From positions 62,001 through 126,000 of the forward strand of contig JARYLU010000004.1 in NCBI GenBank assembly GCA_029907475.1: 64,000 bases of DNA, read 5' to 3'. Both the position numbers and the translations under genes were made by a program. The stretch's first letter is position 1. Every line of letters begins with the position of its first letter. This stretch comes from Bacillota bacterium (GTDB lineage: Bacteria > Bacillota > DSM-12270 > Thermacetogeniales > Thermacetogeniaceae). A model generated the notes under the pieces. The model saw nothing but the letters and a program-made list of their open reading frames with translations, was not told the DNA's origin and ran no database searches. Of this stretch, positions 1-64,000 are shown one piece after another.

Positions 1-713
1 ATCTGTCTTAAATATTTCGAAATTATACCATAGGCGCCGCGCGTGCTTAAACGCTTTCCTCTCCAATTGACAAAAAGGGGTTCCGAGGTAACAGTTTGTA
101 ACTTTTTAGTAATAAGCGGGCGTGCCCTGGTTACGTAAGTTTCCAGCGCTTCTGCCGCGAAAGAGCCAAAAGGTACAATCCGCTCCCTCTTCCCCTTTCC
201 TTTTAATAAAAGACAACGAAGCGAAAAATCTATATCTCCGAGGTTAATTTGGACTGCTTCACCGACCCTTAACCCCGAACTGTAAAGTAACTCCAACAGG
301 GCCCGGTCTCGCAGGTCCAGAACGCTCTTTTGTTCCAGCGATGAGAAGAGATTGTTAATTTCTTGCGGGTAAAGAAAATGAGGTAAGCGTTTAGTTCTTT
401 TAGGGGTACGAATTAAATTTAAAGGGTTTGCCTCAATTATTTTTTGTTCTGAAAGATATTTAAAAAAAGTACGCAAGCAGGCAAGCCTGCGGGCAACCGT
501 ACTCCGCGCATAGCCGGCCTCATACAAGGCGGACAGGTACTCCCGGATATTTTTTGTATCTACCTGGGCAGGTGCTGCGATTTTTATAGACTTTAAAAAA
601 TTAAAAAAATGTTCTAGATCTGAAAGATAGTTAAGAATGGTCTTTTTGCTCAGGCCTTTATGGTTCTTCAAATAATTATCAAATTGATTTTCCAATTCTT
701 GAAAAATGCCCAT
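1..713 (-). CDS. xerC: Tyrosine recombinase XerC (partial, C-terminus beyond window)
   Basis: Reading the minus strand from an ATG at 711-713 gives an uninterrupted frame to the window edge, about 237 residues. It has an N-terminal SAM-like DNA-binding domain (around residues 5-90) and the start of the catalytic domain, where SSGLRVGEA carries the first catalytic arginine. KGKGKRERIVPFG matches the beta-hairpin that holds the active-site lysine in the family. The remaining catalytic residues (HxxR, H/W, Y) would lie outside. XerC resolves chromosome dimers at dif. It follows trmFO by about 60 bases in the order topA-trmFO-xerC typical of Firmicutes, where hslVU-codY often come next. XerD or a phage integrase is less likely given the position. 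Confidence 0.88.
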   Translation of the reverse strand, partial: MGIFQELENQFDNYLKNHKGLSKKTILNYLSDLEHFFNFLKSIKIAAPAQVDTKNIREYLSALYEAGYARSTVARRLACLRTFFKYLSEQKIIEANPLNLIRTPKRTKRLPHFLYPQEINNLFSSLEQKSVLDLRDRALLELLYSSGLRVGEAVQINLGDIDFSLRCLLLKGKGKRERIVPFGSFAAEALETYVTRARPLITKKLQTVTSEPLFVNWRGKRLSTRGAYGIISKYLRQ

Positions 714-774
714 TATCAAACAAAACCTTTCTGTATACAACACATGCTAGCATAGAATACGAAATTCGACAAGT

Positions 775-2082
775 CTATTTGTCTAAATTTTCTAGGAATT
801 TAGTCCAAGCATTAAGCGCTCTTTGAAGAATGACATTAGTCCTATCATGACGCCTGATTTGCTTTGGAAGGGGAGGAAAGATGCCAAAATTAATATTCAT
901 TGGTTGAAAATTGGGACTTGCTGAAGTCGTAACATACCAGCATAAAGCTCCATGCGCCGATTCAGGGGGAGGGATTAAGGGTTCCTTGCTTTGAGCGAGC
1001 CGCGCGCCGTTAATCCCTGCAATAAACCCGCTGGCAGCAGACTCCACGTATCCTTCTACTCCTGTAAGCTGCCCCGCGCAGAAAATGCCGGGATCTGAGT
1101 TCAACTGCAGGGTTTCCCGGAGCAGCCTGGGACTGTTGAGAAAGGTATTCCTGTGCATAACACCGTAGCGAACGAAGTCCGCCTGCTCTAATCCCGGAAT
1201 GAGCCGGAAAACGCGTTTCTGCTCCTTCCACTTGAGTTGGGTTTGAAAACCTACCAGGTTATAAAGCGTACCGGCGCGGTTATCCTGCCTTAACTGGGCC
1301 ACCGCGAAAGGCTTTTTACCAGTTTGTGGGTCCACCAGTCCAACTGGTTTTAGGGGGCCGTAGCGGAGGGTTTCCGGACCGCGCCTTGCCATTACTTCGA
1401 TCGGTAAACATCCTTCGAAAAAACAGTTTTTTTCAAAAGCCTTGGGCTCGTAAACCTCCGCAGTGATAAGAGCTTGCCAAAAACGAACATATTCCTCTTC
1501 AGTCATGGGTGCATTTAAATAAGCACCTTCTCCTTTTCCGTAGCGTGATGCTGCAAATAATTTATCCATATTTAGAGATTCTTGAGTTACAATGGGAGCC
1601 GCAGCATCATAAAAAGAGAGATACCGTTCGCCCGTCAGGCGTACAAGGCTCTCACTGAAAGCACCCGCGGTCAAAGGACCGGTAGCGATGACCAAAGGTC
1701 GAAAAGGAGGGATTTCTTTGATTTCTTCTCTAATTACAGTAATCCGGGGATGCTGTAGGATCGCTTCGGTGACGGCTCGTGCAAACTCGGTGCGGTCAAC
1801 AGCCAGTGCCCCTCCTGCCGGAACCGCAGTTTTTTCAGCACACTTGATAATTAGCGATCCACCTTGTCGCATTTCTTCTTTTAGTAAACCCACGGCATTT
1901 TCTAAAGACTGGGCGCGCAGCGAATTGCTGCACACAAGTTCCGCCAGCAGACCTGTATGATGGGCGGGTGTCTGTTTGACGGGGCGCATTTCGAACAGAG
2001 TTACCTGTACTCCCTGACGGCTTGCTTGCCAGGCAGCCTCACAACCTGCTAAACCTCCTCCAATGATAGTTACCGAAGACAT
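775..2082 (-). CDS. trmFO: tRNA (uracil-54-C5)-methyltransferase, folate/FAD-dependent TrmFO
   Basis: 435 residues, the usual family length. The N-terminus has the FAD-binding [10 protein letters not shown] motif (residues 8-17), and the C-terminal part has [16 protein letters not shown], typical of TrmFO/GidA proteins. The enzyme makes ribothymidine at position 54 of tRNA, using methylene-tetrahydrofolate and FADH2. The ATG start overlaps the topA stop by one base and has GGGGTGAAATA in front, so it is coupled to topA translation. Absence of GidA-length C-terminal domains excludes MnmG. Confidence 0.95.
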
Positions 2083-4160
2083 TATTTCACCCCAGTTACC
2101 TCAGGCAAGCTGGTTTCGTCGTATGAGGCCCCACAAACAGGGCAGGCCAGCTTTTTCCTTGCTCGTCCCCGGTAGACCAGAAAATGATCGCATTTAGGGC
2201 ATAACTTCGAAGTGGGTTCGTCCCAGGAAGTAAAATCGCAAGCAGGGTAATTAATGCATCCAAAAAATTTTCTCCCGCGCTTTGTTCTCCGCGCCACTAT
2301 TTTACCGCCGCAACGAGGGCAAGGAACACCTGTCTCTTCATAAAACGGTTGTGTATGGCGGCACTCAGGAAAAGCGGGGCAGGCTAAGAATTTTCCGTAC
2401 CTCCCCTGCTTGATCAGTAAATAACGGCCACAGTTGGGACACTTTTCCTCACTTCTTTCCTCTTCCACTTCAATCGTTCCAATTTCCTTTTCAGCTTGTT
2501 CGAGGTTTTTCTGAAAAGGACCGTAAAAATCTTCAACCACTTTTTGCCAGACAATCTTCCCTTCTTCAATCTGATCGAGTTTTTCCTCCATACTAGCTGT
2601 AAATTCAACGTCGATAATTTCGGGAAAGTGTTCTTTGAGGAGGACAACTACGATAAAACCCAACTCGGTCGGGTAAAGATTTCTCTCCTCTTTGACAACA
2701 TAGCCCCGGCTCTGAATTGTTTCAATAATTGGCGCGTAGGTGCTCGGCCTGCCTATGCCGTTTTCTTCGAGAGCCTTTACGAGGGTAGCTTCCGTATAAC
2801 GGGGAGGTGGTTGGGTAAAGTGTTGTTTTGGTAGCAAGGCTTCAAGTTCGAGAATTTCTCCTTCGACCACTGGGGGGAGTACAGCTTCAGTCTCTTCGTT
2901 TTCGGTGTAAACACGCATGAAGCCTGGAAAACGAAGGATTGAACCGCTTGCTCGAAACACATAAAGATTTGCCTTAATCTCAACCGTAGTAGCCTCAAAG
3001 AGAGCCGGGCTCATTTGACTTGCAAGAAACCTTTCCCAGATCAATTTATACAATTTATATTGATCGCGGGTGAGAAATTTTTTTACATCATCAGGAAGTC
3101 GTTCGGTAAGCGTTGGCCGGATTGCCTCGTGGGCTTCCTGGGTTCGCCCGGTTTTTCTGAATTGGGGAGGTTTTTCTGGAACGTAGTCAGATCCAAAGGA
3201 CTTTACGATAAACGTACGTGCTGATTCGATTGCCTCCTGAGAAAGCTTCGTAGAATCAGTACGCATGTAAGTTATCAAACCTACCGTACCTTCCTTTCCT
3301 AAATCCAGACCCTCGTATAACTGTTGGGCAATCAGCATTGTTTTTCGCACGGGGAAATTCAGCTTTTTACTTGCTTCCTGCTGCAAGGTACTTGTTGTGA
3401 ACGGCGGCAAAGGGTTTTTTTTCCGTTCTCGTTTTACAATCCTGTGAACGATAAAAGAAACACCGTTTAACTCCTGGATCACTTCATTAACATTCTCTTC
3501 TGTTGCAAGATGAATTTTTTCTCCCCCTCTGCTGAAAAGTCTTGCTTCGAAGGAGGTTTGCTTTGACTTCAAGTGGGCGGTCAGAGTCCAGTACTCTTCA
3601 GGTTGGAAGTTTTGAATTTCTTCTTCTCTTTCGCAAATCAAACGAACGGCCACGGACTGAACCCGGCCCGCGCTTAAGCCGCGCCGGATCTTCCGCCAGA
3701 GTAAAGGGCTTAAATTGTATCCTACAAGTCGATCAAGGATCCGCCTCGCCTGTTGAGCACCAACGCGGCGTTGGTTAATTCTTTGAGGTTGTTTAACTGC
3801 ATGCTCAAGAGCCTTTTTAGTGATTTCGTGGAATTCAATTCGACAGGGAGTATCTGGAGGTAGCTCCAGGATTTTTTGGAGGTGCCACGCAATTGCTTCA
3901 CCTTCTCGATCAGGGTCAGGGCCCAAAAGAACCTGTTCTGCCTTTCGGGCGGCCTCACGTAAATCCTTGATTATTTCTCCTTTACCGCGAATCGTGATGT
4001 ATTTTGGATTAAAATCGTTTTCCACATCGACCCCGAACTGGCTTTTGGGTAGATCTCTAACGTGTCCGCGGGAGGCCTTCACAAGGTATTTACGTCCCAA
4101 AAGCTTGGCGATACTCCGGGCTTTTGCGGGAGATTCTACAATTACCAGCACCTTTGACAT
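2082..4160 (-). CDS. topA: DNA topoisomerase I (type IA)
   Basis: 692 residues. The TOPRIM domain is at the N-terminus (VIVESPAKA at 7-15; acidic DPDREGEA at about 82-89). The active-site tyrosine is Tyr298 in [11 protein letters not shown]. Three C-terminal zinc-ribbon repeats of four cysteines each follow (starting CPNC, CPRC and CPKC, from about residue 575). It relaxes negative supercoils by cutting one strand. The start has a clear GGAGGAAGAATA-ATG ribosome site. It lies between dprA and trmFO, as in Bacillus. Confidence 0.97.
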
Positions 4161-4184
4161 TATTCTTCCTCCACTTCCAACAGT

Positions 4185-5300
4185 TCAATCATAATAAGAC
4201 TCAGTACAAATAAAAAAATGGCCAGGCATCTGTTTTACGATCCCTTTAACTTCAAGTAACGTTAAGAGTCCGCTTACGACCGAAACAGATAAACCTGAAA
4301 GCCTGGCAAGTTGATCTATATGAACGGGTTCTAGGCTTAAGAATTGTAATAAATTAACCTCTTCAGGTGCTAAATTTAATTCCTTTTTTTGAGTAACTTG
4401 CTTCGGTCCCTGTTTCGGAAAATTAAGATAAGAAAATTCTTCAATAATATCATCCACGGTTTCAACCAGTTTCGCGCCCTGTTTAATCAAACCGTGGGGA
4501 CCTCTACTACGGGTGCTTGTTACAGGGCCTGGCACCGCAAAAACATCCCGTCCCTGTTCGAGCGCAAATCCGGCGGTAATTAAAGCTCCGCTCTTTTCTC
4601 CCGCTTCTACAACGAGCGTTCCTAGTGAGCAGCCGCTGATGAGCCGGTTCCGGATCGGAAAGTTTTTTGGTTGAGGTACGGTGCCGGGAGGGAATTCGCT
4701 TAACAAACAGCCGCTTATCTGGATTTGCTCCTTTAATTTTTGGTTTTCCCGGGGGTAGCAGACATCTATGCCACAACCCAAAACCGCCAGTGTATAACCG
4801 CTTTCCTGAATTGCTCCTTCGTGGGCTGCAGTATCAATCCCGCGTGCCATCCCACTTACAACTCCCCAACCTGCTTGAACCAACTCTTTTGCAATTTTTT
4901 TCGCAATGGTCATTCCATAGGGAGTAGCACTACGCGCACCTACGATGGCAAGCAAAGGTATCTCGCCGGGAGGCAGCTTCCCCTTAAAATAAAGAACTGG
5001 CGGAGGAACCGCAATTTCAGCAAGGTATGTGGGATACTCCGCTTCTCCCAACAGTACCAGTTTGATTTCTTTTTCAAACAGTTCTTGGGCAGTTTTTTCA
5101 AGGTCAATGAAGCGCCTTTGACAAATAATCTTTTCTGCTACGTGGCGAGAAAGGTTAGGTACCCGTTTCAATTCTTCTTCTCTTGCATCAAAAACAGCCT
5201 TTCCCGAAGGAAAATAATGATAGAGGTGAAGTAAATTATGAGGGCCCAGATCCAGTGACGCCTGGAGAGCCGCCCAGTAAAAACGATCTTGCAACCTCAA
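4185..5300 (-). CDS. dprA: DNA processing protein DprA/Smf
   Basis: 371 residues. An N-terminal helical region is followed by the Rossmann-like core (VGARSATPYG at 120-129, SGMARGID at 149-156, GCGIDVCYPREN at 175-186) and a C-terminal winged-helix-like domain (about 300-371). DprA loads RecA on incoming single-stranded DNA during transformation; ComM is encoded nearby. The start is uncertain: TTG at 5300 lies directly on the AAGGGAGAGG ribosome site, while a second TTG at 5294 has better spacing. It heads the dprA-topA-trmFO-xerC unit. Confidence 0.93.
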   Translation of the reverse strand: MRLQDRFYWAALQASLDLGPHNLLHLYHYFPSGKAVFDAREEELKRVPNLSRHVAEKIICQRRFIDLEKTAQELFEKEIKLVLLGEAEYPTYLAEIAVPPPVLYFKGKLPPGEIPLLAIVGARSATPYGMTIAKKIAKELVQAGWGVVSGMARGIDTAAHEGAIQESGYTLAVLGCGIDVCYPRENQKLKEQIQISGCLLSEFPPGTVPQPKNFPIRNRLISGCSLGTLVVEAGEKSGALITAGFALEQGRDVFAVPGPVTSTRSRGPHGLIKQGAKLVETVDDIIEEFSYLNFPKQGPKQVTQKKELNLAPEEVNLLQFLSLEPVHIDQLARLSGLSVSVVSGLLTLLEVKGIVKQMPGHFFICTESYYD

Positions 5301-5511
5301 CCTCTCCCTTTAGAGTTCTCTTGTTCTTTTTCAAAATCGAAATTGAGAATCCTTCTCTTTTTTATTTTTCTTTTTACAGTTCTTTCTTTTAGAGCGGCTC
5401 GGGGTAGACTATTTTATGAAACTGATTACGACTCTGCTCATAAGTATACTTATTGCAACTGATAACGTAAATATATCCTGGTTAGATTTTCCCCAAATCG
5501 GGGAGTTCGAT
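5301..5511. other. Intergenic region between dprA and ku
   Basis: About 210 AT-rich bases. It should hold the dprA promoter (minus strand), but no clear -35/-10 pair was found. A short C4/G4 hairpin just after the ku stop (about 5492-5506) has no U-run and is a weak terminator candidate at best. Confidence 0.4.
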
Positions 5512-6330
5512 TTATGAGATCGCGGTTTTCTTCCTCACCTTTGCCTTTTCTTTTCCCGTCTTATTTTCTTTTGTGAGATCAATGCTTGCCCGGAGGGCCT
5601 CGACAAGATCTACAACCTTTGGAGCCGGAGCTGCCGGCGGGACGGTAATTTCTTTCCCTGCAATTTTTGATTCGATTATTTTTTCTAAAGTTTTTCGGTA
5701 TTCATCTTCGTACTTTTCAGGCTTAAACTTTCCTGCAAGGTTACCGATCAAATTAACTGCCATCTGAATTTCATTCTCATGAAGGTCTACTTTTTTATCA
5801 AGTTCCGGAATTTCGTCAAGAGAACGAATTTCATCAAAGTAATACATCAGGGCCATCAGTAAAGCATTCTGGTAAACCCGGAGCGCTACGAGAGATTCTC
5901 TGTTTCGCAACCTGGCCTTGGCGATAGCAACCCGTTTTGTTTCCTGCATTGCTTTGCGTAAAAGGAAATACGCTTTTTCCCCTCCCTCTCCCGGAGCAAG
6001 GTAGTACGGCTTTGCAAAGAAGATGGGATCGATTTCTGCTAAATTTACAAAATCATAGATCTCGATGCTGTGCAAGGGTTCACCAGGTGTTGTTAGGAGT
6101 TCGTTTTCCACAACAACGAACCTCCCTTTTTCATACTCGTAAGCCCTTTCGATCTCTTCCGGAGGTACCGGAGTTTCGCACGCAGGGCACTTTCGTTCGT
6201 AAATTAGAGGCATATGATCCTTCTTATGCAAAAAACGAAATTTAAAGTCGCGCTCCTGGATTGCAGAATACAGCTTTACGGGAATGTTTACTAATCCGAA
6301 ACTTATTGTTCCCCGCCATAAAGGACGCAT
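5512..6330 (-). CDS. ku: Non-homologous end joining protein Ku
   Basis: 272 residues. It begins WRGTISFGLVNIPVKLYSA, the signature start of bacterial Ku, and continues through the ring-forming Ku core to about residue 200. The C-terminal tail is lysine-rich and basic, as in Ku proteins that recruit LigD. Ku binds DNA ends as a homodimer. The ATG has AAGGAG ten bases upstream. No ligD lies within the window, though Ku and LigD are usually adjacent in Firmicutes. Transcribed divergently from comM. Confidence 0.96.
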   Translation of the reverse strand: MRPLWRGTISFGLVNIPVKLYSAIQERDFKFRFLHKKDHMPLIYERKCPACETPVPPEEIERAYEYEKGRFVVVENELLTTPGEPLHSIEIYDFVNLAEIDPIFFAKPYYLAPGEGGEKAYFLLRKAMQETKRVAIAKARLRNRESLVALRVYQNALLMALMYYFDEIRSLDEIPELDKKVDLHENEIQMAVNLIGNLAGKFKPEKYEDEYRKTLEKIIESKIAGKEITVPPAAPAPKVVDLVEALRASIDLTKENKTGKEKAKVRKKTAIS

Positions 6331-6508
6331 GCCACCACTGCTCCTTAATTACATTCATCATATAGTCTGACCCCGGATAAAGGCGGACATACATGGGGGA
6401 ATCGCATCTTTTCTGGTATGAACAAAAATGAGAGAGGGAGCAGGAAACAGAATGTCCCGCACCGAATAGACATACAATAAATAGAAATTAAGCGAGGGAA
6501 ACCGGCCG

Positions 6509-8056
6509 GTGCTGGCTATCGTAAATAGTTACTGCTGTTTTGGAATGGAAACGTATCTTGTAAGGGTTGAGGTAGATGTTTCGCCTGGCTTGCCCTCGTT
6601 TACTATCGTAGGACTTCCTGATCCCGCAGTCCGGGAATCTACGGAAAGGGTACGGGGAGCGATTAGGAATACAGGCTTTGAGTTCCCTTTAAAAAGAATT
6701 ACGGTTAATCTCGCGCCAGCGGACTTGAAAAAGGAAGGTTCCCTTTTCGACCTTCCTATTGCCATCGGGATTCTTGCTGCTACAGAACAAATTCCTCAAA
6801 GCCAACTTGCTCACCTGATCTTGGTAGGCGAGTTATCTCTCGATGGAACAATCTGTTCTATCCCCGGGGTTCTCCTAATGGCTGGGGACATCGTCAAGAA
6901 CAAGAGAGGATTTTCTTTAATCGTTCCTCTATGTAACCTGGAAGAGGCATCTTTAGTTGAGGGAGTTTCTGTCTATGGGGCGCATCATTTAAGGGATGTG
7001 ATCCAATTTATGCGGGGGGAAGGAGATCTTCCGGCGGGAAGTCGTGATCTCGAAGCGCAGAAAAAATTTCTTCTTGAAAAAGCCGCATCCCAATCTTATC
7101 CCGATTTCGCGGATGTCAAGGGACAAGAAAAGGTAAAGCGGGCACTTGAAATTGCTGCAGCGGGTGGACATAATATTCTTTTAGTAGGACCGCCCGGAAC
7201 AGGAAAAACTCTTTTAGCAAGGCGTTTACCTTCGATTTTGCCACCTTTAAGCTGGGATGAGTATTTAGAAGTTACCAAGATTTACAGTGTCGCAGGCTTG
7301 CTTCCTAAAGAGGACCCTTTTATCTTGGCGAGACCCTTTCGGGCACCTCATCATACAGCATCTGCGGTTAGTATTATTGGAGGGGGGAAAGTGCCACGCC
7401 CGGGTGAAGTAAGCCTGGCGTCACACGGTGTTCTTTTCCTGGACGAATTGCCCGAATTCAACCGCGATGTTCTCGAAGCCCTCCGTCAACCTTTAGAGGA
7501 AAGGGTCGTTACGATTACCCGGGCTTCCGGTTCTTTCACTTACCCGGCTAATTTTATTTTCGTCGGAGCTATGAATCCGTGCCCTTGTGGTTTTTTTGGT
7601 GATCTCAAAAAGGAATGTACATGTACTCCCTACCAGGCTCAACGTTACCGTAACCGAATTTCCGGCCCTCTTCTAGATCGAATTGATCTTCAGGTTGAGG
7701 TTCCTCGTTTGGAACTGAAGGATCTTGAACAGAGTTCGAAAGAAGAAACGTCATCTGAGATCAGAAAAAGGGTTCTCCAGGCTCATCGAAACCAGCAATT
7801 GCGTTTTCGGAATGAAGGAATTACTTACAATTCCCAGATGCAAAACCGCCAAATCAAAATTTTTTGTCAATTGAAAAATGACTCCAGGCAGTTACTTAGA
7901 GAGATATTCCAAAATTTAAATCTCAGTATGCGCGCCCTTGATCGTGTATTAAAAGTGGCCCGTACCATTGCAGATTTAGCGGAATCAAAAGAGATTGAAC
8001 CGTTGCATATCGCCGAAGCGGTTCAATATCGTTGTTTTGACCGGCCTCTCTGGTAA
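6509..8056 (+). CDS. comM: YifB/ComM-family Mg-chelatase-like AAA+ ATPase
   Basis: 515 residues starting at GTG. A ChlI-like N-terminal domain is followed by an AAA+ domain with Walker A GPPGTGKT (227-234) and Walker B VLFLDELPEF near residue 310. The cysteine pattern in PCPCGFFGDLKKECTC is typical of ComM. The C-terminal helical domain ends in CFDRPLW. ComM homologues are hexameric branch-migration helicases that help integrate single-stranded DNA in transformation. Its partner in that process, dprA, lies about 1.2 kb away on the other strand. Confidence 0.93.
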   Translation: MLAIVNSYCCFGMETYLVRVEVDVSPGLPSFTIVGLPDPAVRESTERVRGAIRNTGFEFPLKRITVNLAPADLKKEGSLFDLPIAIGILAATEQIPQSQLAHLILVGELSLDGTICSIPGVLLMAGDIVKNKRGFSLIVPLCNLEEASLVEGVSVYGAHHLRDVIQFMRGEGDLPAGSRDLEAQKKFLLEKAASQSYPDFADVKGQEKVKRALEIAAAGGHNILLVGPPGTGKTLLARRLPSILPPLSWDEYLEVTKIYSVAGLLPKEDPFILARPFRAPHHTASAVSIIGGGKVPRPGEVSLASHGVLFLDELPEFNRDVLEALRQPLEERVVTITRASGSFTYPANFIFVGAMNPCPCGFFGDLKKECTCTPYQAQRYRNRISGPLLDRIDLQVEVPRLELKDLEQSSKEETSSEIRKRVLQAHRNQQLRFRNEGITYNSQMQNRQIKIFCQLKNDSRQLLREIFQNLNLSMRALDRVLKVARTIADLAESKEIEPLHIAEAVQYRCFDRPLW

Positions 8057-8090
8057 TTTATTATCTTAAATTTATGGAGGGAGGTATTGT

Positions 8091-8570
8091 ATGATTCCCG
8101 TTCAGGTAAAAGAAATCGCTTTTGACCTTGCTCTAAGCCCTGTTGTTCTTCTTGTTGATCAGTCCGAAGAACGCGTCCTTCCCATCTGGGTAGGCCCCTT
8201 TGAGGCTCAGGCAATAGCGATGGCCATCCAGGGAGTTAGCGCGCCTCGTCCCATGACACATGATCTCATGAAATCGGTTTGTGAACATTTAGGAGCATCT
8301 GTACGCCGGGTCGTTATCAATGACATCCGGGATGGTACTTATTACGCGGAAATGTATTTACAGACCTTGTCTGGAGAAGTAATTGTCGATTCTCGCCCAA
8401 GTGATGCGATTGCGCTGGCTTTACGCACGGGAGCCAAATTATTTATTTCAGAAAAGGTTGCGAACTACACCCTTTCTATTGAAGAACTTGTCAGCGAAGA
8501 GCAGCAAGAGGAAGTAAGACGTATTTTAGGTTTGATCAGCCCCGATGATTACAAAAAATCTTTACATTAA
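8091..8570 (+). CDS. Bifunctional nuclease family protein (DUF151)
   Basis: 159 residues. It starts MIPVQVKEIAFDLALSPVVLLVD and contains LPIWVGPFEAQAIAMA and DSRPSDAIALALR, the conserved blocks of the DUF151/BFN family. Members are reported to have DNase and RNase activity in plants, but the bacterial role is not settled. A strong GGAGGGAGG ribosome site precedes ATG 8091. It is 34 bases after comM and probably cotranscribed; a hairpin with U-run follows at 8627-8660. Confidence 0.88.
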   Translation: MIPVQVKEIAFDLALSPVVLLVDQSEERVLPIWVGPFEAQAIAMAIQGVSAPRPMTHDLMKSVCEHLGASVRRVVINDIRDGTYYAEMYLQTLSGEVIVDSRPSDAIALALRTGAKLFISEKVANYTLSIEELVSEEQQEEVRRILGLISPDDYKKSLH

Positions 8571-8626
8571 CGTAAATCTTTGCATAACTAAGGAAGAAAG
8601 GGGTAAATTGGACAGCAGAAGCAGCT

Positions 8627-8660
8627 AAAAAAGAGGGGGATGGATTTCCCTCTCTTTTTT
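8627..8660. terminator. Bidirectional rho-independent terminator
   Basis: An A6-GAGGG arm, a short loop and a CCCTCTC-T6 arm lie between the convergent DUF151 and starch-binding genes. The A-run and T-run make it usable from both strands. Confidence 0.85.
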
Positions 8661-8695
8661 AAAATCCAGGACTTAATTGGACAGGCGCGAGTAGC

Positions 8696-8998
8696 TTATT
8701 CAGTAATTTTGAAGTTCCAGTTAAGGCCATTATTGTTATCCCAGTTATTGGCACTATCTTTAAAGCAGAAATTGAACTGCCCGCTTCTCGAAATATTGAT
8801 GGTTTGCTCCCATTCATCCCCCTCTTTACTCATTTGATAATCGTACATATTTTCCCATGGTCCTGTTCCGTAACCTGTGTGGAGCCAGATCTGATCAGCT
8901 CCCGCTTGAGCAAGCATACCGCGGTACCTGATTTTTACTTTGTCTCCAACCCGCTTTGGAACCGGAGAAATAGAAAATGCGGGATGTAAATCGTACAC
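8696..8998 (-). CDS. Stand-alone starch-binding module (CBM25/CBM53-like)
   Basis: About 100 residues, with no catalytic domain and no signal peptide. The C-terminal motif SANNWDNNNGLNWNF and the aromatic WLHTGYGTGPW match starch-binding CBM25/CBM53 beta-sandwiches. It could bind intracellular alpha-glucan. GTG at 8996-8998 was chosen because it lies seven bases after AAGGAGGG; the alternative TTG at 9004 touches the ribosome site. That site is the arm of an inverted repeat (9006-9046). The amylolytic enzymes are 48 kb away. Confidence 0.75.
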   Translation of the reverse strand: MYDLHPAFSISPVPKRVGDKVKIRYRGMLAQAGADQIWLHTGYGTGPWENMYDYQMSKEGDEWEQTINISRSGQFNFCFKDSANNWDNNNGLNWNFKITE

Positions 8999-9005
8999 TT
9001 TCAAG

Positions 9006-9046
9006 CCCTCCTTATTTCTTTTATTTTTATTATGAAAAAAGGAGGG
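9006..9046 (-). promoter_or_regulatory. Inverted repeat sequestering the ribosome site of the starch-binding gene
   Basis: CCCTCCTT at 9006-9013 (the complement of the ribosome site AAGGAGGG) and AAGGAGGG at 9039-9046 are perfect 8-base complements around a 25-base AT-rich loop. On the minus-strand RNA the upstream arm could mask the Shine-Dalgarno sequence of the downstream gene. Confidence 0.5.
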
Positions 9047-9059
9047 AATTTTTATGCTT

Positions 9060-9662
9060 TCAAGCAGCAGCTTCTTTTAAGCGTCGTGTGATAATTGAAC
9101 CTAAAACATATACGGCGGCCGTCGAGAGGTACTTAGGAGTGACCGCATCGAAAACGATATTGGCCCGCGCAGGAAACTCTTCGTCTGCTACCCACAAAAT
9201 GATTGCGACTAAAATGCGCGGAAAAGCAGGAATCGTCACTCCAACATCTCCGATCATTAGTTCTCTGCCTCCTAAAGTGTGTGCGACTTCAAGTAATTTT
9301 CCGGGTTGACCCCCAAAGATTTCAGCAAGGGGTTCCACAGCTTCGACTTTGAAGGGGCGATCGTGGTACATTCCGTTGGGAAGCTCAGAATAAGAAATCC
9401 AACGGTTCGTTAAAGGGTCTCCTGGAGCCTGGCTGAGATACTGAAGGATAAGGGCTTTTTCTTCTAAAGTTAGATCGGTTGGTTCTTCCTCCGCCATGAT
9501 GTTTCCGTCTGGATAAGAAACCTTGTACATTTTATTGAAATAAGGAACCCTGATTACATTTTCCTCAACGTCGTATTCGGTACCGCTTGCTTTTGCCATT
9601 CGTCGGGGATCGTGTTGCGCAAACTCTCTCTGTGCTTCAAGGAAGGTTTCAAGGTACTGCAC
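9060..9662 (-). CDS. DUF3786 domain-containing protein
   Basis: 200 residues with no known function. It resembles DUF3786 proteins of anaerobes, with WISYSELPNGMYHDRPF and a C-terminal segment IPAFPRILVAIILWVADEEF that precedes a short hydrophobic stretch. DUF3786 proteins are often encoded near corrinoid or Fe-S redox genes. It starts at GTG with GGGGAAGGGGTG upstream and follows the GlcF-like gene by 18 bases, so it is likely in the same operon. Confidence 0.7.
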   Translation of the reverse strand: MQYLETFLEAQREFAQHDPRRMAKASGTEYDVEENVIRVPYFNKMYKVSYPDGNIMAEEEPTDLTLEEKALILQYLSQAPGDPLTNRWISYSELPNGMYHDRPFKVEAVEPLAEIFGGQPGKLLEVAHTLGGRELMIGDVGVTIPAFPRILVAIILWVADEEFPARANIVFDAVTPKYLSTAAVYVLGSIITRRLKEAAA

Positions 9663-9680
9663 GAAAAAACACCCCTTCCC

Positions 9681-10946
9681 CTAGTTTCGCTTGCTTACCT
9701 CACCTGAAGAATAAGTCATGCTCAGCAGTTCGGCTATATGGAGAACTTGAATAGGCGATTTTTCTAATTCAAGAACATGGCGAAGTTGCATTATACAGGA
9801 TGGACACCCTGTAATAACGAAATCCGCGCCCGTTTGCCGGATGTTTTCTACCTTTCGTCGCCCAATTTTAGTTGCCAAATTGTGATAGGTCAGGTTGAAG
9901 GAGCCGGCCGCGCCGCAACACCGGTCAGACTCCTTCATTTCCTTGAACGTGAGACCTGGTACCATGTTGATAAGCCTCCGGGGGGCATCGGAAACTCCCT
10001 GACCCCTCTTCAGGTGGCATGGATCGTGGTAAGTTGCCAGCCGCGGAATTTCAATCTCACCTGCGTGGAAAGAAACGGCTTCGCTTAAAAATTGACTAAA
10101 ATCTAGAACTTTAGCGGCGAAAGCTTTCGCTTCAGGCATGTTTAAAAGATCGGTATATTCTTTCAACATACTTCCGCAAGAGGCGCAATCAGTTATCACG
10201 GCATCCACCCCTGCCTTTTGGAAGGACTCAATGTTTTTTCGGGCCAGCTCGGCTGCGGTCTTTTCGTCACCGCTGGCCAGGGCAGGAATGCCGCAACACC
10301 ACTGCTCAGGAATCAGAATTTCCAATTCGTGATTGCGAAGTACGTTAATTACTGCATGACCGGTCGCGGGATAGAGATAATTAGTTAGACAGCCCGTATA
10401 ATACGCTACCCGGAGCTTGGGGCGGAGGGACGTAAAATGACGGGGAACCTGTCTCCGAAATGGCCGCCTTGCCATTGCAGGAAAAAGGCTTTCTTTTTGA
10501 GCCAGTTCTCCCCCCAAAAGTTTCAATATCTGGCTCTTCCGCACCAGCCACTGAAGCCCGGTTTGCTGGTAAAAGTACCCTAATTGCGCCGCCAGGTTAA
10601 GCCTTCCGTTATTCTTAAGGAGGTATTGGAAGACGTTCTTTTTAACAAAGGAAATCCCCTTTTCTCTTGCGATCTCCCGGCGTGCCTCCAGGATCAGCCG
10701 GTCTACGGGTATGCTGTTAGGGCATTGAGACACACACGCTTTACATAATAGACACAAACTCATAATTTCTTTCATTTTAGAAGAGAGGGGGAGCCTTCCC
10801 TCAAGGTGACTTTTTAAAAGAAAGATTTTACCTCTTGCGACATAAGGTTCCGCCTTGGTTTCTCGATAAAGAGGGCAAACCGCCTGGCAACCGCCGCATT
10901 TACTGCAGCGGTTAAGATGAACTTCAGCCTTTGCAAGACTATTCAT
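9681..10946 (-). CDS. glcF: GlcF-like 4Fe-4S / CCG-domain oxidoreductase subunit
   Basis: About 421 residues. Two N-terminal 4Fe-4S motifs (CSKCGGCQAVCP, then CLLCKACVSQCP) are followed by two cysteine-rich CCG domains (EQWCCGIPA and SDRCCGAAGS). This is the architecture of glycolate/lactate dehydrogenase Fe-S subunits, which pass electrons from the flavoprotein to a carrier. ATG 10944-10946 was chosen because GGAG lies nine bases upstream; it overlaps the flavoprotein stop by eight bases, showing coupling. The symbol reflects homology; lactate is as likely a substrate as glycolate. Confidence 0.85.
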   Translation of the reverse strand: MNSLAKAEVHLNRCSKCGGCQAVCPLYRETKAEPYVARGKIFLLKSHLEGRLPLSSKMKEIMSLCLLCKACVSQCPNSIPVDRLILEARREIAREKGISFVKKNVFQYLLKNNGRLNLAAQLGYFYQQTGLQWLVRKSQILKLLGGELAQKESLFPAMARRPFRRQVPRHFTSLRPKLRVAYYTGCLTNYLYPATGHAVINVLRNHELEILIPEQWCCGIPALASGDEKTAAELARKNIESFQKAGVDAVITDCASCGSMLKEYTDLLNMPEAKAFAAKVLDFSQFLSEAVSFHAGEIEIPRLATYHDPCHLKRGQGVSDAPRRLINMVPGLTFKEMKESDRCCGAAGSFNLTYHNLATKIGRRKVENIRQTGADFVITGCPSCIMQLRHVLELEKSPIQVLHIAELLSMTYSSGEVSKRN

Positions 10947-12330
10947 TTCTTCCACTCCCAAAAATTTTACCGGGATTCAGGATATTGTTGGGGTCCAATG
11001 CTTTCTTGATTGCCCACATCACTTCATACCCTATATCACCTGTTTCTAGTTGAAGGTAAGGTGCTTTCATGATTCCAATTCCGTGCTCCCCAGATAAAGT
11101 ACCCCCTAGCTTCACCGCTGCTTGAAACAGCTCCCCGACCGCTTTTTCGACCCGCCCCATTTCTTCGGGGTCATTCTGGTCGCAAAGAATATTAGGGTGT
11201 AAATTTCCATCTCCTGCATGCCCGAAAATCACTAAATTTAGATTATAGCGGGAGGCAATTTCCTTTAACCTCCTAACCATGTTAGGGATCTGACTCCGGG
11301 GCACGGCGATGTCTTCGCTGATCTTCGTAGGTTTAATTTGAACCACCGCAGCAGAAACAGCCCTTCGGGCTGCCCAGATTTCTTCTCTTTCCTTTTCATT
11401 CTCTGCTATCTTAATTTCTCGTGCTCCACCAGACTGACAAATTTCTGCTACCTGTGATGTTTGTTTTTTTACCAGATCGGCAGGACCATCAACCTCAATG
11501 ATCAGAATTGCCTCTGCATCTAAGGGAAGACCTATCCGGAGGTAATTTTCCACACAGCGGATTGTAAGGTCATCCATCAATTCCAGGGTTACAGGAATAA
11601 TCCCCTGTTTAATAATAAGTGTAACGGTTTTGGCTGCATCGTCAAGCCGCTCATACACTGCCATCATGGTTCGCTTTGTTTCCGGTTTTGGAATCAAACG
11701 CAAAAAAATCTTGGTGATAATTCCTAAAGTCCCTTCTGAACCTGTATAAAGCCTGATTAAATCATAACCGGTCACACTTTTTACCGTTTTGCCACCTGTT
11801 TTTAGAATTTCGCCTGTTGGTGTTACTACTTCCAGGCCCAGCACATAATCCCTGGTAACTCCATATTTAAAGGCCCGGGGTCCTCCCGCACATTCTGCGA
11901 CATTCCCTCCAATGGTGGATGTCTTTAAACTGGCCGGGTCAGGTGGATAAAAAAGCCCGCGTCGCTCCACTTCCTCCTGGAGATGCACTGTAACCACCCC
12001 GGGTTCCACTACCGCAACAAGATTTTCTTCATCTATTTCTAAAATCCGGTCCATCCTGGTTAAGTCCAGGACAATACCCCCTTTTACCGGCAGCGAACCG
12101 CCACTTAAGCCTGTTCCGGCTCCCCGGGGAATTACGGGGAATAAATGAAGATTAGCTAACTTGATAATTTTCTGGATTTGTTCGGTGCGATCAGGACGGA
12201 CTACCAGATCGGGAAGACAAGCCTCCGGTGTGCTGTCGTAACCATAACATAACCTTTCCTCAACAGCAGTAAGTACGTTTTCTTTGCCTACAATCTGTTT
12301 CATCTTGTTAATTAAAGAGGAATGAAGCAT
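10939..12330 (-). CDS. glcD: GlcD-like FAD-dependent 2-hydroxyacid dehydrogenase
   Basis: 463 residues. The FAD_binding_4 (PCMH-type) domain has PRGAGTGLSGG at 68-78, and the C-terminal FAD-oxidase domain has GHAGDGNLHPN and SGEHGIGIMK. It oxidises D-lactate, glycolate or a similar 2-hydroxyacid. The ATG has AGGAGG ten bases upstream. With GlcF-like and LarA-like neighbours it suggests lactate use with stereoisomer conversion. No Etf genes are adjacent, so this is not an obvious electron-bifurcating LctBCD complex. Confidence 0.88.
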   Translation of the reverse strand: MLHSSLINKMKQIVGKENVLTAVEERLCYGYDSTPEACLPDLVVRPDRTEQIQKIIKLANLHLFPVIPRGAGTGLSGGSLPVKGGIVLDLTRMDRILEIDEENLVAVVEPGVVTVHLQEEVERRGLFYPPDPASLKTSTIGGNVAECAGGPRAFKYGVTRDYVLGLEVVTPTGEILKTGGKTVKSVTGYDLIRLYTGSEGTLGIITKIFLRLIPKPETKRTMMAVYERLDDAAKTVTLIIKQGIIPVTLELMDDLTIRCVENYLRIGLPLDAEAILIIEVDGPADLVKKQTSQVAEICQSGGAREIKIAENEKEREEIWAARRAVSAAVVQIKPTKISEDIAVPRSQIPNMVRRLKEIASRYNLNLVIFGHAGDGNLHPNILCDQNDPEEMGRVEKAVGELFQAAVKLGGTLSGEHGIGIMKAPYLQLETGDIGYEVMWAIKKALDPNNILNPGKIFGSGRNE

Positions 12331-12375
12331 TTTTTGGAACCTCCTGTTGACTGAAAACCGTTTTCAGGAAAAATT

Positions 12376-13617
12376 TTAAAGAAGTGTGCCATTATTAAAG
12401 GCCATTTCCCGCCCTTCACTAATAATCGTTAAACAAGGATGGGCTTTCGCTTCTTCGATGAGAGCTGCTGAAAACTCAACTTCGTCTAACTCTAAGGTAT
12501 TTTGAATTACCAGGACCCGGGCTTTATGCGGATTTTCACTTCCCAAACTCCGGAGTGCCATTTGAATCGTTTCCTCCTCCGTAGGAAAGTGCATAGGGAC
12601 CATCGCTCGCTGGACAAAGGTTGTGCTGAGAACATTTAAATACGTAACCTCCCAGTCAACTTTAGAGAGAAGGCGGTCTGTCGCGAAATCTGCGAGACCG
12701 ATCCCTGTGGCATTTCCTTCCGAACGGGCTGCTAAATCAAGAACGGCAATCCTTTTAATCCGGGGTGTTTCCGGTTCGGGTTCACCCTGGATCCGCAGGC
12801 GCCCGATGAGATTGGTATCCATCCCGGTACCACTAAAACATTTTCCCATTTCTCGAACTATCAGCAAGTCAAGTTCCTGAAAGGGAAGCCGGGGCATTAG
12901 AGAACGGGCTTGATTTAATAATTGTTGTTCTTTATGAAAGAAATCTTCCGGTTCTACCCCCTCGATGTGGGCTGTTTGCTCCCGTGCATTTTCGATGATT
13001 GCGATACCGTATAAAACAGGCAGGTTCGCGAGGATAAATTGTGCAACCAGCGGGATATACTCTTTTAACCCCCTGGGACCAAATCTATGAAGAGCAGCCG
13101 CTCCCTGGGGATTTCCCAGGCCGATAGCAAGCATTTTCATCAAGCCGCTTTCCACGGGTCCATGAAATGAAGTATGGGGTTTCACGCGATTTACTACAAT
13201 AATTCCGTCACTTTCAAGGGCTGCTTTATTAAAATAAACAGGAACCTCCGGAGCAATCTCCCCAAGTTTTGCAGCTTCTCCCGTCGCCTTAATGGGGACA
13301 CCCGTAGTTTCCTCGGTGATTCCAAGCGCAGCCAGGACCTTTTTTTGTCCTTCTGGAGTACCCCCACCGTGGGATCCCATTGCAGGAACAAGATAAGGCT
13401 GGAGGTGATTTTCTTTTAGAATTTCAAGAGTTGTCATCAAGACCGGAACGATGTCTGAAATTCCCCGGCTTCCTGCCGTAACCGCAACGCGAGCGCCTTT
13501 TTTGAGCTTCTTCCAGAATCTCGCTTTTTTGAAGACTTTTTTTACTTCCTCATGAACATTTTCAATGTAAGGAGCAGGAAGAGCGTAGCGTGCACGATAC
13601 ATAACGGGATATCTCAC
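12376..13617 (-). CDS. LarA-like (DUF2088) lactate racemase family protein
   Basis: 413 residues, close to LarA length (about 424). AMGSHGGGTPEGQ resembles the N-terminal domain of nickel-pincer lactate racemases, and VNRVKPHTSFHG contains a lysine and histidines in a conserved block. LarA interconverts D- and L-lactate; many homologues act on other 2-hydroxyacids. The cofactor genes larB, larC and larE are not in the window. It starts at GTG overlapping the nitrilase stop (GTGA) and is followed by glcD after 45 bases. The family call is fair; the substrate is unknown. Confidence 0.6.
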   Translation of the reverse strand: MRYPVMYRARYALPAPYIENVHEEVKKVFKKARFWKKLKKGARVAVTAGSRGISDIVPVLMTTLEILKENHLQPYLVPAMGSHGGGTPEGQKKVLAALGITEETTGVPIKATGEAAKLGEIAPEVPVYFNKAALESDGIIVVNRVKPHTSFHGPVESGLMKMLAIGLGNPQGAAALHRFGPRGLKEYIPLVAQFILANLPVLYGIAIIENAREQTAHIEGVEPEDFFHKEQQLLNQARSLMPRLPFQELDLLIVREMGKCFSGTGMDTNLIGRLRIQGEPEPETPRIKRIAVLDLAARSEGNATGIGLADFATDRLLSKVDWEVTYLNVLSTTFVQRAMVPMHFPTEEETIQMALRSLGSENPHKARVLVIQNTLELDEVEFSAALIEEAKAHPCLTIISEGREMAFNNGTLL

Positions 13618-14420
13618 GGCAAACCCTCACCATCTTCTAGTAAAAGTTCATAGGCCCGGGGGGAAAGGTCCTGCCAGCATGGAATTGCATCACGGACCTG
13701 CGTGATCAGGTTAAAATCTAAATCACAGAGGAGAATCTCCTCATCCCTTGCTCCTTCAACGAGGATCGCCCCATCGGGAGCAACTACAAGGGACTTCCCC
13801 GGGAAAAGGTGATTTCCATCCCTTCCCGCTTTATTAACCCCAACCATGAAAATTTGATTTTCGACAGCGCGCGCCCTTAAAAGAAGTTCCCATTGATCAA
13901 TGCGAGCCTCAGGAAAAGCGGCGGGAACAAAAACTGCCCTTGACCCGGCTTTTGCTAAGGCGCGAGCTACCTCCGGGAAGCGCAAGTCATAACAAATCAT
14001 CACCCCCATCTTACCATAAGCCGTGGAAAAAAGACACAGGTTTCTGCCAGGTATACACCATTCTTTTTCGCCCATTGGTCCGAAGGGATGAACTTTCGCG
14101 TAACCTGTGAGGAATCCCGCCGGGCCGTAGATTGAACAGAAATTGGAAATTCCCTGTGAAGCTTGAATGGGGAGCGAGCCTCCTACGATATAAAGGCTTC
14201 TTTTTTTGGCCAGCATCGCCAGTAAAGAATTAGTGGGTCCCTGAGGCACTTCAACCCCCTTTCGAATGTTTTGGGGGAGATGTCCCGTGGTCCAAAGTTC
14301 CGGAAGGACCACGAAAGCGACATCGTGAGGAACTTCTTCTTGGACCAGATATTTAACAAAAGACCGGTAGTCCTCAGGTGTACCCCGGTCCGCTGCCAGT
14401 TGAAGCAAAGCAACCCGCAA
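13614..14420 (-). CDS. Carbon-nitrogen hydrolase (nitrilase superfamily)
   Basis: 268 residues. The catalytic triad is visible: Glu41 (VLPELWTTG), Lys109 (YAKVHPF) and Cys143 (MICYDLRFPE). The group resembles omega-amidase/YafV-type amidases that hydrolyse small amides. It begins at TTG after a G-rich ribosome site and overlaps the downstream LarA-like start, so the two are translationally coupled. The substrate cannot be told from sequence. Confidence 0.87.
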   Translation of the reverse strand: MRVALLQLAADRGTPEDYRSFVKYLVQEEVPHDVAFVVLPELWTTGHLPQNIRKGVEVPQGPTNSLLAMLAKKRSLYIVGGSLPIQASQGISNFCSIYGPAGFLTGYAKVHPFGPMGEKEWCIPGRNLCLFSTAYGKMGVMICYDLRFPEVARALAKAGSRAVFVPAAFPEARIDQWELLLRARAVENQIFMVGVNKAGRDGNHLFPGKSLVVAPDGAILVEGARDEEILLCDLDFNLITQVRDAIPCWQDLSPRAYELLLEDGEGLP

Positions 14421-14433
14421 AGAAAACCCCCCT

Positions 14434-14793
14434 TTAGAAAACCCCTTTTAAGTGTTGGATTACAGGCTCTCCTGACTTCGAAAGCGTGATTGCGATTACA
14501 TCAAATCGAAGAGGGGTATCCCTTTCATTTTTTGTCAGCAAATAAAACTGCGCAAGGCGCCTGATTCTTGCCTGCTTCGCCGGAGAGACCGCTTCCTGGG
14601 GAGCGCCGTAAAGAAGGTTACGCCTCGTTTTAACCTCCACAAACACTGTAACGGGTCCATCCTGCATGATTAAATCAATTTCTCCCAAGCAACAGCGAAA
14701 ATTCTTCGCAAGAAGGCGATATCCCAGGGAAGAAAGAAAGGAAAGGGCGATTTCCTCTCCCTTGAGACCAATTGTACGACGTTTAAGGGTCAT
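14434..14793 (-). CDS. yraN: YraN family protein (UPF0102), endonuclease-like
   Basis: 119 residues. KGEEIALSFLSSLGYRLLAKNF followed by GEIDLIMQD and VFVEVKTRR gives the PD-(D/E)xK nuclease-like core of UPF0102. Biological role is not established. It commonly lies beside rnhB in Firmicutes, as here (two genes away). Confidence 0.9.
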   Translation of the reverse strand: MTLKRRTIGLKGEEIALSFLSSLGYRLLAKNFRCCLGEIDLIMQDGPVTVFVEVKTRRNLLYGAPQEAVSPAKQARIRRLAQFYLLTKNERDTPLRFDVIAITLSKSGEPVIQHLKGVF

Positions 14794-14871
14794 TGCTCAA
14801 CTGCACCCCTTAACTTTTAAAAAAATTCGGGAGTTTCATTTCCGTTCGGCCTCGATAATTTCGTTCTCTTA

Positions 14872-15207
14872 TTACCTCCCCATAGGTTTTTTTGAGGAGC
14901 GAGCCTTCTGATCAAGCTGATAGATAAAGAGAAAAACCTCCGCTACGGCACGGTAAAGCTCGGGGGGGATTTCGGCTCCTAAAGGAAGCTTGGCGAGCAG
15001 GCTTACCAGTTCGGGGTCTTTATATAGAGGAACCTCGTATTTCCTGGCCTCTATAATCATACGTTCAGCAACCTCCCCCTTTCCTGTTGCTACAATTCGG
15101 GGGGCCTGGTCCTGGTTTTTTCGGTAACTTAAGGCAACTGCTTGTTTCAGACTGACCTGCTTTTCTTTTACCGTACCTGTTCCCTCATTAAATTTAACCC
15201 TATTCAC
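14872..15207 (-). CDS. FlhB C-terminal-like protein (FlhX/YlqH type)
   Basis: 111 residues with the cytoplasmic-domain fold of FlhB/EscU: AVALSYRKNQDQAPRIVATGKGEVA, then a helical C-terminus VPLYKDPELVSLLAKLPLGAEIP. The FlhB autocleavage motif NPTH is not visible. It has no membrane part, so it is the soluble homologue found in many Firmicutes (ylqH in Bacillus). Starts at GTG 15207. It pairs with the FliK-like gene just upstream. Confidence 0.8.
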   Translation of the reverse strand: MNRVKFNEGTGTVKEKQVSLKQAVALSYRKNQDQAPRIVATGKGEVAERMIIEARKYEVPLYKDPELVSLLAKLPLGAEIPPELYRAVAEVFLFIYQLDQKARSSKKPMGR

Positions 15208-15249
15208 TGAGAAATCCCCCTTTCATGAGGGAGGGGATGGGCTAAGCAG

Positions 15250-16389
15250 TCACACTACAAGGTTGACACCCGGATAAACGCAACAATAATCGTTTTGGAG
15301 CTTGAAAAATGTAGTTTTTACAGTACCTACGGTACAACCCAACCAGTAAAAACAAAAATTTAGATTTCGAAGTGAGGCTGCAAGCTGAGGCCAAAGCTCA
15401 TCGAAAAGAGCCTTTGCTTCTTTCTGTTCGACAAGCGCCCGGGCGCGCAGGATCGAGTTCTGAAATGTTAATTCAACCTGAATCCATCCCAAGCAGGAAG
15501 TTTCCAGGGAAAGAAGAAAACAACACTCAGGGGAGGCTGTTGCGCCACGAAGAGAGGGATAAATCAAAATTTCGCTTTTTGGGAGAACATCTTGATCTAG
15601 AATAAAGAAGGGGAGGTAAAAGAAAGGCGCCTGGTTTTCAGAATGCTCCTGTGCCCAGGCAAAAATTTGCCCACCCAGCAGTTGTTTTCCAAGGTTCCCT
15701 TCTAATTTTAGGGAAACACACTGTTGACTATTTTCGAAAGGCTTTCTTGAATTTTGGAGGATTTTTGAGAGCAAGTCCTGAAGCTGATCCACTGCCGTTG
15801 CTAAACGAAAACTGAAAAAGCGGCGGGTATTTTCTCCGGTATCTTGTTCCAGAATCCCCTGCCAGGGCTCAAGACGATTTTGAGAGACTGCCTTCTCGAA
15901 AAAAGAAGCGAGAGATTGCAGCAAGAAGGGTTGGGGGAAAAGGGCCAGCCTTACTAAGGTTGCTGCAATTAAAAGATTAACCCGAGAGAAATCTCCAAGT
16001 TTTAGCAGGAGCTGCTGAATAAGAAAAAAACTTTTCTCGGAGACGGGAAGTCCCGCGTTGTGTAAAACAGATAAAATCGCATAGTTTTGCGCCTCCTGCC
16101 GAAACTCAAGCTGTTCCGGCTTCACTTCCGGTGGACTGCTCATGGCAGGGTCTCGAATTTCCTGGAGAATTCGCCAGGTTATTTGATTCTCCTTATCCTC
16201 CTGTTTTACGAGAAAAACTTGTCCCGGGACCAGAGGTGTTTGTGTGCGAACCTCCCACAGCGAGCCCCTGGCAGAAGCAATTACCGTCTCCCCTTTAACT
16301 TTTAGAATTTTGATTGAAAATAAATCTTCTGTTAGTCTCTCCAATTCCCTGCGTAATTGAGGGAAAGAGAGTTGCTCAATTTTCATCAT
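15250..16389 (-). CDS. FliK-like hypothetical protein (YlqG position)
   Basis: 379 residues from the ATGATG at 16384-16389, which has AAGGAG four to seven bases upstream; a longer frame to 16440 runs deep into rnhB and lacks a ribosome site. The body is helical and glutamine/leucine rich. The last 150 residues (leucine/serine strands, then ALFDELWPQLAASLRNLNF) resemble the C-terminal hook-length-control domain of FliK. The gene sits between rnhB and the FlhB-like gene as ylqG does in Bacillus. Function unproven. Confidence 0.65.
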   Translation of the reverse strand: MMKIEQLSFPQLRRELERLTEDLFSIKILKVKGETVIASARGSLWEVRTQTPLVPGQVFLVKQEDKENQITWRILQEIRDPAMSSPPEVKPEQLEFRQEAQNYAILSVLHNAGLPVSEKSFFLIQQLLLKLGDFSRVNLLIAATLVRLALFPQPFLLQSLASFFEKAVSQNRLEPWQGILEQDTGENTRRFFSFRLATAVDQLQDLLSKILQNSRKPFENSQQCVSLKLEGNLGKQLLGGQIFAWAQEHSENQAPFFYLPFFILDQDVLPKSEILIYPSLRGATASPECCFLLSLETSCLGWIQVELTFQNSILRARALVEQKEAKALFDELWPQLAASLRNLNFCFYWLGCTVGTVKTTFFKLQNDYCCVYPGVNLVV

Positions 16390-17053
16390 TGTTCTCCTTG
16401 ACTCCACGAAAAGTGCGCCGGTGAAGAAAGCAGGGTCCATATTTTCTCAGTGCTGCAAGATGAGCAGGAGTAGCATAACCCTTATTTTTTTCAAACCCGT
16501 ACTTAGAGTAAATCCGGCTGTAGTAGGTCATAATTTCATCCCTGACTGTTTTTGCGAGGAGGGAAGCAGCCGCGATCGCCGCGCTCCGGGCATCGCCCTT
16601 AATCAGAGGAGTTTGAGGAATTTCTAAATCTGGCAAAGCCCAACCATCGATTAAAACATGGCCGGGAGCAACTGGAAGACGGCTTAAAGCAAGCTTCATC
16701 GCGTGAAAGGTAGCTTGGTGAATGTTGTATCGCTCGATCATGCCGGCAGGAACGATGCCTACGCTCCACGCCGCAACCTGCCGTTTGATTTCTTGAACCA
16801 ACCGGGGACGAAGAGCGGGAGCGACTAACTTACTATCATTTAACCCGGGAATTATCAACTCTTTATTGATGACCACCGCTGCGGCAACGAGGGGGCCTGC
16901 GAGAGGACCTCTTCCGGCCTCGTCAACCCCTGCAATCAGATTGACGCCGCTTTTCCAAATTAACCTTTCGTAAGAATGGAGTTGGAGGAGCCGCGCCAAT
17001 TCATGCTCATCATTTACAATTATCTTTTCTTCTCCTCTCATCTTGACCTTCAT
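16376..17053 (-). CDS. rnhB: Ribonuclease HII
   Basis: 225 residues. GVDEAGRGPLAGP carries the first catalytic Asp44 and Glu45; HVLIDG supplies a further catalytic Asp region and NKGYATPAHLAALRKYG is the C-terminal family block. It removes ribonucleotides and RNA primers from DNA duplexes. It overlaps the downstream FliK-like start by 14 bases. Confidence 0.96.
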   Translation of the reverse strand: MKVKMRGEEKIIVNDEHELARLLQLHSYERLIWKSGVNLIAGVDEAGRGPLAGPLVAAAVVINKELIIPGLNDSKLVAPALRPRLVQEIKRQVAAWSVGIVPAGMIERYNIHQATFHAMKLALSRLPVAPGHVLIDGWALPDLEIPQTPLIKGDARSAAIAAASLLAKTVRDEIMTYYSRIYSKYGFEKNKGYATPAHLAALRKYGPCFLHRRTFRGVKENNDEN

Positions 17054-17129
17054 TTTCTTATGTTAATTTCCCTTTTCTCGCTTAACCTAAGGAATCCTGC
17101 TCCTAAACCAAAAACTCTCCTTAAAACAA

Positions 17130-17158
17130 AAAATACCCTCTGGCATGCTCAAAGGCGA
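17130..17158 (-). terminator. Probable terminator after rbgA
   Basis: CCTTTG and CAGAGG (one wobble pair) form a 6-bp stem around GAGCATGC-like loop, followed on the minus strand by TATTTTTTGTTTT. Moderately convincing; it would separate the rplS-rbgA unit from rnhB. Confidence 0.5.
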
Positions 17159-17161
17159 GTG

Positions 17162-18001
17162 TTAATCGGGGAGTTCTAACGTAAAGGAACCAAATTTTCC
17201 ACCTTGAAATGAGTGAAGCAAAAAACCGGCCGCACGATGTAGGTCGGCGAGACCATCAGGCAGGAGGAATTTCTTCTTGAGAGCAAGGGTTTGCAAGGAA
17301 AGAGAACCTGGGGGTACGTCCAGGTATCCGGAGAGGCTTCCCGGTTCGCGTACCTCTAGAAACTTAATTAATTTTTCGCTGATCTTTTCTAAATTATAGG
17401 TTTTTTTATCGAGCACTCCGGTTGCAGCCAGCTTAAAAACTACCTCTTCATCCTTAAGCTGCGGCGGGAGGACGCCGGGTGTATCTAAGATCGAGATCTT
17501 ACCGTGCAGGTGAACCCACTGGGGTCCTTTTGTAACACCGGGGCGATCACCTGTTGCCGCAGAACGTCTCCCTATAATTTTGTTAAGAAAAGTAGATTTA
17601 CCTACATTTGGAACCCCAATAACTGCGGTTCGCAATTCCCTGGGGAGGCATCCTTTTTTTTGTAAAATCTGAATTAATTCTGAAGCGGATTGGTTCAGAT
17701 ATTCCCAAACCTCTTGAAATCCTTCCCCTTTGCGGGAATCAACAGCTAGGGATGCCCTGCCTTCTCGTTGAAAATACAGGAGCCATTGTTTTGTAGCTAC
17801 AGGATCGGCCAGATCGGCCTTATTGAGGATCAGTAATTGCCGTTTTCCAGCAATTAACTTTTTAACCAGGGGACTCCGGCTGCTGAGAGGACAACGAGCG
17901 TCAACTAATTCAAAGACAAGATCGGTGATTTTGAGGGTGTTGTTTAGTAAATTTCTTGGTTTTTGCGAGGATCTAGTTCTTGTCCCGTGAGTGCGTTTCA
18001 T
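17162..18001 (-). CDS. rbgA: Ribosome biogenesis GTPase RbgA (YlqF)
   Basis: 279 residues from ATG 17999-18001, whose ATGA overlaps the lepB stop; a longer frame to 18082 would lie inside lepB. It is a circularly permuted GTPase: the NKADL (G4) motif comes before GVPNVGKST (G1) and DTPGV (G3). RbgA assists late 50S assembly. The C-terminal domain binds rRNA. Gene order rplS-lepB-rbgA-rnhB follows Bacillus. Confidence 0.94.
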   Translation of the reverse strand: MKRTHGTRTRSSQKPRNLLNNTLKITDLVFELVDARCPLSSRSPLVKKLIAGKRQLLILNKADLADPVATKQWLLYFQREGRASLAVDSRKGEGFQEVWEYLNQSASELIQILQKKGCLPRELRTAVIGVPNVGKSTFLNKIIGRRSAATGDRPGVTKGPQWVHLHGKISILDTPGVLPPQLKDEEVVFKLAATGVLDKKTYNLEKISEKLIKFLEVREPGSLSGYLDVPPGSLSLQTLALKKKFLLPDGLADLHRAAGFLLHSFQGGKFGSFTLELPD

Positions 18002-18516
18002 TTGATCATTCCCATGCGGTGAGGAGGCCAGTAGACAAAAAAGGCCTTGCCGACAAGATATTTTTGATGCAAAGCCCCCCACACTCTGCTATCCTCACTG
18101 TTATTCCGGTTATCTCCCATTACGAACAAATAGCCCGGGGGGACTTCGCTGGGTCCGTAATCTGATACAGTTTCATAGGGTAGATAAGGTTCTTCAAGTC
18201 TTCTCCCGTTGATGTACACGTAGCCCTGCCGAATTTCTACTGTTTCTCCCTCTAAAGCAATTATTCTCTTTATAAAATCCCTTTGGGGATCGAGAGGAAA
18301 TTTAAATACAACAACATCTCCCCGCGCCGGTGGACGCAGCCGGTATAAAACCTTGTTAACGATAATCCGATCCCGCGGATATAATGTTGGTTGCATTGAG
18401 GGAGATGGAATATAGAACGGCTCAAAAAGCCAGATACGGATCACGGCGGCTAAAACTACTGCCAGGACTACCGATTCGAGAATTTCCCGCCAAAACGGTG
18501 TTTTCTCCTGAGCCAA
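17998..18516 (-). CDS. lepB: Signal peptidase I
   Basis: 172 residues with one N-terminal membrane segment (about residues 12-30). Catalytic Ser40 lies in PSPSMQPTL and the general-base Lys83 in FIKRIIALEG; GDNRNNSEDSR is the C-terminal signature. It cleaves Sec and Tat signal peptides outside the membrane. The start is TTG with GGGGAAAGA upstream, ten bases after rplS. Confidence 0.95.
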   Translation of the reverse strand: MAQEKTPFWREILESVVLAVVLAAVIRIWLFEPFYIPSPSMQPTLYPRDRIIVNKVLYRLRPPARGDVVVFKFPLDPQRDFIKRIIALEGETVEIRQGYVYINGRRLEEPYLPYETVSDYGPSEVPPGYLFVMGDNRNNSEDSRVWGALHQKYLVGKAFFVYWPPHRMGMIK

Positions 18517-18525
18517 ATCTTTCCC

Positions 18526-18867
18526 CTACTTCCGTTCCCGAATTCGAGCAGCTTTCCCTACCCTTTCCCGGAGGTAGTAAAGCCGGGCACGCCGGACTCG
18601 ACCCCTTCGCAGGACCTCTATTTTTTCTAAGCGTGGTGAATGTACCGGAAAGGTTCTTTCGACCCCAACGCCATAAGAAATACGCCGTACAGTAAAGGTT
18701 TCGTTAAGACCGCTTCCCCGCCTTCTGATTACAGTTCCTTCAAATGTTTGCGTTCTTTCCCGATTTCCTTCAATAACCTTTACATGCACCCGCACTGTAT
18801 CACCAGGGCGGAAAGGGGGGATTTCCTTTTTAAAATAATCTTGCTCAACAACTTTCACTAGGTCCAC
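18526..18867 (-). CDS. rplS: 50S ribosomal protein L19
   Basis: 113 residues from GTG 18865-18867, which lies ten bases after AAGGAGG and matches the usual L19 start (VDLVKVVEQ...FRPGDTV). A frame-extended start at 18912 and an ATG at 18876 sit before or on the ribosome site and are rejected. [16 protein letters not shown] and [15 protein letters not shown] are conserved. L19 bridges 30S and 50S. Confidence 0.95.
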
Positions 18868-18920
18868 GAGAACCATGCCTCCTTGGTGTTCTATTTTGGA
18901 TAGAGCTGGCACTGCCGTCT

Positions 18921-18949
18921 ATTATAGCACAGGAACTGGTAAATCACAA
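18921..18949 (-). promoter_or_regulatory. Sigma-A promoter for rplS-lepB-rbgA
   Basis: On the minus strand TTGTGA (18944-18949) and TATAAT (18921-18926) are 17 bases apart. It lies immediately after the trmD stop, so the rplS unit has its own promoter beside read-through. Confidence 0.7.
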
Positions 18950-18957
18950 CAACCCGC

Positions 18958-19689
18958 TCATACCAGTTTTTTAACAAAAATTTCATCAACTGCCTGTCGA
19001 TCCTCTTCGTCCCATTTTACTTTCCGGAGTAAATCCGGGCGGCGCAAAAAAGTTCGCTTTACAGCTTGGGCACGACGCCAGCGAAATATTGCCTGGTGGT
19101 TTCCACTGAGCAAGATCTCTGGAACCTCCCACCCCCGGAAAACCCGGGGTCGCGTATACTGCGGGTACTCCAGAAAACCGAAACTAAAAGAATCTTCTCC
19201 GAGAGCGGATTGCTCGCTGATGACTCCAGGAATTAAACGAGCAACAGAGTCAACGAGCACCATTGCTGCGATTTCTCCTCCGGTTAGAATATAATCTCCG
19301 ATTGAAATTTCATCGGTAGCCAGATACTTTACTCTTTCGTCAATACCTTCGTAGTGTCCGCAAATTAAAATTAATTCTTCTTCCTGCGCGAATTCCTCAG
19401 CCTTTGCTTGAGTAAAAGTCTCGCCCTGGGGGGTGAGGAGGATGATACGGGGAAACGTTTTAGTTTGAATCACCTCCAGACACCGAAAAAAAGGTTCCGG
19501 TTTCAGCACCATTCCCATTCCCCCGCCGTATGGGTAATCATCGACCTTGCGGTGTTTATCTTCAGAGTAATCGCGCGGATCAATTGTTTTAATTTGCAGT
19601 AACCCGCGAGTTTGGGCGCGTTTGAGAATACTGCTTTGAAAAGGGCCCAGAAACATCTCCGGAAATATGGTCAAAATTTTAATTATCAT
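18958..19689 (-). CDS. trmD: tRNA (guanine-37-N1)-methyltransferase
   Basis: 243 residues from ATG 19687-19689, with GGAG eight bases upstream; an in-frame GTG at 19698 overlaps the rimM stop but has no ribosome site. The SPOUT knot region is visible ([38 protein letters not shown]). The enzyme methylates G37 using S-adenosylmethionine and prevents frameshifting. Adjacent to rimM as in most bacteria. Confidence 0.96.
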
Positions 19690-19694
19690 GAAAC

Positions 19695-20210
19695 TCACTC
19701 CCCGAGCAGACCGGGTAAAGGGTGGACCAAGATAGTTTTATTTTCCGAATCAATTTTCTTTACTACATCTTTAATGGCTGGTATTAAGTAAGTCGCTCCC
19801 TTTTCATCATTTTTGACAAGGTAGACGTCGTTACTTCCGGTAGCCAGGATTTCCTTAACATGCCCTATAAAATTACCTTCTTCCGTATACACAGCGGATC
19901 CGACTAGTTGAAAGTAATAAAAGTGACCTTCAGGGAGGGGCCAGACCTCAGCAGGCGGGACTTGAAGCAAAGCCCCCCGAAGTTTTTGCGCTTCTTCCGG
20001 GGTACTAATGTTTGAAAGTTTCAGGATGACGCCATTTTTTTGTAGTACAGCCCTTTCGATCTCTTTTTCAAGAAAAAGATCCGCGAGGCGAAGAAAGATC
20101 CGCTTTGTTGCGAGAAAGCGCTCTGGGAAATCTGTATAAAGGATCACTTTTACTTCTCCCCGGCAACCAAAAGGAGCGGTAATTTGCCCAACTGTAATAA
20201 ATTCCTCCAT
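19695..20210 (-). CDS. rimM: 16S rRNA processing protein RimM
   Basis: 171 residues. [18 protein letters not shown] opens the RimM N-domain, and a PRC-barrel follows from about residue 95 ([18 protein letters not shown]). It helps 30S head assembly with S19. ATG has AGGAG ten bases upstream. Between khpA and trmD. Confidence 0.95.
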
Positions 20211-20243
20211 AATTTGAGCTCCTGATAAATACGAATCTCTATT

Positions 20244-20474
20244 TCATGAAGTAATCTCAACAATGACTTTTCTGCCTGTTTTCGCGCCTGTGGCTTTTGC
20301 CAGGGTTCTGATTGCTCTCGCGATTTTTCCCTGCTTTCCAATAATTTTTCCCATGTCTTCACTGGCAACTTTTAATTCAATAATGACCGCTCTTTCCCCC
20401 TCGATTTGATTTACTTGAACAGCCTCGGAGTTATCTACTAGAGATTTTGCAAGAAGTTCAATTAATTCCCGCAT
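20244..20474 (-). CDS. khpA: KH-domain RNA-binding protein KhpA (YlqC)
   Basis: 76 residues, a single KH domain with the GKQG loop in MGKIIGKQGKIARAIRTL. KhpA with KhpB binds many RNAs in Firmicutes and affects cell size. Always between rpsP and rimM in this group. ATG preceded by GAGGGATTAACG. Confidence 0.92.
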   Translation of the reverse strand: MRELIELLAKSLVDNSEAVQVNQIEGERAVIIELKVASEDMGKIIGKQGKIARAIRTLAKATGAKTGRKVIVEITS

Positions 20475-20496
20475 CGTTAATCCCTCTGTTTGTCAT

Positions 20497-20775
20497 TTAG
20501 CTTTCTGTTGTTGCTGAACTGCTAGAACGCTTCTGCCAGACCCCAGTTTTTTTCAAAAGCGCTTTCACGGTCTCAGAAGGTTGCGCTCCTCGCGCAAGCC
20601 AGAGAAGTGCTTTTCCTTCGTCGATTTTAATTACCTCGGGATGGGATGTGGGCTGATAATAACCAATCTCTTCAATAAACCGCCCATCCCTGGGAGAACG
20701 GGCGTCCGCGACGACGATCCTGTAAGAAGGGTTTTTTTTCGCTCCCATCCTTTTCAATCTAATTCGTGTTGCCAA
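20497..20775 (-). CDS. rpsP: 30S ribosomal protein S16
   Basis: 92 residues; [29 protein letters not shown]-type N-terminus is diagnostic. Start is TTG with GAAGGAGG seven bases upstream. The short C-terminal tail is serine rich. Follows ffh by 14 bases. Confidence 0.96.
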
Positions 20776-20789
20776 CTTGAAACCTCCTT

Positions 20790-22145
20790 CTAAAATAACG
20801 GGAATTTAAAAGACTTCAATTTACGGCTACCTTTCCCCGTACCCAGTTCACTGAATTGTTTAATGAGTTTACGCGTTTGTTCAAATTGTTTAAGTAAGCG
20901 GTTAACATCCTGAACCGTAGTTCCGCTTCCCCGCGCAATCCGCTTCCTCCGGCTCCCGTTTATTATTGAGGGATTTCTTCTCTCTTCCAGAGTCATGGAG
21001 TTAATGATCGCTTCGATATAAACCAGTTCCTTTTCATCAAATTCTTCTTGAATTTTGCGAAGCTGCTTTGCACTGCTTAACCCCGGGATCATGCTCAAAA
21101 CCTGTTCCAAAGGACCCATTGAGCGAACCTGGTGAATTTGGGCCAAAAAATCTTCCAGCGTAAATTCCTGTTTTCGGAGTTTTTGTTCGAGTTCTCTTGC
21201 TTTCTCCTGATCAAAAGCCGCTTGAGCTTTTTCAATTAAGCTCAGAACATCGCCCATCCCGAGAATCCGCGCCGCCATTCGATCGGGATAGAACGGCTCC
21301 AGGGCATCTAATTTTTCACCAACCCCGACAAACTTAATCGGGCACCCTGTCACCGCTTTAACCGAAAGGGCCGCACCTCCCCGGGTATCTCCGTCCAATT
21401 TCGTTAAAATAACTCCCGTTAACCCCAATTCTTCGTGGAAACTCTTTGCAATATTAACAGCATCTTGCCCCGTCATCGCATCGACAACCAGGAAGATCTC
21501 CTGCGGTCTAAGAGTCTCTTTAAGATTCTTTAGTTCTTCCATGAGCTCTTCATCTATATGCAGCCTTCCCGCCGTATCGATGATGATTAAATCGCAACCC
21601 TGACTTTGGGCAAAGTCCAGCGAAGCCTGGACAATCCTGATGGGGCCGACTTGATCACCAAGCGTAAAGAAGGGAACGTCAATTTGTTTTGCTAAAATCT
21701 CTAGTTGTTTACATGCTGCCGGACGGTATATGTCCGCTCCTACCAGCAACGGAGACCTTCCCTGCTTCCGGAGGGAAAGGGCCAGTTTCCCTGCTGTTGT
21801 GGTTTTTCCGCTCCCGTGAAGTCCGACCAGCATGAAAATCGTCGGGCCGGATCCGCTGAAATTGATTTTACTGTAACTATCTCCCATTAATGCGGTGAGT
21901 TCTTCGTTAACGATTTTAATCATCTGCTGGGCGGGAGTTAAGCTCTCAAAAACTTCTGCTCCCATGCTTCGTTCTCTGAGGCGCTGGGTAAAATCTTTTA
22001 CAACAGGCAAGCTTACATCCGCTTCAAGCAGAGCCAGGCGCACTTCTCGGAGCGCCTCTTTAATATCATTTTCGGTTAACTTTCCTTTTCCCCGCAGCTT
22101 CTTAAAAGTGTTCTGGAGTTTTTCTGCCAATCCCTGAAAAAGCAA
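20790..22145 (-). CDS. ffh: Signal recognition particle protein Ffh
   Basis: 451 residues: N domain, GTPase domain (GLHGSGKTT from 108, [21 protein letters not shown]) and a C-terminal M domain with its RNA/signal binding segment ([18 protein letters not shown]). It carries nascent membrane proteins to FtsY. Starts at TTG after AGGGGGGTAAGG. Cotranscribed with ylxM; its receptor gene ftsY is 4 kb upstream. Confidence 0.97.
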
Positions 22146-22149
22146 AACC

Positions 22150-22419
22150 TTACCCCCCTTCTCCGGAAATCAAGGAACCGTGCTCCTTCAGGTATTCCGC
22201 GAGCAGTCCAAGTTTCGTTTCATATTCTTCCAGCGACCGCTCGGCGCGCTTCAAAACATCATATACTGCCTGCCTGCTTATATTAAGCTCGGCTCCAATT
22301 TCACCTAACGATAAATCGTATTCATAATAAAGGCGCACCACTTCCTGCTGTTTTGGAGTTAACAGGGATCCGTAAAAATCATATAAAAGGGTGATGCGGC
22401 CTAATTTACTTAAAAACAT
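22150..22419 (-). CDS. ylxM: YlxM/p13 family helix-turn-helix protein
   Basis: 89 residues with a sigma-70 region-4-like helix-turn-helix (LTPKQQEVVRLYYEYDLSLGEIG, then ISRQAVYDVLKRAE). YlxM homologues are encoded next to ffh and modulate SRP activity in some Gram-positive bacteria. Stop is four bases before the ffh start. Confidence 0.92.
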   Translation of the reverse strand: MFLSKLGRITLLYDFYGSLLTPKQQEVVRLYYEYDLSLGEIGAELNISRQAVYDVLKRAERSLEEYETKLGLLAEYLKEHGSLISGEGG

Positions 22420-22437
22420 TTCTTCTCACAACCTGTC

Positions 22438-22451
22438 AAGGTTTGAACCTT
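22438..22451. repeat. Short inverted repeat in the ylxM leader
   Basis: AAGGTT-TG-AACCTT lies between the ylxM promoter and start. It could be a small hairpin or an operator. Confidence 0.35.
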
Positions 22452-22457
22452 AACAGC

Positions 22458-22486
22458 ATTTTAGCCCACAAAGCAAATCTTGTCAA
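22458..22486 (-). promoter_or_regulatory. Sigma-A promoter for ylxM-ffh
   Basis: Minus strand TTGACA (22481-22486), 17-base spacer, TAAAAT (22458-22463). Near consensus. It starts just after the mtaD stop, so the SRP genes are transcribed separately from the methylthioadenosine genes. Confidence 0.85.
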
Positions 22487-22494
22487 ATAGAACT

Positions 22495-23823
22495 TCAGTC
22501 CGGCGCGATCAGGCGCTGGGCACGCTTCTCCACTTCATTCCTTACCAGTTCTTCATCAACAGTAAGGATTTTTCTGTTTTCCATCACTACCTTGCCGTCA
22601 ATCATCACAGTGTCGACGTCATGTGCCTGGGCAGCATAAACCAAATGCGCCAGGAGGTTGTGCCTGGGACAAAGGTGCGCCTGCTCAAGGTTAATTAAGA
22701 TCAGATCCGCCTTGAGGCCGGGTTTTAACATACCGACTTCTTTTTCCAGTCCTAAAGCGCGACTACCCTCCCGCGTTGCCATCAAGATAACTTCAGGTGC
22801 GGGTAAAGTCAAAGGGTCTTCGTTAATGACTTTATGCAGGAGAGCTGCTGTTCGCATTTCCTCAAACATGTCCAAATTATTATTGCTTGCTGCCCCATCT
22901 GTTCCTAAACCAACAGTAATTCCGGCTGCGCGTAAATCTTTTACAGGAGCGATCCCGCTTGCCAGCTTCATGTTGCTTTCAGGATTATGGGCAATACTTG
23001 CTCCGGATTCCGCAAGCAAATTTATATCATCCCTGGTAAGGTGAACACAATGCGCGGCCAGAACGGGAACCTGGAACAGGCCGACTTCTTCCAGGTAACC
23101 AACCGGGGTTTTTTTGTATTGCGCCTCAATTTGCTTGACCTCGTCCCTGGTTTCTGAAACATGGATGTGAATCCTGACACCATATTCGCGGGCTAGCGCC
23201 ACTACCTTTTTCAAATAGGAAGGGGGGCAGGTATAAGGCGCATGCGGCCCAAGCCAAACCTTAATTCTGCCATTAGCCCCTTCCTGCCATCTTTCGATAA
23301 GCGCACGGCTTTCTTCAAGACCTTTGTCAGCTTGGCTTCCATTCCCGATCAAACCCCGCGCCAGACACGCCCTGATCCCAATATTTTCTACGGCCCTGGC
23401 AACCTCCTCCATAAAAAAATACATATCATTGAAAGTGGTTGTTCCCGACCTAATCATTTCGATTAGGGCAAGAAGTGTTCCCCAGTAGACATCTTCCTCC
23501 GTTAAACGCGCCTCGAGCGGCCAGATTTTCTTTTCCAACCAGTACATGAGTGGAAGGTCATCCGCGTAACTTCTCAATAAAGTCATAGCTGCATGAGTGT
23601 GACAGTTAATCAGACCAGGGAGACAAAGCAAATCTTTCCCGTTGATGATTTTATCGGGTTTCCAATCAGGGGAGAGCGCACCTTCCGGCCCCACTTGAAG
23701 GAGACGATTTCCTTCAACTGCAATGTCTCCCTTAATGATAAGTTCTGCTGGATCCTCCCCTTTTCTGTCAGGTTGATGAGTCATTGGCAAAATCAGGCAA
23801 TCTTTAATTATGATTTTCTCCAT
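22495..23823 (-). CDS. mtaD: 5-methylthioadenosine / S-adenosylhomocysteine deaminase
   Basis: 442 residues of the amidohydrolase superfamily: metal ligands in LINCHTHAAMTLLR, HIHVSETRDEV, AAHCVHLT and GLGTDGAASNN. MtaD deaminates MTA and SAH (and often adenosine) to the inosine forms. Its ATG overlaps the aldolase stop by one base (TAATG). With mtnP, mtnA and the aldolase it forms an MTA disposal cluster; the deaminase gives an alternative first step. Confidence 0.88.
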   Translation of the reverse strand: MEKIIIKDCLILPMTHQPDRKGEDPAELIIKGDIAVEGNRLLQVGPEGALSPDWKPDKIINGKDLLCLPGLINCHTHAAMTLLRSYADDLPLMYWLEKKIWPLEARLTEEDVYWGTLLALIEMIRSGTTTFNDMYFFMEEVARAVENIGIRACLARGLIGNGSQADKGLEESRALIERWQEGANGRIKVWLGPHAPYTCPPSYLKKVVALAREYGVRIHIHVSETRDEVKQIEAQYKKTPVGYLEEVGLFQVPVLAAHCVHLTRDDINLLAESGASIAHNPESNMKLASGIAPVKDLRAAGITVGLGTDGAASNNNLDMFEEMRTAALLHKVINEDPLTLPAPEVILMATREGSRALGLEKEVGMLKPGLKADLILINLEQAHLCPRHNLLAHLVYAAQAHDVDTVMIDGKVVMENRKILTVDEELVRNEVEKRAQRLIAPD

Positions 23824-24491
23824 TACGAATCTTCTCCTCCGGGTTGTTGTCCATAACTTGTTAAAAAATTTTCACGCAATCTCTTTACTTCTGCCTCTGC
23901 TAAAATATGAGGCATGCCGCTAAGCTTCGCCCACAGGTAGACCTGAGCGGCTTTTTCAGCCACCTGACATACCAACAAGGCGTCCCTGAGGGAGCCTCCT
24001 ACCCCGACAAGACCGTGGTTTGCCAGTAAAACCGCGGCCCGTTCTCCCAAAGCAGAAACTGCAGCCCCGGCGAGTTCTCCGGTACCCGGTAAAGCATAAG
24101 GAGCGACCCGAATACTTCCCCCGATGATTTGAGCTACCTCATCCAGAACCGGAGGGATCTCCACCCTGTTTACGGCAAAAACAGAGGAAAAGGTGCCGTG
24201 AGTATGAATTATCCCCTGTACGTCCCGGCGCGCCTGGTAGATGGCCGCATGCAGGGGGGTTTCCGTTGAGGGCCGCAGTTTTCCCTCCCCCTTTTTTCCC
24301 GTATCATCAACGAAGACGAGGTCTTGTGGACGTAAGTCGGTATAAGGAATTCCGCTTGGGGTGATAAAAAAACCCTTTAAGCTCGGAATGCGAATACTTA
24401 TATTTCCCCAAGTGCCAAGGACAAGTCCGGTAAGCAGCATATCCCGTCCTGTTTTAATAACCTCTTGTAACTTCCCTTCTATTCTCTCCAA
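23823..24491 (-). CDS. Class II aldolase/adducin family protein (Ald2-like)
   Basis: 222 residues with the zinc-binding HTHGTFSS and ANHGLVGVGG blocks of class II aldolases such as fuculose- and ribulose-phosphate aldolases. Coming after mtnP and mtnA, it is likely the aldolase that splits 5-methylthioribulose-1-phosphate (or 5-deoxyribulose-1-phosphate) to dihydroxyacetone phosphate and a short aldehyde. MtnB dehydratase belongs to the same fold and is an alternative. Starts at TTG, seven bases after GGAGG. Confidence 0.8.
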   Translation of the reverse strand: MERIEGKLQEVIKTGRDMLLTGLVLGTWGNISIRIPSLKGFFITPSGIPYTDLRPQDLVFVDDTGKKGEGKLRPSTETPLHAAIYQARRDVQGIIHTHGTFSSVFAVNRVEIPPVLDEVAQIIGGSIRVAPYALPGTGELAGAAVSALGERAAVLLANHGLVGVGGSLRDALLVCQVAEKAAQVYLWAKLSGMPHILAEAEVKRLRENFLTSYGQQPGGEDS

Positions 24492-24730
24492 TTTTTTGCC
24501 TCCGTGAAACTGCCCTGAAAAATATGATCCAGGTCATCCTTGCGCTTGCTCCCGGACTCCGGTCGGTTGCCAGGCAAGCACTTCCACTCTCCTGATTCCG
24601 CTTCCAGCACTCACTGCTGCTTCGTGAGCCAAAAAAAACGGAATATCAAGACAAAGGCTAATTATACAACAGAGTTTCGGTGAGTGCTGGGTAACAACCT
24701 CCGCAAGGTCTCGGGCGCAAGGATAACCCT
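24492..24730 (-). other. Structured intercistronic gap between mtnA and the aldolase gene
   Basis: 239 bases with no convincing gene. CCAGCACTCAC-type arms at 24604-24614 and 24680-24690 are perfect 11-base complements about 65 bases apart. The 24610-24614 end can instead pair with 24624-24628. A second stem near 24538-24580 (GTGCTTGC with GCAAGCGC) encloses a CCGG-AGT-CCGG hairpin. One minus-strand frame is open for most of the gap but has no ATG or GTG early, so a broken short gene is the other possibility. Confidence 0.5.
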
Positions 24731-25798
24731 TTATTTTCGTCCTTCTGATGGTACCGATGAGCAGCGTGAAGGTCCATAACGATAAACCAAATCGCGAAAG
24801 GGAGGCTTGATGATACCCTGTTCCGTGATAAAAGCCGAAACTAACTGGTGAGGAGTGACATCAAATGCAGGGTTGTAAACCGGACAATCTTCGTAAGTTA
24901 TCGGGGTTCCTTTAATATTTCTTACTTCCTCAGGACTTCGAACTTCAACTGGAATATCCTCCCCTTTCGTAATATTGAAATCAAAGGTTGAAAGAGGAGC
25001 GGCAACGTAAAAGGGGCACCGGTGGTACGCCGCCAGAACGGCTAAACCATAAGTACCTATCTTATTTGCAAAATCGCCGTTGGCTACAATCCGGTCTGCC
25101 CCTACGATAACCAAGTCGACTTTTTTCTGCGCAAAGAGGTAGCCGGCCGTATTATCAGTTATTAATGTAAAAGGAATGCCATGCTGTTTTAATTCCCAAA
25201 CCGTGAGACGCGCCCCCTGGAGCACAGGCCTTGTTTCGGGAACGTAAACATGAATTTCTTTTCCTTGCTGGTATGCTTTCAGGATAATTCCCAAGGCAGT
25301 ACCCAATCCCGCTGTTGCCAGTGCTCCTGTATTACAATAAGTGAGGATCCGGGCGCGGGGAGGGATTAAAGTCACACCAAAGCTACCGATCTTTTCGTCT
25401 TGTTCACGCTGCTCCCTGAGGATCTTCCAGGCTGCTTCCAGCAGTCCTGCTTGGATTTGCCCCAGGGGATTTTCTCTTAATTCTTGATATGCCCGAGCCA
25501 TTTTTTCAATGGCCCAATTAAGATTAATCGCCGTTGGTCGGGCCGCTTTCAAGGTTTGAGCAGCTTCAGACAAAAACTGGTCCAGTGCAGGCCCCTGAAT
25601 TCCCGAAAAGTTAAAAGCAGCCAGGGCAAAACCGAAGGCCGCCGCTACTCCGATCGCAGGTGCCCCCCGCACCCGCATTTCCCGAATTGCCCGTACTACC
25701 TGTTGGTAGTGGGTACATAAAATAAAATGCGTATTATGTGGCAGCTCTGACTGGTCAAGAATAAGCAAACCGTTTTCTTCCCAGCGCAAAATTTCCAA
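24731..25798 (-). CDS. mtnA: S-methyl-5-thioribose-1-phosphate isomerase
   Basis: 355 residues. MRVRGAPAIGVAAAFG, TYCNTGALATAG (catalytic cysteine) and GADRIVANGDFANKIGTYG (catalytic aspartate) are MtnA signatures and separate it from eIF2B subunits. It converts methylthioribose-1-phosphate to methylthioribulose-1-phosphate. TTG start; nine bases after mtnP. Confidence 0.95.
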   Translation of the reverse strand: MEILRWEENGLLILDQSELPHNTHFILCTHYQQVVRAIREMRVRGAPAIGVAAAFGFALAAFNFSGIQGPALDQFLSEAAQTLKAARPTAINLNWAIEKMARAYQELRENPLGQIQAGLLEAAWKILREQREQDEKIGSFGVTLIPPRARILTYCNTGALATAGLGTALGIILKAYQQGKEIHVYVPETRPVLQGARLTVWELKQHGIPFTLITDNTAGYLFAQKKVDLVIVGADRIVANGDFANKIGTYGLAVLAAYHRCPFYVAAPLSTFDFNITKGEDIPVEVRSPEEVRNIKGTPITYEDCPVYNPAFDVTPHQLVSAFITEQGIIKPPFRDLVYRYGPSRCSSVPSEGRK

Positions 25799-25806
25799 CG
25801 AACACC

Positions 25807-26622
25807 CTACCTTCTCTCTTCTTCTTTTTCTTTCTTCCCTAAGGAGCCTGACTCTTGTGCGGCTTGGGGGCAGGCACAGGGACGCGCCTCTTTCGTATGT
25901 TCGATTACGGTAAAAATAAGCTCCCGCACGAGACTTCGTGCCTTATCCATCGCCTCAACAACTTCCTGGTGAGACAGGGGTCGCAAAGAAATTCCTGCCG
26001 CGTAGTTTGTAATTAAGGCAAGGGTTGCGTAGCACAGAGTTGCCTCCCGCGCCAGCACGACCTCGGGAACACTGGTCATCCCGACGACATCACCGCCTAG
26101 GATGCGAAACATTCGAATTTCTGCCGGTGTTTCATAACGGGGGCCCTCTGTACACACATATGTACCGCTCCGGTGGACGCGAACCTGCATCTGACGCGCA
26201 ACTTGATAGATTTCTTCATGGAGACTGGGACAGTAAGGTGAAGTCATGTCTACATGTAAGACCCCTGCTTCTCCTCCCTCATAGAAAGTCTGGGGTCGAT
26301 TCTTCGTGAAATCAAGAAACTGATCCACGAGAACAATTTCACCGGGCTTCAAGTCTTCTTGCAGAGAACCGACCGCGGCGGTGGCAATTACTTTTGTGAC
26401 ACCAATTTCCCTGAGTGCCCAAATATTGGCCCGGTAATTGATCAGATGAGGCGGAGTCAGATGATGTTCGCCATGGCGCGGGAGAAAAGCAACTTCCTTT
26501 CCCCGGTAACGGCCAACTTTCAGACTGGTATTTCCGTAAGGGGTTTTTACTTTGAATTCCCTTTCATTTTCCAAAAGTCCAGGTTCATAGAAACCTGTCC
26601 CGCCGATGATTCCGAATTTCAA
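25807..26622 (-). CDS. mtnP: 5-methylthioadenosine phosphorylase (MTAP/MTIP)
   Basis: 271 residues. [32 protein letters not shown] and [14 protein letters not shown] are hallmarks of the trimeric MTAP family. It splits MTA (or methylthioinosine made by MtaD) to the base and methylthioribose-1-phosphate. TTG start with GAGGAGG; overlaps the ftsY stop by three bases, so it is coupled to ftsY. Confidence 0.9.
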
Positions 26623-27545
26623 CTCTTAACCTCCTCACCAAAGAGTGCTGCAATAAATTCTTTTCCATTAAAATCTTTTAAATCATCAGGTTTTTCGCCG
26701 ATGCCGATTAATTTTACAGGAACGCCAAGTTCTTCCTTGATGGCAAGCACAATCCCCCCCTTGGCCGTACCATCCAGCTTGGTCAAGGCAATACCGGTTA
26801 TGCCGGTAGCTGCCTGAAACAACTCCGCCTGGCGGAGGGCATTTTGCCCTGTTGTAGCATCCACCACAAGTAATACTTCATGAGGGGCACCCGGTATTTC
26901 TCGTTCGATGATCCGTTTAATTTTCCGGATTTCGTCCATGAGATTCACTTTAGTATGGAGGCGGCCTGCCGTATCTATAATTAGTACATCCGTGCCCCTG
27001 CGGCGCGCCGCCTGAAGGGCATCAAAAACAACAGCCCCGGGATCCGAACCCGGCTGGTGCTTAATCAGTTCGGCACCAGCTTTGGTGCTCCAGATCTCTA
27101 ACTGTTCAATGGCGGCGGCGCGGAAGGTATCGGCCGCGGCAAGAAGAACCCTTTTTCCTTCGGCGCGGAAACGGTAGGCCAGTTTTCCGATTGTCGTTGT
27201 TTTTCCAACTCCGTTAACTCCAACAACCAGCATTACGGTAGGAGGAATATCGCTCAATGCGAGGAAATTTTGCGGACCTAAAAGTTCTTCCATTTTTTCC
27301 TGCAGGAACCCTTTTACCTGTTCGGCTTCATTCAATTTGTGTTGTTTTGTTCCCTTCCGGATTTCTTCCAGTAAGCGGTTTGTTGCTGCTACCCCTACAT
27401 CGGATTGGAGTAAAATCTCCTCGAGCTCCTCAAAAAGAGCCTCATCTATTTTCCGGTGGATAGAAACCAGTTGTGTTACCTTTTCTACAAAACCTTGACG
27501 ACTTTTCGTAAGACCTTCTTTCAGTTTAGCAAAAAAGGAAACCAT
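26619..27545 (-). CDS. ftsY: Signal recognition particle receptor FtsY
   Basis: 308 residues: NG domain only, without an acidic A domain. GTPase motifs [24 protein letters not shown] and [10 protein letters not shown]. It receives SRP-ribosome complexes at the membrane. Unusually its partner ylxM-ffh lies downstream behind the four MTA genes. Confidence 0.96.
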
Positions 27546-27624
27546 CTTTTAAACCTCTTTTTCTTTAAGATTCAAGCACATTTTACCATAACCAAAAAAG
27601 TGTACTCAATTGGTAATCACGAAA

Positions 27625-27657
27625 AATAAGAGGGGTACCAGAAAGAGCACCCCTCCC
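27625..27657 (-). terminator. Rho-independent terminator after smc
   Basis: Minus-strand stem GAGGGGT/ACCCCTC with a 12-base loop, followed by TTATTTTT. It separates smc from ftsY. Confidence 0.75.
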
Positions 27658-27678
27658 GGTCAACAAGTTAAAAAGAGG

Positions 27679-30600
27679 TCAACCCGCCCTCACCCATTTT
27701 GAATCTGTGAGTTGAACAGAAACCAATTTGGAAATCCCAGGCTCCTCCATTGTTACGCCGTAAAGGGTATCGGCAACTTGCATTGTCTGGTAACGGTGCG
27801 AAATCAGAATTAATTGGGAACTTTCCGCCATTTTTTTAAGAAAGTTCGTGAAGCGGGCGATATTTACCTCGTCAAGAAATGCCTCAATTTCGTCCAAGCA
27901 ATAAAATGGGCTGGGACGTGTTTTTAACAGGGCAAAAAGAAAGGTAATTCCAGTTAAAGCCTTTTCTCCTCCCGATAAAAGGGAAAGATGGCGAGGTTTT
28001 TTCCCTCTAGGGAGAACCATAACCTCCAAGCCTGATTCTAAAGGGTTTTTTTCGTCAGTTAAAATAAGTTCGGCCTGCCCCCCTTCACAAAGGGTAGCAA
28101 AAACTTCTTTGAAATTTTCCTTAACTTCCCGGTAAGTTTTTTGAAAACGGTTTACTACAATTTGATCCATTTCCCGGATGACGCGATTAAGGGCTCCCTT
28201 TCCCTCCTCTAAGTCTCTTTTCTGTTGAAGTAAAAAATTTAACCTTTCCTCAAGGGAGCGAAGCTCACCCGGTGCAGTAAAATTGACTTCACCAAGAGAA
28301 TCTAATTCTTGCTTGAGATTCATAATTTGTTCTTTAATTTGTTTCTTTACTTGATCATCAATCATTCCGTTGGTTTTATCTTTAGTTAGAGTGACTCCGT
28401 ACTCGTGGGCACGGATTAACAGTTGCTCCTCCTGCTCCTTTAAATGAGCTAACTGAATTTCCATATTTCGCAATTGTTGCTGGTGCTGACCAACTTTTTG
28501 CTTTATTTTCTGGCATCTTCTTTCTTTTGCACTGCAATAAGCCTTCCTGGCTCTGAATTGTTTTTTTCGAAAAGAGAGTTCACCTTGCAAGACCCTTTTT
28601 TTATTTTCGAGGTTATCTAATTTTTCCTGGATCTCCTTTTCCTGATTCTGAAGTTCTTGAATTTCCCTGTTCAGTTTTTCGTGTTCACCTATAATTTTTT
28701 TAACCTCCCCCTCTTGACGGGCCAGCAAATCCTGGACTTGACGTTTCCTTTGGGATAAATGCTTAAATTCCTGGTTTAAAGAACTTAAATCAATCTTGAG
28801 GGCGGTGATTTCACCATTCCGTACTTGGAGTCTTTCTTCGTAACTGGTACGGGTCTTTTCAATCTCTCCCCGTCTTGCCTCAAGGTTCCTTTCTTTTTCT
28901 AAAATGCCCGAAAGCTCCTTTTCTAAACCCACCACCGATTTATCTAGATCTTCCAGTTGGGGTCGGACTTCGTTTACGGCAAAGAAGTTTTGGGTGAATT
29001 CGCTCAGTTGCTTTAGTTCTTGACTTAAGGAAAACAATTTTTGCTCATCCCGGTTTTTCTCACTCTCCTGGGAAAGACGGAGGTTTTCCAGTTCTTTTAT
29101 TTTCTCTTCGAGCCGGTTGATTTCTAAATTCGAACTTTCCTCTCGTTTTTTTAATTCCTCCAGGGTTTGATGATACTTCGAAAGCTGGGCGGAAAACCGT
29201 GCAATTTCCTGTTTGCGCCGGTACGAAGCAGAAAAGCGCGGGCTAAATTTTCCGCCCGTGATTAAACCTCCAGGCTGGATGAGTTCCCCTTCAAGCGTAA
29301 CAACGCGCACCCGGTAGTGGTTCCGTTCCGCAAAATCCCTGGCACTCCTCATGCTCTTGGCAACAAAAGTACGCCCTAAAAGGAACTCAACAACAGCTCG
29401 ATACTTTTGGTCGCACCTGACGAGGTCCGCCGCCCGTCCGATCATTATTGAAGTGCCCCTGCATTGAGAAAAAGAACGCTCCTTCTCTTCCCAATGGGCA
29501 AGCGCGGTTAACGGGAGAAAACTGGCTCTTCCCGCGCCGTGAGTTTTTAAATAGGTAATTGCACTTTGAGCCGCCTCCGGTGTCGTACAAACAAAATAAT
29601 GGGCGGCGCGGCCCAGAGCCGCATCCAGGGCAAGGGCATATTCCGGCTCAATTGAAAAAAATTCTTCCACCAAACCTAAAACATCCTGACACGAAGGATG
29701 ACCCTCTGCCAGGGCGCGCAGGATTACTTTCACTCCTCTTTCGTAGCCATCCTTGTTCTCCTCAGCCTCTTTTAAAAAGCTAAGGCGTATTTTTTCATCT
29801 TGAATTTTCTGGAGATTTTTCTGAATTTCTGAACCAAGATTTTCTTTTTCTTTTTGCAAGCTCTGGAGTTCCCGTCGGTTTCGGGTAAGTGCTTCCAAGA
29901 CATTTTGCAGTGAAGCAGCATGCAACTCACAAATTTTAGTCTGTTCTCGGATCTGTTCCTGTAATTCTAAAATCCGTCTGTTTCCTTCCTCTCCCTTTTT
30001 TTTGAGGTTTTCGTGCTGCTGTAAGAGAATTTCTTTTTTATTCTTAACTTCCCGGATCTGCCCTGCAAGAGCAGTTTTTTGATGAAAAATTTTGAGGAGT
30101 TCTTCATGAACAAGCTCCCAATCTCGATCAGTCCGGACCTTGAGTTCTTCACACTCGCTTTTTTCTTTTTCCAGCTGGTTATGGGATTGTTCGAGTTCGC
30201 TTTTTTGCCGGGAACACCTGTTGAATTCTTTCTCTACTTCCTCCAGTTCCTTGTTTATTTCCGCAGTTTTTTGGGTTGCGGCAAGAATTTGAGAGTCAAG
30301 TTCCGCTTTTCGCAATAAAGCTGAGGTAAGTTTTTCTTCGTTTCGAACCTTTAAGACGCTTAGTTCCTGTACTGATTTCTGGATTTGTTCGTATTCTTTC
30401 TCAATTTGGGAGATTTTTTCTTCTCCTTCCTCAAGGCCGATTTTTAAATGTATCACTTCTTCTTCGAGGGGAGCTACTTTTTGGTGTTTCTGGGCCAGGG
30501 AATTTTCTATTTCTTGATAGGCTTTCGCAAAAAGCTCTTGTCTTCTACTTATTTTTAGAAACTCGGCCTTCAGTAAACGCAGTTCCAAGTTCCGGAGGTT

Positions 30601-31260
30601 TTTCTGGAGGTGATGGTGCAGTTCGGCCACCTTTGCCTGCTCAACCAGAGGTACGCGCTGTCTTTCTAATTCTTCTAAAATATCCCGGAGCCTGACTAGG
30701 TCTCCCTCCGTCTCCTCTAACTTTCTAACCGCCTCAGCTTTGCGCCGCTGGTATTTGCTTATTCCTGCTACTTCCTCCAGATAAAGCCTTCGTTCCTCGG
30801 GGTAGAGAGAAAGAAATTCTTCTATTTTACCCTGAGGAATAAGATAAAAAGCCGCCCGCCCGATACCGCAGGCAGAAAAAAGCTCCTGAATATCGCGCAG
30901 GCGGCATGGTATTTTATTGATAAAATATTCACCCTCTCCCGACCTGTAAACACGGCGCGTAATCCGGACTTCTTCGTAGGCAACAGGCAGGCTTCCCGAC
31001 TTATTATCTAAAGTGATTGAAACCTCGGCCATACCAAGAGAACGGCGCCTTGCGGTACCGGAAAAAATAACATCTTCCATTTTATAACCCCGCAAGGTCC
31101 TCGCATTTTGTTCTCCCAGCACCCATTGGACAGCCTCGATCAGGTTGCTTTTACCGCAACCGTTCGGGCCTACAATAACCGTAACACCGGGTCCAAATTC
31201 TATTTCAACGCGATCGGCAAAGGATTTAAAGCCCTGTATTTCCAAGCAGTTTAAGTGCAT
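27679..31260 (-). CDS. smc: Chromosome segregation protein SMC
   Basis: 1193 residues. Walker A GPNGCGKS at 31-38, long coiled coils, hinge around 500-650 (YERGVKVILRALAEG), ABC signature LSLLSGGEKALTG and Walker B FYCLDEIEAFLDEVN near the C-terminus. SMC with ScpA and ScpB compacts and separates chromosomes. Order smc-ftsY matches Bacillus, with spoVS inserted before smc. Confidence 0.97.
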   Translation of the reverse strand: MHLNCLEIQGFKSFADRVEIEFGPGVTVIVGPNGCGKSNLIEAVQWVLGEQNARTLRGYKMEDVIFSGTARRRSLGMAEVSITLDNKSGSLPVAYEEVRITRRVYRSGEGEYFINKIPCRLRDIQELFSACGIGRAAFYLIPQGKIEEFLSLYPEERRLYLEEVAGISKYQRRKAEAVRKLEETEGDLVRLRDILEELERQRVPLVEQAKVAELHHHLQKNLRNLELRLLKAEFLKISRRQELFAKAYQEIENSLAQKHQKVAPLEEEVIHLKIGLEEGEEKISQIEKEYEQIQKSVQELSVLKVRNEEKLTSALLRKAELDSQILAATQKTAEINKELEEVEKEFNRCSRQKSELEQSHNQLEKEKSECEELKVRTDRDWELVHEELLKIFHQKTALAGQIREVKNKKEILLQQHENLKKKGEEGNRRILELQEQIREQTKICELHAASLQNVLEALTRNRRELQSLQKEKENLGSEIQKNLQKIQDEKIRLSFLKEAEENKDGYERGVKVILRALAEGHPSCQDVLGLVEEFFSIEPEYALALDAALGRAAHYFVCTTPEAAQSAITYLKTHGAGRASFLPLTALAHWEEKERSFSQCRGTSIMIGRAADLVRCDQKYRAVVEFLLGRTFVAKSMRSARDFAERNHYRVRVVTLEGELIQPGGLITGGKFSPRFSASYRRKQEIARFSAQLSKYHQTLEELKKREESSNLEINRLEEKIKELENLRLSQESEKNRDEQKLFSLSQELKQLSEFTQNFFAVNEVRPQLEDLDKSVVGLEKELSGILEKERNLEARRGEIEKTRTSYEERLQVRNGEITALKIDLSSLNQEFKHLSQRKRQVQDLLARQEGEVKKIIGEHEKLNREIQELQNQEKEIQEKLDNLENKKRVLQGELSFRKKQFRARKAYCSAKERRCQKIKQKVGQHQQQLRNMEIQLAHLKEQEEQLLIRAHEYGVTLTKDKTNGMIDDQVKKQIKEQIMNLKQELDSLGEVNFTAPGELRSLEERLNFLLQQKRDLEEGKGALNRVIREMDQIVVNRFQKTYREVKENFKEVFATLCEGGQAELILTDEKNPLESGLEVMVLPRGKKPRHLSLLSGGEKALTGITFLFALLKTRPSPFYCLDEIEAFLDEVNIARFTNFLKKMAESSQLILISHRYQTMQVADTLYGVTMEEPGISKLVSVQLTDSKWVRAG

Positions 31261-31291
31261 TTTCTTGATGACATCCTCTGGATTGGCATCC

Positions 31292-31555
31292 TTATCTGGG
31301 CTCTACAATAAATTTAATTGCAGTTCGCTCTTCACCATCAATGGAAATTTCAACAAAAGCCGGTACTGCGACAAGGTCGATGCCGTTAGGAGCAATAAAG
31401 CCTCGCGTTATCGCGATTGCCTTTACAGCTTGATTTACCGCGCCAGCACCTACGGCTTGAATTTCTGCAGTCCCTTTTTCTCTCAAAACAGCGGTGAGTG
31501 CACCGGCAACTGATTTCGGATTCGATTGGGCAGAAACTTTGAGCACTTCCACCAT
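31292..31555 (-). CDS. spoVS: Stage V sporulation protein S
   Basis: 87 residues, nearly the whole Alba-like SpoVS sequence (LKVSAQSNPKSVAGAL, GAGAVNQAVKAIAI, KFIVEPR). Needed for spore coat assembly and linked to septation in Bacillus. It has its own sigma-H-type promoter. Supports a spore-forming host. Confidence 0.97.
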   Translation of the reverse strand: MVEVLKVSAQSNPKSVAGALTAVLREKGTAEIQAVGAGAVNQAVKAIAITRGFIAPNGIDLVAVPAFVEISIDGEERTAIKFIVEPR

Positions 31556-31633
31556 TATTTCCTCCTTTATGCCTCCAAAAATTAGTAAATTTCTGACCTT
31601 GATGAGCGGTAAAAACCTCGGCTCGTAACAAGT

Positions 31634-31662
31634 ATATTCGACAGAATCGCTAAAATTCCTGC
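31634..31662 (-). promoter_or_regulatory. Sigma-H-type promoter for spoVS
   Basis: On the minus strand GCAGGAATT (31654-31662), 11-base spacer, GTCGAATAT (31634-31642), matching the sigma-H pattern RnAGGAwww / RnnGAATww. In Bacillus spoVS is sigma-H dependent (established). Confidence 0.75.
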
Positions 31663-31693
31663 CTCCCCTAATTTCTTCTGATTTGAGTATTTT

Positions 31694-32410
31694 TCACAAA
31701 TAAGGATTTGTTCGGTTTCTCAGGAACTCTAAAGCAGCCCTTGCCGCCTGTTGTTCAGCCTCCTTTTTTGATTTGCCAGTACCTTTTCCCAGCATTTGAC
31801 CGCGCCAGAGAACGCCCGAAGTAAACTGTTTCGCGTGATCGGGCCCTGATTCAGCTAAAATAACATACTGCAATCTCCCATTTCCTTGTTGCTGAATGAT
31901 TTCTTGGAGAAATGTCTTATAGTCCAGAGATAAACCCTCGGCAGTTTTTTCGATTTCTTCTTTAAATAAATTATGTAAAAAATCCCTGGCCTTATCCCAT
32001 CCCTGGTCCAGGAAAATTGCTGCCGTAAGGGCTTCCAGGGCATCGGCAAGGTTAGAGGGACGCCTTCTCCCTCCCGAAAGCTCTTCACCGCGCCCGAGGC
32101 GAAGGTAGCTTCCTAACTTCAGGTGCTCGGCAAGCCGGGCAAGGGTGGGTTCACAGACAGCCGCTGCTCTCATTCTGGTAAGCTTTCCTTCCGACTCATC
32201 CGGATAACGTTGATAGAGATAATCCGCAATAACCGAACTTAAAATCGCATCACCAAGAAATTCAAGCCGCTGGTTATGATTTTTTCCTCCGCCATGTTCG
32301 GCTGCGTAAGACGGATGAGTCAGTGCCCTTTCTAAAAGCTCTGGCTGGTTAAAGAAAATATCGATCGCTTTTTGGAACTGCCGCAACTTCCTACGGCTAT
32401 TTATTTCCAT
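31694..32410 (-). CDS. rnc: Ribonuclease III
   Basis: About 238 residues from ATG 32408-32410, with AGGGTGG five bases upstream; a TTG at 32482 overlapping the fabF stop is possible and adds 24 residues. The nuclease signature is QRLEFLGDAIL; the C-terminal dsRNA-binding domain starts at DYKTFLQEIIQQQGNG. It matures rRNA and cuts duplex RNA. Neighbours smc and acpP as in Bacillus. Confidence 0.95.
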   Translation of the reverse strand: MEINSRRKLRQFQKAIDIFFNQPELLERALTHPSYAAEHGGGKNHNQRLEFLGDAILSSVIADYLYQRYPDESEGKLTRMRAAAVCEPTLARLAEHLKLGSYLRLGRGEELSGGRRRPSNLADALEALTAAIFLDQGWDKARDFLHNLFKEEIEKTAEGLSLDYKTFLQEIIQQQGNGRLQYVILAESGPDHAKQFTSGVLWRGQMLGKGTGKSKKEAEQQAARAALEFLRNRTNPYL

Positions 32411-32478
32411 CTTGGCCACCCTGTCCTGATAAGATAATCTGGTAACTGCGGCGTCTGCGGCGCTTCTGGCCTGCAATA

Positions 32479-33732
32479 TCAATAATTGAACTTTTGGAAA
32501 ACCAAAACGGCGTTGTGACCTCCAAAACCAAAGGAATTAGAGATCGCGACCTTTATAGAAAGCTGCCGGGCTTGGTTGGGCACATAGTCTAAATCGCATT
32601 CCGGGTCGGGTATTTCATAATTGATGGTAGGCGGAACTAATCCCGTGGCAATCGTAAGTGCCGTTGCGATTGCCTCAACAGCTCCTGCTGCTCCCATTAA
32701 GTGACCGATCATAGATTTAATCGAGCTCACCGGAACCCGATAAGCATGTTCTCCCAGCACCTTTTTAATTGCCATGGTCTCTATTTTGTCATTTAAGTCC
32801 GTAGACGTTCCGTGCGCGTTAATATAATCAACGCTTTCAGGAGGTAAATTAGCGTCTTGCAGTGCAAGACCGATCGCGCGGGCAGCTCCGGCACCGGCGG
32901 GATCGGGAGCAGTGATGTGATAACCATCGGCTGTTGTTCCATATCCGGAGATTTCGCAATAAATCTTTGCTCTTCTTGCCAGGGCGTGGGAAAGTCTTTC
33001 GAGGACTAAAACCCCGGCCCCCTCTCCAATTACCAGACCGTCTCTTTGTTGATCAAAGGGTCGACTGGCGCGAGTGGGCTCCTCGTTGCGCGTCGACATG
33101 GCACGCATTGCACAAAAGCCGCCAAGAGCGATTTGAGTAATAGGAGTCTCGGTTCCGCCGGCAAGCATTACATCCGCTTCGCCCCTTTGTAATACCCGAA
33201 AGGCCTCCCCGATCGCGTTCGTTCCTGAGGCGCAAGCAGTTACGAGTGTCAGATTGGGCCCTTTTGGTCCCAAACAAATAGCAATTTGTCCAGCGGCCAT
33301 ATTGCTAATCATCATCGGAACAAAAAAGGGGCTAATCCGTCCGGGGCCTTTCGCAATCAAGAGGCGAAGTTGTTCTTCGAGGGTTTCAATCCCGCCGATC
33401 CCGGAACCGATAATGACGCCCACGCGATCTGGCTCTTCTTTTTCTAATTCGAGGGAAGCGTCTTCTAAGGCTAGTTTTGCAGCAGCAACTCCGAACTGGG
33501 TAAAACGGTCCATTCTCTTGGCCTCTTTTTTCTCTAAATAAGCGTCAAGGTTAAAGTCCTTAACCTCAGCGGCAATTCGACTTGTAAACAGAGAAGGATC
33601 AAAGCGAGTAATGGGACCGATCCCGGATTTTCCCTGGATTAAAGAGGACCAGAAGGACTCTTTACCTGTCCCAACCGGAGAAATTACACCCAGGCCCGTA
33701 ACTACGACCCGTTCTTTTGCGACCTCCGCCAT
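32479..33732 (-). CDS. fabF: 3-oxoacyl-ACP synthase II
   Basis: 417 residues. Condensing-enzyme triad: Cys167 in VTACASGTN, His in [11 protein letters not shown], His in [13 protein letters not shown]. It elongates acyl-ACP with malonyl-ACP. Last gene of the fapR fatty-acid operon; a hairpin separates it from acpP. Confidence 0.97.
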
Positions 33733-33769
33733 AAATCTAATCCTTTCTTATGTGATTAAAAAGAATAAA

Positions 33770-33800
33770 CTTAGAAAGTCCCGTAGATTTTCCACGGGAC
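33770..33800 (-). terminator. Attenuator-like hairpin between acpP and fabF
   Basis: GTCCCGT (33778-33784) pairs with ACGGGAC (33794-33800), followed on the minus strand by TTTCTAAGTTT. Probably partial termination or an RNA end that keeps acpP transcript above fabF. Confidence 0.6.
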
Positions 33801-33806
33801 CCAAGA

Positions 33807-34052
33807 CTACTGATTTTCCTTGATGTACTCGACGGCTGCTCCTACAGTGAGAATTTTTTCAGCTTCTTCATCAGGGATCTCAAGATCAAACTCTTCTTCT
33901 AATGCCATGATTAATTCTACGATGTCCAGGGAGTCAGCATTTAGTTCTTCAAAAGTGGTCTCGGGAGTCACATCATCTTCTTCGACACCAAGTTGCTCAA
34001 CAATAATCGCCTTAACCTTTTCAAAAATTGTTTTTTCGTCGTATTCGGCCAT
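33807..34052 (-). CDS. acpP: Acyl carrier protein
   Basis: 81 acidic residues; Ser41 in [19 protein letters not shown] is the phosphopantetheine site. Carries acyl chains during fatty-acid synthesis. 28 bases after fabG. Confidence 0.97.
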
Positions 34053-34080
34053 TACCTTTCACCTCCCTCCCACTTTCCAT

Positions 34081-34827
34081 TCATATGACCATTCCTCCAT
34101 CTACATGTATCGTTTGTCCTGTAATATAATCTGCAGCGGGGGAAGCTAAAAATACAACTACTCCGGCAACTTCATCCGGCTTTCCGGTTCTCCCCACGGG
34201 TATTCGTTTTAATAGCTCCTCTTTTGATTCGGGAAGGATTTTTTCTGTCATTTCCGTTTCGATATAGCCGGGCGCAACCGCGTTGGCAGTAATTCCCCGG
34301 GCGGCTACCTCGCGGGCAACACTTTTTGTAAATCCAATGACGCCAGCTTTTGCGGCTGCGTAGTTGGCCTGTCCTATGTTGCCCGTAACTCCGATCACCG
34401 AGGCAATGTTTATTATCCTTCCCCAGCGTTGTTTGAGCATTAGTTTTAGAGCAGCGCGCGTGCAGTAAAATACCCCTGTTAAATTAGTAGCTAAAACATC
34501 CTCCCAATCTTGATCCTTCATGCGAAGTAGTAAACGGTCACAAGTAATTCCCGCATTATTAACGAGAATTTCGAGACTACCAAAACGTTTCTGAACCGTC
34601 GTCACCATTTCTTCTACGGCTGATTTGTTCCTAACATCTGCCGTAACCGCAAAACCTGCCCCCCCGAGTTTTTCGATTTCGGCTACTACCTGCGCAGCTT
34701 TTTCGTCCTGACCGGGATAAAAATTTACCGCCACCTGTGCTCCCGCCCGGGCCAACCCCAGGGCAATTGCACGCCCAATTCCCTGTGAGGCACCCGTCAC
34801 TAAAGCAGTTCGGTTTTCTAAAATCAT
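34081..34827 (-). CDS. fabG: 3-oxoacyl-ACP reductase
   Basis: 248 residues, SDR fold: NADP site [19 protein letters not shown], catalytic ASVIG...ANYAAAKAG (Ser-Tyr-Lys), C-terminal [13 protein letters not shown]. Adjacent to fabD by one base. Confidence 0.97.
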
Positions 34828-34828
34828 T

Positions 34829-35770
34829 TTAAACAGTCCCCCTTAATTGTGCAAGCACCTTTTGTAAGGAAGTTCTATCTTCAACGTAAAGGGCTTGTGC
34901 CCCATGTACGATCCTTTTAATCAAGCCGGACAGCACTTTACCCGGCCCGACTTCGATAAAAGTGTTATACCCGTCCTGGCTCAGCCTTTTTATCGATTCT
35001 TCCCAGTATACTGCCTTTTTCACCTGTTCTACAAGAAGTGACTTAATAGCCTCCGGGTCCGAGACATAATCTCCCAGAACATTTGCTACATAAGGAACGC
35101 GCGGTACGGAAAAAGAGACTTCTTCAAGATAAAGAGCCAATTCCTGTCCCGCTCCCTCCATCAGAGAACAATGAAAAGGACCGCTTACCGGTAAAGGAAT
35201 GATTCTTTTTGCACCAGCCTTACGTGCCAAAATAAATGCCTCTTCTAACCCCGCTTTTTCACCGGAGATTACAACCTGTTCCGGCGCGTTAAAATTTGCC
35301 GGTTGGACAATACCTTTTGCCCTGGCCAGGCAGCAAATTTCTTCCACCATTCCCCGTTCAAGACCGAGGATTGCTGCCATTCCCCCTTCATTCCTTGAAA
35401 CAGTCTTTTCCATTAACTGCGCCCGCTTCTGAACAATTTTCAAGGCATCGGAAAAATTTAAGACACCTGCTGCAACCAGGGCAGAATATTCGCCCAGGCT
35501 GTGACCTGCAACAGCTTCATAACTAACCCCTTGATTTTTTAAAACCTCCAGAACCGCGATACTCGTCGTAAAAACAGCAGGTTGCGTAAATCCGGTCTGA
35601 TTTAAAAGTTCCGCAGGACCCTCGAAACATAGTTGGGTCAGTGAATAACCCAAAATTTGATCCGCCTGCTTAAAAACATGTGCCGCTGCAGGATCGCTTC
35701 GGAAAAGATCTGCCCCCATACCGACATATTGGGAACCTTGACCGGGGAAAACAAAAACCTTTTTATTCAT
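34829..35770 (-). CDS. fabD: Malonyl-CoA:ACP transacylase
   Basis: 313 residues from ATG 35768-35770 (an in-frame TTG at 35785 lies further inside fabK). [12 protein letters not shown] opens the protein; active-site Ser91 in [12 protein letters not shown]; His in [10 protein letters not shown]. Loads malonyl groups on ACP. Overlaps the fabK stop by eight bases. Confidence 0.96.
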
Positions 35771-36707
35771 TCGAGAGCACCCCAAGTCTTTTGATGACCT
35801 CTTCAGCCTCTTTCATAATTTCTTCAATTATTACCCCGGCAGGCTCGATCTTTTTAACCAGGGAAGCAATCTGACCGGCCATTAGGGAACCGTAAGAAAC
35901 GTCCCCTTCAACTACGGCGGCCCGCAATTTGTTCATACCTAATTCCTGGAATTCTTCAGGGGAAGCCCCGCGTTTGCTTAGCTCCTCAAACTGGCGCGTC
36001 AATTTATTTCTTAAAACCCTCACGTAATGGCCCGGGTAACCTGTAACTACCGTATCGCGGTCACCGGCCTTGATGACCGCATTTTTGTAGTTAGGATGAA
36101 CTGTACATTCGGAAGCACAAATAAAGCGGGTTCCCATTTGGACCCCTACGGCACCAAGGGCGAGAGCGGCAACCAGTCCTCTTCCATCGGCGATACCACC
36201 TGCAGCAATGACCGGAATGCTGACGGCATCTACAATTTGTGGAACCAGGGCCATTGTTGTGATTTCACCGATATGACCACCGCACTCCATGCCCTCTGCA
36301 ATGAGCGCATCCACCCCTGCACGTTCGAGACGTTTTGCTAAAGCAACCGATGCAACCACAGGTATCACTTTGATTCCTGCTTCTTTTAGGCGGGGGAGGT
36401 GTTTTCCCGGGTTTCCTGCTCCTGTAGTAATTACGGGAACCTGCTCGGCAATTACCAGATTGATTAATTCTTCTACATGAGGTGACATGTAGTAAATGTT
36501 AACTCCGAACGGACGACTCGTAAGCGACCGGACCTTTTTGATTTCTGCCCGGAGCGCTTCAGGCTCCGCGTTCCCGGCCCCAATGATGCCCAGACCTCCC
36601 GCCTGAGAAACAGCAGCCGCTAACTCCGCAGTTGCAACCCAAGCCATTCCTCCCTGCAAAATGGGATATTCGATTTCGAGCAAATCACATAACAGGGTTC
36701 TTAACAT
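35763..36707 (-). CDS. fabK: Enoyl-ACP reductase II (FMN type)
   Basis: 314 residues from ATG 36705-36707, preceded by GGAGGAAGGTCTCA; a frame-extended start would lie in fabH. EYPILQGGMAWVATAELAAAVSQAGG is the FabK/nitronate-monooxygenase start; in this operon FabK is the clear choice. It replaces FabI, so the last step of elongation uses an FMN enzyme. Confidence 0.93.
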   Translation of the reverse strand: MLRTLLCDLLEIEYPILQGGMAWVATAELAAAVSQAGGLGIIGAGNAEPEALRAEIKKVRSLTSRPFGVNIYYMSPHVEELINLVIAEQVPVITTGAGNPGKHLPRLKEAGIKVIPVVASVALAKRLERAGVDALIAEGMECGGHIGEITTMALVPQIVDAVSIPVIAAGGIADGRGLVAALALGAVGVQMGTRFICASECTVHPNYKNAVIKAGDRDTVVTGYPGHYVRVLRNKLTRQFEELSKRGASPEEFQELGMNKLRAAVVEGDVSYGSLMAGQIASLVKKIEPAGVIIEEIMKEAEEVIKRLGVLSNE

Positions 36708-36720
36708 TGAGACCTTCCTC

Positions 36721-37716
36721 CTACCAGCGTAAGGTACATGCTGCCCAGGTGAACCCGGCTCCAAAAGCAGTTAAAACAACAATAGATCCTTCTTTAATCC
36801 TTCCTTCTTCTACGGCTTCGGTTAAGGCGACAGGAATCGAAGCTGCCGAAGTATTACCATATTTCTCCAGGTTCACGAAAATTTTTTCCGGTGGAAGTCC
36901 TATCCTTTTTCGGGCTGCTTCAATAATGCGCAAATTTGCCTGGTGGGGAATTAAGAGATCTACCTGATCAGCCTTAAGACCAGCCCGATCCAGGCTTTCT
37001 AAAGCTGCCTCGGGCATTGCCCTCACCGCAAATTTGAAAACCTCGTTGCCGTGCATGTGGATGGTGTGAAGTTGATTCGCAATTGTATCAGCAGAGGCTG
37101 GATAGCGAGAACCACCAGCGGGGATTTTAAGGAAATTCTCCCCGCTGCCATCAGCACCTAAAACAAAAGATAAAAACCCGTCTTGAGCGGGCCCCGGCCG
37201 GAGGATTGCGGCTCCCGCACCGTCACCAAATAAAACACAGGTGTTTCGATCCTTCCAGTTAATAATTTTACTTAGAGTATCGACTCCGACTACTAAAACG
37301 CAATCGTACATTCCTGTGGCAATAAATTGCGAACCTACTGCGCAGGCATAAATAAAACCCGGGCATGCGGCTTCGATGTCAAATGCTGCGGCTCGCTTTG
37401 CCCCAAGACCGGCCTGGATCAAACACGCCGTAGAGGGAAAAAACATGTCCGGGGTTACAGTTGCAACAATAATTAGATCGATCTGTTCCGGTTCGATTTT
37501 CGCTTGCAACAACGCTTTTTGAGCGGCTTTCAAGGCTAAACTTGAAGAGGGTTCATCCGGTGCGGCGATTCGCCTTTCTTTTATTCCGGTACGGGAGGCA
37601 ATCCATTCATCCGTTGTTTCTACCATTTTTTCTAAATCTGCGTTCGTAAGCTTCCGATCCGGTAGATGTTTACTCAGACCCGTGATTAAAACTCCCCTTG
37701 TCTTCACCTGATTCAC
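36721..37716 (-). CDS. fabH: 3-oxoacyl-ACP synthase III
   Basis: 331 residues. Cys118 in EAACPGFIYA, His in LLIPHQANLRII and Asn in KYGNTSAASIP form the triad. Starts fatty-acid synthesis from acyl-CoA. GTG start with AGGGGG eight bases upstream; overlaps plsX by 47 bases. Confidence 0.96.
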   Translation of the reverse strand: MNQVKTRGVLITGLSKHLPDRKLTNADLEKMVETTDEWIASRTGIKERRIAAPDEPSSSLALKAAQKALLQAKIEPEQIDLIIVATVTPDMFFPSTACLIQAGLGAKRAAAFDIEAACPGFIYACAVGSQFIATGMYDCVLVVGVDTLSKIINWKDRNTCVLFGDGAGAAILRPGPAQDGFLSFVLGADGSGENFLKIPAGGSRYPASADTIANQLHTIHMHGNEVFKFAVRAMPEAALESLDRAGLKADQVDLLIPHQANLRIIEAARKRIGLPPEKIFVNLEKYGNTSAASIPVALTEAVEEGRIKEGSIVVLTAFGAGFTWAACTLRW

Positions 37717-38710
37717 GAAGGTTTCCCCCTAACCCCTTTTTAACCAATTCCACGAAGTTTTGTTTAACAGCTTCCTGTGCAAAACGAATCGCATTTCGGA
37801 CCGCCTTGGCCCGGGAACTACCATGGCAAATAACGCTTATTCCCTGAACTCCCAAGAGCGGTGCGCCTCCGTATTCCGCATAATCTAGTTTCCGTAAAAT
37901 TGCTTTAAAGCCCGGTTTTACTAAAAGTCCACCGAATAATTGGAGGGGGCTTTTTTTAAATTCTGCTTTGATCATCGCAAAAAGAGTCGCAACCAAACCT
38001 TCCGTTAGCTTTAATACAATGTTACCAATAAAACCATCACACACGATAACATCAACGTCGGCTGAAAAAAAATCACGTCCTTCCAGATTTCCCGAAAAAG
38101 TAACGCTCTTCGTCTGTTCTAAAAGCTGATACGCCTCAACAACCACTTCACTCCCTTTCTTTGGTTCGCTCCCCACGTTGAGTAAAGCAACACGCGGATT
38201 CTCGATACCGAGCACATGTTGAGCATAAATGCTTCCCAAAACTGCAAAGTGGACAAAGTGGCGGGCCTTGCAGTCTGCATTCGCCCCGGAATCGATCAGC
38301 ACTTTTGGACCTGCAGGAGAAGGAAAAACCGTTGCAATGCCAGGTCGTTCAATCCCCGGAATCCGGCCTAATTCGAAAAGAGCAGCCGCCATCTGTGCCC
38401 CGGTGTTGCCCGCGGAGACAATAGCCGCAGCAGTTTTCTCTTTTACAAGTTTCGTCGCAACGACCAGGGAGGCATTTCTTTTACGTCGAACTGCCAAAGC
38501 TGGTTCTTCATTCATTTCTATGGCTTCGGGTGCATGAAGACAAGAAATTAATTCCGTCGGATAACGGTATTTATTTAGTTCCTTTTGAATTCTTTCCTCT
38601 TCTCCCACCAGTACAATCTGAATCCCATCCATTACGGCCGCTTCGACCGCCCCTTTCACAATTTCCGCCGGGGCGTAATCACCTCCCATGGCATCAACAG
38701 CAATTTTCAT
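37670..38710 (-). CDS. plsX: Phosphate acyltransferase PlsX
   Basis: 346 residues. IAVDAMGGDYAP at the start and VISAGNTGA, DSGANADCKARH, CDGFIGNIVLK are diagnostic. Makes acyl-phosphate from acyl-ACP for phospholipid synthesis. Overlaps the fapR stop by four bases (ATGA). Confidence 0.97.
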   Translation of the reverse strand: MKIAVDAMGGDYAPAEIVKGAVEAAVMDGIQIVLVGEEERIQKELNKYRYPTELISCLHAPEAIEMNEEPALAVRRKRNASLVVATKLVKEKTAAAIVSAGNTGAQMAAALFELGRIPGIERPGIATVFPSPAGPKVLIDSGANADCKARHFVHFAVLGSIYAQHVLGIENPRVALLNVGSEPKKGSEVVVEAYQLLEQTKSVTFSGNLEGRDFFSADVDVIVCDGFIGNIVLKLTEGLVATLFAMIKAEFKKSPLQLFGGLLVKPGFKAILRKLDYAEYGGAPLLGVQGISVICHGSSRAKAVRNAIRFAQEAVKQNFVELVKKGLGGNLRESGEDKGSFNHGSE

Positions 38711-39282
38711 GAATCTTTCAACTCCTTTGCAACGACAGTAAACTGGCCCCTCAAAACATCTTCCTTGCCAACCTGAGAATTGACTTTTACTAAATGACTG
38801 TTTCCTTTTCTGGTTACTACTTGAGCATATGCAGTTACTTTATCCTTCCAATAGACAGGTTTTAAAAAACGGACCCGCGCGCTCCCTGTTAAAGCTACTT
38901 CAGCGTTGATTAAGGCAACGGCCAGTGAGTTGGCCTGTGCGAAAAGATAATGACCCCGTAAAATGTTTGTTTTTGCAAAAACCATATCCCTTCTTACTTC
39001 AAGGACAGAAATACCCCTTTTTCCGATCTGAATTTCAACAGGTTCTCCAATCAGTTCGCCTGTCCCCAGGGATCTGATTTTGCCGTAAAACTGCTCCGCA
39101 ACCTCTTTAGTCCGTACCCTCAACTCAGGAATCCCTAATTCAAGTCGATCCAAACGAACTGTAGGGACACTAACCACCAGCAATTCAGCTAACTCTTCAT
39201 CTGATAAAAAAGGGTTTTCCTGCAAACATGCCGTTAATTTTTGATGTCTTTCAAACTTTCCTTGTACCCGCTTTGCTCTCAT
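38707..39282 (-). CDS. fapR: Fatty-acid biosynthesis repressor FapR
   Basis: 191 residues. N-terminal DeoR-like helix-turn-helix (LSDEELAELLVVSVPTVRLDRLELGIPELR) and a C-terminal hot-dog domain that binds malonyl-CoA (ILRGHYLFAQANSLAVALI). It represses the fap operon until malonyl-CoA rises. First gene of the operon; a likely self-operator lies upstream at 39318-39337. Confidence 0.95.
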   Translation of the reverse strand: MRAKRVQGKFERHQKLTACLQENPFLSDEELAELLVVSVPTVRLDRLELGIPELRVRTKEVAEQFYGKIRSLGTGELIGEPVEIQIGKRGISVLEVRRDMVFAKTNILRGHYLFAQANSLAVALINAEVALTGSARVRFLKPVYWKDKVTAYAQVVTRKGNSHLVKVNSQVGKEDVLRGQFTVVAKELKDS

Positions 39283-39317
39283 AGCCTCAACAACCTGCCT
39301 TTAAATATAACCTATTC

Positions 39318-39337
39318 TTATTAGCAGGTGATAATAA
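39318..39337 (-). promoter_or_regulatory. Putative FapR operator
   Basis: TTATTA-GCAGGTGA-TAATAA palindrome about 36 bases before fapR; its TTAG..GGT.. core resembles the known FapR site (TTAGTACCnnnTACTAA-like). Resemblance only. Confidence 0.45.
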
Positions 39338-39359
39338 CTTCTTTGTGATTAGTATAAGA

Positions 39360-39412
39360 TAACAAAATAAAAAAGACAAGAAGGTCCTGCCAGATTAACC
39401 TCTTGTCTCCTC
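39360..39412 (-). terminator. Rho-independent terminator after rpmF
   Basis: Minus-strand GACAAGAgg/ccTTCTTGTC stem followed by TTTTTTATTTTG. It ends the yceD-rpmF unit before fapR. Confidence 0.8.
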
Positions 39413-39424
39413 TTAAAAAAATTA

Positions 39425-39598
39425 TTATTTTTCTAAGACTTCTTTTCCCCTGTAATACCCGCACCCAGGGCAGACACGATGCACCATTTTCGGTTCATGA
39501 CAGTGAGGGCAGAGGACTACTGTGGGGCCGGTGATTTTCCACATTGCTCTTCGTTTATTTTTCCTTGCTTTTGATACCCTTCTCTTTGGTACACCCAT
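39425..39598 (-). CDS. rpmF: 50S ribosomal protein L32
   Basis: 57 residues, too short for a 60-residue cut-off. MGVPKRRVSKARKNKRRAMW is the L32 start, with zinc-binding cysteines CPHC and CPGCG. It overlaps the yceD 3' end by 44 bases. The yceD-rpmF pairing is universal. Confidence 0.96.
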   Translation of the reverse strand: MGVPKRRVSKARKNKRRAMWKITGPTVVLCPHCHEPKMVHRVCPGCGYYRGKEVLEK

Positions 39599-40151
39599 TT
39601 TGTTTCAAACCTCCTGATTTATTTGTTTTTAGGTTTTTTGCTTCTTTAAGCAGTTCCTTCAGCACAGCAAAGCGAGGGTCTGTACTCTGTTCGCTACAAT
39701 TGCACTTCTCCAGGTTGAAATCCCTGCCGCATAAAGAACATAACCCCTTGCAATCTGGCCGGCAAAGCGGCTTCATAGGTAGAGATAAGATCAACCCTTC
39801 ATTGATGGGTTCGCTTAAATCAATTTCATCCCCCTGGTAAATTCTCCCTAAGGGTTCGTCATCTTTTTTAAGTTCTTTATCTCTCTCTCGAAAGAAAGAT
39901 TCTACAAAAGGAAACTTCAATTCTAAAGAAAACGGTTTTAGGCAGAGACTGCAATTCAGTTCTGCTTTTGCCTCGACATTGGCCTGTACCAGGATTTCTC
40001 TTCCTGTATTAGTTGCTTTTCCTGAAATTTTAAGGTCGCGAAAAGTAACAACCATACCCTGGAAATCTAAAGAAAGATTTGGAAGAAGGGCATCAAATTC
40101 TTCAACACGTCCCTTTACCTTGCGTAGTTCACTGACATCAATTTTCATCAT
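39555..40151 (-). CDS. yceD: YceD/DUF177 family protein
   Basis: About 198 residues. DUF177 core with cysteines CSLCLKPF and CRPDCKGLCSLCG, and the DPRFAVLKELL end block; a lysine-rich tail runs into rpmF. Role in rRNA/ribosome biology is proposed for the family. ATG 40149-40151 (or 40148) chosen: AGGAG is just upstream, and the promoter's expected RNA start near 40168 excludes the GTG at 40169. Confidence 0.88.
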   Translation of the reverse strand: MMKIDVSELRKVKGRVEEFDALLPNLSLDFQGMVVTFRDLKISGKATNTGREILVQANVEAKAELNCSLCLKPFSLELKFPFVESFFRERDKELKKDDEPLGRIYQGDEIDLSEPINEGLILSLPMKPLCRPDCKGLCSLCGRDFNLEKCNCSEQSTDPRFAVLKELLKEAKNLKTNKSGGLKQNGCTKEKGIKSKEK

Positions 40152-40174
40152 ATCACTCCTATTAACCACCCCAA

Positions 40175-40203
40175 ATTATACTGGTGGTCTAACGCCGTGT
40201 CAA
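40175..40203 (-). promoter_or_regulatory. Consensus sigma-A promoter for yceD-rpmF
   Basis: Perfect TTGACA (40198-40203), 17-base spacer, perfect TATAAT (40175-40180), minus strand. Confidence 0.93.
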
Positions 40204-40205
40204 TG

Positions 40206-40236
40206 CAAGAGGGGGAGGCTTAACCCTCCCCCTTGA
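40206..40236 (-). terminator. Hairpin after ackA
   Basis: AAGGGGGAGG and CCTCCCCCTCTT form a GC-rich stem around GTTAAG just before the yceD promoter; the U-tract is poor. Confidence 0.55.
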
Positions 40237-40266
40237 ACTAACAAAAAGAGCTTAATATTTTGCAGT

Positions 40267-41607
40267 TTAACTTGGAATTTTTGCCTTTGCCTTAATCATG
40301 TCTGGATTCTTCTGAAGTTGTTTTTCGAACTCGGCATCCCGCATCTTGTTCCGGTAGCTGGGCTCTTGGAAGGAATACCGGAGGTTGGTGTGGACATCAT
40401 AACGGTTTTCTAAAAGCGCAACCACATCTTCTACGAAGACAAGTTCTTCATCGGTTGGGATGACAAAGATTTTAACCTTGGAGTCTGGAGCTGAGATATC
40501 GGATTCGGAGTTTCTGGTCCGGGCTAACTTATTTTTCTCAGGATCGAACTTGAGCCCCATGAATTCCAAACCTTCCATTGCCCGCGCCCGGATATCGGCG
40601 GCCATTTCACCGACACCTGCGGTCCACACAAGAGCATCAATCCCACCCACGGCCGCAGCATACGCACCAATGTATTTCTTGATCCTGTAGCTTTCGATTT
40701 CGAATGCCAGTTTTGCGCGTTCATCACCTTTCTCCATGGCTTCGAGGATATCCCGCCGGTCCGTATATTTGCCGGTAATACCAAAGAGACCGCTCTTCTT
40801 GTTCAGAATGTTGTCTATTTCCTTGGGTGAATAGCCTTCCTTCTGCATGATGTAGAAATCAAGAGCGGCATCGTGATCACCGGAGCGGGTACCCATCACA
40901 AGGCCTTCGAGAGGGGTAAAGCCCATGCTGGTATCAAAGGAAATTCCCTTTTTCACCGCGTTCGCGCTCACACCGTTACCGATATGGAGGCAAATCAGGT
41001 TGACATCAAAGGGGTCTCTTCCGAGCAGGACCGCTGCACGTTTCGATACATACAATAAAGAGGTGCCATGGAAGCCGTACCGGCGTACCCGGTACTTTTC
41101 GTACCATTCATAAGGAACAGCGTAAATGTACTGAGGCGGCTGCATGGTTTGGTGCCAGGCGGTATCCATTACTGCCATGTGAGGAATATCGGGAAGGAGG
41201 CTTTGCGCCGCTTCGATACCGAGGATATTGGGTGGGTTGTGCAAAGGTGCGAGATCCTGCAGTTCTTTAAATGTATTTAATACCTCCTCATTAATAATGA
41301 CAGACTTAGCAAATTTTTCGCCCCCGTGAACCACCCGGTGACCTACTGCCTTAATTTCCTTGACGCTTTCTAAAACCCCATGCTCAGGGCTTACCAGGAG
41401 ATCGAGAATTAGATGAACGGCTTCCTTATGAGTCGGGCAGTCATGTTCAATCTTCACTGCGTCCCGGCCTGTAACCTCATGAACGCAGAAAGAGCCTCCA
41501 ATTGTGACACGCTCGACAATCCCCTTGCACATGATCTCTTTTTTCTCCCAGTCGTAGATCATGTACTTAGCAGAAGAGCTTCCGCAGTTCAAAGACATAA
41601 TTTTCAT
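40267..41607 (-). CDS. ackA: Acetate kinase
   Basis: 446 residues, longer than the usual 400. SLNCGSSSAKYMIYD start, VGHRVVHGGEKF, RRYGFHGTSLLYV, HIGNGVSANAV and TAGVGEMAADIR are conserved. Makes ATP and acetate from acetyl-phosphate. Extra length is at the C-terminus (after residue about 395: YRNKMRDAEFEKQL), unlike typical AckA. Downstream of pta by 75 bases. Confidence 0.95.
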   Translation of the reverse strand: MKIMSLNCGSSSAKYMIYDWEKKEIMCKGIVERVTIGGSFCVHEVTGRDAVKIEHDCPTHKEAVHLILDLLVSPEHGVLESVKEIKAVGHRVVHGGEKFAKSVIINEEVLNTFKELQDLAPLHNPPNILGIEAAQSLLPDIPHMAVMDTAWHQTMQPPQYIYAVPYEWYEKYRVRRYGFHGTSLLYVSKRAAVLLGRDPFDVNLICLHIGNGVSANAVKKGISFDTSMGFTPLEGLVMGTRSGDHDAALDFYIMQKEGYSPKEIDNILNKKSGLFGITGKYTDRRDILEAMEKGDERAKLAFEIESYRIKKYIGAYAAAVGGIDALVWTAGVGEMAADIRARAMEGLEFMGLKFDPEKNKLARTRNSESDISAPDSKVKIFVIPTDEELVFVEDVVALLENRYDVHTNLRYSFQEPSYRNKMRDAEFEKQLQKNPDMIKAKAKIPS

Positions 41608-41682
41608 AATAAAACAAACCCCTCCCTAATGTATTTAAAAATTTATACCCCCATCGAGGGTTTTTACCCAACTCCCTTTCTA

Positions 41683-42681
41683 TCAGGCCTGTGCCTTTAC
41701 GACACACATTGCCGCGACATTCACGATATCATCAACACTGCACCCGCGCGAGAGGTCGTTAACCGGTTTCGCCATACCTTGAAGGATCGGCCCGATAGCC
41801 TCTGCTTTAGCAAGGCGTTGTACGAGTTTATAACCAATGTTCCCTGCGTCAAGATCAGGGAAAATTAATACATTAACCCGACCGGCAACATCGCTGCCAG
41901 GTGCTTTTGACTTGGCTACTTTCGGTACAAGAGCAGCATCTGCTTGAAACTCTCCGTCCAAAACAAGGTCGGGGTATCTTTGCTTTGCAATTTCGGTAGC
42001 TTTTAGAACTTTTTCGATATCCTCATGTTTTCCTCCGCTCCCCTTGGTCGAATAGGACAACATTCCGATGCGCGGCTCCATCCCGCACAGGCTACGCGCC
42101 GTCTCTGCGGAAGAATATGCGATTTCTGCTAATTGTTCTGCTGTGGGATTTGGATTTACAGCGCAGTCGGCAAAAATAAACATTCCGTTATCTCCAAATT
42201 CACAATCAGGAACAATCATAATAAATGAACCAGAAACAACAGATACTCCCGGCGCCGTTTTAATAGTTTGCAGAGCGGGTCGTAGTACGTCGCCCGTAGT
42301 ATTAATTGCACCAGCCACGAGTCCATGTGCAGCATCTGTATAAACTAACATTGAGCCATAATAGAGAGGGTTCTTAACGAGATTTCGCGCCTCGTCTATG
42401 GTCAAGCCTTTACTTTTTCGTATTTCGTAAAGATTTTCGGCTAGACTTTCTGCATCGGCTGCACGAGAAGGATCAATAATCCTCACCTTGGATAAATCTA
42501 CTCCTAAATTCTTTGCAACTCCGGTTACTTCATCCTCTACTCCAAGCAGAATCGGGTCGGCAATCTGCTCCTTTGCCAAAATCTCGGCCGCTTTTACCGT
42601 ACGCTCTTCAGTACCCTCCGGAAGAACAATAATTTTCTTCTTCTGACGAGCCTTCTCTCGAATTTGTTCTAAAAGACTCAT
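41683..42681 (-). CDS. pta: Phosphate acetyltransferase
   Basis: 332 residues, single-domain Pta: IIVLPEGTEERTVKAAEIL, VAGAINTTGDVLRPALQ, ALVPKVAKSKAPGSDVAGRVNVLIFPDLDAGNIGY-type blocks. Interconverts acetyl-CoA and acetyl-phosphate; with AckA gives ATP or acetate uptake. Confidence 0.96.
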   Translation of the reverse strand: MSLLEQIREKARQKKKIIVLPEGTEERTVKAAEILAKEQIADPILLGVEDEVTGVAKNLGVDLSKVRIIDPSRAADAESLAENLYEIRKSKGLTIDEARNLVKNPLYYGSMLVYTDAAHGLVAGAINTTGDVLRPALQTIKTAPGVSVVSGSFIMIVPDCEFGDNGMFIFADCAVNPNPTAEQLAEIAYSSAETARSLCGMEPRIGMLSYSTKGSGGKHEDIEKVLKATEIAKQRYPDLVLDGEFQADAALVPKVAKSKAPGSDVAGRVNVLIFPDLDAGNIGYKLVQRLAKAEAIGPILQGMAKPVNDLSRGCSVDDIVNVAAMCVVKAQA

Positions 42682-43130
42682 TAACCTACTCCCTCCTTAA
42701 ACTAAAAGGTTTAAAAAATAAAATAACTTTATTTTCGTTACTTTATTTAAAGTACCGCCATTAATACCCGAAATGAGACTTTTTAATTCCCCCATTGGCT
42801 TAGGGATTAATAATAAGAAAAGTGCTTTTAGATGGTGGTATGTCAAGGTTAGATAGGAGTTGGTAAAGTATATACTGTTCGGATGAAGCAGGAAGGATTG
42901 AAATTTTTTAAGAGTACTTCGCCTTAAATAGCCTGTCTGCGAGGGATATGTAATGGTATTATATCACAATAGTTAAAATCAGATCTACTCTTTTTTACCC
43001 ACTTTTATTTTACAGCTCCCATCCCCCTTATAGCCAAATTAATTCGTATTAAGGTCTATTTTCTACATCTAGTTTGTATAATCCTTCCGAGGGACAGTTT
43101 TTTCTTCAATAACCCGGGGAGGTACTTCTG
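42682..43130. other. Intergenic region between pta and ylbJ
   Basis: About 450 AT-rich bases between divergent genes. It holds an inverted repeat TACTTTA-TT-TAAAGTA at 42739-42754 (about 60 bases before pta) and a possible sigma-E-like site before ylbJ. No gene or convincing RNA structure was seen. Confidence 0.5.
43054..43082 (+). promoter_or_regulatory. Possible sigma-E-like promoter for ylbJ
   Basis: GTCTATTT and TGTATAAT are 13 bases apart, resembling sigma-E sites imperfectly. ylbJ belongs to the sigma-E regulon in Bacillus (established). Confidence 0.35.
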
Positions 43131-44384
43131 GTGTTTAAGCGGAGAGTGATGTACAGACTTCTTAATTATACTCCCGGGCTTTGGGAATTAAGTATCCCCT
43201 GTTTTTGGATATTTGTTTGTTTAAGTTTTGGGATCGGAATGATTTGCTTCCCTGCCGTCGTATTCCAGGCTGCACGACACGGTTTACAGATATGGTGGGA
43301 AACAGTATTACCCAGCCTCCTCCCGTTTTTTATAATTTCCGACCTTCTTATGAATCTAGGTTTTGTTGCAATGCTGGGAACCTTTCTAGAACCTGCGATG
43401 CGCCCCTTGTTTAACCTACCGGGGAGTTGTGGATTTGTTTTGGTCATTAGTTATCTATCTGGTTTTCCTTTATGTGCAATTCTCACGGCACGTTTGCGTA
43501 AGGCAAACCTTTGCACTAAAGATGAGGGAGAAAGGTTATTGGCTTTTACCAGTAATGCCAGCCCCCTTTTTATGTTAGGCGCAATAAGTGTAGGAATGCT
43601 TCAAAATCCTGCGCTGGGCCCCTTGATTGCCGGGATCCATTATTTCTCGAATTTTTTATGCGGGATCATCCTGAAATTCTTGACCCGGTCCCCTTCCGGT
43701 TGTTTTCCCCAACCCGGGAAAATAAAGAAATCACTTTTGGTTTATGCGATCAGGACTTGCCAAAAAGCATCATTTCTCAAAGAAAAGAGCTTCGGGTCTT
43801 TATTAGGAGACACGATCCGGAACGCAAGCATTACCCTCCTTACCATTGGAGGTTTTATTACCCTGTTCTCGGTACTGATCGGAATCCTTCAAGCAGTTGG
43901 GCTGTTTTCGGCAATCATAACAATTTTGGAGCCTCTTACTGCATTTTTTAACTTGGATCCCTCTTTCTTCAGGGCCTTGCTGTACGGATTTTTTGAAATT
44001 ACCATTGGTATTAAAGAGGCAAGTAAAATCAACGGTTCTCTGCTTCACCAGCTTATGATTATTGAAGCAATTTTAGCCTGGAACGGACTTGCCGTCCAGG
44101 CTCAGGTAACGGGGATGATCATCGGAAGTGACCTGCGGATTTTAATCTATATTTTAACACGGTTTCTTCAGGTTTCTATCGCAGTTCTGGTGACATATAT
44201 TTTCACATTTTTACCGCTTCAGGAAATTCTATCTCTTCCGGTTTTTGAAAAGGAGTGGGCATCCTCCTGGTCTCCGGTTTGGTTTTCTATTTTTCCGGTG
44301 GGGGTATTCCTTTTTCTGATCATATCTGGTTACAGTCTAAGCTTATTAAAGTCGGTCCGTAAAAAAATAATCATTATTCGTTAA
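43131..44384 (+). CDS. ylbJ: Sporulation integral membrane protein YlbJ
   Basis: 417 residues, about eight membrane segments. GFVLVISYLSGFPLCAILTARL and FTSNASPLFMLGAISVGML match the nucleoside-recognition/Gate-like YlbJ family. Required for spore cortex formation in Bacillus. GTG start with GGGGAGG eight bases upstream. Beside coaD and rsmD as in ylbH-ylbI-ylbJ. Confidence 0.92.
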   Translation: MFKRRVMYRLLNYTPGLWELSIPCFWIFVCLSFGIGMICFPAVVFQAARHGLQIWWETVLPSLLPFFIISDLLMNLGFVAMLGTFLEPAMRPLFNLPGSCGFVLVISYLSGFPLCAILTARLRKANLCTKDEGERLLAFTSNASPLFMLGAISVGMLQNPALGPLIAGIHYFSNFLCGIILKFLTRSPSGCFPQPGKIKKSLLVYAIRTCQKASFLKEKSFGSLLGDTIRNASITLLTIGGFITLFSVLIGILQAVGLFSAIITILEPLTAFFNLDPSFFRALLYGFFEITIGIKEASKINGSLLHQLMIIEAILAWNGLAVQAQVTGMIIGSDLRILIYILTRFLQVSIAVLVTYIFTFLPLQEILSLPVFEKEWASSWSPVWFSIFPVGVFLFLIISGYSLSLLKSVRKKIIIIR

Positions 44385-44395
44385 GTAATTATGAT

Positions 44396-44842
44396 TTATC
44401 TCATCTGGCTGAGTTCTTCCCGCGCCTTGCGGACTACAGAAAGGTTCTGATCCAAACTCCCCTCAAGCTGACTTAAAATCTCATCTGCATATTCTGCCGC
44501 ACCGTTTCGGATCTCCCTGGCGATACGCTTTGCCTGGGAGACAATTTCCTCGGCTGCAGCCTCAGCCTGTTTCGCCAGTTCACTTTCGCTGGTCAAGCGA
44601 TTCACTTCCTCCCGAACCTCGGAAAGAATACGGTCTGCCTCTTCGCGCGCCTCTTGAATCACTCGCTCTCTTTCTTTACTCAGTAATTTGGCCTGGCGGA
44701 CTTCCTCAGGCAAGAGTGTCCGGATCCGATCTATAAAATCGAACAAAACCTCTTCACTGATTAAGATTTTACCGGTTATTGGCACCTTTTTACTGCTCTG
44801 AATAACATTCTCAAATTCTTCCAGCACCTTGAAGATATCCAT
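44396..44842 (-). CDS. Coiled-coil protein of unknown function (ATPase subunit-like)
   Basis: 148 residues, largely helical and charged from residue 45 (LSKERERVIQEAREEADRILSEVREEV), similar to DivIVA-type or V-ATPase-subunit-like coiled coils often annotated as ATPase. No ATP-binding motif is present, so the ATPase name would be wrong. Downstream of coaD by 25 bases, in the same unit. Confidence 0.75.
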   Translation of the reverse strand: MDIFKVLEEFENVIQSSKKVPITGKILISEEVLFDFIDRIRTLLPEEVRQAKLLSKERERVIQEAREEADRILSEVREEVNRLTSESELAKQAEAAAEEIVSQAKRIAREIRNGAAEYADEILSQLEGSLDQNLSVVRKAREELSQMR

Positions 44843-44866
44843 CCCCTCACCTCCGTTTTCTCCTCC

Positions 44867-45355
44867 TTACCTGTGATTCTTTAAAAACTTCTCCTGCAGT
44901 TGCATCGCTACTTGTTTTGAGACAAAACCTGTCACATCCCCGCCAAAACTTGCAATCTCCCTTACTATACTCGAACTTAAATAAGAATATTTTGGTTGCG
45001 AGACCAAAAAGACGGTTTCTGCAGCAGGATAAAGTTTCCGGTTCATCAGAGCCATTTGAAATTCATTTTCAAAATCTGAAATGGCGCGCAAACCCCGGAC
45101 AATGGCGTGGGCCTCTTGTTGGCGTACAAAGTCACTAAGCAGACCCCGAAAGTATCCTACTTCTACGTTAGGGAGATGTACGCACTCGCGCCCGATCATT
45201 TCTACCCTTTCTTCTATCGAAAAGAGAGGCTTTTTACCGGGGTTAATGCAAACAGCTACAACAACTTTGTCAAAGATTAGAGCGGCTCTTTCGATGATGT
45301 CCAGGTGACCATAAGTTATCGGATCAAAACTGCCAGGGTAAACCGCAACTTTCAT
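44867..45355 (-). CDS. coaD: Phosphopantetheine adenylyltransferase
   Basis: 162 residues. AVYPGSFDPITYGHLDII (TxGH motif), IVRGLRAISDFENEFQMA and SYLSSSIVREIASFGGDV. Fourth step of CoA synthesis. Follows rsmD by 15 bases. Confidence 0.97.
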   Translation of the reverse strand: MKVAVYPGSFDPITYGHLDIIERAALIFDKVVVAVCINPGKKPLFSIEERVEMIGRECVHLPNVEVGYFRGLLSDFVRQQEAHAIVRGLRAISDFENEFQMALMNRKLYPAAETVFLVSQPKYSYLSSSIVREIASFGGDVTGFVSKQVAMQLQEKFLKNHR

Positions 45356-45370
45356 GATAGCATCCCTACC

Positions 45371-45937
45371 TTATGATTCATTAGTTGACTCCCCGGTGTA
45401 AAATCTCAACACACTATCTCCATATCTTTCCTCTCGAACCGGCCTTTGGCTTGCTGTTATTTCCTCTCCGAAAGCGCTCCGGGCAATCACTAATCCTCCT
45501 GGAAACAAAAGCTTCAAACGGTATACGCAATCCAGGGTAGGCTCGACTAAACCCTGCCTAAAGGGGGGGTCAACAAAGATTAAATCAAATCGGTATCCCC
45601 CTTTTTTTAAAAGAGCGAGGGCTTTCGTAACATCACACCTGTAAATTTGTGCCTGGTTAAGAAAGCCGGTAATTTTCAAATTTTCCTCGATCAAAGCCGC
45701 ATTCTGGGGATTTTTCTCTACAAAGATAATCTTTTGGGCCCCTCGGCTCAAGGCTTCTATTCCAATACTCCCGGTTCCTGCGAAAAGATCTAAAAAGATA
45801 CTCTCGGGTACCCGTGTTGCAATGATATTGAAAAGAGCTTCTTTAACATAATCGGTAGCGGGTCTCAAGTTTTTCGCTTTTCTGGTTTTCAACCGTTTCC
45901 CCTTTGCAATTCCGCTAATAACACGAGGCCCTGACAT
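45371..45937 (-). CDS. rsmD: 16S rRNA (guanine-966-N2)-methyltransferase RsmD
   Basis: 188 residues. RVISGIAKGKRL start; FLDLFAGTGSIGIEALSRGA (SAM binding) and FVDPPFR (DPPF catalytic). A TATAAT on the minus strand near 45996 is a possible promoter with a weak -35. Confidence 0.95.
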   Translation of the reverse strand: MSGPRVISGIAKGKRLKTRKAKNLRPATDYVKEALFNIIATRVPESIFLDLFAGTGSIGIEALSRGAQKIIFVEKNPQNAALIEENLKITGFLNQAQIYRCDVTKALALLKKGGYRFDLIFVDPPFRQGLVEPTLDCVYRLKLLFPGGLVIARSAFGEEITASQRPVREERYGDSVLRFYTGESTNES

Positions 45938-46114
45938 TGATTTTTGTTCTTCACCGCCTTGTCTCCCGCCTTGATCATAAATCTCCGAAAAAAATTATAA
46001 CATAAAAAACCAGGAAAACACTTCCCTTGAAAAGACTTGCTTATTAATATTAAACCATAAGGTGAAAAACCCCTTTTTTTAAATGATACAGGATTTTCTG
46101 AAAGGAGCATCTAA

Positions 46115-47857
46115 ATGGAACTAACAGTAGCAGGGTGGAACATTTTTCGAAGCCGCTACGCTCAAAAGGATGACGCGGGAAGAGCGATTGAAGGCCCTAC
46201 AGAGGCCGTTTGGAGGATCGCAAACGCCGCGGCGCTTGCCGAAAAGCCATCGCTGCGTGCTTTTTGGACTGAACAGTTTGCTCGAATTATTGACCAAAAA
46301 AGATTTCTTCCAAGCACCCCGATCTGGGCTAATGTCGGAAAACCAGAACGCCCCTGGCAACCGAGTGCCTGCTTTGTTTTAGCAATCGAGGATTCTTTAG
46401 AATCTATGTACGAAACCCTAAAGCAAACTGCGCTTGTTTCTAAATGGGGCGGCGGCGTCGGCTTTAATTTTAGTTCTATCCGGCCGCAGGGAGACTTCAT
46501 ACGTTCCACAAAAGGAAGAGCAAGCGGTGTTATAGAGTTGATCAAACTCTATAATGCTTCTGCTGACATGGTAAAACAAGGAGGCATCCGGAGAGGTGCC
46601 TTTATGGGGATTCTCAATGCAGATCATCCTGAAATTTTCGAGTTCGTAAATGCCAAAAGGGGTGGGGGTTTAGAAAATTTTAACCTTTCCGTAGGAATCA
46701 CGGATTCCTTCATGGAAGCAGTACTCAATGGAACAGAATGGGGCCTTTCTTTTGCCGGAGAAAAAAGGAAAACTGTGAGAGCCCGGGATTTATGGGATGC
46801 AATCATTAACGCTGCCTGGGCTTGCGGAGAACCAGGTTTAATTTTTCTTGATCGTCTTAAAGAGACAAATCCGGTACCAAAAAATGAGTTAAATGCAACA
46901 AATCCATGTGGGGAACAACCCTTATCGCCAGGTGAGAGTTGCTTATTGGGCTCGTTGAACCTGGCAAAAACGGTGGTAAATCATCAAGGTATCCCAGAAA
47001 TAGATTGGCAAGAACTTGCTGTAACTACACAGGTTGCTGTGCGCTTTCTTGATAATTTGATTGATATAGCTCAGTATCCCCTTTCTTTCATCGGAGAAAA
47101 AACGCGCGCCACAAGGAAAATTGGCCTGGGCGTCTTGGGATTACACGATCTCCTGATCCTGCTTCAACTGCCGTATGATAGCCTTAAAGGGCGCCAAAAA
47201 GCAAAGGAGGTCCTTCGGTATATCCGAAACACTGCTTATCGATATTCGGCCCTACTTGCCCGCGAAAAGGGATGTTTTCCCCAGTGGAAAGATTCAATTT
47301 TTTATCCCGGACAACCCATGCGAAATGCTTCCTGCATCACTATTGCGCCTACCGGAACAATTACTCTGCTTGCCGGTACCGAAGGGTACGGAATTGAACC
47401 AATTTTTGCGATTGCCTACAAGAAGGAAACAGAGGCAGGAATGATCCCCGTTTTTTCGGACCTTTTCCGTTGCTTTTGTTATGAATGCCGGGTCCCTGAA
47501 GCAGTGTTGGAAGAAGTCGCGGCTAAAGGTTCCTGTCAAGGAGTGACCGGAATTCCGGATCAGCTTCAAAAACTGTTTAAAGGAGCTTATGAAATTGCGC
47601 CGGAAGATCATTTAGAAATGCAGGTTGCACTTCAGCAAGAAGTTGATAACGCGATTTCGAAAACGATAAATCTCCCTTCAAAAAGTACGGTAAATGATTT
47701 AGACCTGATTTACAAAAAAGCTTTTACAGGAAAACTGAAGGGTATTACAGTTTTTAGGGCAGGAAGTAAACCAGGAGTGATTACTTTGGGAAAGGGGGAT
47801 GCCCTGGCTACCTCAGCATGTTCCTTTCGCTGGGTTTGTCCTTGCGATCCCGACTAG
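46115..47857 (+). CDS. nrdJ: Adenosylcobalamin-dependent ribonucleotide reductase (short class II)
   Basis: 580 residues, shorter than most NrdJ (about 740-850), without an ATP cone. Active-site Cys86 (QPSACFVL), radical Cys265 and Glu267 in NATNPCGEQP, partner cysteine in NASCITIAPTGT, and a terminal CxxxxxCPC tail that could be the thiol relay. Makes deoxynucleotides without oxygen. AAAGGAG seven bases before ATG. No B12 riboswitch found upstream. Confidence 0.9.
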   Translation: MELTVAGWNIFRSRYAQKDDAGRAIEGPTEAVWRIANAAALAEKPSLRAFWTEQFARIIDQKRFLPSTPIWANVGKPERPWQPSACFVLAIEDSLESMYETLKQTALVSKWGGGVGFNFSSIRPQGDFIRSTKGRASGVIELIKLYNASADMVKQGGIRRGAFMGILNADHPEIFEFVNAKRGGGLENFNLSVGITDSFMEAVLNGTEWGLSFAGEKRKTVRARDLWDAIINAAWACGEPGLIFLDRLKETNPVPKNELNATNPCGEQPLSPGESCLLGSLNLAKTVVNHQGIPEIDWQELAVTTQVAVRFLDNLIDIAQYPLSFIGEKTRATRKIGLGVLGLHDLLILLQLPYDSLKGRQKAKEVLRYIRNTAYRYSALLAREKGCFPQWKDSIFYPGQPMRNASCITIAPTGTITLLAGTEGYGIEPIFAIAYKKETEAGMIPVFSDLFRCFCYECRVPEAVLEEVAAKGSCQGVTGIPDQLQKLFKGAYEIAPEDHLEMQVALQQEVDNAISKTINLPSKSTVNDLDLIYKKAFTGKLKGITVFRAGSKPGVITLGKGDALATSACSFRWVCPCDPD

Positions 47858-48125
47858 CAAATGGTACAAATTACCAAAAGAAAATATGTATAAATTCGTT
47901 TGATCTGTGCAAAATAGGTAATGGCTAAAGGGTCTTCATGGGGAGGTGCCCTAACCCAGTAACCTAGCTTTAATTGCAGAAAAGGTTACAGAAAACCCTC
48001 CCCCATGAGCTCTTCCTCCAGTTTCTCCTCTCCCACGCCATTGAGGTTCGTCTTTACCATCAGGTAAGCGCCCTCAATGGCGGCGAAAAAATGCCATGAG
48101 GATTCTAACTCGTGGCTTTTTTTTC
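47858..48125 (+). ncRNA. Candidate structured RNA or structured 3' leader after nrdJ
   Basis: Two large stems lie in series: CATGGGGAGG (47936-47946) with CCTCCCCCATG (about 47997-48008) enclosing GTAACC/GGTTAC (47959-47964, 47984-47989), then CGCCATTGAGG/CCTCAATGGCG (48036-48046, 48072-48082) with a CTTTACC/GGTAAG inner pair. They end in a terminator (48093-48125). No ORF is present. It may be the nrdJ 3' end or an independent RNA; identity unknown. Confidence 0.45.
48093..48125 (+). terminator. Rho-independent terminator
   Basis: GCCATGAG (48093-48100) pairs with CTCGTGGC (48109-48116), one wobble, followed by eight T. Confidence 0.88.
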
Positions 48126-48161
48126 GTTTTTTGCGGAATCCAGGTAACTCCATTATCTAAA

Positions 48162-48186
48162 CAGATGTTTAGAGACTAAACATCTG
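48162..48186. repeat. Perfect inverted repeat at the stop of the small coiled-coil gene
   Basis: CAGATGTTTAG and CTAAACATCTG, 11 bases each, 3-base loop. The gene's stop TAG (48176-48178) is inside it. No strong U-run follows on the minus strand. Confidence 0.7.
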
Positions 48187-48439
48187 TAAATTTAGAGTTT
48201 TTTCGGAGAAAATCGGTACCAAAACCTCGCTTCCGGAGAGTGGCTTCTATTAATTCAATTGTTTTTTTTAAATCATTAAGTTCCCGATCCAGCCTCTTTC
48301 GCATCCCATCGGATAAATGAGCAGGAGTTTTACATAAAGTAAATTCCCACTCCCGCTCAAGATCAGACTGCTCCTCATAAAGACGGTTCAATTCATTTTT
48401 TAACTCTTGAGTGCTCATCTGTTCATAATCTGCCTTCAT
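48176..48439 (-). CDS. Small helical hypothetical protein
   Basis: 87 charged residues, two probable helices forming a coiled coil (MSTQELKNELNRLYEEQSDLERE, then RLDRELNDLKKTIELIEATL). One cysteine. No family recognised. ATG 48439; ribosome site GGAGGCAGTG lies about ten bases upstream. Stop codon lies in a perfect hairpin (48162-48186). Convergent with nrdJ. Confidence 0.65.
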   Translation of the reverse strand: MKADYEQMSTQELKNELNRLYEEQSDLEREWEFTLCKTPAHLSDGMRKRLDRELNDLKKTIELIEATLRKRGFGTDFLRKNSKFTDV

Positions 48440-48674
48440 TACTTTTTCACTGCCTCCTTGACAACCTTCCTCTATTTTTTCCCCGTAAAAATTATCTAAA
48501 TTGCGGCGAATAAATTCCCTCGAACAACTCTCAATTTTCCGGATCGTTAACGGGATCGGTGTACATTACCCCTTCGCCTGTAAGTACATAAAGCGGCGGG
48601 ACATTTTTATTATCTTAACACCTGGCAACCATTTTTGAAAATCCTTAAGTTATCAATGTACAAAAGAAAACTGC

Positions 48675-48703
48675 TTGACACTAGCAAGAAATATAATTAT
48701 AAT
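48675..48703 (+). promoter_or_regulatory. Consensus sigma-A promoter
   Basis: Perfect TTGACA (48675-48680), 17-base spacer, perfect TATAAT (48698-48703), driving the AhpD-like gene. Confidence 0.92.
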
Positions 48704-48722
48704 ATATGTAGCTAACATATAT
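48702..48722 (+). promoter_or_regulatory. Palindromic operator candidate on the promoter
   Basis: ATATATGT (48702-48709) and ACATATAT (48715-48722) are perfect arms around AGCTA, covering the -10 end and expected RNA start. A repressor here would block transcription. Confidence 0.65.
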
Positions 48723-48787
48723 AGGCAAAAAAGCCTTATAGGAACCTTTCAAGTAAAATATTTTCCACAGGTAAAGGAGGTGAACCG

Positions 48788-49144
48788 GTGCTTAATGAAA
48801 CGCAGGCCGTTCTGAGCCAACTTCAAGAAGGTCAGGCGCAAATGGCGCGGTATCTTCCCGGTATTCTTGAACAATTTCATGCCCTTGCCCGGTCAATTAG
48901 TCAAGAAAGGACTCTTACACCAAAGTTTAAAGAGTTGATAGCGGTAGCAGTTGCTGTTGCTATCCGTTGCCAGCCGTGTATCGCCCACCATGTAAAACGC
49001 GCCCTTGAGCAAGGTGCAACAACCGCCGAGATCCTTGAAGCGTGCAGTGTAGCCGTAATGATGGGAGGAGGACCTTCCATTGCTTACTCTTCTTATGTAG
49101 TAAAAGCCTTGAAAGACTTCGGTGCTTTAGAGCAAAAAGAATAA
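48788..49144 (+). CDS. Carboxymuconolactone decarboxylase/AhpD-like protein
   Basis: 118 residues with the AhpD-type CxxCxxxH motif (CQPCIAHHVKRALEQGA). Likely a small redox or peroxidase-like protein, not a decarboxylase. GTG start with AAAGGAGGTGA upstream. First gene of a two-gene unit with an operator at its promoter. Confidence 0.85.
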   Translation: MLNETQAVLSQLQEGQAQMARYLPGILEQFHALARSISQERTLTPKFKELIAVAVAVAIRCQPCIAHHVKRALEQGATTAEILEACSVAVMMGGGPSIAYSSYVVKALKDFGALEQKE

Positions 49145-49159
49145 AAGGAGGCTTTTCAG

Positions 49160-49525
49160 GTGCGTTGTGATAAATGCCAGATGGATGTCCCGGAAATTGA
49201 GATTCACGAATACAGGGGCCGGAGGCTTTGTGAAGACTGTTACGTTGCAGCATTAACCCGTCCTCAGCCCTGTGATCCCGGTGCAGTCTCGGCGGCCAGA
49301 ATAAGCCGTGAATTACAGGGGCTTAAAGGAGCCCAGGGCCTCACTCCTCTCCAGAGAAAGATTTATGACTACTTAAAAAAGAAAGAGAAAGCAACCCGTG
49401 ATGAGTTAGCAAACTATCTAGGCGTTCCCTGGGAGGATCTCGAAAAACAATTTGCGATCTTACGACACTGTGAATTAGTTCGGGCCTTTAAAGAGGGGGA
49501 TACCGTTTATCTTACATTAATGTAA
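49160..49525 (+). CDS. Zinc-ribbon / winged-helix hypothetical protein
   Basis: 121 residues. N-terminal CDKC...CEDC zinc knuckle (C3, C6, C24, C27), then a C-terminal winged-helix pattern (LTPLQRKIYDYLKKKEKATRDELANYLGV...). It may be a DNA-binding regulator. Starts at GTG eight bases after AAAGGAGG, 15 bases after the AhpD-like gene, so cotranscribed. Candidate for the palindrome at 48702; unproven. Confidence 0.7.
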   Translation: MRCDKCQMDVPEIEIHEYRGRRLCEDCYVAALTRPQPCDPGAVSAARISRELQGLKGAQGLTPLQRKIYDYLKKKEKATRDELANYLGVPWEDLEKQFAILRHCELVRAFKEGDTVYLTLM

Positions 49526-49565
49526 TCTTATCCAAGAATAATAAATAAAACATTTGTACAGTTAA

Positions 49566-49600
49566 CAAGAGAGAGGGTCAGTTCCGCCCCCTCTTTTTTT
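49566..49600 (+). terminator. Terminator after the AhpD-like/winged-helix unit
   Basis: AGAGGG-type stem with CCCTCT and seven T. Confidence 0.8.
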
Positions 49601-49623
49601 CTAAAAAATCCTAATAAAATCAA

Positions 49624-49649
49624 GCCGTTAGTATTAGCGGGCTTTTTTT
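49624..49649 (+). terminator. Second terminator hairpin
   Basis: CCGTTA pairs with TAGCGG (one wobble), followed by GC and T7. The T-run is part of a 17-base tandem repeat (49633-49666). Confidence 0.65.
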
Positions 49650-49666
49650 ATTAGCGGGCTTTTTTA
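49633..49666. repeat. Tandem 2 x 17-bp duplication at the DUF89 stop
   Basis: ATTAGCGGGCTTTTTT occurs twice, period 17. The second copy contains the DUF89 stop and last codons (KKAR). Confidence 0.85.
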
Positions 49667-50508
49667 TATTGTAAAATGATGCTCCCAATTGGGTGTCCTG
49701 TATCCCGCGCAATGGTCGGGCACTTCACCCGTAACAGGAAAAACACCTCTTTTGCGCAGTAGTAAAGGGTTTCGTAGTTTGCCTGACCCTTAGCAATAAC
49801 CAGATCTGCCTTCTTGAACTTGTCCTGAAAATCCTGGGAACATACTTCTAATAAGGTACCGGGTGTATCAGAACCAGTATCGATTACCTCTACCAACTCC
49901 GGCAAGCCGGCAAAAATCGCGTCCTCCCGGGTCGCGTCGTTGATGATAGGCCCCCCTTTAACCACATAGGTTACTTTAGCGAGGGTTAGTTCTTCAATGA
50001 GGAGGCGATCGAAGAAGGTCTCACCGGCGTTGTCTCCGATATACAGAATTTTTTGCACTCTTTGAAGGGCCCTTCGAAACTCCTGAAAGTCGCCGATAGC
50101 AAAAGGCTTCTTTACGGTGTCCTCAATAGTATCGTACACGGTTTCGACATCGCGGATGGCAAAATCTATGATGTTCCCTGCAATGGCCAGTCTCACCGCT
50201 GTCTCTAGAGCGTTTTCCGAACCTGCAACAATCTGTTTTAGTGCCGGATACAGCTGCCCGGCAGCTCTGTTAAAATAATCTTTCACCTGTCGATAAGGAT
50301 CGGTACAACCGGTTTCCTTTTTAACTATCGTGTGAGCAAGGTAACTGAGTTGGGCAGGGTATTGGCTAAAAGAGGTTTCGGAAAAGCTAGCCAGGACGCG
50401 CCGCAGTACCCTCTCATGAATAAGCTCGTCAGGGGAAGCCAACCGCGCCGCATCGAGGGCCTGTCTTACCAAGCAAGGTAGACAATCATGGAAATTTGAA
50501 GTTATCAG
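49651..50508 (-). CDS. DUF89 damage-control-phosphatase-like protein, start unclear
   Basis: About 285 residues. VRQALDAARLAS, IGDNAGETFFDRLLIEEL and AKGQANYETL with RDTGHPIGS are DUF89/ARMT1-like and typical of metal-dependent phosphatases that destroy damaged metabolites. Family members open with DCxPCxxRQALxAA; here HDCLPC lies upstream of the first usual start (TTG 50472). In-frame there is no ATG, GTG or TTG before it; CTG 50506-50508 (with GGAGAGG upstream) is the only suitable start. A frameshift at the N-terminus is the alternative. Lower limit of gene 50472. Confidence 0.8.
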   Translation of the reverse strand: MITSNFHDCLPCLVRQALDAARLASPDELIHERVLRRVLASFSETSFSQYPAQLSYLAHTIVKKETGCTDPYRQVKDYFNRAAGQLYPALKQIVAGSENALETAVRLAIAGNIIDFAIRDVETVYDTIEDTVKKPFAIGDFQEFRRALQRVQKILYIGDNAGETFFDRLLIEELTLAKVTYVVKGGPIINDATREDAIFAGLPELVEVIDTGSDTPGTLLEVCSQDFQDKFKKADLVIAKGQANYETLYYCAKEVFFLLRVKCPTIARDTGHPIGSIILQYKKAR

Positions 50509-50695
50509 ATAAAACCCACCTCTCCAGAATGGCAGTATAGCCCTGGATTCTCACGTAAGAATTCAAAAAAGGATTTCTTCTAGATTCGCCTTAATCGGAT
50601 GAAATCCTCCCTATTAAGGCATATAGAGTTTTGTAGAGTTTGCAGCCGCAAGAATCGGGCCAAGACCAGGGGAGACTACCGGGGTCGGCCATAAA
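50473..50695 (-). other. Gap between DUF89 and NifX-like genes
   Basis: Holds the DUF89 N-terminus, a terminator (50564-50608) and, on the minus strand 50614-50690, a short open stretch without a start that ends at TAA; possible remnant, not called. Confidence 0.4.
50564..50608 (-). terminator. Rho-independent terminator after the MinD/NifX operon
   Basis: AGGATTTC and GAAATCCT arms (8 bp) around a 29-base loop, followed by T6 on the minus strand. Confidence 0.6.
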
Positions 50696-51025
50696 TTAAT
50701 GATCGCACAGGTTCGGACCTATTATAAGATTTCCTTCAAGAAATGCTTTGACGACATCATTAATCGGCCCGTTTGCTCCTGTAACCACCCGGATATTATT
50801 TTCTGTAAAAAGCTGCTGGGCGCGCATTCCCATTCCTCCTGCAATGACCACGTTCACTCCTTCACGCGCCAGTAAGCGGGGCAGCAAACCCGGTTCGTGG
50901 CCGGGATTCTCTACAACCTTGTTATTTATAATTTCACCGTCTTTAATCTCAAACACGACAAATCCTTCACAGTGCCCGAAGTGGGATGCCACTCCGTTTC
51001 TTTCTGATGCCACAGCAATCTTCAT
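50696..51025 (-). CDS. NifX/NifB-domain protein (dinitrogenase FeMo-cofactor type)
   Basis: 109 residues. MKIAVASERNGVASHFGHCEGF and AREGVNVVIAGGMGMRAQQLF give the NifX/NafY domain that binds metal clusters. One of two in the operon. Related proteins include the Desulfovibrio orange protein. Last gene of the operon. Confidence 0.85.
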   Translation of the reverse strand: MKIAVASERNGVASHFGHCEGFVVFEIKDGEIINNKVVENPGHEPGLLPRLLAREGVNVVIAGGMGMRAQQLFTENNIRVVTGANGPINDVVKAFLEGNLIIGPNLCDH

Positions 51026-51076
51026 TTTTTCTGCTCCTCCCTTTAGGTGTTTTTATCATTCAATTTTTTTCTCGAC

Positions 51077-51949
51077 TCATAAAGCCTCTTGCCCTTCCGG
51101 GAACAGGCGGCTGATTACGTTGTTCCAGACCTCTTCAATCGCCTTTCCTGCCTCTGTTTGGAGCAGGCTTTCCACTGGCCTTCCCTCTTTCACTACAGCC
51201 AGAACTGCAGGGTCAAAAGGGATTTTTCCAACCAGATCGATACTGTTCTGTCGACAATAAAGCGCGATTTCCTCGCTTACCTCAGGACTTAAATTATATT
51301 TGTTGATGCAAACCAGTGCTTCAACGCCGAAGTGTCGGGCCACCCCCAGGATCCGCTCCAGGTCATGGAGTCCCGAAACCGAAGGTTCGGTAACGGCCAG
51401 GGCCAGGTCTGTCCCGCTCAAAGAGGCAATTACAGGACAGCCGGTCCCCGGCGCTCCATCAATGATGACGAGCTTTTCATTCTGGGCCAGTTTTTCAGCA
51501 TTTTTGCGCACCTCGGTGACCAGCTTCCCGGAGGCTTCTGCCCCGATATGGAGACGGGCGTGCGAAAAAGGTCCGTATTTTGTGCGCGACACCATGCTGC
51601 GTCCTGTTTCTACTTCCTCCAGTTTGAGCGCGCCTACAGGGCAAACGTGAGCACAAACCCCACACCCTTCACACCGGAAAGGATCCGGAGAAAGGTTCTG
51701 GATAGCTTGAAAACGGCAATATTCTTCGCATTTACCACATTCATTACAGTGTTCGGGATCTTTAACGATTGTTTTTGCTCCTTTGAATTCTCTTTCCTCA
51801 AGCACTTTAGGGTGTAAGAGCAAGTGCAAATTCGGGGCATCGACATCTGCATCCGCGCATACGGCACGCCATGCAAGGGCAAGGAACCCGGCAGTAACCG
51901 TTGTTTTTCCTGTTCCTCCCTTGCCGCTGGTAATTACGAGTTGGCGCAT
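51077..51949 (-). CDS. MinD-family ATPase with inserted ferredoxin domain (I)
   Basis: 290 residues from ATG 51947-51949 (AAGGAG eight bases upstream). Deviant Walker [11 protein letters not shown], then an inserted 2x[4Fe-4S] ferredoxin domain ([22 protein letters not shown], about 62-115), then Walker [11 protein letters not shown]. Found in anaerobes; in Desulfovibrio such proteins belong to the ORP complex. Confidence 0.9.
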
Positions 51950-52800
51950 AAACAACGCTCCTTTATCACGCGGAAAACTTGCAAGAATTTGTCCTGCCAG
52001 TACGGAATTACTCTGCTGAAGGGTATCCCCCTGGCACCTAAAGCCGCAAGCCGTGTGCTGAACGGGATTTTAAGAAGAACCGGGATCTCCTGGCTGCCGC
52101 ACAACTCTTCGATGATTTTATCTTCCCCTTCCGCCCGGTTAATAATCACCCCGTGGGGAATCTCCATTTGCCGGACAAGATCCAAAGCAATGCTTAAATC
52201 ATGCCGCCCAAAAGGGGTCGGCTCGGTAACGAGAATTGCATAATCACTCCCCCGGATCGCCTCTACCACAGGGCACGAAGCACCCGGGGGGACGTCAATA
52301 ATGACGGCTGCCCCATCGGTTTGGGCCAGCCCTTCTTTCAGCCTACGTGTCAAAGGAACTGCGAGGGCTTCCCCAATTTTCAGGTTGCCCTGCCAGATTT
52401 CGAGGGGCCCGGCTTTCCCCTTTTCAACCTTTCCGATTTCCCGGGGAACTTCTTGAATCGCCTGAATCGGGCAGACAAGGGCACAACCCCCGCAGCCGTG
52501 GCACAACTCCGGAAAGGTCAGGACAGCTCCCGGAACAACTGCCAGGGCGTTAAACTGGCAGAAATCTGCACAGATTCCGCAGTAATTGCAGCGTTCCCTG
52601 GAAATTTCCGGGACAGGAACGGAAACAGGAAGAACTTCTTCAACAGTTGGTTTTAGATAGAGGCCTGCATTTGGCTCCTCCACATCGGCATCCAAAAGGA
52701 GTACCTTTTTACCCTTTTTTGCCAGGGAAAGGGCGAGATTCACGGCCACAGTTGTTTTTCCTGTACCACCTTTTCCGCTCAAAACCGCGATGATCACCAC
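51934..52800 (-). CDS. MinD-family ATPase with inserted ferredoxin domain (II)
   Basis: 288 residues, paralogue of the downstream gene: [19 protein letters not shown], ferredoxin insert [11 protein letters not shown] and [27 protein letters not shown] start overlapping the NifX-like stop. Probably forms a heterodimer with its paralogue. Confidence 0.9.
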
Positions 52801-53171
52801 AGACCCCTACCTATCGGTCCCGGTCGCGAGGGGCCCGGCATGTTCAACTCGACCAGCTTTTCTTCTTTGTAAAGCTCCAGAACCTTCCGGATCACTTCAC
52901 CAGGTGCCTGAAAAATTTTCACTCCCGAAGCAGCAAGAATTCCGAAAGCGTTGGGCCCGCACTGGCCGGTGATTAAAACCTTCGCCCCCCGGTTCACGAC
53001 CTCCTGGGCCGCCTTAATTCCGGCGCCGCCCCCGGCAGTGCCTCCCGGATTGGGAGCCGCTTCGCATTCCAGCGTTTCCGGATTTACAAAAAGGAAATAA
53101 GCGCACCGACCAAAACGAGGGTCCACGTAAGCGTCCAGATCCTTTCCTGTCGCACTAATGGCAACCTGCAC
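52794..53171 (-). CDS. NifX/NifB-domain protein (second copy)
   Basis: About 125 residues from GTG 53169-53171 with AAGGAG eight bases upstream; a longer frame to 53252 lies inside the NifU-like gene. [13 protein letters not shown] and [17 protein letters not shown] define the NifX domain, closer to the orange protein. Glycine-rich tail. Confidence 0.85.
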
Positions 53172-53176
53172 TTTAT

Positions 53177-53653
53177 TCACTCCTTTTTTTGCGCTGGATT
53201 TAAGTATGGAAAAATATTCCCCTTTTGGGCCTGAACATACAGAGACCTCCAACCCTCGCCTATTGAGTTTTTCACAGGTGTACCCTTTTCAGCCTGTTTG
53301 TAAAGGTAATCCTGAACTGCTGCGTAGAGGGCATCGGCGGCAAAATTAGAACAATGCAACTTTTCCGGGGGGAGACCCCCTAAAGCCCTTTCCACATCTT
53401 CATTGCTGATCTGCATAGCCTCCCATATACTTTTTCCTTCGGCAAGGATTGAAGTCATGCTGCAGCATGCAATCGCGGCGGGACAACCCTGAACCTGGTA
53501 GCGCACCTTGATCAGGTAATTGTTTTTTACTTTTATATAGAATTTAAAAATATCTCCGCACTCTTCCCCGATTGTTGCAACTCCGTCCGGGTCCTCGATT
53601 TCCCCCCAGTTGCGCGGATTCTGAAAGTGCTCGATAATTTTAAAATTATACAC
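53177..53653 (-). CDS. NifU-like Fe-S cluster scaffold protein
   Basis: 158 residues from GTG 53651-53653 (GGGAG upstream, 17 bases after the Mrp stop); a 301-residue frame covering Mrp is an artefact. EHFQNPRNWGEIEDPDG, GCPAAIACCSM and CSNFAADAL carry the three scaffold cysteines of the IscU/NifU-N family. It should supply Fe-S clusters to the MinD proteins. Confidence 0.85.
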   Translation of the reverse strand: MYNFKIIEHFQNPRNWGEIEDPDGVATIGEECGDIFKFYIKVKNNYLIKVRYQVQGCPAAIACCSMTSILAEGKSIWEAMQISNEDVERALGGLPPEKLHCSNFAADALYAAVQDYLYKQAEKGTPVKNSIGEGWRSLYVQAQKGNIFPYLNPAQKKE

Positions 53654-53670
53654 AATAACTTCGCTCCCGT

Positions 53671-54528
53671 TCACAAATTTAAACTTGCCAGGTTCGAAGC
53701 GAACTTCGCAAGCTCCCCAATTTCCAGCATTTCGAGTTTCCCCTGGTCCCCGAATTTGGTGTAAAGAGGTTCGAGGGGGAACGTGGCAAGTAGCGGAATT
53801 CCGGTTTCTTCGCTCACCCGCTGCCCCTGCGGTTTCCCGAAAGGATAAACGATCTCCCCGCAGTTGGGACATTCCAGATAAGCCATATTTTCGATCAGAC
53901 CAATGATGGGTACATTTAAAAGGCGCGTCATGCGAACTGCTTTTTTCACGACCATGATTGCCAGGTCCTGAGGTGAAAAAACAATAATAACTCCTTGCAA
54001 GGGCAAACTCTGGAGTACTGTAAGGGGAACATCTCCTGTACCGGGAGGGAGATCTACAAAGAGATAGTCCAGTTCCCCCCAATCAACTTCTTCCCAGAAT
54101 TGTTTTACAGCTCCGGCAAGCAGAGGCCCCCGCCAAATTACCGCCTCATCTTCCTGGTCAAAAAACAAATTAAGAGACATCACTTTGATTCCTAACTCAG
54201 TTTCATGAGCAATTAACCCTCGCGCCCCCGTCCGTACCCGCCCCCCTTTCAAACCCAGGAGACGGGGGATACTTGGTCCCGTAATATCTCCATCGAGAAT
54301 ACCCACCTGGAACCCTTTTTTGGCCATCGTGCTTGCCAGTAAAGCGGTTACCGTTGATTTACCTACACCCCCTTTGCCGCTCATCACGGCAATCACTGAC
54401 TTCACGCCCTCCCTGGGTACTACCTTCGGCAAATCGGCTCGAGCTTCTTGCTTCTGGTGCATTTCCGCGCATTGTTCGCCCTTTTCTGGACAGTGACCGC
54501 AAGCAGAACTCTCTGTTTTCATGTTCAT
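53671..54528 (-). CDS. Mrp/NBP35-type Fe-S-cluster carrier ATPase
   Basis: About 285 residues from ATG 54526-54528 (nine bases after AGGAGG). N-terminal CGHCPEKGEQC cysteines, Walker A SGKGGVGKST, VDLPPGTGDVPL and CPNC near the C-terminus (the CxxC that binds a bridging cluster). Moves Fe-S clusters to target proteins. Confidence 0.9.
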   Translation of the reverse strand: MNMKTESSACGHCPEKGEQCAEMHQKQEARADLPKVVPREGVKSVIAVMSGKGGVGKSTVTALLASTMAKKGFQVGILDGDITGPSIPRLLGLKGGRVRTGARGLIAHETELGIKVMSLNLFFDQEDEAVIWRGPLLAGAVKQFWEEVDWGELDYLFVDLPPGTGDVPLTVLQSLPLQGVIIVFSPQDLAIMVVKKAVRMTRLLNVPIIGLIENMAYLECPNCGEIVYPFGKPQGQRVSEETGIPLLATFPLEPLYTKFGDQGKLEMLEIGELAKFASNLASLNL

Positions 54529-54574
54529 TGTCATAGGCCTCCTATTACCTTTACTCTGTTTTATTTTTAGAAGA

Positions 54575-54610
54575 GGGGGGAAACCGGGAAGATTACGCCG
54601 GTTTCTCCCC
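54575..54610 (-). other. Strong intercistronic hairpin between DUF5320 and Mrp genes
   Basis: GGGGAGAAACCGG and CCGGTTTCCCCCC pair over 13 positions with one mismatch and a 10-base loop. No U-run follows, so more likely RNA processing or stability than termination. Confidence 0.6.
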
Positions 54611-54642
54611 AAAAGTGAGGATGAGGCAGTGGCTGAGTTGGC

Positions 54643-54951
54643 TTATTTTTGCTCTTCCAGCTCTCCCAGGCGCTTGTTAATTCCGTCTAACTGTTGCTGT
54701 AAAAACTCAGCTTGCTGCTTGAGAACCGCTGCTTCATCCTGTGTTACACCTTGACCTGTTCCCCAGGGTCCCGGCATCCACCCTGCACCAAATCCTGTTC
54801 CCGGAACCGCCCACCAGCGCCGGGGAAGCCAGGGAAAAAACCGGCAGGAAGGTGAAGGGTTGCCACCCCACCAGCCGCCGCCTGCCCAGGGTGCAGGGCC
54901 AGGGCCGCCTTTCCAGAATCCGGGTCCAAAGTAAAATCGACCACGCGGCAT
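54643..54951 (-). CDS. DUF5320-type Gly/Trp/Pro-rich protein
   Basis: 102 residues: N-terminal half rich in glycine, tryptophan and proline, C-terminal coiled coil (AAVLKQQAEFLQQQLDGINKRLGELEEQK). DUF5320 proteins occur next to NifX/MinD genes. ATG seven bases after AGGGAGGTG. Function unknown. Confidence 0.75.
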   Translation of the reverse strand: MPRGRFYFGPGFWKGGPGPAPWAGGGWWGGNPSPSCRFFPWLPRRWWAVPGTGFGAGWMPGPWGTGQGVTQDEAAVLKQQAEFLQQQLDGINKRLGELEEQK

Positions 54952-55016
54952 GCGTTAACACCTCCCTTCTGCCGATACTGGTTAACCTTCAATTGCTACC
55001 CTCGATAACATTTTCA

Positions 55017-55472
55017 TTAATAATTCACTTCTGTTTTGCATTTTTCACAGTAACCGTAAAATTGACAGGAATAATCTGTAATCGAAAAACCTGTCTTCTT
55101 AACAACACTTTCTATAAAGTGCTGCGAGAGAAATCCGTTGATTTCTTCAACATGACCGCATTTTTTACAAACTAGATGATAATGCTGCTTCCTTCTAGAA
55201 TCTCTAAATTCGTAATAAGTTGGCCCCTGATTAAACTGAACCTCCCGCACTAAACCTAACTTCATAAAAAGACGAAGAGCGCGGTAAACGGTTGCAAGCC
55301 CAAGTTCGGGATGGGTTCTTTTCGCTTTGCGAAACAACTCATAAGGAGTAAAGTGAGTGTTTTTTTCTTCAAGAAGCACCGAAAGAACGGCCTCGCGCTG
55401 GGGTGTCAGCCGGTAATGGTGCATCCGTATTTCTTTTCGACAGGCAGAAATGTTGCGTTCCAATTTAACCAC
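55017..55472 (-). CDS. Fur-family regulator
   Basis: 151 residues (start may be TTG 55463, eight bases after GGAG). Winged helix YRLTPQREAVLSVLLEE and dimer domain with HYHLVCKKCGHVEEI, CEKC; Cys4 structural zinc as in PerR/Zur. Metal or peroxide sensor; inferred to act on metal-cluster genes. Confidence 0.85.
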   Translation of the reverse strand: MVKLERNISACRKEIRMHHYRLTPQREAVLSVLLEEKNTHFTPYELFRKAKRTHPELGLATVYRALRLFMKLGLVREVQFNQGPTYYEFRDSRRKQHYHLVCKKCGHVEEINGFLSQHFIESVVKKTGFSITDYSCQFYGYCEKCKTEVNY

Positions 55473-55504
55473 TCCAGGACATCAGCAGGGATGTAAAATC
55501 ACAA

Positions 55505-56107
55505 CTACCGCTGGCCGCCGCGGAATTGCCTGCCTCTCCCGGGGCCACTTTTACCTGGACCACCTTGCCGGCCTCCTTGGCCGCCTCCAGGACCTCCCCC
55601 TGGCCCCCCACCGTTGAACCTGTGGACAGGTCCCTTACCGCAGTTTGGGCAGGCCAGATCCATACCCCTTTGTCCGGTACCAAAGGGAACCTCGAACTCA
55701 TAACCACAGACCGCACATTTAAACATTCTTGCCGCCGGCAACTCGAAATCACCTCCCTCAATCCGGATTGCTTTTCCTTTGACAAGGGCCTCAGTAATTT
55801 TGGAGCGCGCAGCGTATAGAACACGCTGGAAGGTGGTGCGGGAAATTCCCATTTGGGCAGCGCAGGCCTCCTGATCCAGCCCCTCCAAATCTTTAAGGCG
55901 GAGCGCCTCCAGTTCCTCTACCGATAGGTGGATCTCCTCTAACTCGCGAAGGGGGATTCCCGCAGGTTTAAAAAAAGTTTCGGGAGGCAGGAACCGTACC
56001 CAACGCCTTCTCCTTCTTCTCGGAATTTTTTCATCACCTCTGCCAAAGTAGTTATCTATCCCGTATCTTGAGCTATAGTTTCTGAATCCCGCAGACCAAC
56101 CAAACAT
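55505..56107 (-). CDS. DUF134 (UPF0251) helix-turn-helix protein with zinc ribbon and Gly-rich tail
   Basis: 200 residues: PRRRRRRWVRFLPPETFFKP opens the DUF134 domain with ISRTTFQRVLYAARSKI as helix-turn-helix; then CAVCGYEF...CPNCG zinc ribbon; then a Gly/Pro/Arg-rich tail (GGGPGGGPGGGQGGRQ). DUF134 genes sit beside NifX/MinD genes in anaerobes. ATG 56107 lacks a clear ribosome site, so an internal start is possible. First gene of the operon. Confidence 0.8.
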   Translation of the reverse strand: MFGWSAGFRNYSSRYGIDNYFGRGDEKIPRRRRRRWVRFLPPETFFKPAGIPLRELEEIHLSVEELEALRLKDLEGLDQEACAAQMGISRTTFQRVLYAARSKITEALVKGKAIRIEGGDFELPAARMFKCAVCGYEFEVPFGTGQRGMDLACPNCGKGPVHRFNGGGPGGGPGGGQGGRQGGPGKSGPGRGRQFRGGQR

Positions 56108-56123
56108 TACTGCGAAAACATTT

Positions 56124-56137
56124 TGGGCATATGCCCA
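56124..56137 (-). promoter_or_regulatory. Perfect palindrome upstream of DUF134
   Basis: TGGGCATATGCCCA, 14 bases perfect, about 17 bases before the start and downstream of the -10. Operator candidate. Confidence 0.75.
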
Positions 56138-56149
56138 TTTCTAGCTTTA

Positions 56150-56178
56150 AGTTTATAACAAAAGAGAAATAAATTCAA
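56150..56178 (-). promoter_or_regulatory. Sigma-A-like promoter of the MinD/NifX operon
   Basis: Minus-strand TTGAAT (56173-56178), 17 bases, TAAACT (56150-56155), each 4 of 6 matches. Confidence 0.5.
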
Positions 56179-56379
56179 GACCTTTTTTAAGCCACTGACA
56201 GACCCTTTTAACGGAAATGATTCAGGCTAGGGGAAGCCCTGCAGGCTACGTATCGTACCTGACAGGTAAAAGCGGGCATTGCAGAGTATGAATAAAAAAA
56301 CTTAAGCAGGAAGCTGTTATGAACAAAGCTTCCAGGGGCTGGGAGAAAATCATTTAAGAAATTCAAGTGTTTTTCCCTG

Positions 56380-56409
56380 AAAATAAAAAAAACAGGAGGT
56401 GCCCTCCTG
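56380..56409 (-). terminator. Terminator after the TreT gene
   Basis: CAGGAGG-GCA-CCTCCTG followed by T8ATTTT on the minus strand. Confidence 0.9.
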
Positions 56410-56442
56410 AATGATCTCTGGATTACTTAGCCCAGCAGCCAG

Positions 56443-57708
56443 CTATTTCACGTAAGAAAGTAAACTGTCCTCTTGTTCGATCAGTTTATCAAACAACTTC
56501 AAGTAGTTTAAAATATTCGTGGTAATCAAAAAGTTCCTGCGTACTTTTTCCCTGCCGGCCCTGCCCATCTGTTCGGCCAGGGTGGGGTTCCTCAATAATG
56601 TCAGGACCTTTTCGGCACATTCCTCTACTGTATTAACCAAATACCCGTTTACACCATCGTCGATCTGGTGTTTAATTCCTCCCGTATTTCCGCCGACAAC
56701 TGGTACTTCCTTCCAGAGTCCCTCCGCAACTGTTAACCCAAAACCTTCCCGGATGGATTTCTGCAGTATTACATCAGACATAGTCTGAAAAGCGTTCACT
56801 TCAAGATGGGAAATACCATTGACATCAGTTACGATTTTTATGTCGTAATCTTCGCCGGCCCTTCGCAAGGTCCGGTATAGATAATCCCATCCTTCGGGAT
56901 CATCTGCAGCCATCGATCCAACCAGAGCTAACTGGACACTGGGAAATTCCTTTTTGACAATTTTATATACATCGATCACTCCTAAAGGATCTTTCCAGGG
57001 ATCAAAGCGGGAAACCTGGCAGATCAAGGGCCTGTTAATATCTACTCCAAACCGGCTGACGATCGTTTCCGCCTCCTCTTCCTCTAAAGGGATATTCTTC
57101 GGGCTGAGAGGGTCGATCGTCGGGGTGAAGAATGTAAGGTTGGGCAGGCTTTCGTGCTCTTTTACAAATTCGCGCATTGTAAAAATACAGGCATCGTATT
57201 GCGTAATGTATTGGTACAAAAGGTCCCAGCATTCCGGGTCAGGGGTGGAGGTATCGATATGGCACCGCCAGATCCATTTTGCCTTATCGTTATTCCGGAA
57301 ATTGATCATCGCCGCCGGCTGAGGATCATGAACTACGATAAGGTCGTAGTCCCAATCTCTAATGGCGGCAGCATTCATTTCATTATATTTTAAATATACT
57401 TCTTTTGCTCCGGAACTCAACTTTCCCTCCTGTCCTTGTAAACAATTATGAAGGGATTTAGTTACTGTGTAAAATTCTTTCGCGCCATCCATTTTCCACC
57501 AATCCATTTTTATCCCAGTATCTCTGGATAACGGGACCAGAGAATGCAGGATCTCCGCGACACCGCCACCGAAGGACGTTGCGTTGATCATTGCTATCTT
57601 TTTATGCTTTATTTTTTCCGCGTAATAATCTAGTTGTAGTTTTGTGTCGATATCGATGAACTCTTGATAATCCTCATATCTTTTCTCTCCAGTTTGTACG
57701 AGTTCCAT
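56443..57708 (-). CDS. treT: Trehalose glycosyltransferring synthase (TreT), GT4
   Basis: 421 residues, GT-B fold. INATSFGGGVAEILHSLVPL, VHDPQPAAMI, RCHIDTSTP and a C-terminal nucleotide-sugar site (REGFGLTVAEGLWKEVPVVGG) match TreT. It makes trehalose from nucleotide-diphosphate glucose and glucose (reversibly in archaea). Transcribed opposite treZ. Confidence 0.85.
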   Translation of the reverse strand: MELVQTGEKRYEDYQEFIDIDTKLQLDYYAEKIKHKKIAMINATSFGGGVAEILHSLVPLSRDTGIKMDWWKMDGAKEFYTVTKSLHNCLQGQEGKLSSGAKEVYLKYNEMNAAAIRDWDYDLIVVHDPQPAAMINFRNNDKAKWIWRCHIDTSTPDPECWDLLYQYITQYDACIFTMREFVKEHESLPNLTFFTPTIDPLSPKNIPLEEEEAETIVSRFGVDINRPLICQVSRFDPWKDPLGVIDVYKIVKKEFPSVQLALVGSMAADDPEGWDYLYRTLRRAGEDYDIKIVTDVNGISHLEVNAFQTMSDVILQKSIREGFGLTVAEGLWKEVPVVGGNTGGIKHQIDDGVNGYLVNTVEECAEKVLTLLRNPTLAEQMGRAGREKVRRNFLITTNILNYLKLFDKLIEQEDSLLSYVK

Positions 57709-57792
57709 GTTACCCGACCCCTTTTAATATATTTTTTGAGGATGGTCATACTTTTTTCTAGGGGATTTCATAATGAAAGGACTATTTATACT

Positions 57793-59598
57793 ATGTTCAA
57801 AATGGGTGCAAATATTATCAACCGTGAAAAAAGTGAAGTCTCATTCAGAGTATTTGCCTTTAATAAACGAAAAGTCAGTGTCGTCATCAAGGCCGGTGAC
57901 CGGCAAAAGGTGTTCCCAATGAGCGAGGAAAAACCTCATATCTACAGCACCGTAATTGGGGGCCTCGGCCTGGACCTCTTATACAGGTTCAGGATAGATG
58001 ATGAAGGAGATTTCCCTGACCCCTACTCCAACTTCCAGCCTTTCGGAGTCCACGGTTTTTCCAAGCTGGTTGACCACGCAGAATATCAATGGCGAGATTG
58101 CCACTGGAAAGGGAGATCCCTTGAAGAGCTGATTATCATGGAACTCCACGTGGGAACCTTCACCGGGGCCGGTACGTTTAGAGGAGTGGTCGGAAAGCTA
58201 GACTACCTCTTGGAACTGGGAGTTAACGCCATCGAGTTGATGCCTGTTGTTCAGGCCCCGGGAAGATGGAATTGGGGTTACGATGGAGTCAACTTGTTCA
58301 GCGTAAACCATAACTACGGCACTCCTCATGATTTAAAATACCTCGTAGACTGCTGCCATCAGAAACAGCTAGCCGTCATTCTGGACGTCGTCTACAACCA
58401 TTTTGGCCCGGAAGGGAACTACCTGCCCGTCTATGGGCCCTACCTTACCCGCAAACATAAAACTCCGTGGGGACCTGCCGTTAATTTCGATGACCTTTAC
58501 AGTGAATATACCAGGAAAATGGTTCTTGACAATGTCCGTTACTGGCTGGACCTCTACCATTTTGACGGCTTGAGACTGGATGCCGTCCACGCAATTAAGG
58601 ACAGCAGCCCCACCCATATCCTTCAGGAGATAAGCATGGTTACAAAGGCTGAGGCTGCCAGGCAAAACCGCAAAAAGTTTATTATCGCGGAAAGCGACGA
58701 AAACAACGTGCGGTTAATCAACCCCCTGGAAAAAGGAGGTTACGGGATTGACGCCCAGTGGATGGATGATTTCCACCACTGTATTCATACGGTGTTAACC
58801 GGAGAAAGGAGAGGGTACTATCTCGACTACGGCCACATCAAAGACCTGGAAAAGGTATATAAAAATTATTTATATACCGGCCAGTATTCCCTTTACTGGG
58901 GAAGGGAGCGGGGAACCGACGCCTCCCAAAACCCCGGCAGGCAGTTTGTGGTTGCCCTTCAGAACCACGATCAAATCGGGAACCGGGCACAGGGAGACCG
59001 GCTCGCAGCACTGGTGGAATTTCCCTATTTAAAGGCAGCAGCGGGGCTGCTCTTTTTCTCTCCTTACATTCCCTTAATTTTCATGGGTGAAGAATACGGC
59101 GAGCAAAATCCCTTTCTTTTTTTCACAGATTACCAGGACCCTGAACTGCAAAAAGCAGTCTCCCGCGGGAGGAGAGAAGAATTTAAAGCCTTTGGTTGGG
59201 ATGATGTTCCGGACCCCCAGGACCCCGCAACCTTCTACCGCTCCAGATTGACACCCGGAAACAAGTGGAAAGCGGAGAATCGCTGGTTATTCAACTTTTA
59301 TCGAGATCTGATTAAACTGCGAACCATCCACCCTGTCCTTAAAATTTTAGATAAAAACAAGCTGGAAGTAAAGGTATCCAAGGCAAACAGGTTAGTGGAA
59401 ATAATTAGGTGGAACGACCAATTAAAACTGATCGGCCTGTTCAACCTAGGGGAGAGGGAACTCTCCATTAATCACTGCCCTGGGAGGCAGATCCTCAACT
59501 CCTCCTGGAGGCGTTACGGAGGGAACCAAAACGCTGAAACCAGAAAATTGGGAAGGGGACAGACGATCATCCTGGAAACACCGCAAGCTACATTCTGA
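57793..59598 (+). CDS. treZ: Malto-oligosyltrehalose trehalohydrolase (TreZ), GH13
   Basis: 601 residues from ATG 57793; an upstream in-frame extension to 57664 overlaps treT and is hydrophobic junk. Glycogen-branching-like N-domain, then (beta/alpha)8 barrel with Asp263 (DGLRLDAVHA), Glu300 (IIAESDEN) and Asp393 (ALQNHDQIGN). TreZ cuts trehalose from maltooligosyl-trehalose made by TreY. No treY in the window. Stop overlaps the GH57 stop by 11 bases, convergent. Confidence 0.88.
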   Translation: MFKMGANIINREKSEVSFRVFAFNKRKVSVVIKAGDRQKVFPMSEEKPHIYSTVIGGLGLDLLYRFRIDDEGDFPDPYSNFQPFGVHGFSKLVDHAEYQWRDCHWKGRSLEELIIMELHVGTFTGAGTFRGVVGKLDYLLELGVNAIELMPVVQAPGRWNWGYDGVNLFSVNHNYGTPHDLKYLVDCCHQKQLAVILDVVYNHFGPEGNYLPVYGPYLTRKHKTPWGPAVNFDDLYSEYTRKMVLDNVRYWLDLYHFDGLRLDAVHAIKDSSPTHILQEISMVTKAEAARQNRKKFIIAESDENNVRLINPLEKGGYGIDAQWMDDFHHCIHTVLTGERRGYYLDYGHIKDLEKVYKNYLYTGQYSLYWGRERGTDASQNPGRQFVVALQNHDQIGNRAQGDRLAALVEFPYLKAAAGLLFFSPYIPLIFMGEEYGEQNPFLFFTDYQDPELQKAVSRGRREEFKAFGWDDVPDPQDPATFYRSRLTPGNKWKAENRWLFNFYRDLIKLRTIHPVLKILDKNKLEVKVSKANRLVEIIRWNDQLKLIGLFNLGERELSINHCPGRQILNSSWRRYGGNQNAETRKLGRGQTIILETPQATF

Positions 59599-61507
59599 CC
59601 GCAGCCGGGTAAAAGTACTCCTCCACCCCTTGGTCGCTCATGGAGTCGATCCTTTCGATCATGGCCGGGAAGAGGGGGGGATAAACATCATACAGGTAAT
59701 GGTACATCTTTTCCACCAGGAACTCCGGGTTCCCGCTTTTCTCCCAGATTCTCTGGATGCAATCCGTTGCCATGTAAACAGCCAGGGAATATTCCTGCAA
59801 AAGGGTCAGGAAGCGGTGCATGTCACAGGGTAGGCTCCGGTTAACGGTATAAAGCTCTTTCGCCTTTTCCAGTGCCTTCTCCTTCCATTTATTGATTTCT
59901 TCGAACAAGACGTAGGCACCAGATAGTTCGCCTCCCTTTTCCCGGGCCAGCTCATCCAGACCATACCGCAAGTAGGCCACCCGGTTATCGATGAAAACCT
60001 GGAGGGTCTCGCAAAGACCCACAAAATTTCGCGGGTCGATCCTGGTAAATTCCTTCCCCCGGAGCAGAAGATCGGAGGTGCGCTCCTCCAGTTTCCGGAG
60101 GAGAACGTTACAGAGCAGGTACCCTTTCAGGCATGGGCGTTTCTGCCTACCCTCCGTCGGTACCCACCCCCAATTGCAGGCCCTTTTCATCAGTCTCAGG
60201 TATAAAACCGCCTGGGAATCAAGGCCTTCCCGGGGGACGTCATAGCCCGTTTCCCCCAGGCGCTCCACGCTCACCGGGACATTTGTGGAAAGACCCAGAT
60301 TTTCGATTAGGGTATCAAAGATCCCGCAGTAATATTTTCCGTTTTCCCAAAAGATATGGGGATGTTCGTAGAGCCCGGTCTTGCGGAGATCGTAACGCCC
60401 CACCCCAGTTACTCCCAGGGGTGGATAATGACCGTCGGTCCTTAGTACCAGCCTGACTTCCGGCGTCCAGTTCATCTTATCAAACTTCAGCACAGGAAGG
60501 TTGGCGATGACTTCCGGGGAAAGGGCTTCATTGATATACTGGTCGGGGGTGATGAATCTGATCCGGTACCTGTCCCCAGCCTCCTGCAGGATATCCTGCC
60601 AGGCCCTTTCCATGATCTCCAGGGCGATGTCACCGAAATCCATCAGTTCTAGATCCTGGATGTATACCAGGAGTCCCCGGTGAGGAGCTTTTTCCAGCTC
60701 CCGGTATAGCACCCCTTTGTAAATCTCCACACCCTCCTCCAATCCAATGGGAAAATCCTCCCGCTCCCCGTACAGGTACTCGTTATCAAAAACCGGGTAA
60801 TCTCCCAACAGGTACCCCTGGGACTTTAATTCATCCCGTTTCATTTTGGTGATTGGCCGCCAGATCTCCTGTGAAATGGGGAAGTTACGGGGGAAAGCCA
60901 GGATATGCCTGCGGCTACCCCGGATCAGAAAGGGCCCATAAACGCAATCCCCTGCTCCCTCTAGTTCAAAGGGGGCCTTGTATCTGCTCAGGTGGGGAAA
61001 AATCGCGTAATGGATGTTTGCCTCCTCGATTGCTCCCATCTTATCAGAGCTGAGGGAGGCTTCTGTAGGAAACAGTCCGTAATATTTCGGGTAGGGGACA
61101 CCCATGCAGTTATGCAGGTAATCCCTGTTCCAGAGGATTTCCTGGGTAATCTCCTCCGGGCGCAAGAGAGAAACATGGGTGTGGTGGGCATGGCCGTATA
61201 GAGGGTAAAGCCGCCCCCTCTTATAATCCTGTTTCATTCTCTCAAAGGTATCCGGCATGACCTCCTTGATCTGGACCAGGAGTTCATTGGTATATTCTAC
61301 ACATAAGGGAGCGTTCAGACGGTCCCCGAATTCGCTACATTGGGTATAGATGTCACGTCCCTCTTCTTTCCTTTTTTTTAAATAGTTGGTCTCCAGCATA
61401 GAAACCTTCATGGGGTTTCCTTCATCCAGACAGGATAGAAGTTTCTCCGGAAGGTCCCAAAGGAGCTCATGGGCGTGAAAGGCGAGGATAATATATATGT
61501 CTTTCAC
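59588..61507 (-). CDS. Glycoside hydrolase family 57 protein
   Basis: 639 residues. GH57 regions: AFHAHELLWDLP, GHAHHTHVSL, GLFPTEASLS (Glu149 nucleophile) and YIQDLELMD (Asp285). Family members are alpha-amylases, branching enzymes or 4-alpha-glucanotransferases; the exact activity is unclear, and the N-terminal HAH differs from the usual HQP. Follows the GH13 gene by 17 bases. Confidence 0.85.
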   Translation of the reverse strand: MKDIYIILAFHAHELLWDLPEKLLSCLDEGNPMKVSMLETNYLKKRKEEGRDIYTQCSEFGDRLNAPLCVEYTNELLVQIKEVMPDTFERMKQDYKRGRLYPLYGHAHHTHVSLLRPEEITQEILWNRDYLHNCMGVPYPKYYGLFPTEASLSSDKMGAIEEANIHYAIFPHLSRYKAPFELEGAGDCVYGPFLIRGSRRHILAFPRNFPISQEIWRPITKMKRDELKSQGYLLGDYPVFDNEYLYGEREDFPIGLEEGVEIYKGVLYRELEKAPHRGLLVYIQDLELMDFGDIALEIMERAWQDILQEAGDRYRIRFITPDQYINEALSPEVIANLPVLKFDKMNWTPEVRLVLRTDGHYPPLGVTGVGRYDLRKTGLYEHPHIFWENGKYYCGIFDTLIENLGLSTNVPVSVERLGETGYDVPREGLDSQAVLYLRLMKRACNWGWVPTEGRQKRPCLKGYLLCNVLLRKLEERTSDLLLRGKEFTRIDPRNFVGLCETLQVFIDNRVAYLRYGLDELAREKGGELSGAYVLFEEINKWKEKALEKAKELYTVNRSLPCDMHRFLTLLQEYSLAVYMATDCIQRIWEKSGNPEFLVEKMYHYLYDVYPPLFPAMIERIDSMSDQGVEEYFYPAAVRM

Positions 61508-61524
61508 TTTATATCATCTCCTTA

Positions 61525-63789
61525 TCAAGTGGATTGAATTTTGTTGAATACTGGATCTGGGGCCGGTACATGTTTGAAGATAAATCCGCTGTACGGTGGC
61601 AGGATAAAGTCCTTTACGGGACCATCGTCCACAAAAATACCATCTGAATGCCCGGGGCCGTTACCGTCTGGGGAATCGTTAACATGTTCAATGTCGGCCA
61701 GTTTAACCCAGTGTCCAGGAGTACGAAAATCTACCTGTACGGGAACCTCGTGATTTTCGAAGTTCAGCATTACCAGCATCCTCTTTGCAGGTTCCTCGCA
61801 ATCATTTACCCGCCAACCGATAACCCTTTTCTGTCCGCCCCTTTCTTTGGACAGCCACGGCCCGAGTACCCAGGCGAATCTTCCCTCTTCAATGGGATTA
61901 TATCCGCTTATCCTCAACCCTTCGTATTTTTTTCGTAAATTGATCAAACCTTTTGTCCAGTTATAAAACAGGCTGGTTGTCTCCGAATGCTTGGCCCAGG
62001 CTACTTTGATTCTATTTCTCTCTCTTTCAATTCCGTATTCCTGTCCCATGTAGATCATCGGTTGCCCCAGGGCAACCATTGTTGCCATTAAGCCCAGCCG
62101 GGCCTTTCGATCTTTAACCGCAGGGTTCCGTAAATGCGCTCCGTTAGTCGCTACTTCAAATTGAACACTATTTTCGTCGTGGCTTTCACAATAGTTGATC
62201 ACGTTATTTGTATGGGCGGCAAAACTGTCTTTGCTGAAATAAAAAGGCGTTCCCAGGTTATTAATATCGTTTGGCACATCATTAAATACTCCCTCCCGAA
62301 GCAGGGCTTTAATCTTATCATGGAAAATATCGGACCACTGGGCGTACCCGTTGTAGCCCTCGAGGTTGAGGTCAGGTTCATTTGGGAGGTTCTCGGCAAT
62401 TAAGATCGCATCGGGCTTGAACCCCAGGTCTTTAATCTCGTGGGCGATGCGATGCAACAATTTATGGTTCAAAAAATAGCTATGGGTGGCATCAAAACGG
62501 AAACCATCAACATGGTATTCCTTAATAAACAATTTACAGGAATCAATGAGCATGTTGTCGACTTCATCTTTCCCTGTCGCCACTCTATTTCCCCACATGG
62601 TGCTGCCGTCAAAATAGAAACCTCCGTCACCCGAACCGTCGTCAATCAGGTTCCACAGAGGATTATAGTCGTTAGAAGTATGATTAAAAACCTGGTCAAC
62701 GATTACGGCCAACCCGTGCCGGTGCGCTTCGTTAACCATCTCCCGGAAATCGTCAGGAGTTCCAAAATCCTTTTCCACCGCCATAAAGGTACATGGTTCA
62801 TAACCTAAACCGCGCTTCATGGGGACCTCGGCAACTGGCATTAACTCCAGCGCGGTTACACCAAGCTTATTAAAATAACCGCTCTTGATCCGGTGGGTCA
62901 CCCCTTTGAATGTCCCTTGAGTTTCATCCGCGATATCAGGATCATTATCAGTAAAGCCGTAAACATTTAACTCATAGATGATTAAATCTTTAACATCCGG
63001 CGTTTTCCAATTGTGATCCGTCCATTTAAATTTCGTCGGGTCCACAACGACCGAGTTGCGGTGCTTGAAATCGTCACTGTAGAACCTAGTGTAAGGGTCG
63101 CTTACATACCGCTCGGTATCAGTGGAGCCGCCCTGTATATAAAACTTATATTCGATGGGAAGCCTCGTCACCGGTGGATTAATTCTGGCCAGCCAGATAT
63201 TGGGTTGATAATAAAAACCACGGTATAGACCCATTTGGATAAACTTTTCTTTTTTAGGATTGGGATGCGCGGGGCATTGCCAGTCGTTGAAGTTGCCGAC
63301 CAGGTAAACTCGTGCGGCACGGGGGTGAAAAAAGCCAAAAAGTATGGAACCATCTTTCAAGATATTTGCCCCAAGCATGGAGGGTATACCTAAACCAGAA
63401 ACATCGGTGGTTGGAAAGTAAAAATTATCCTCGCAGATAAGGTGGCAGATTTGGCGGTAAAAATCTTTAACATTTCCCTGGGGTTCTGTAGGGCGAACAT
63501 TGTATATATTATGCCGGTCCGCCATTGACCAGATTTCTTCCCCGAGATGCCGGTGGAAGTACCTGTTTAATGTCTTATCTTCCCAGCGAACCTTTTCTCC
63601 CTTGCCGTCTTTAAATATGAAATTAAAGCTGCTCCGGTTATAAGATAAATCAAAATAAACACCAAAATCATCCCTGCCGCTCGGGAGTATCTCCCTTTCC
63701 AGCGTTGCTCCGTCACTTACCCACACCCACATTACCGGCCGCCGAAACCCGTTTTTGTTATCGTAATGGATCCTTACTTTATGGCGCAT
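61525..63789 (-). CDS. GH13 alpha-glucan enzyme with N-terminal carbohydrate-binding domains
   Basis: 754 residues: CBM41-like domain (1-100), CBM48-like domain (about 148-250, ARVYLVGNFNDW), GH13 barrel with Asp433 (VDGFRFDATHS), Glu466 (LIAENLPN) and Asp538 (ESHDEN). Looks like an amylase or branching-type enzyme, intracellular (no signal peptide). Operon with the GH57 gene. Confidence 0.87.
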   Translation of the reverse strand: MRHKVRIHYDNKNGFRRPVMWVWVSDGATLEREILPSGRDDFGVYFDLSYNRSSFNFIFKDGKGEKVRWEDKTLNRYFHRHLGEEIWSMADRHNIYNVRPTEPQGNVKDFYRQICHLICEDNFYFPTTDVSGLGIPSMLGANILKDGSILFGFFHPRAARVYLVGNFNDWQCPAHPNPKKEKFIQMGLYRGFYYQPNIWLARINPPVTRLPIEYKFYIQGGSTDTERYVSDPYTRFYSDDFKHRNSVVVDPTKFKWTDHNWKTPDVKDLIIYELNVYGFTDNDPDIADETQGTFKGVTHRIKSGYFNKLGVTALELMPVAEVPMKRGLGYEPCTFMAVEKDFGTPDDFREMVNEAHRHGLAVIVDQVFNHTSNDYNPLWNLIDDGSGDGGFYFDGSTMWGNRVATGKDEVDNMLIDSCKLFIKEYHVDGFRFDATHSYFLNHKLLHRIAHEIKDLGFKPDAILIAENLPNEPDLNLEGYNGYAQWSDIFHDKIKALLREGVFNDVPNDINNLGTPFYFSKDSFAAHTNNVINYCESHDENSVQFEVATNGAHLRNPAVKDRKARLGLMATMVALGQPMIYMGQEYGIERERNRIKVAWAKHSETTSLFYNWTKGLINLRKKYEGLRISGYNPIEEGRFAWVLGPWLSKERGGQKRVIGWRVNDCEEPAKRMLVMLNFENHEVPVQVDFRTPGHWVKLADIEHVNDSPDGNGPGHSDGIFVDDGPVKDFILPPYSGFIFKHVPAPDPVFNKIQST

Positions 63790-63881
63790 AGTTACTACTC
63801 CGTTATTTATGTCGTTTTAATCCTAATTTTTTACTTTTATTCTTTGCCTTGTCATTGTTTTTATGCGCGCCATAATCACCA

Positions 63882-63909
63882 CAAAAAAATTCCGGCAGAG
63901 TTCTGCCGG
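63882..63909 (-). terminator. Minus-strand terminator (of a gene beyond the window)
   Basis: CCGGCAG-loop-CTGCCGG followed by AAT7 on the minus strand. Confidence 0.85.
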
Positions 63910-63941
63910 ATCCAGAAGGGAAAAAAGACAATGGGTTTAAC

Positions 63942-63972
63942 AAAAACTCCAGCCCCGAAAGAGAGGCTGGAG
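63942..63972 (-). terminator. Second minus-strand terminator
   Basis: CTCCAGCC and GGCTGGAG, 8 bp, with TTTTTG after. Together with the first it shields the GH13 gene from upstream transcription. Confidence 0.8.
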
Positions 63973-64000
63973 ATCCTATACACAGTACAGCCCTGGCGCT

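What the first reader, a model, noticed from the sequence alone, without database searches (positions are those of the whole stretch)
47858..48125. Strong structured RNA candidate after nrdJ
Two large stems in series followed by a terminator in about 190 bases with no ORF. The first stem encloses a second paired element. No known class was recognised (the SRP GGAAGCAGCC motif and the T-box motif are absent). It could be a 3' end of nrdJ mRNA, a small RNA, or a 6S-type RNA.
Basis: seen in the sequence. Interest (0 to 1): 0.6.

Follow-up and report, generated by a model that had tools for sequence, protein, structure and literature searches.

The report
CsfG sporulation small RNA after nrdJ
The structured stretch after nrdJ is this bacterium's copy of CsfG, an already described small RNA switched on in the developing spore; Rfam still lists it on the wrong strand as the 'ylbH leader', and no target of it is known.

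Summary
It does belong to a known class. The region matches RF00516 'ylbH leader' on the minus strand, below the gathering score. That strand is wrong: published Northern blots in B. subtilis found only the reverse-strand RNA, the sporulation sRNA CsfG. Tests here agree. The near-invariant 24-nt core TCTTCCTCCRGTTTCTCCTCTCCC is at 48011-48034. A sigma-F-type promoter lies upstream on the + strand in 88 of 134 homologues (1 of 134 on the other strand). Hairpin wobbles favour the + strand (207 GU, 87 AC). Stems covary. The core occurs in 130 of 255 genomes with SpoIVA and 0 of 44 without it. The gene sits divergently beside rsmD (ylbH) in about 130 of 146 loci; in this genus nrdJ lies between them, hence 'after nrdJ'. 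Mechanism is inferred: a forespore sRNA with a masked first half and an open CU-rich second half, probably pairing with mRNA. Neither a long conserved partner nor a generic anti-Shine-Dalgarno preference could be shown. New member of a known kind.

The parts
47888..47916 (+). sigma-F/sigma-G-type promoter: GTATA (-35), 14-nt spacer, GTGCAAAATA (-10)
   Evidence: same type upstream of 88 of 134 homologues on this strand, 1 of 134 on the other, shuffles mean 1.2; the window copy fits both the F and G patterns
47923..48124 (+). csfG small RNA, about 200 nt; start inferred as about 7 nt after the -10 element, end in the T-run
   Evidence: identity from PMC3574147
47922..47933 (+). 5' strand (UGGCUAAAGGGU) predicted to pair with 48009-48020, covering the first half of the core
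   Evidence: invariant pairs, so no covariation support
47936..48008 (+). stem P1 (UCAUGGGGAGGU with CCC..CCCCCAUGA) enclosing hairpin P1a 47959-47965/47983-47989
   Evidence: 97% of cells paired, 4 of 11 pairs changed on both sides
48011..48034 (+). CU-rich core UCUUCCUCCAGUUUCUCCUCUCCC, near-invariant in the homologues found; second half predicted single-stranded
48036..48082 (+). hairpin P2 (CGCCAUUGAGG ... CCUCAAUGGCG); this stem sequence is conserved in the window's family
   Evidence: 94% of cells paired, 5 of 14 pairs changed on both sides, U-G wobbles on this strand
48093..48124 (+). intrinsic terminator of csfG (8-bp stem, T8); probably also ends nrdJ transcripts
   Evidence: T-run of 5 or more 3' of the core in 107 of 129 homologues
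47974..48126 (-). Rfam RF00516 'ylbH leader' match, i.e. the complement of csfG; annotated strand judged wrong
   Evidence: 31.2 bits, gathering 50, E 7.3e-05; E 1e-4 over the genome
46115..47857 (+). nrdJ (ribonucleotide reductase), in this genus lying between rsmD and csfG
45371..45937 (-). rsmD (= ylbH), usual divergent neighbour of csfG
47986..48153 (-). 55-aa ORF antisense to csfG; judged not a gene
   Evidence: length, start and stop vary between relatives, most without a start codon; no Pfam hit above cut-off

Best explanation
This is csfG, a free-standing small RNA gene made in the forespore. SHOWN here by sequence: a + strand promoter of sigma-F/G type, covarying stems P1 and P2, a 24-nt CU-rich core nearly unchanged across spore-forming Firmicutes, an intrinsic terminator, presence only in genomes that keep the sporulation gene spoIVA, and usual position divergent from rsmD. 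SHOWN in the literature: in B. [quoted passage not shown] INFERRED: during sporulation sigma-F then sigma-G transcribe it; the 5' strand masks the first half of the core in the extended P1 stem; the second half (GUUUCUCCUCUCCC) stays open between P1 and P2 and acts as a C-rich seed that pairs with purine-rich stretches near ribosome binding sites of target mRNAs, as RoxS and FsrA do, lowering their translation or changing their stability. The pairing step is a working hypothesis only (about 0.55). In this genus read-through from nrdJ may make some of the RNA outside sporulation as well. The confidence given is for identity as CsfG on the + strand.
For: Identity: RF00516 match on the complement and PMC3574147, which shows by Northern that this element is the reverse-strand sRNA CsfG; core in 130 of 299 phylum genomes, reversed-pattern control 0 of 299; rsmD as divergent neighbour in about 130 of 146 loci. 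Strand: promoter 88/134 against 1/134; GU 207 against AC 87 in hairpins scored symmetrically, p 2e-12, control region 65 against 70. RNA: covariation score 0.245 against shuffled 0.153, 39 against 13.7 double-change cells, slid versions 34-50% paired against 93%. Sporulation: 130/255 with SpoIVA, 0/44 without (Fisher p 8e-13); own genome has SpoIVA and two sigma-F/G-like factors. Accessibility: mean unpaired probability 0.82 for the last 13 core bases, 0.25 for the first 11, over 79 homologues. C-rich sRNA analogy: PMC8216469, PMC4409812.
Against: The Rfam score is below the gathering threshold (31.2 of 50). No transcript data exist for this organism. For the pairing step: the core does not bind 48 translation starts of this window better than shuffled versions of itself (30 of 100 shuffles as low for the open segment; the 16S tail 0 of 100), and no second extended complementary site stands out in 13 genomes. 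Strict invariance of 24 nt is more than an ordinary Shine-Dalgarno seed would need. 125 of 255 SpoIVA-positive genomes lack the core at 2 mismatches or fewer, so it is not universal in spore formers. Genomes are related, so the Fisher p overstates independence.
Confidence: 0.95

Rival explanations
1. Cis-acting leader of rsmD (ylbH) on the minus strand, as Rfam RF00516 states.
For: Rfam match on that strand; usual position upstream of rsmD.
Against: In this genus the whole nrdJ gene lies between, on the opposite strand; promoter and wobble tests point to the + strand; Northern in B. subtilis found no RNA of that strand.
Confidence: 0.02
2. 3' UTR or terminator structure of nrdJ only.
For: 30 bases between the nrdJ stop and the csfG promoter, no terminator found in between.
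Against: Homologues are found without nrdJ in nearly all genomes (4 of 146 loci have it) and carry their own promoter.
Confidence: 0.02
3. A small protein gene on the minus strand (55 aa), the conserved core being coding sequence.
For: Open frame 48153-47986; core frame reads VGEEKLEEELM in the family.
Against: No conserved start or stop, frame length changes between relatives; conservation is of every base, not of codons; P2 loop indels not in threes.
Confidence: 0.01
4. It is CsfG, but CsfG acts through a protein: the 24-nt core with its half-masked stem is a binding site for an RNA-binding protein of the forespore, rather than a seed for mRNA pairing.
For: Near-invariance of 24 nt; no tuned Shine-Dalgarno binding and no long conserved RNA partner; Hfq co-purification in B. 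subtilis.
Against: Part of the core is predicted single-stranded and C-rich, as in pairing sRNAs RoxS and FsrA; hfq deletion only modestly lowers CsfG.
Confidence: 0.3

Closest known systems
CsfG sRNA of Bacillus subtilis (Marchais et al. 2011, read only through later papers), equal to the complement of Rfam RF00516
   Same: Core sequence, strand, promoter type, terminator, neighbourhood of rsmD (ylbH), presence in spore formers
   Different: CCAG instead of CCGG in the core; family-specific P2 stem CGCCATTGAG/CTCAATGGCG and longer 5' stem; nrdJ between rsmD and csfG
RoxS (RsaE) and FsrA sRNAs
   Same: C-rich unpaired stretches in Firmicutes sRNAs (as described in PMC8216469 and PMC4409812)
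   Different: Other regulators (ResDE, Fur) and known targets; no homology tested or claimed
6S RNA
   Same: About 200-nt structured RNA
   Different: No 6S match in Rfam searches; hairpins in series and an intrinsic terminator instead of one long open-complex-like stem

Membership tests
CsfG | CU-rich conserved core between hairpins | tested here: met
   48011-48034 exact to TCTTCCTCCRGTTTCTCCTCTCCC
CsfG | Transcribed antisense to the Rfam ylbH element | tested here: met
   promoter and wobble asymmetry; sequence evidence only, no transcript data for this organism
CsfG | sigma-F/sigma-G-type promoter | tested here: met
   consensus match at 47888-47916 and family-wide; dependence itself not testable here
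CsfG | Confined to endospore formers | tested here: met
   0 of 44 SpoIVA-negative genomes, 130 of 255 positive
CsfG | Next to rsmD (ylbH) | tested here: met
   about 130 of 146 loci; in this genus separated by nrdJ, rsmD 2 kb away
CsfG | Expression in the forespore | not testable with these tools
   no RNA data
Rfam RF00516 (ylbH leader) | Score above gathering threshold (50 bits) | tested here: not met
   31.2 bits, E 7.3e-05
Rfam RF00516 (ylbH leader) | Leader of rsmD/ylbH on its strand | tested here: not met
   nrdJ in between, promoter on the opposite strand
6S RNA | Match to Rfam 6S models | tested here: not met
   no hit at gathering or at E up to 10

The most novel reading that the evidence does not exclude
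The half-masked, near-invariant 24-nt core is not an mRNA seed but the binding site of a dedicated forespore RNA-binding protein (or of one fixed RNA partner), so CsfG would be a scaffold or sponge conserved since early spore formers; in this genus the nrdJ neighbour additionally ties it to ribonucleotide reductase transcription.
Probability: 0.25. Interest if true: 0.6.

Novelty: new member of a known kind. Interest (0 to 1): 0.3.

Why it matters
CsfG is a strongly conserved small RNA of spore-forming bacteria and still had no known target in the papers read here (2021, 2022). This copy, in a family with relatives named Syntrophomonadaceae, is separated from rsmD by nrdJ, which is natural evidence that it is a free-standing gene and that Rfam's 'ylbH leader' entry is on the wrong strand. 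The masked/open split of the core gives a concrete site to mutate.

Tried and rejected
Rfam at gathering threshold: no hit in the window. tRNA/tmRNA: none. Small-protein reading of the antisense 55-aa ORF: not conserved, Pfam only a sub-threshold FTCD_C match. Long complementary partner of the core (wobble allowed, 3 mismatches or fewer) in 13 genomes: only csfG itself stands out; own genome 14 matches against 12 for the reversed control. Generic anti-Shine-Dalgarno preference: not above shuffles. The original CsfG paper (PMC3218505) is not held, so its content is cited through later papers. A first count of the base pairs failed on string length and was repeated.

Full report
OBSERVATION. The stretch 47858-48130 (+) folds at -89.9 kcal/mol against -62.3 (sd 4.6) for dinucleotide shuffles, z -5.98. 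The minus strand folds just as well, so the strand had to be settled otherwise.

IDENTITY. A permissive Rfam search finds RF00516 'ylbH leader' on the minus strand, 48126-47974, 31.2 bits, E 7.3e-05, below the gathering score of 50. The family is found in 33 of 41 genomes (own and relatives) at E up to 0.1. PLoS One 2013 (PMC3574147) reports that in B. subtilis the ylbH 'leader' could not be seen on a Northern blot, whereas the reverse strand gave a strong signal, and identifies it with the sporulation RNA CsfG. [quoted passage not shown] a 2022 paper repeats that no target is known and that disrupting such sRNAs gave no obvious sporulation defect. A 2025 paper says in passing that CsfG regulates sporulation mRNAs, citing the 2011 paper, which I could not read.

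STRAND. Upstream of the core, a sigma-F-type promoter pattern occurs in 88 of 134 homologues on the + (csfG) strand, 1 of 134 on the reverse strand of the same stretch, 1 of 134 on the other side, and 1.2 on average in shuffles. The window's copy is GTATA-N14-GTGCAAAATA at 47888-47916. In hairpins 3' of the core, found with a score that treats G-U and A-C alike, G-U outnumbers A-C by 207 to 87 (p 2e-12); a control region gives 65 to 70. A T-run of 5 or more follows the core in 107 of 129.

STRUCTURE. On 17 family sequences, 93.3% of cells pair, 13 pairs show changes on both sides (shuffles 7.6), 39 cells (13.7), covariation score 0.245 (0.153); sliding the partners drops pairing to 34-50%. The structure was derived from these same sequences, so these figures lean towards it; the shuffles do not remove relatedness. 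The core itself is invariant, so pairing of its first half with the 5' strand UGGCUAAAGGGU is predicted but not tested by covariation. Over 79 homologues the first 11 bases of the core are mostly paired (0.25 unpaired) and the last 13 open (0.82).

DISTRIBUTION. The core with up to 2 mismatches is in 130 of 299 genomes of the phylum, nearly always once; the reversed pattern in none. SpoIVA is in 255 of these 299. I compared the two lists by hand: none of the 44 SpoIVA-negative genomes has the core (Fisher p 8e-13; relatedness not corrected). In families f23 and f11 a member that lacks SpoIVA (G118, G185) also lacks the core while relatives shown there have both. The named records of the collection scan are mostly Bacillaceae and other Firmicute lineages known for endospores; two oddly named MAG contigs carry the usual Firmicute gene order.

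NEIGHBOURHOOD. In about 130 of 146 loci rsmD (ylbH) lies mostly 300-900 bases from csfG on its 5' side and on the opposite strand, followed by coaD and often ylbJ. Only in the window's genus (L006, L008/L135, L021) was nrdJ seen between them. This explains 'after nrdJ', and argues against a leader of rsmD or a mere nrdJ 3' end as the general nature of the element. With no terminator found between nrdJ and the csfG promoter, nrdJ messages probably run through csfG: inferred, not shown.

MECHANISM. Forespore transcription, termination and the masked/open core are supported by sequence and literature. What the open segment binds is unknown. A seed for mRNA ribosome-binding regions is the natural guess from RoxS and FsrA, but the two tests I could make gave no support: the core binds 48 translation starts of the window no better than its own shuffles, unlike the 16S tail, and there is no recurring long complement in 13 genomes. 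A protein-binding role is a live rival.

VERDICT. A well-supported new member of a known sRNA, with a correction of strand already made in the literature but not in Rfam, and a natural rearrangement that separates it from rsmD. Modest interest.

Noticed in passing
window 47974-48126 (-): Rfam release 15 still describes RF00516 as a cis-regulatory leader on the strand opposite to the transcribed RNA.
   Followed up: yes
L081:7025, L082:5907: Contigs titled Acetobacteraceae and Desulfovibrio MAGs carry csfG with rsmD, coaD and ylbJ: Firmicute-type contigs, probably mis-binned.
   Followed up: partly
L016:1501-1638 (G003:C147): Second csfG copy in one genome, with a short 5' part and no rsmD nearby; G065 also has two cores.
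   Followed up: no
window 48161-48187: Perfect 12-bp inverted repeat with 3-base loop (ACAGATGTTTAG / CTAAACATCTGT) between the minus-strand 87-aa ORF and csfG.
   Followed up: no
window 48176-48439 (-): 87-aa ORF conserved beside csfG in the genus (60-72% identity in L006 and L008), only weak coiled-coil-type Pfam matches, no family assigned.
   Followed up: partly
phylum survey: 125 of 255 SpoIVA-positive genomes lack the core at 2 mismatches or fewer; whether they have a diverged csfG or none was not examined.
   Followed up: no
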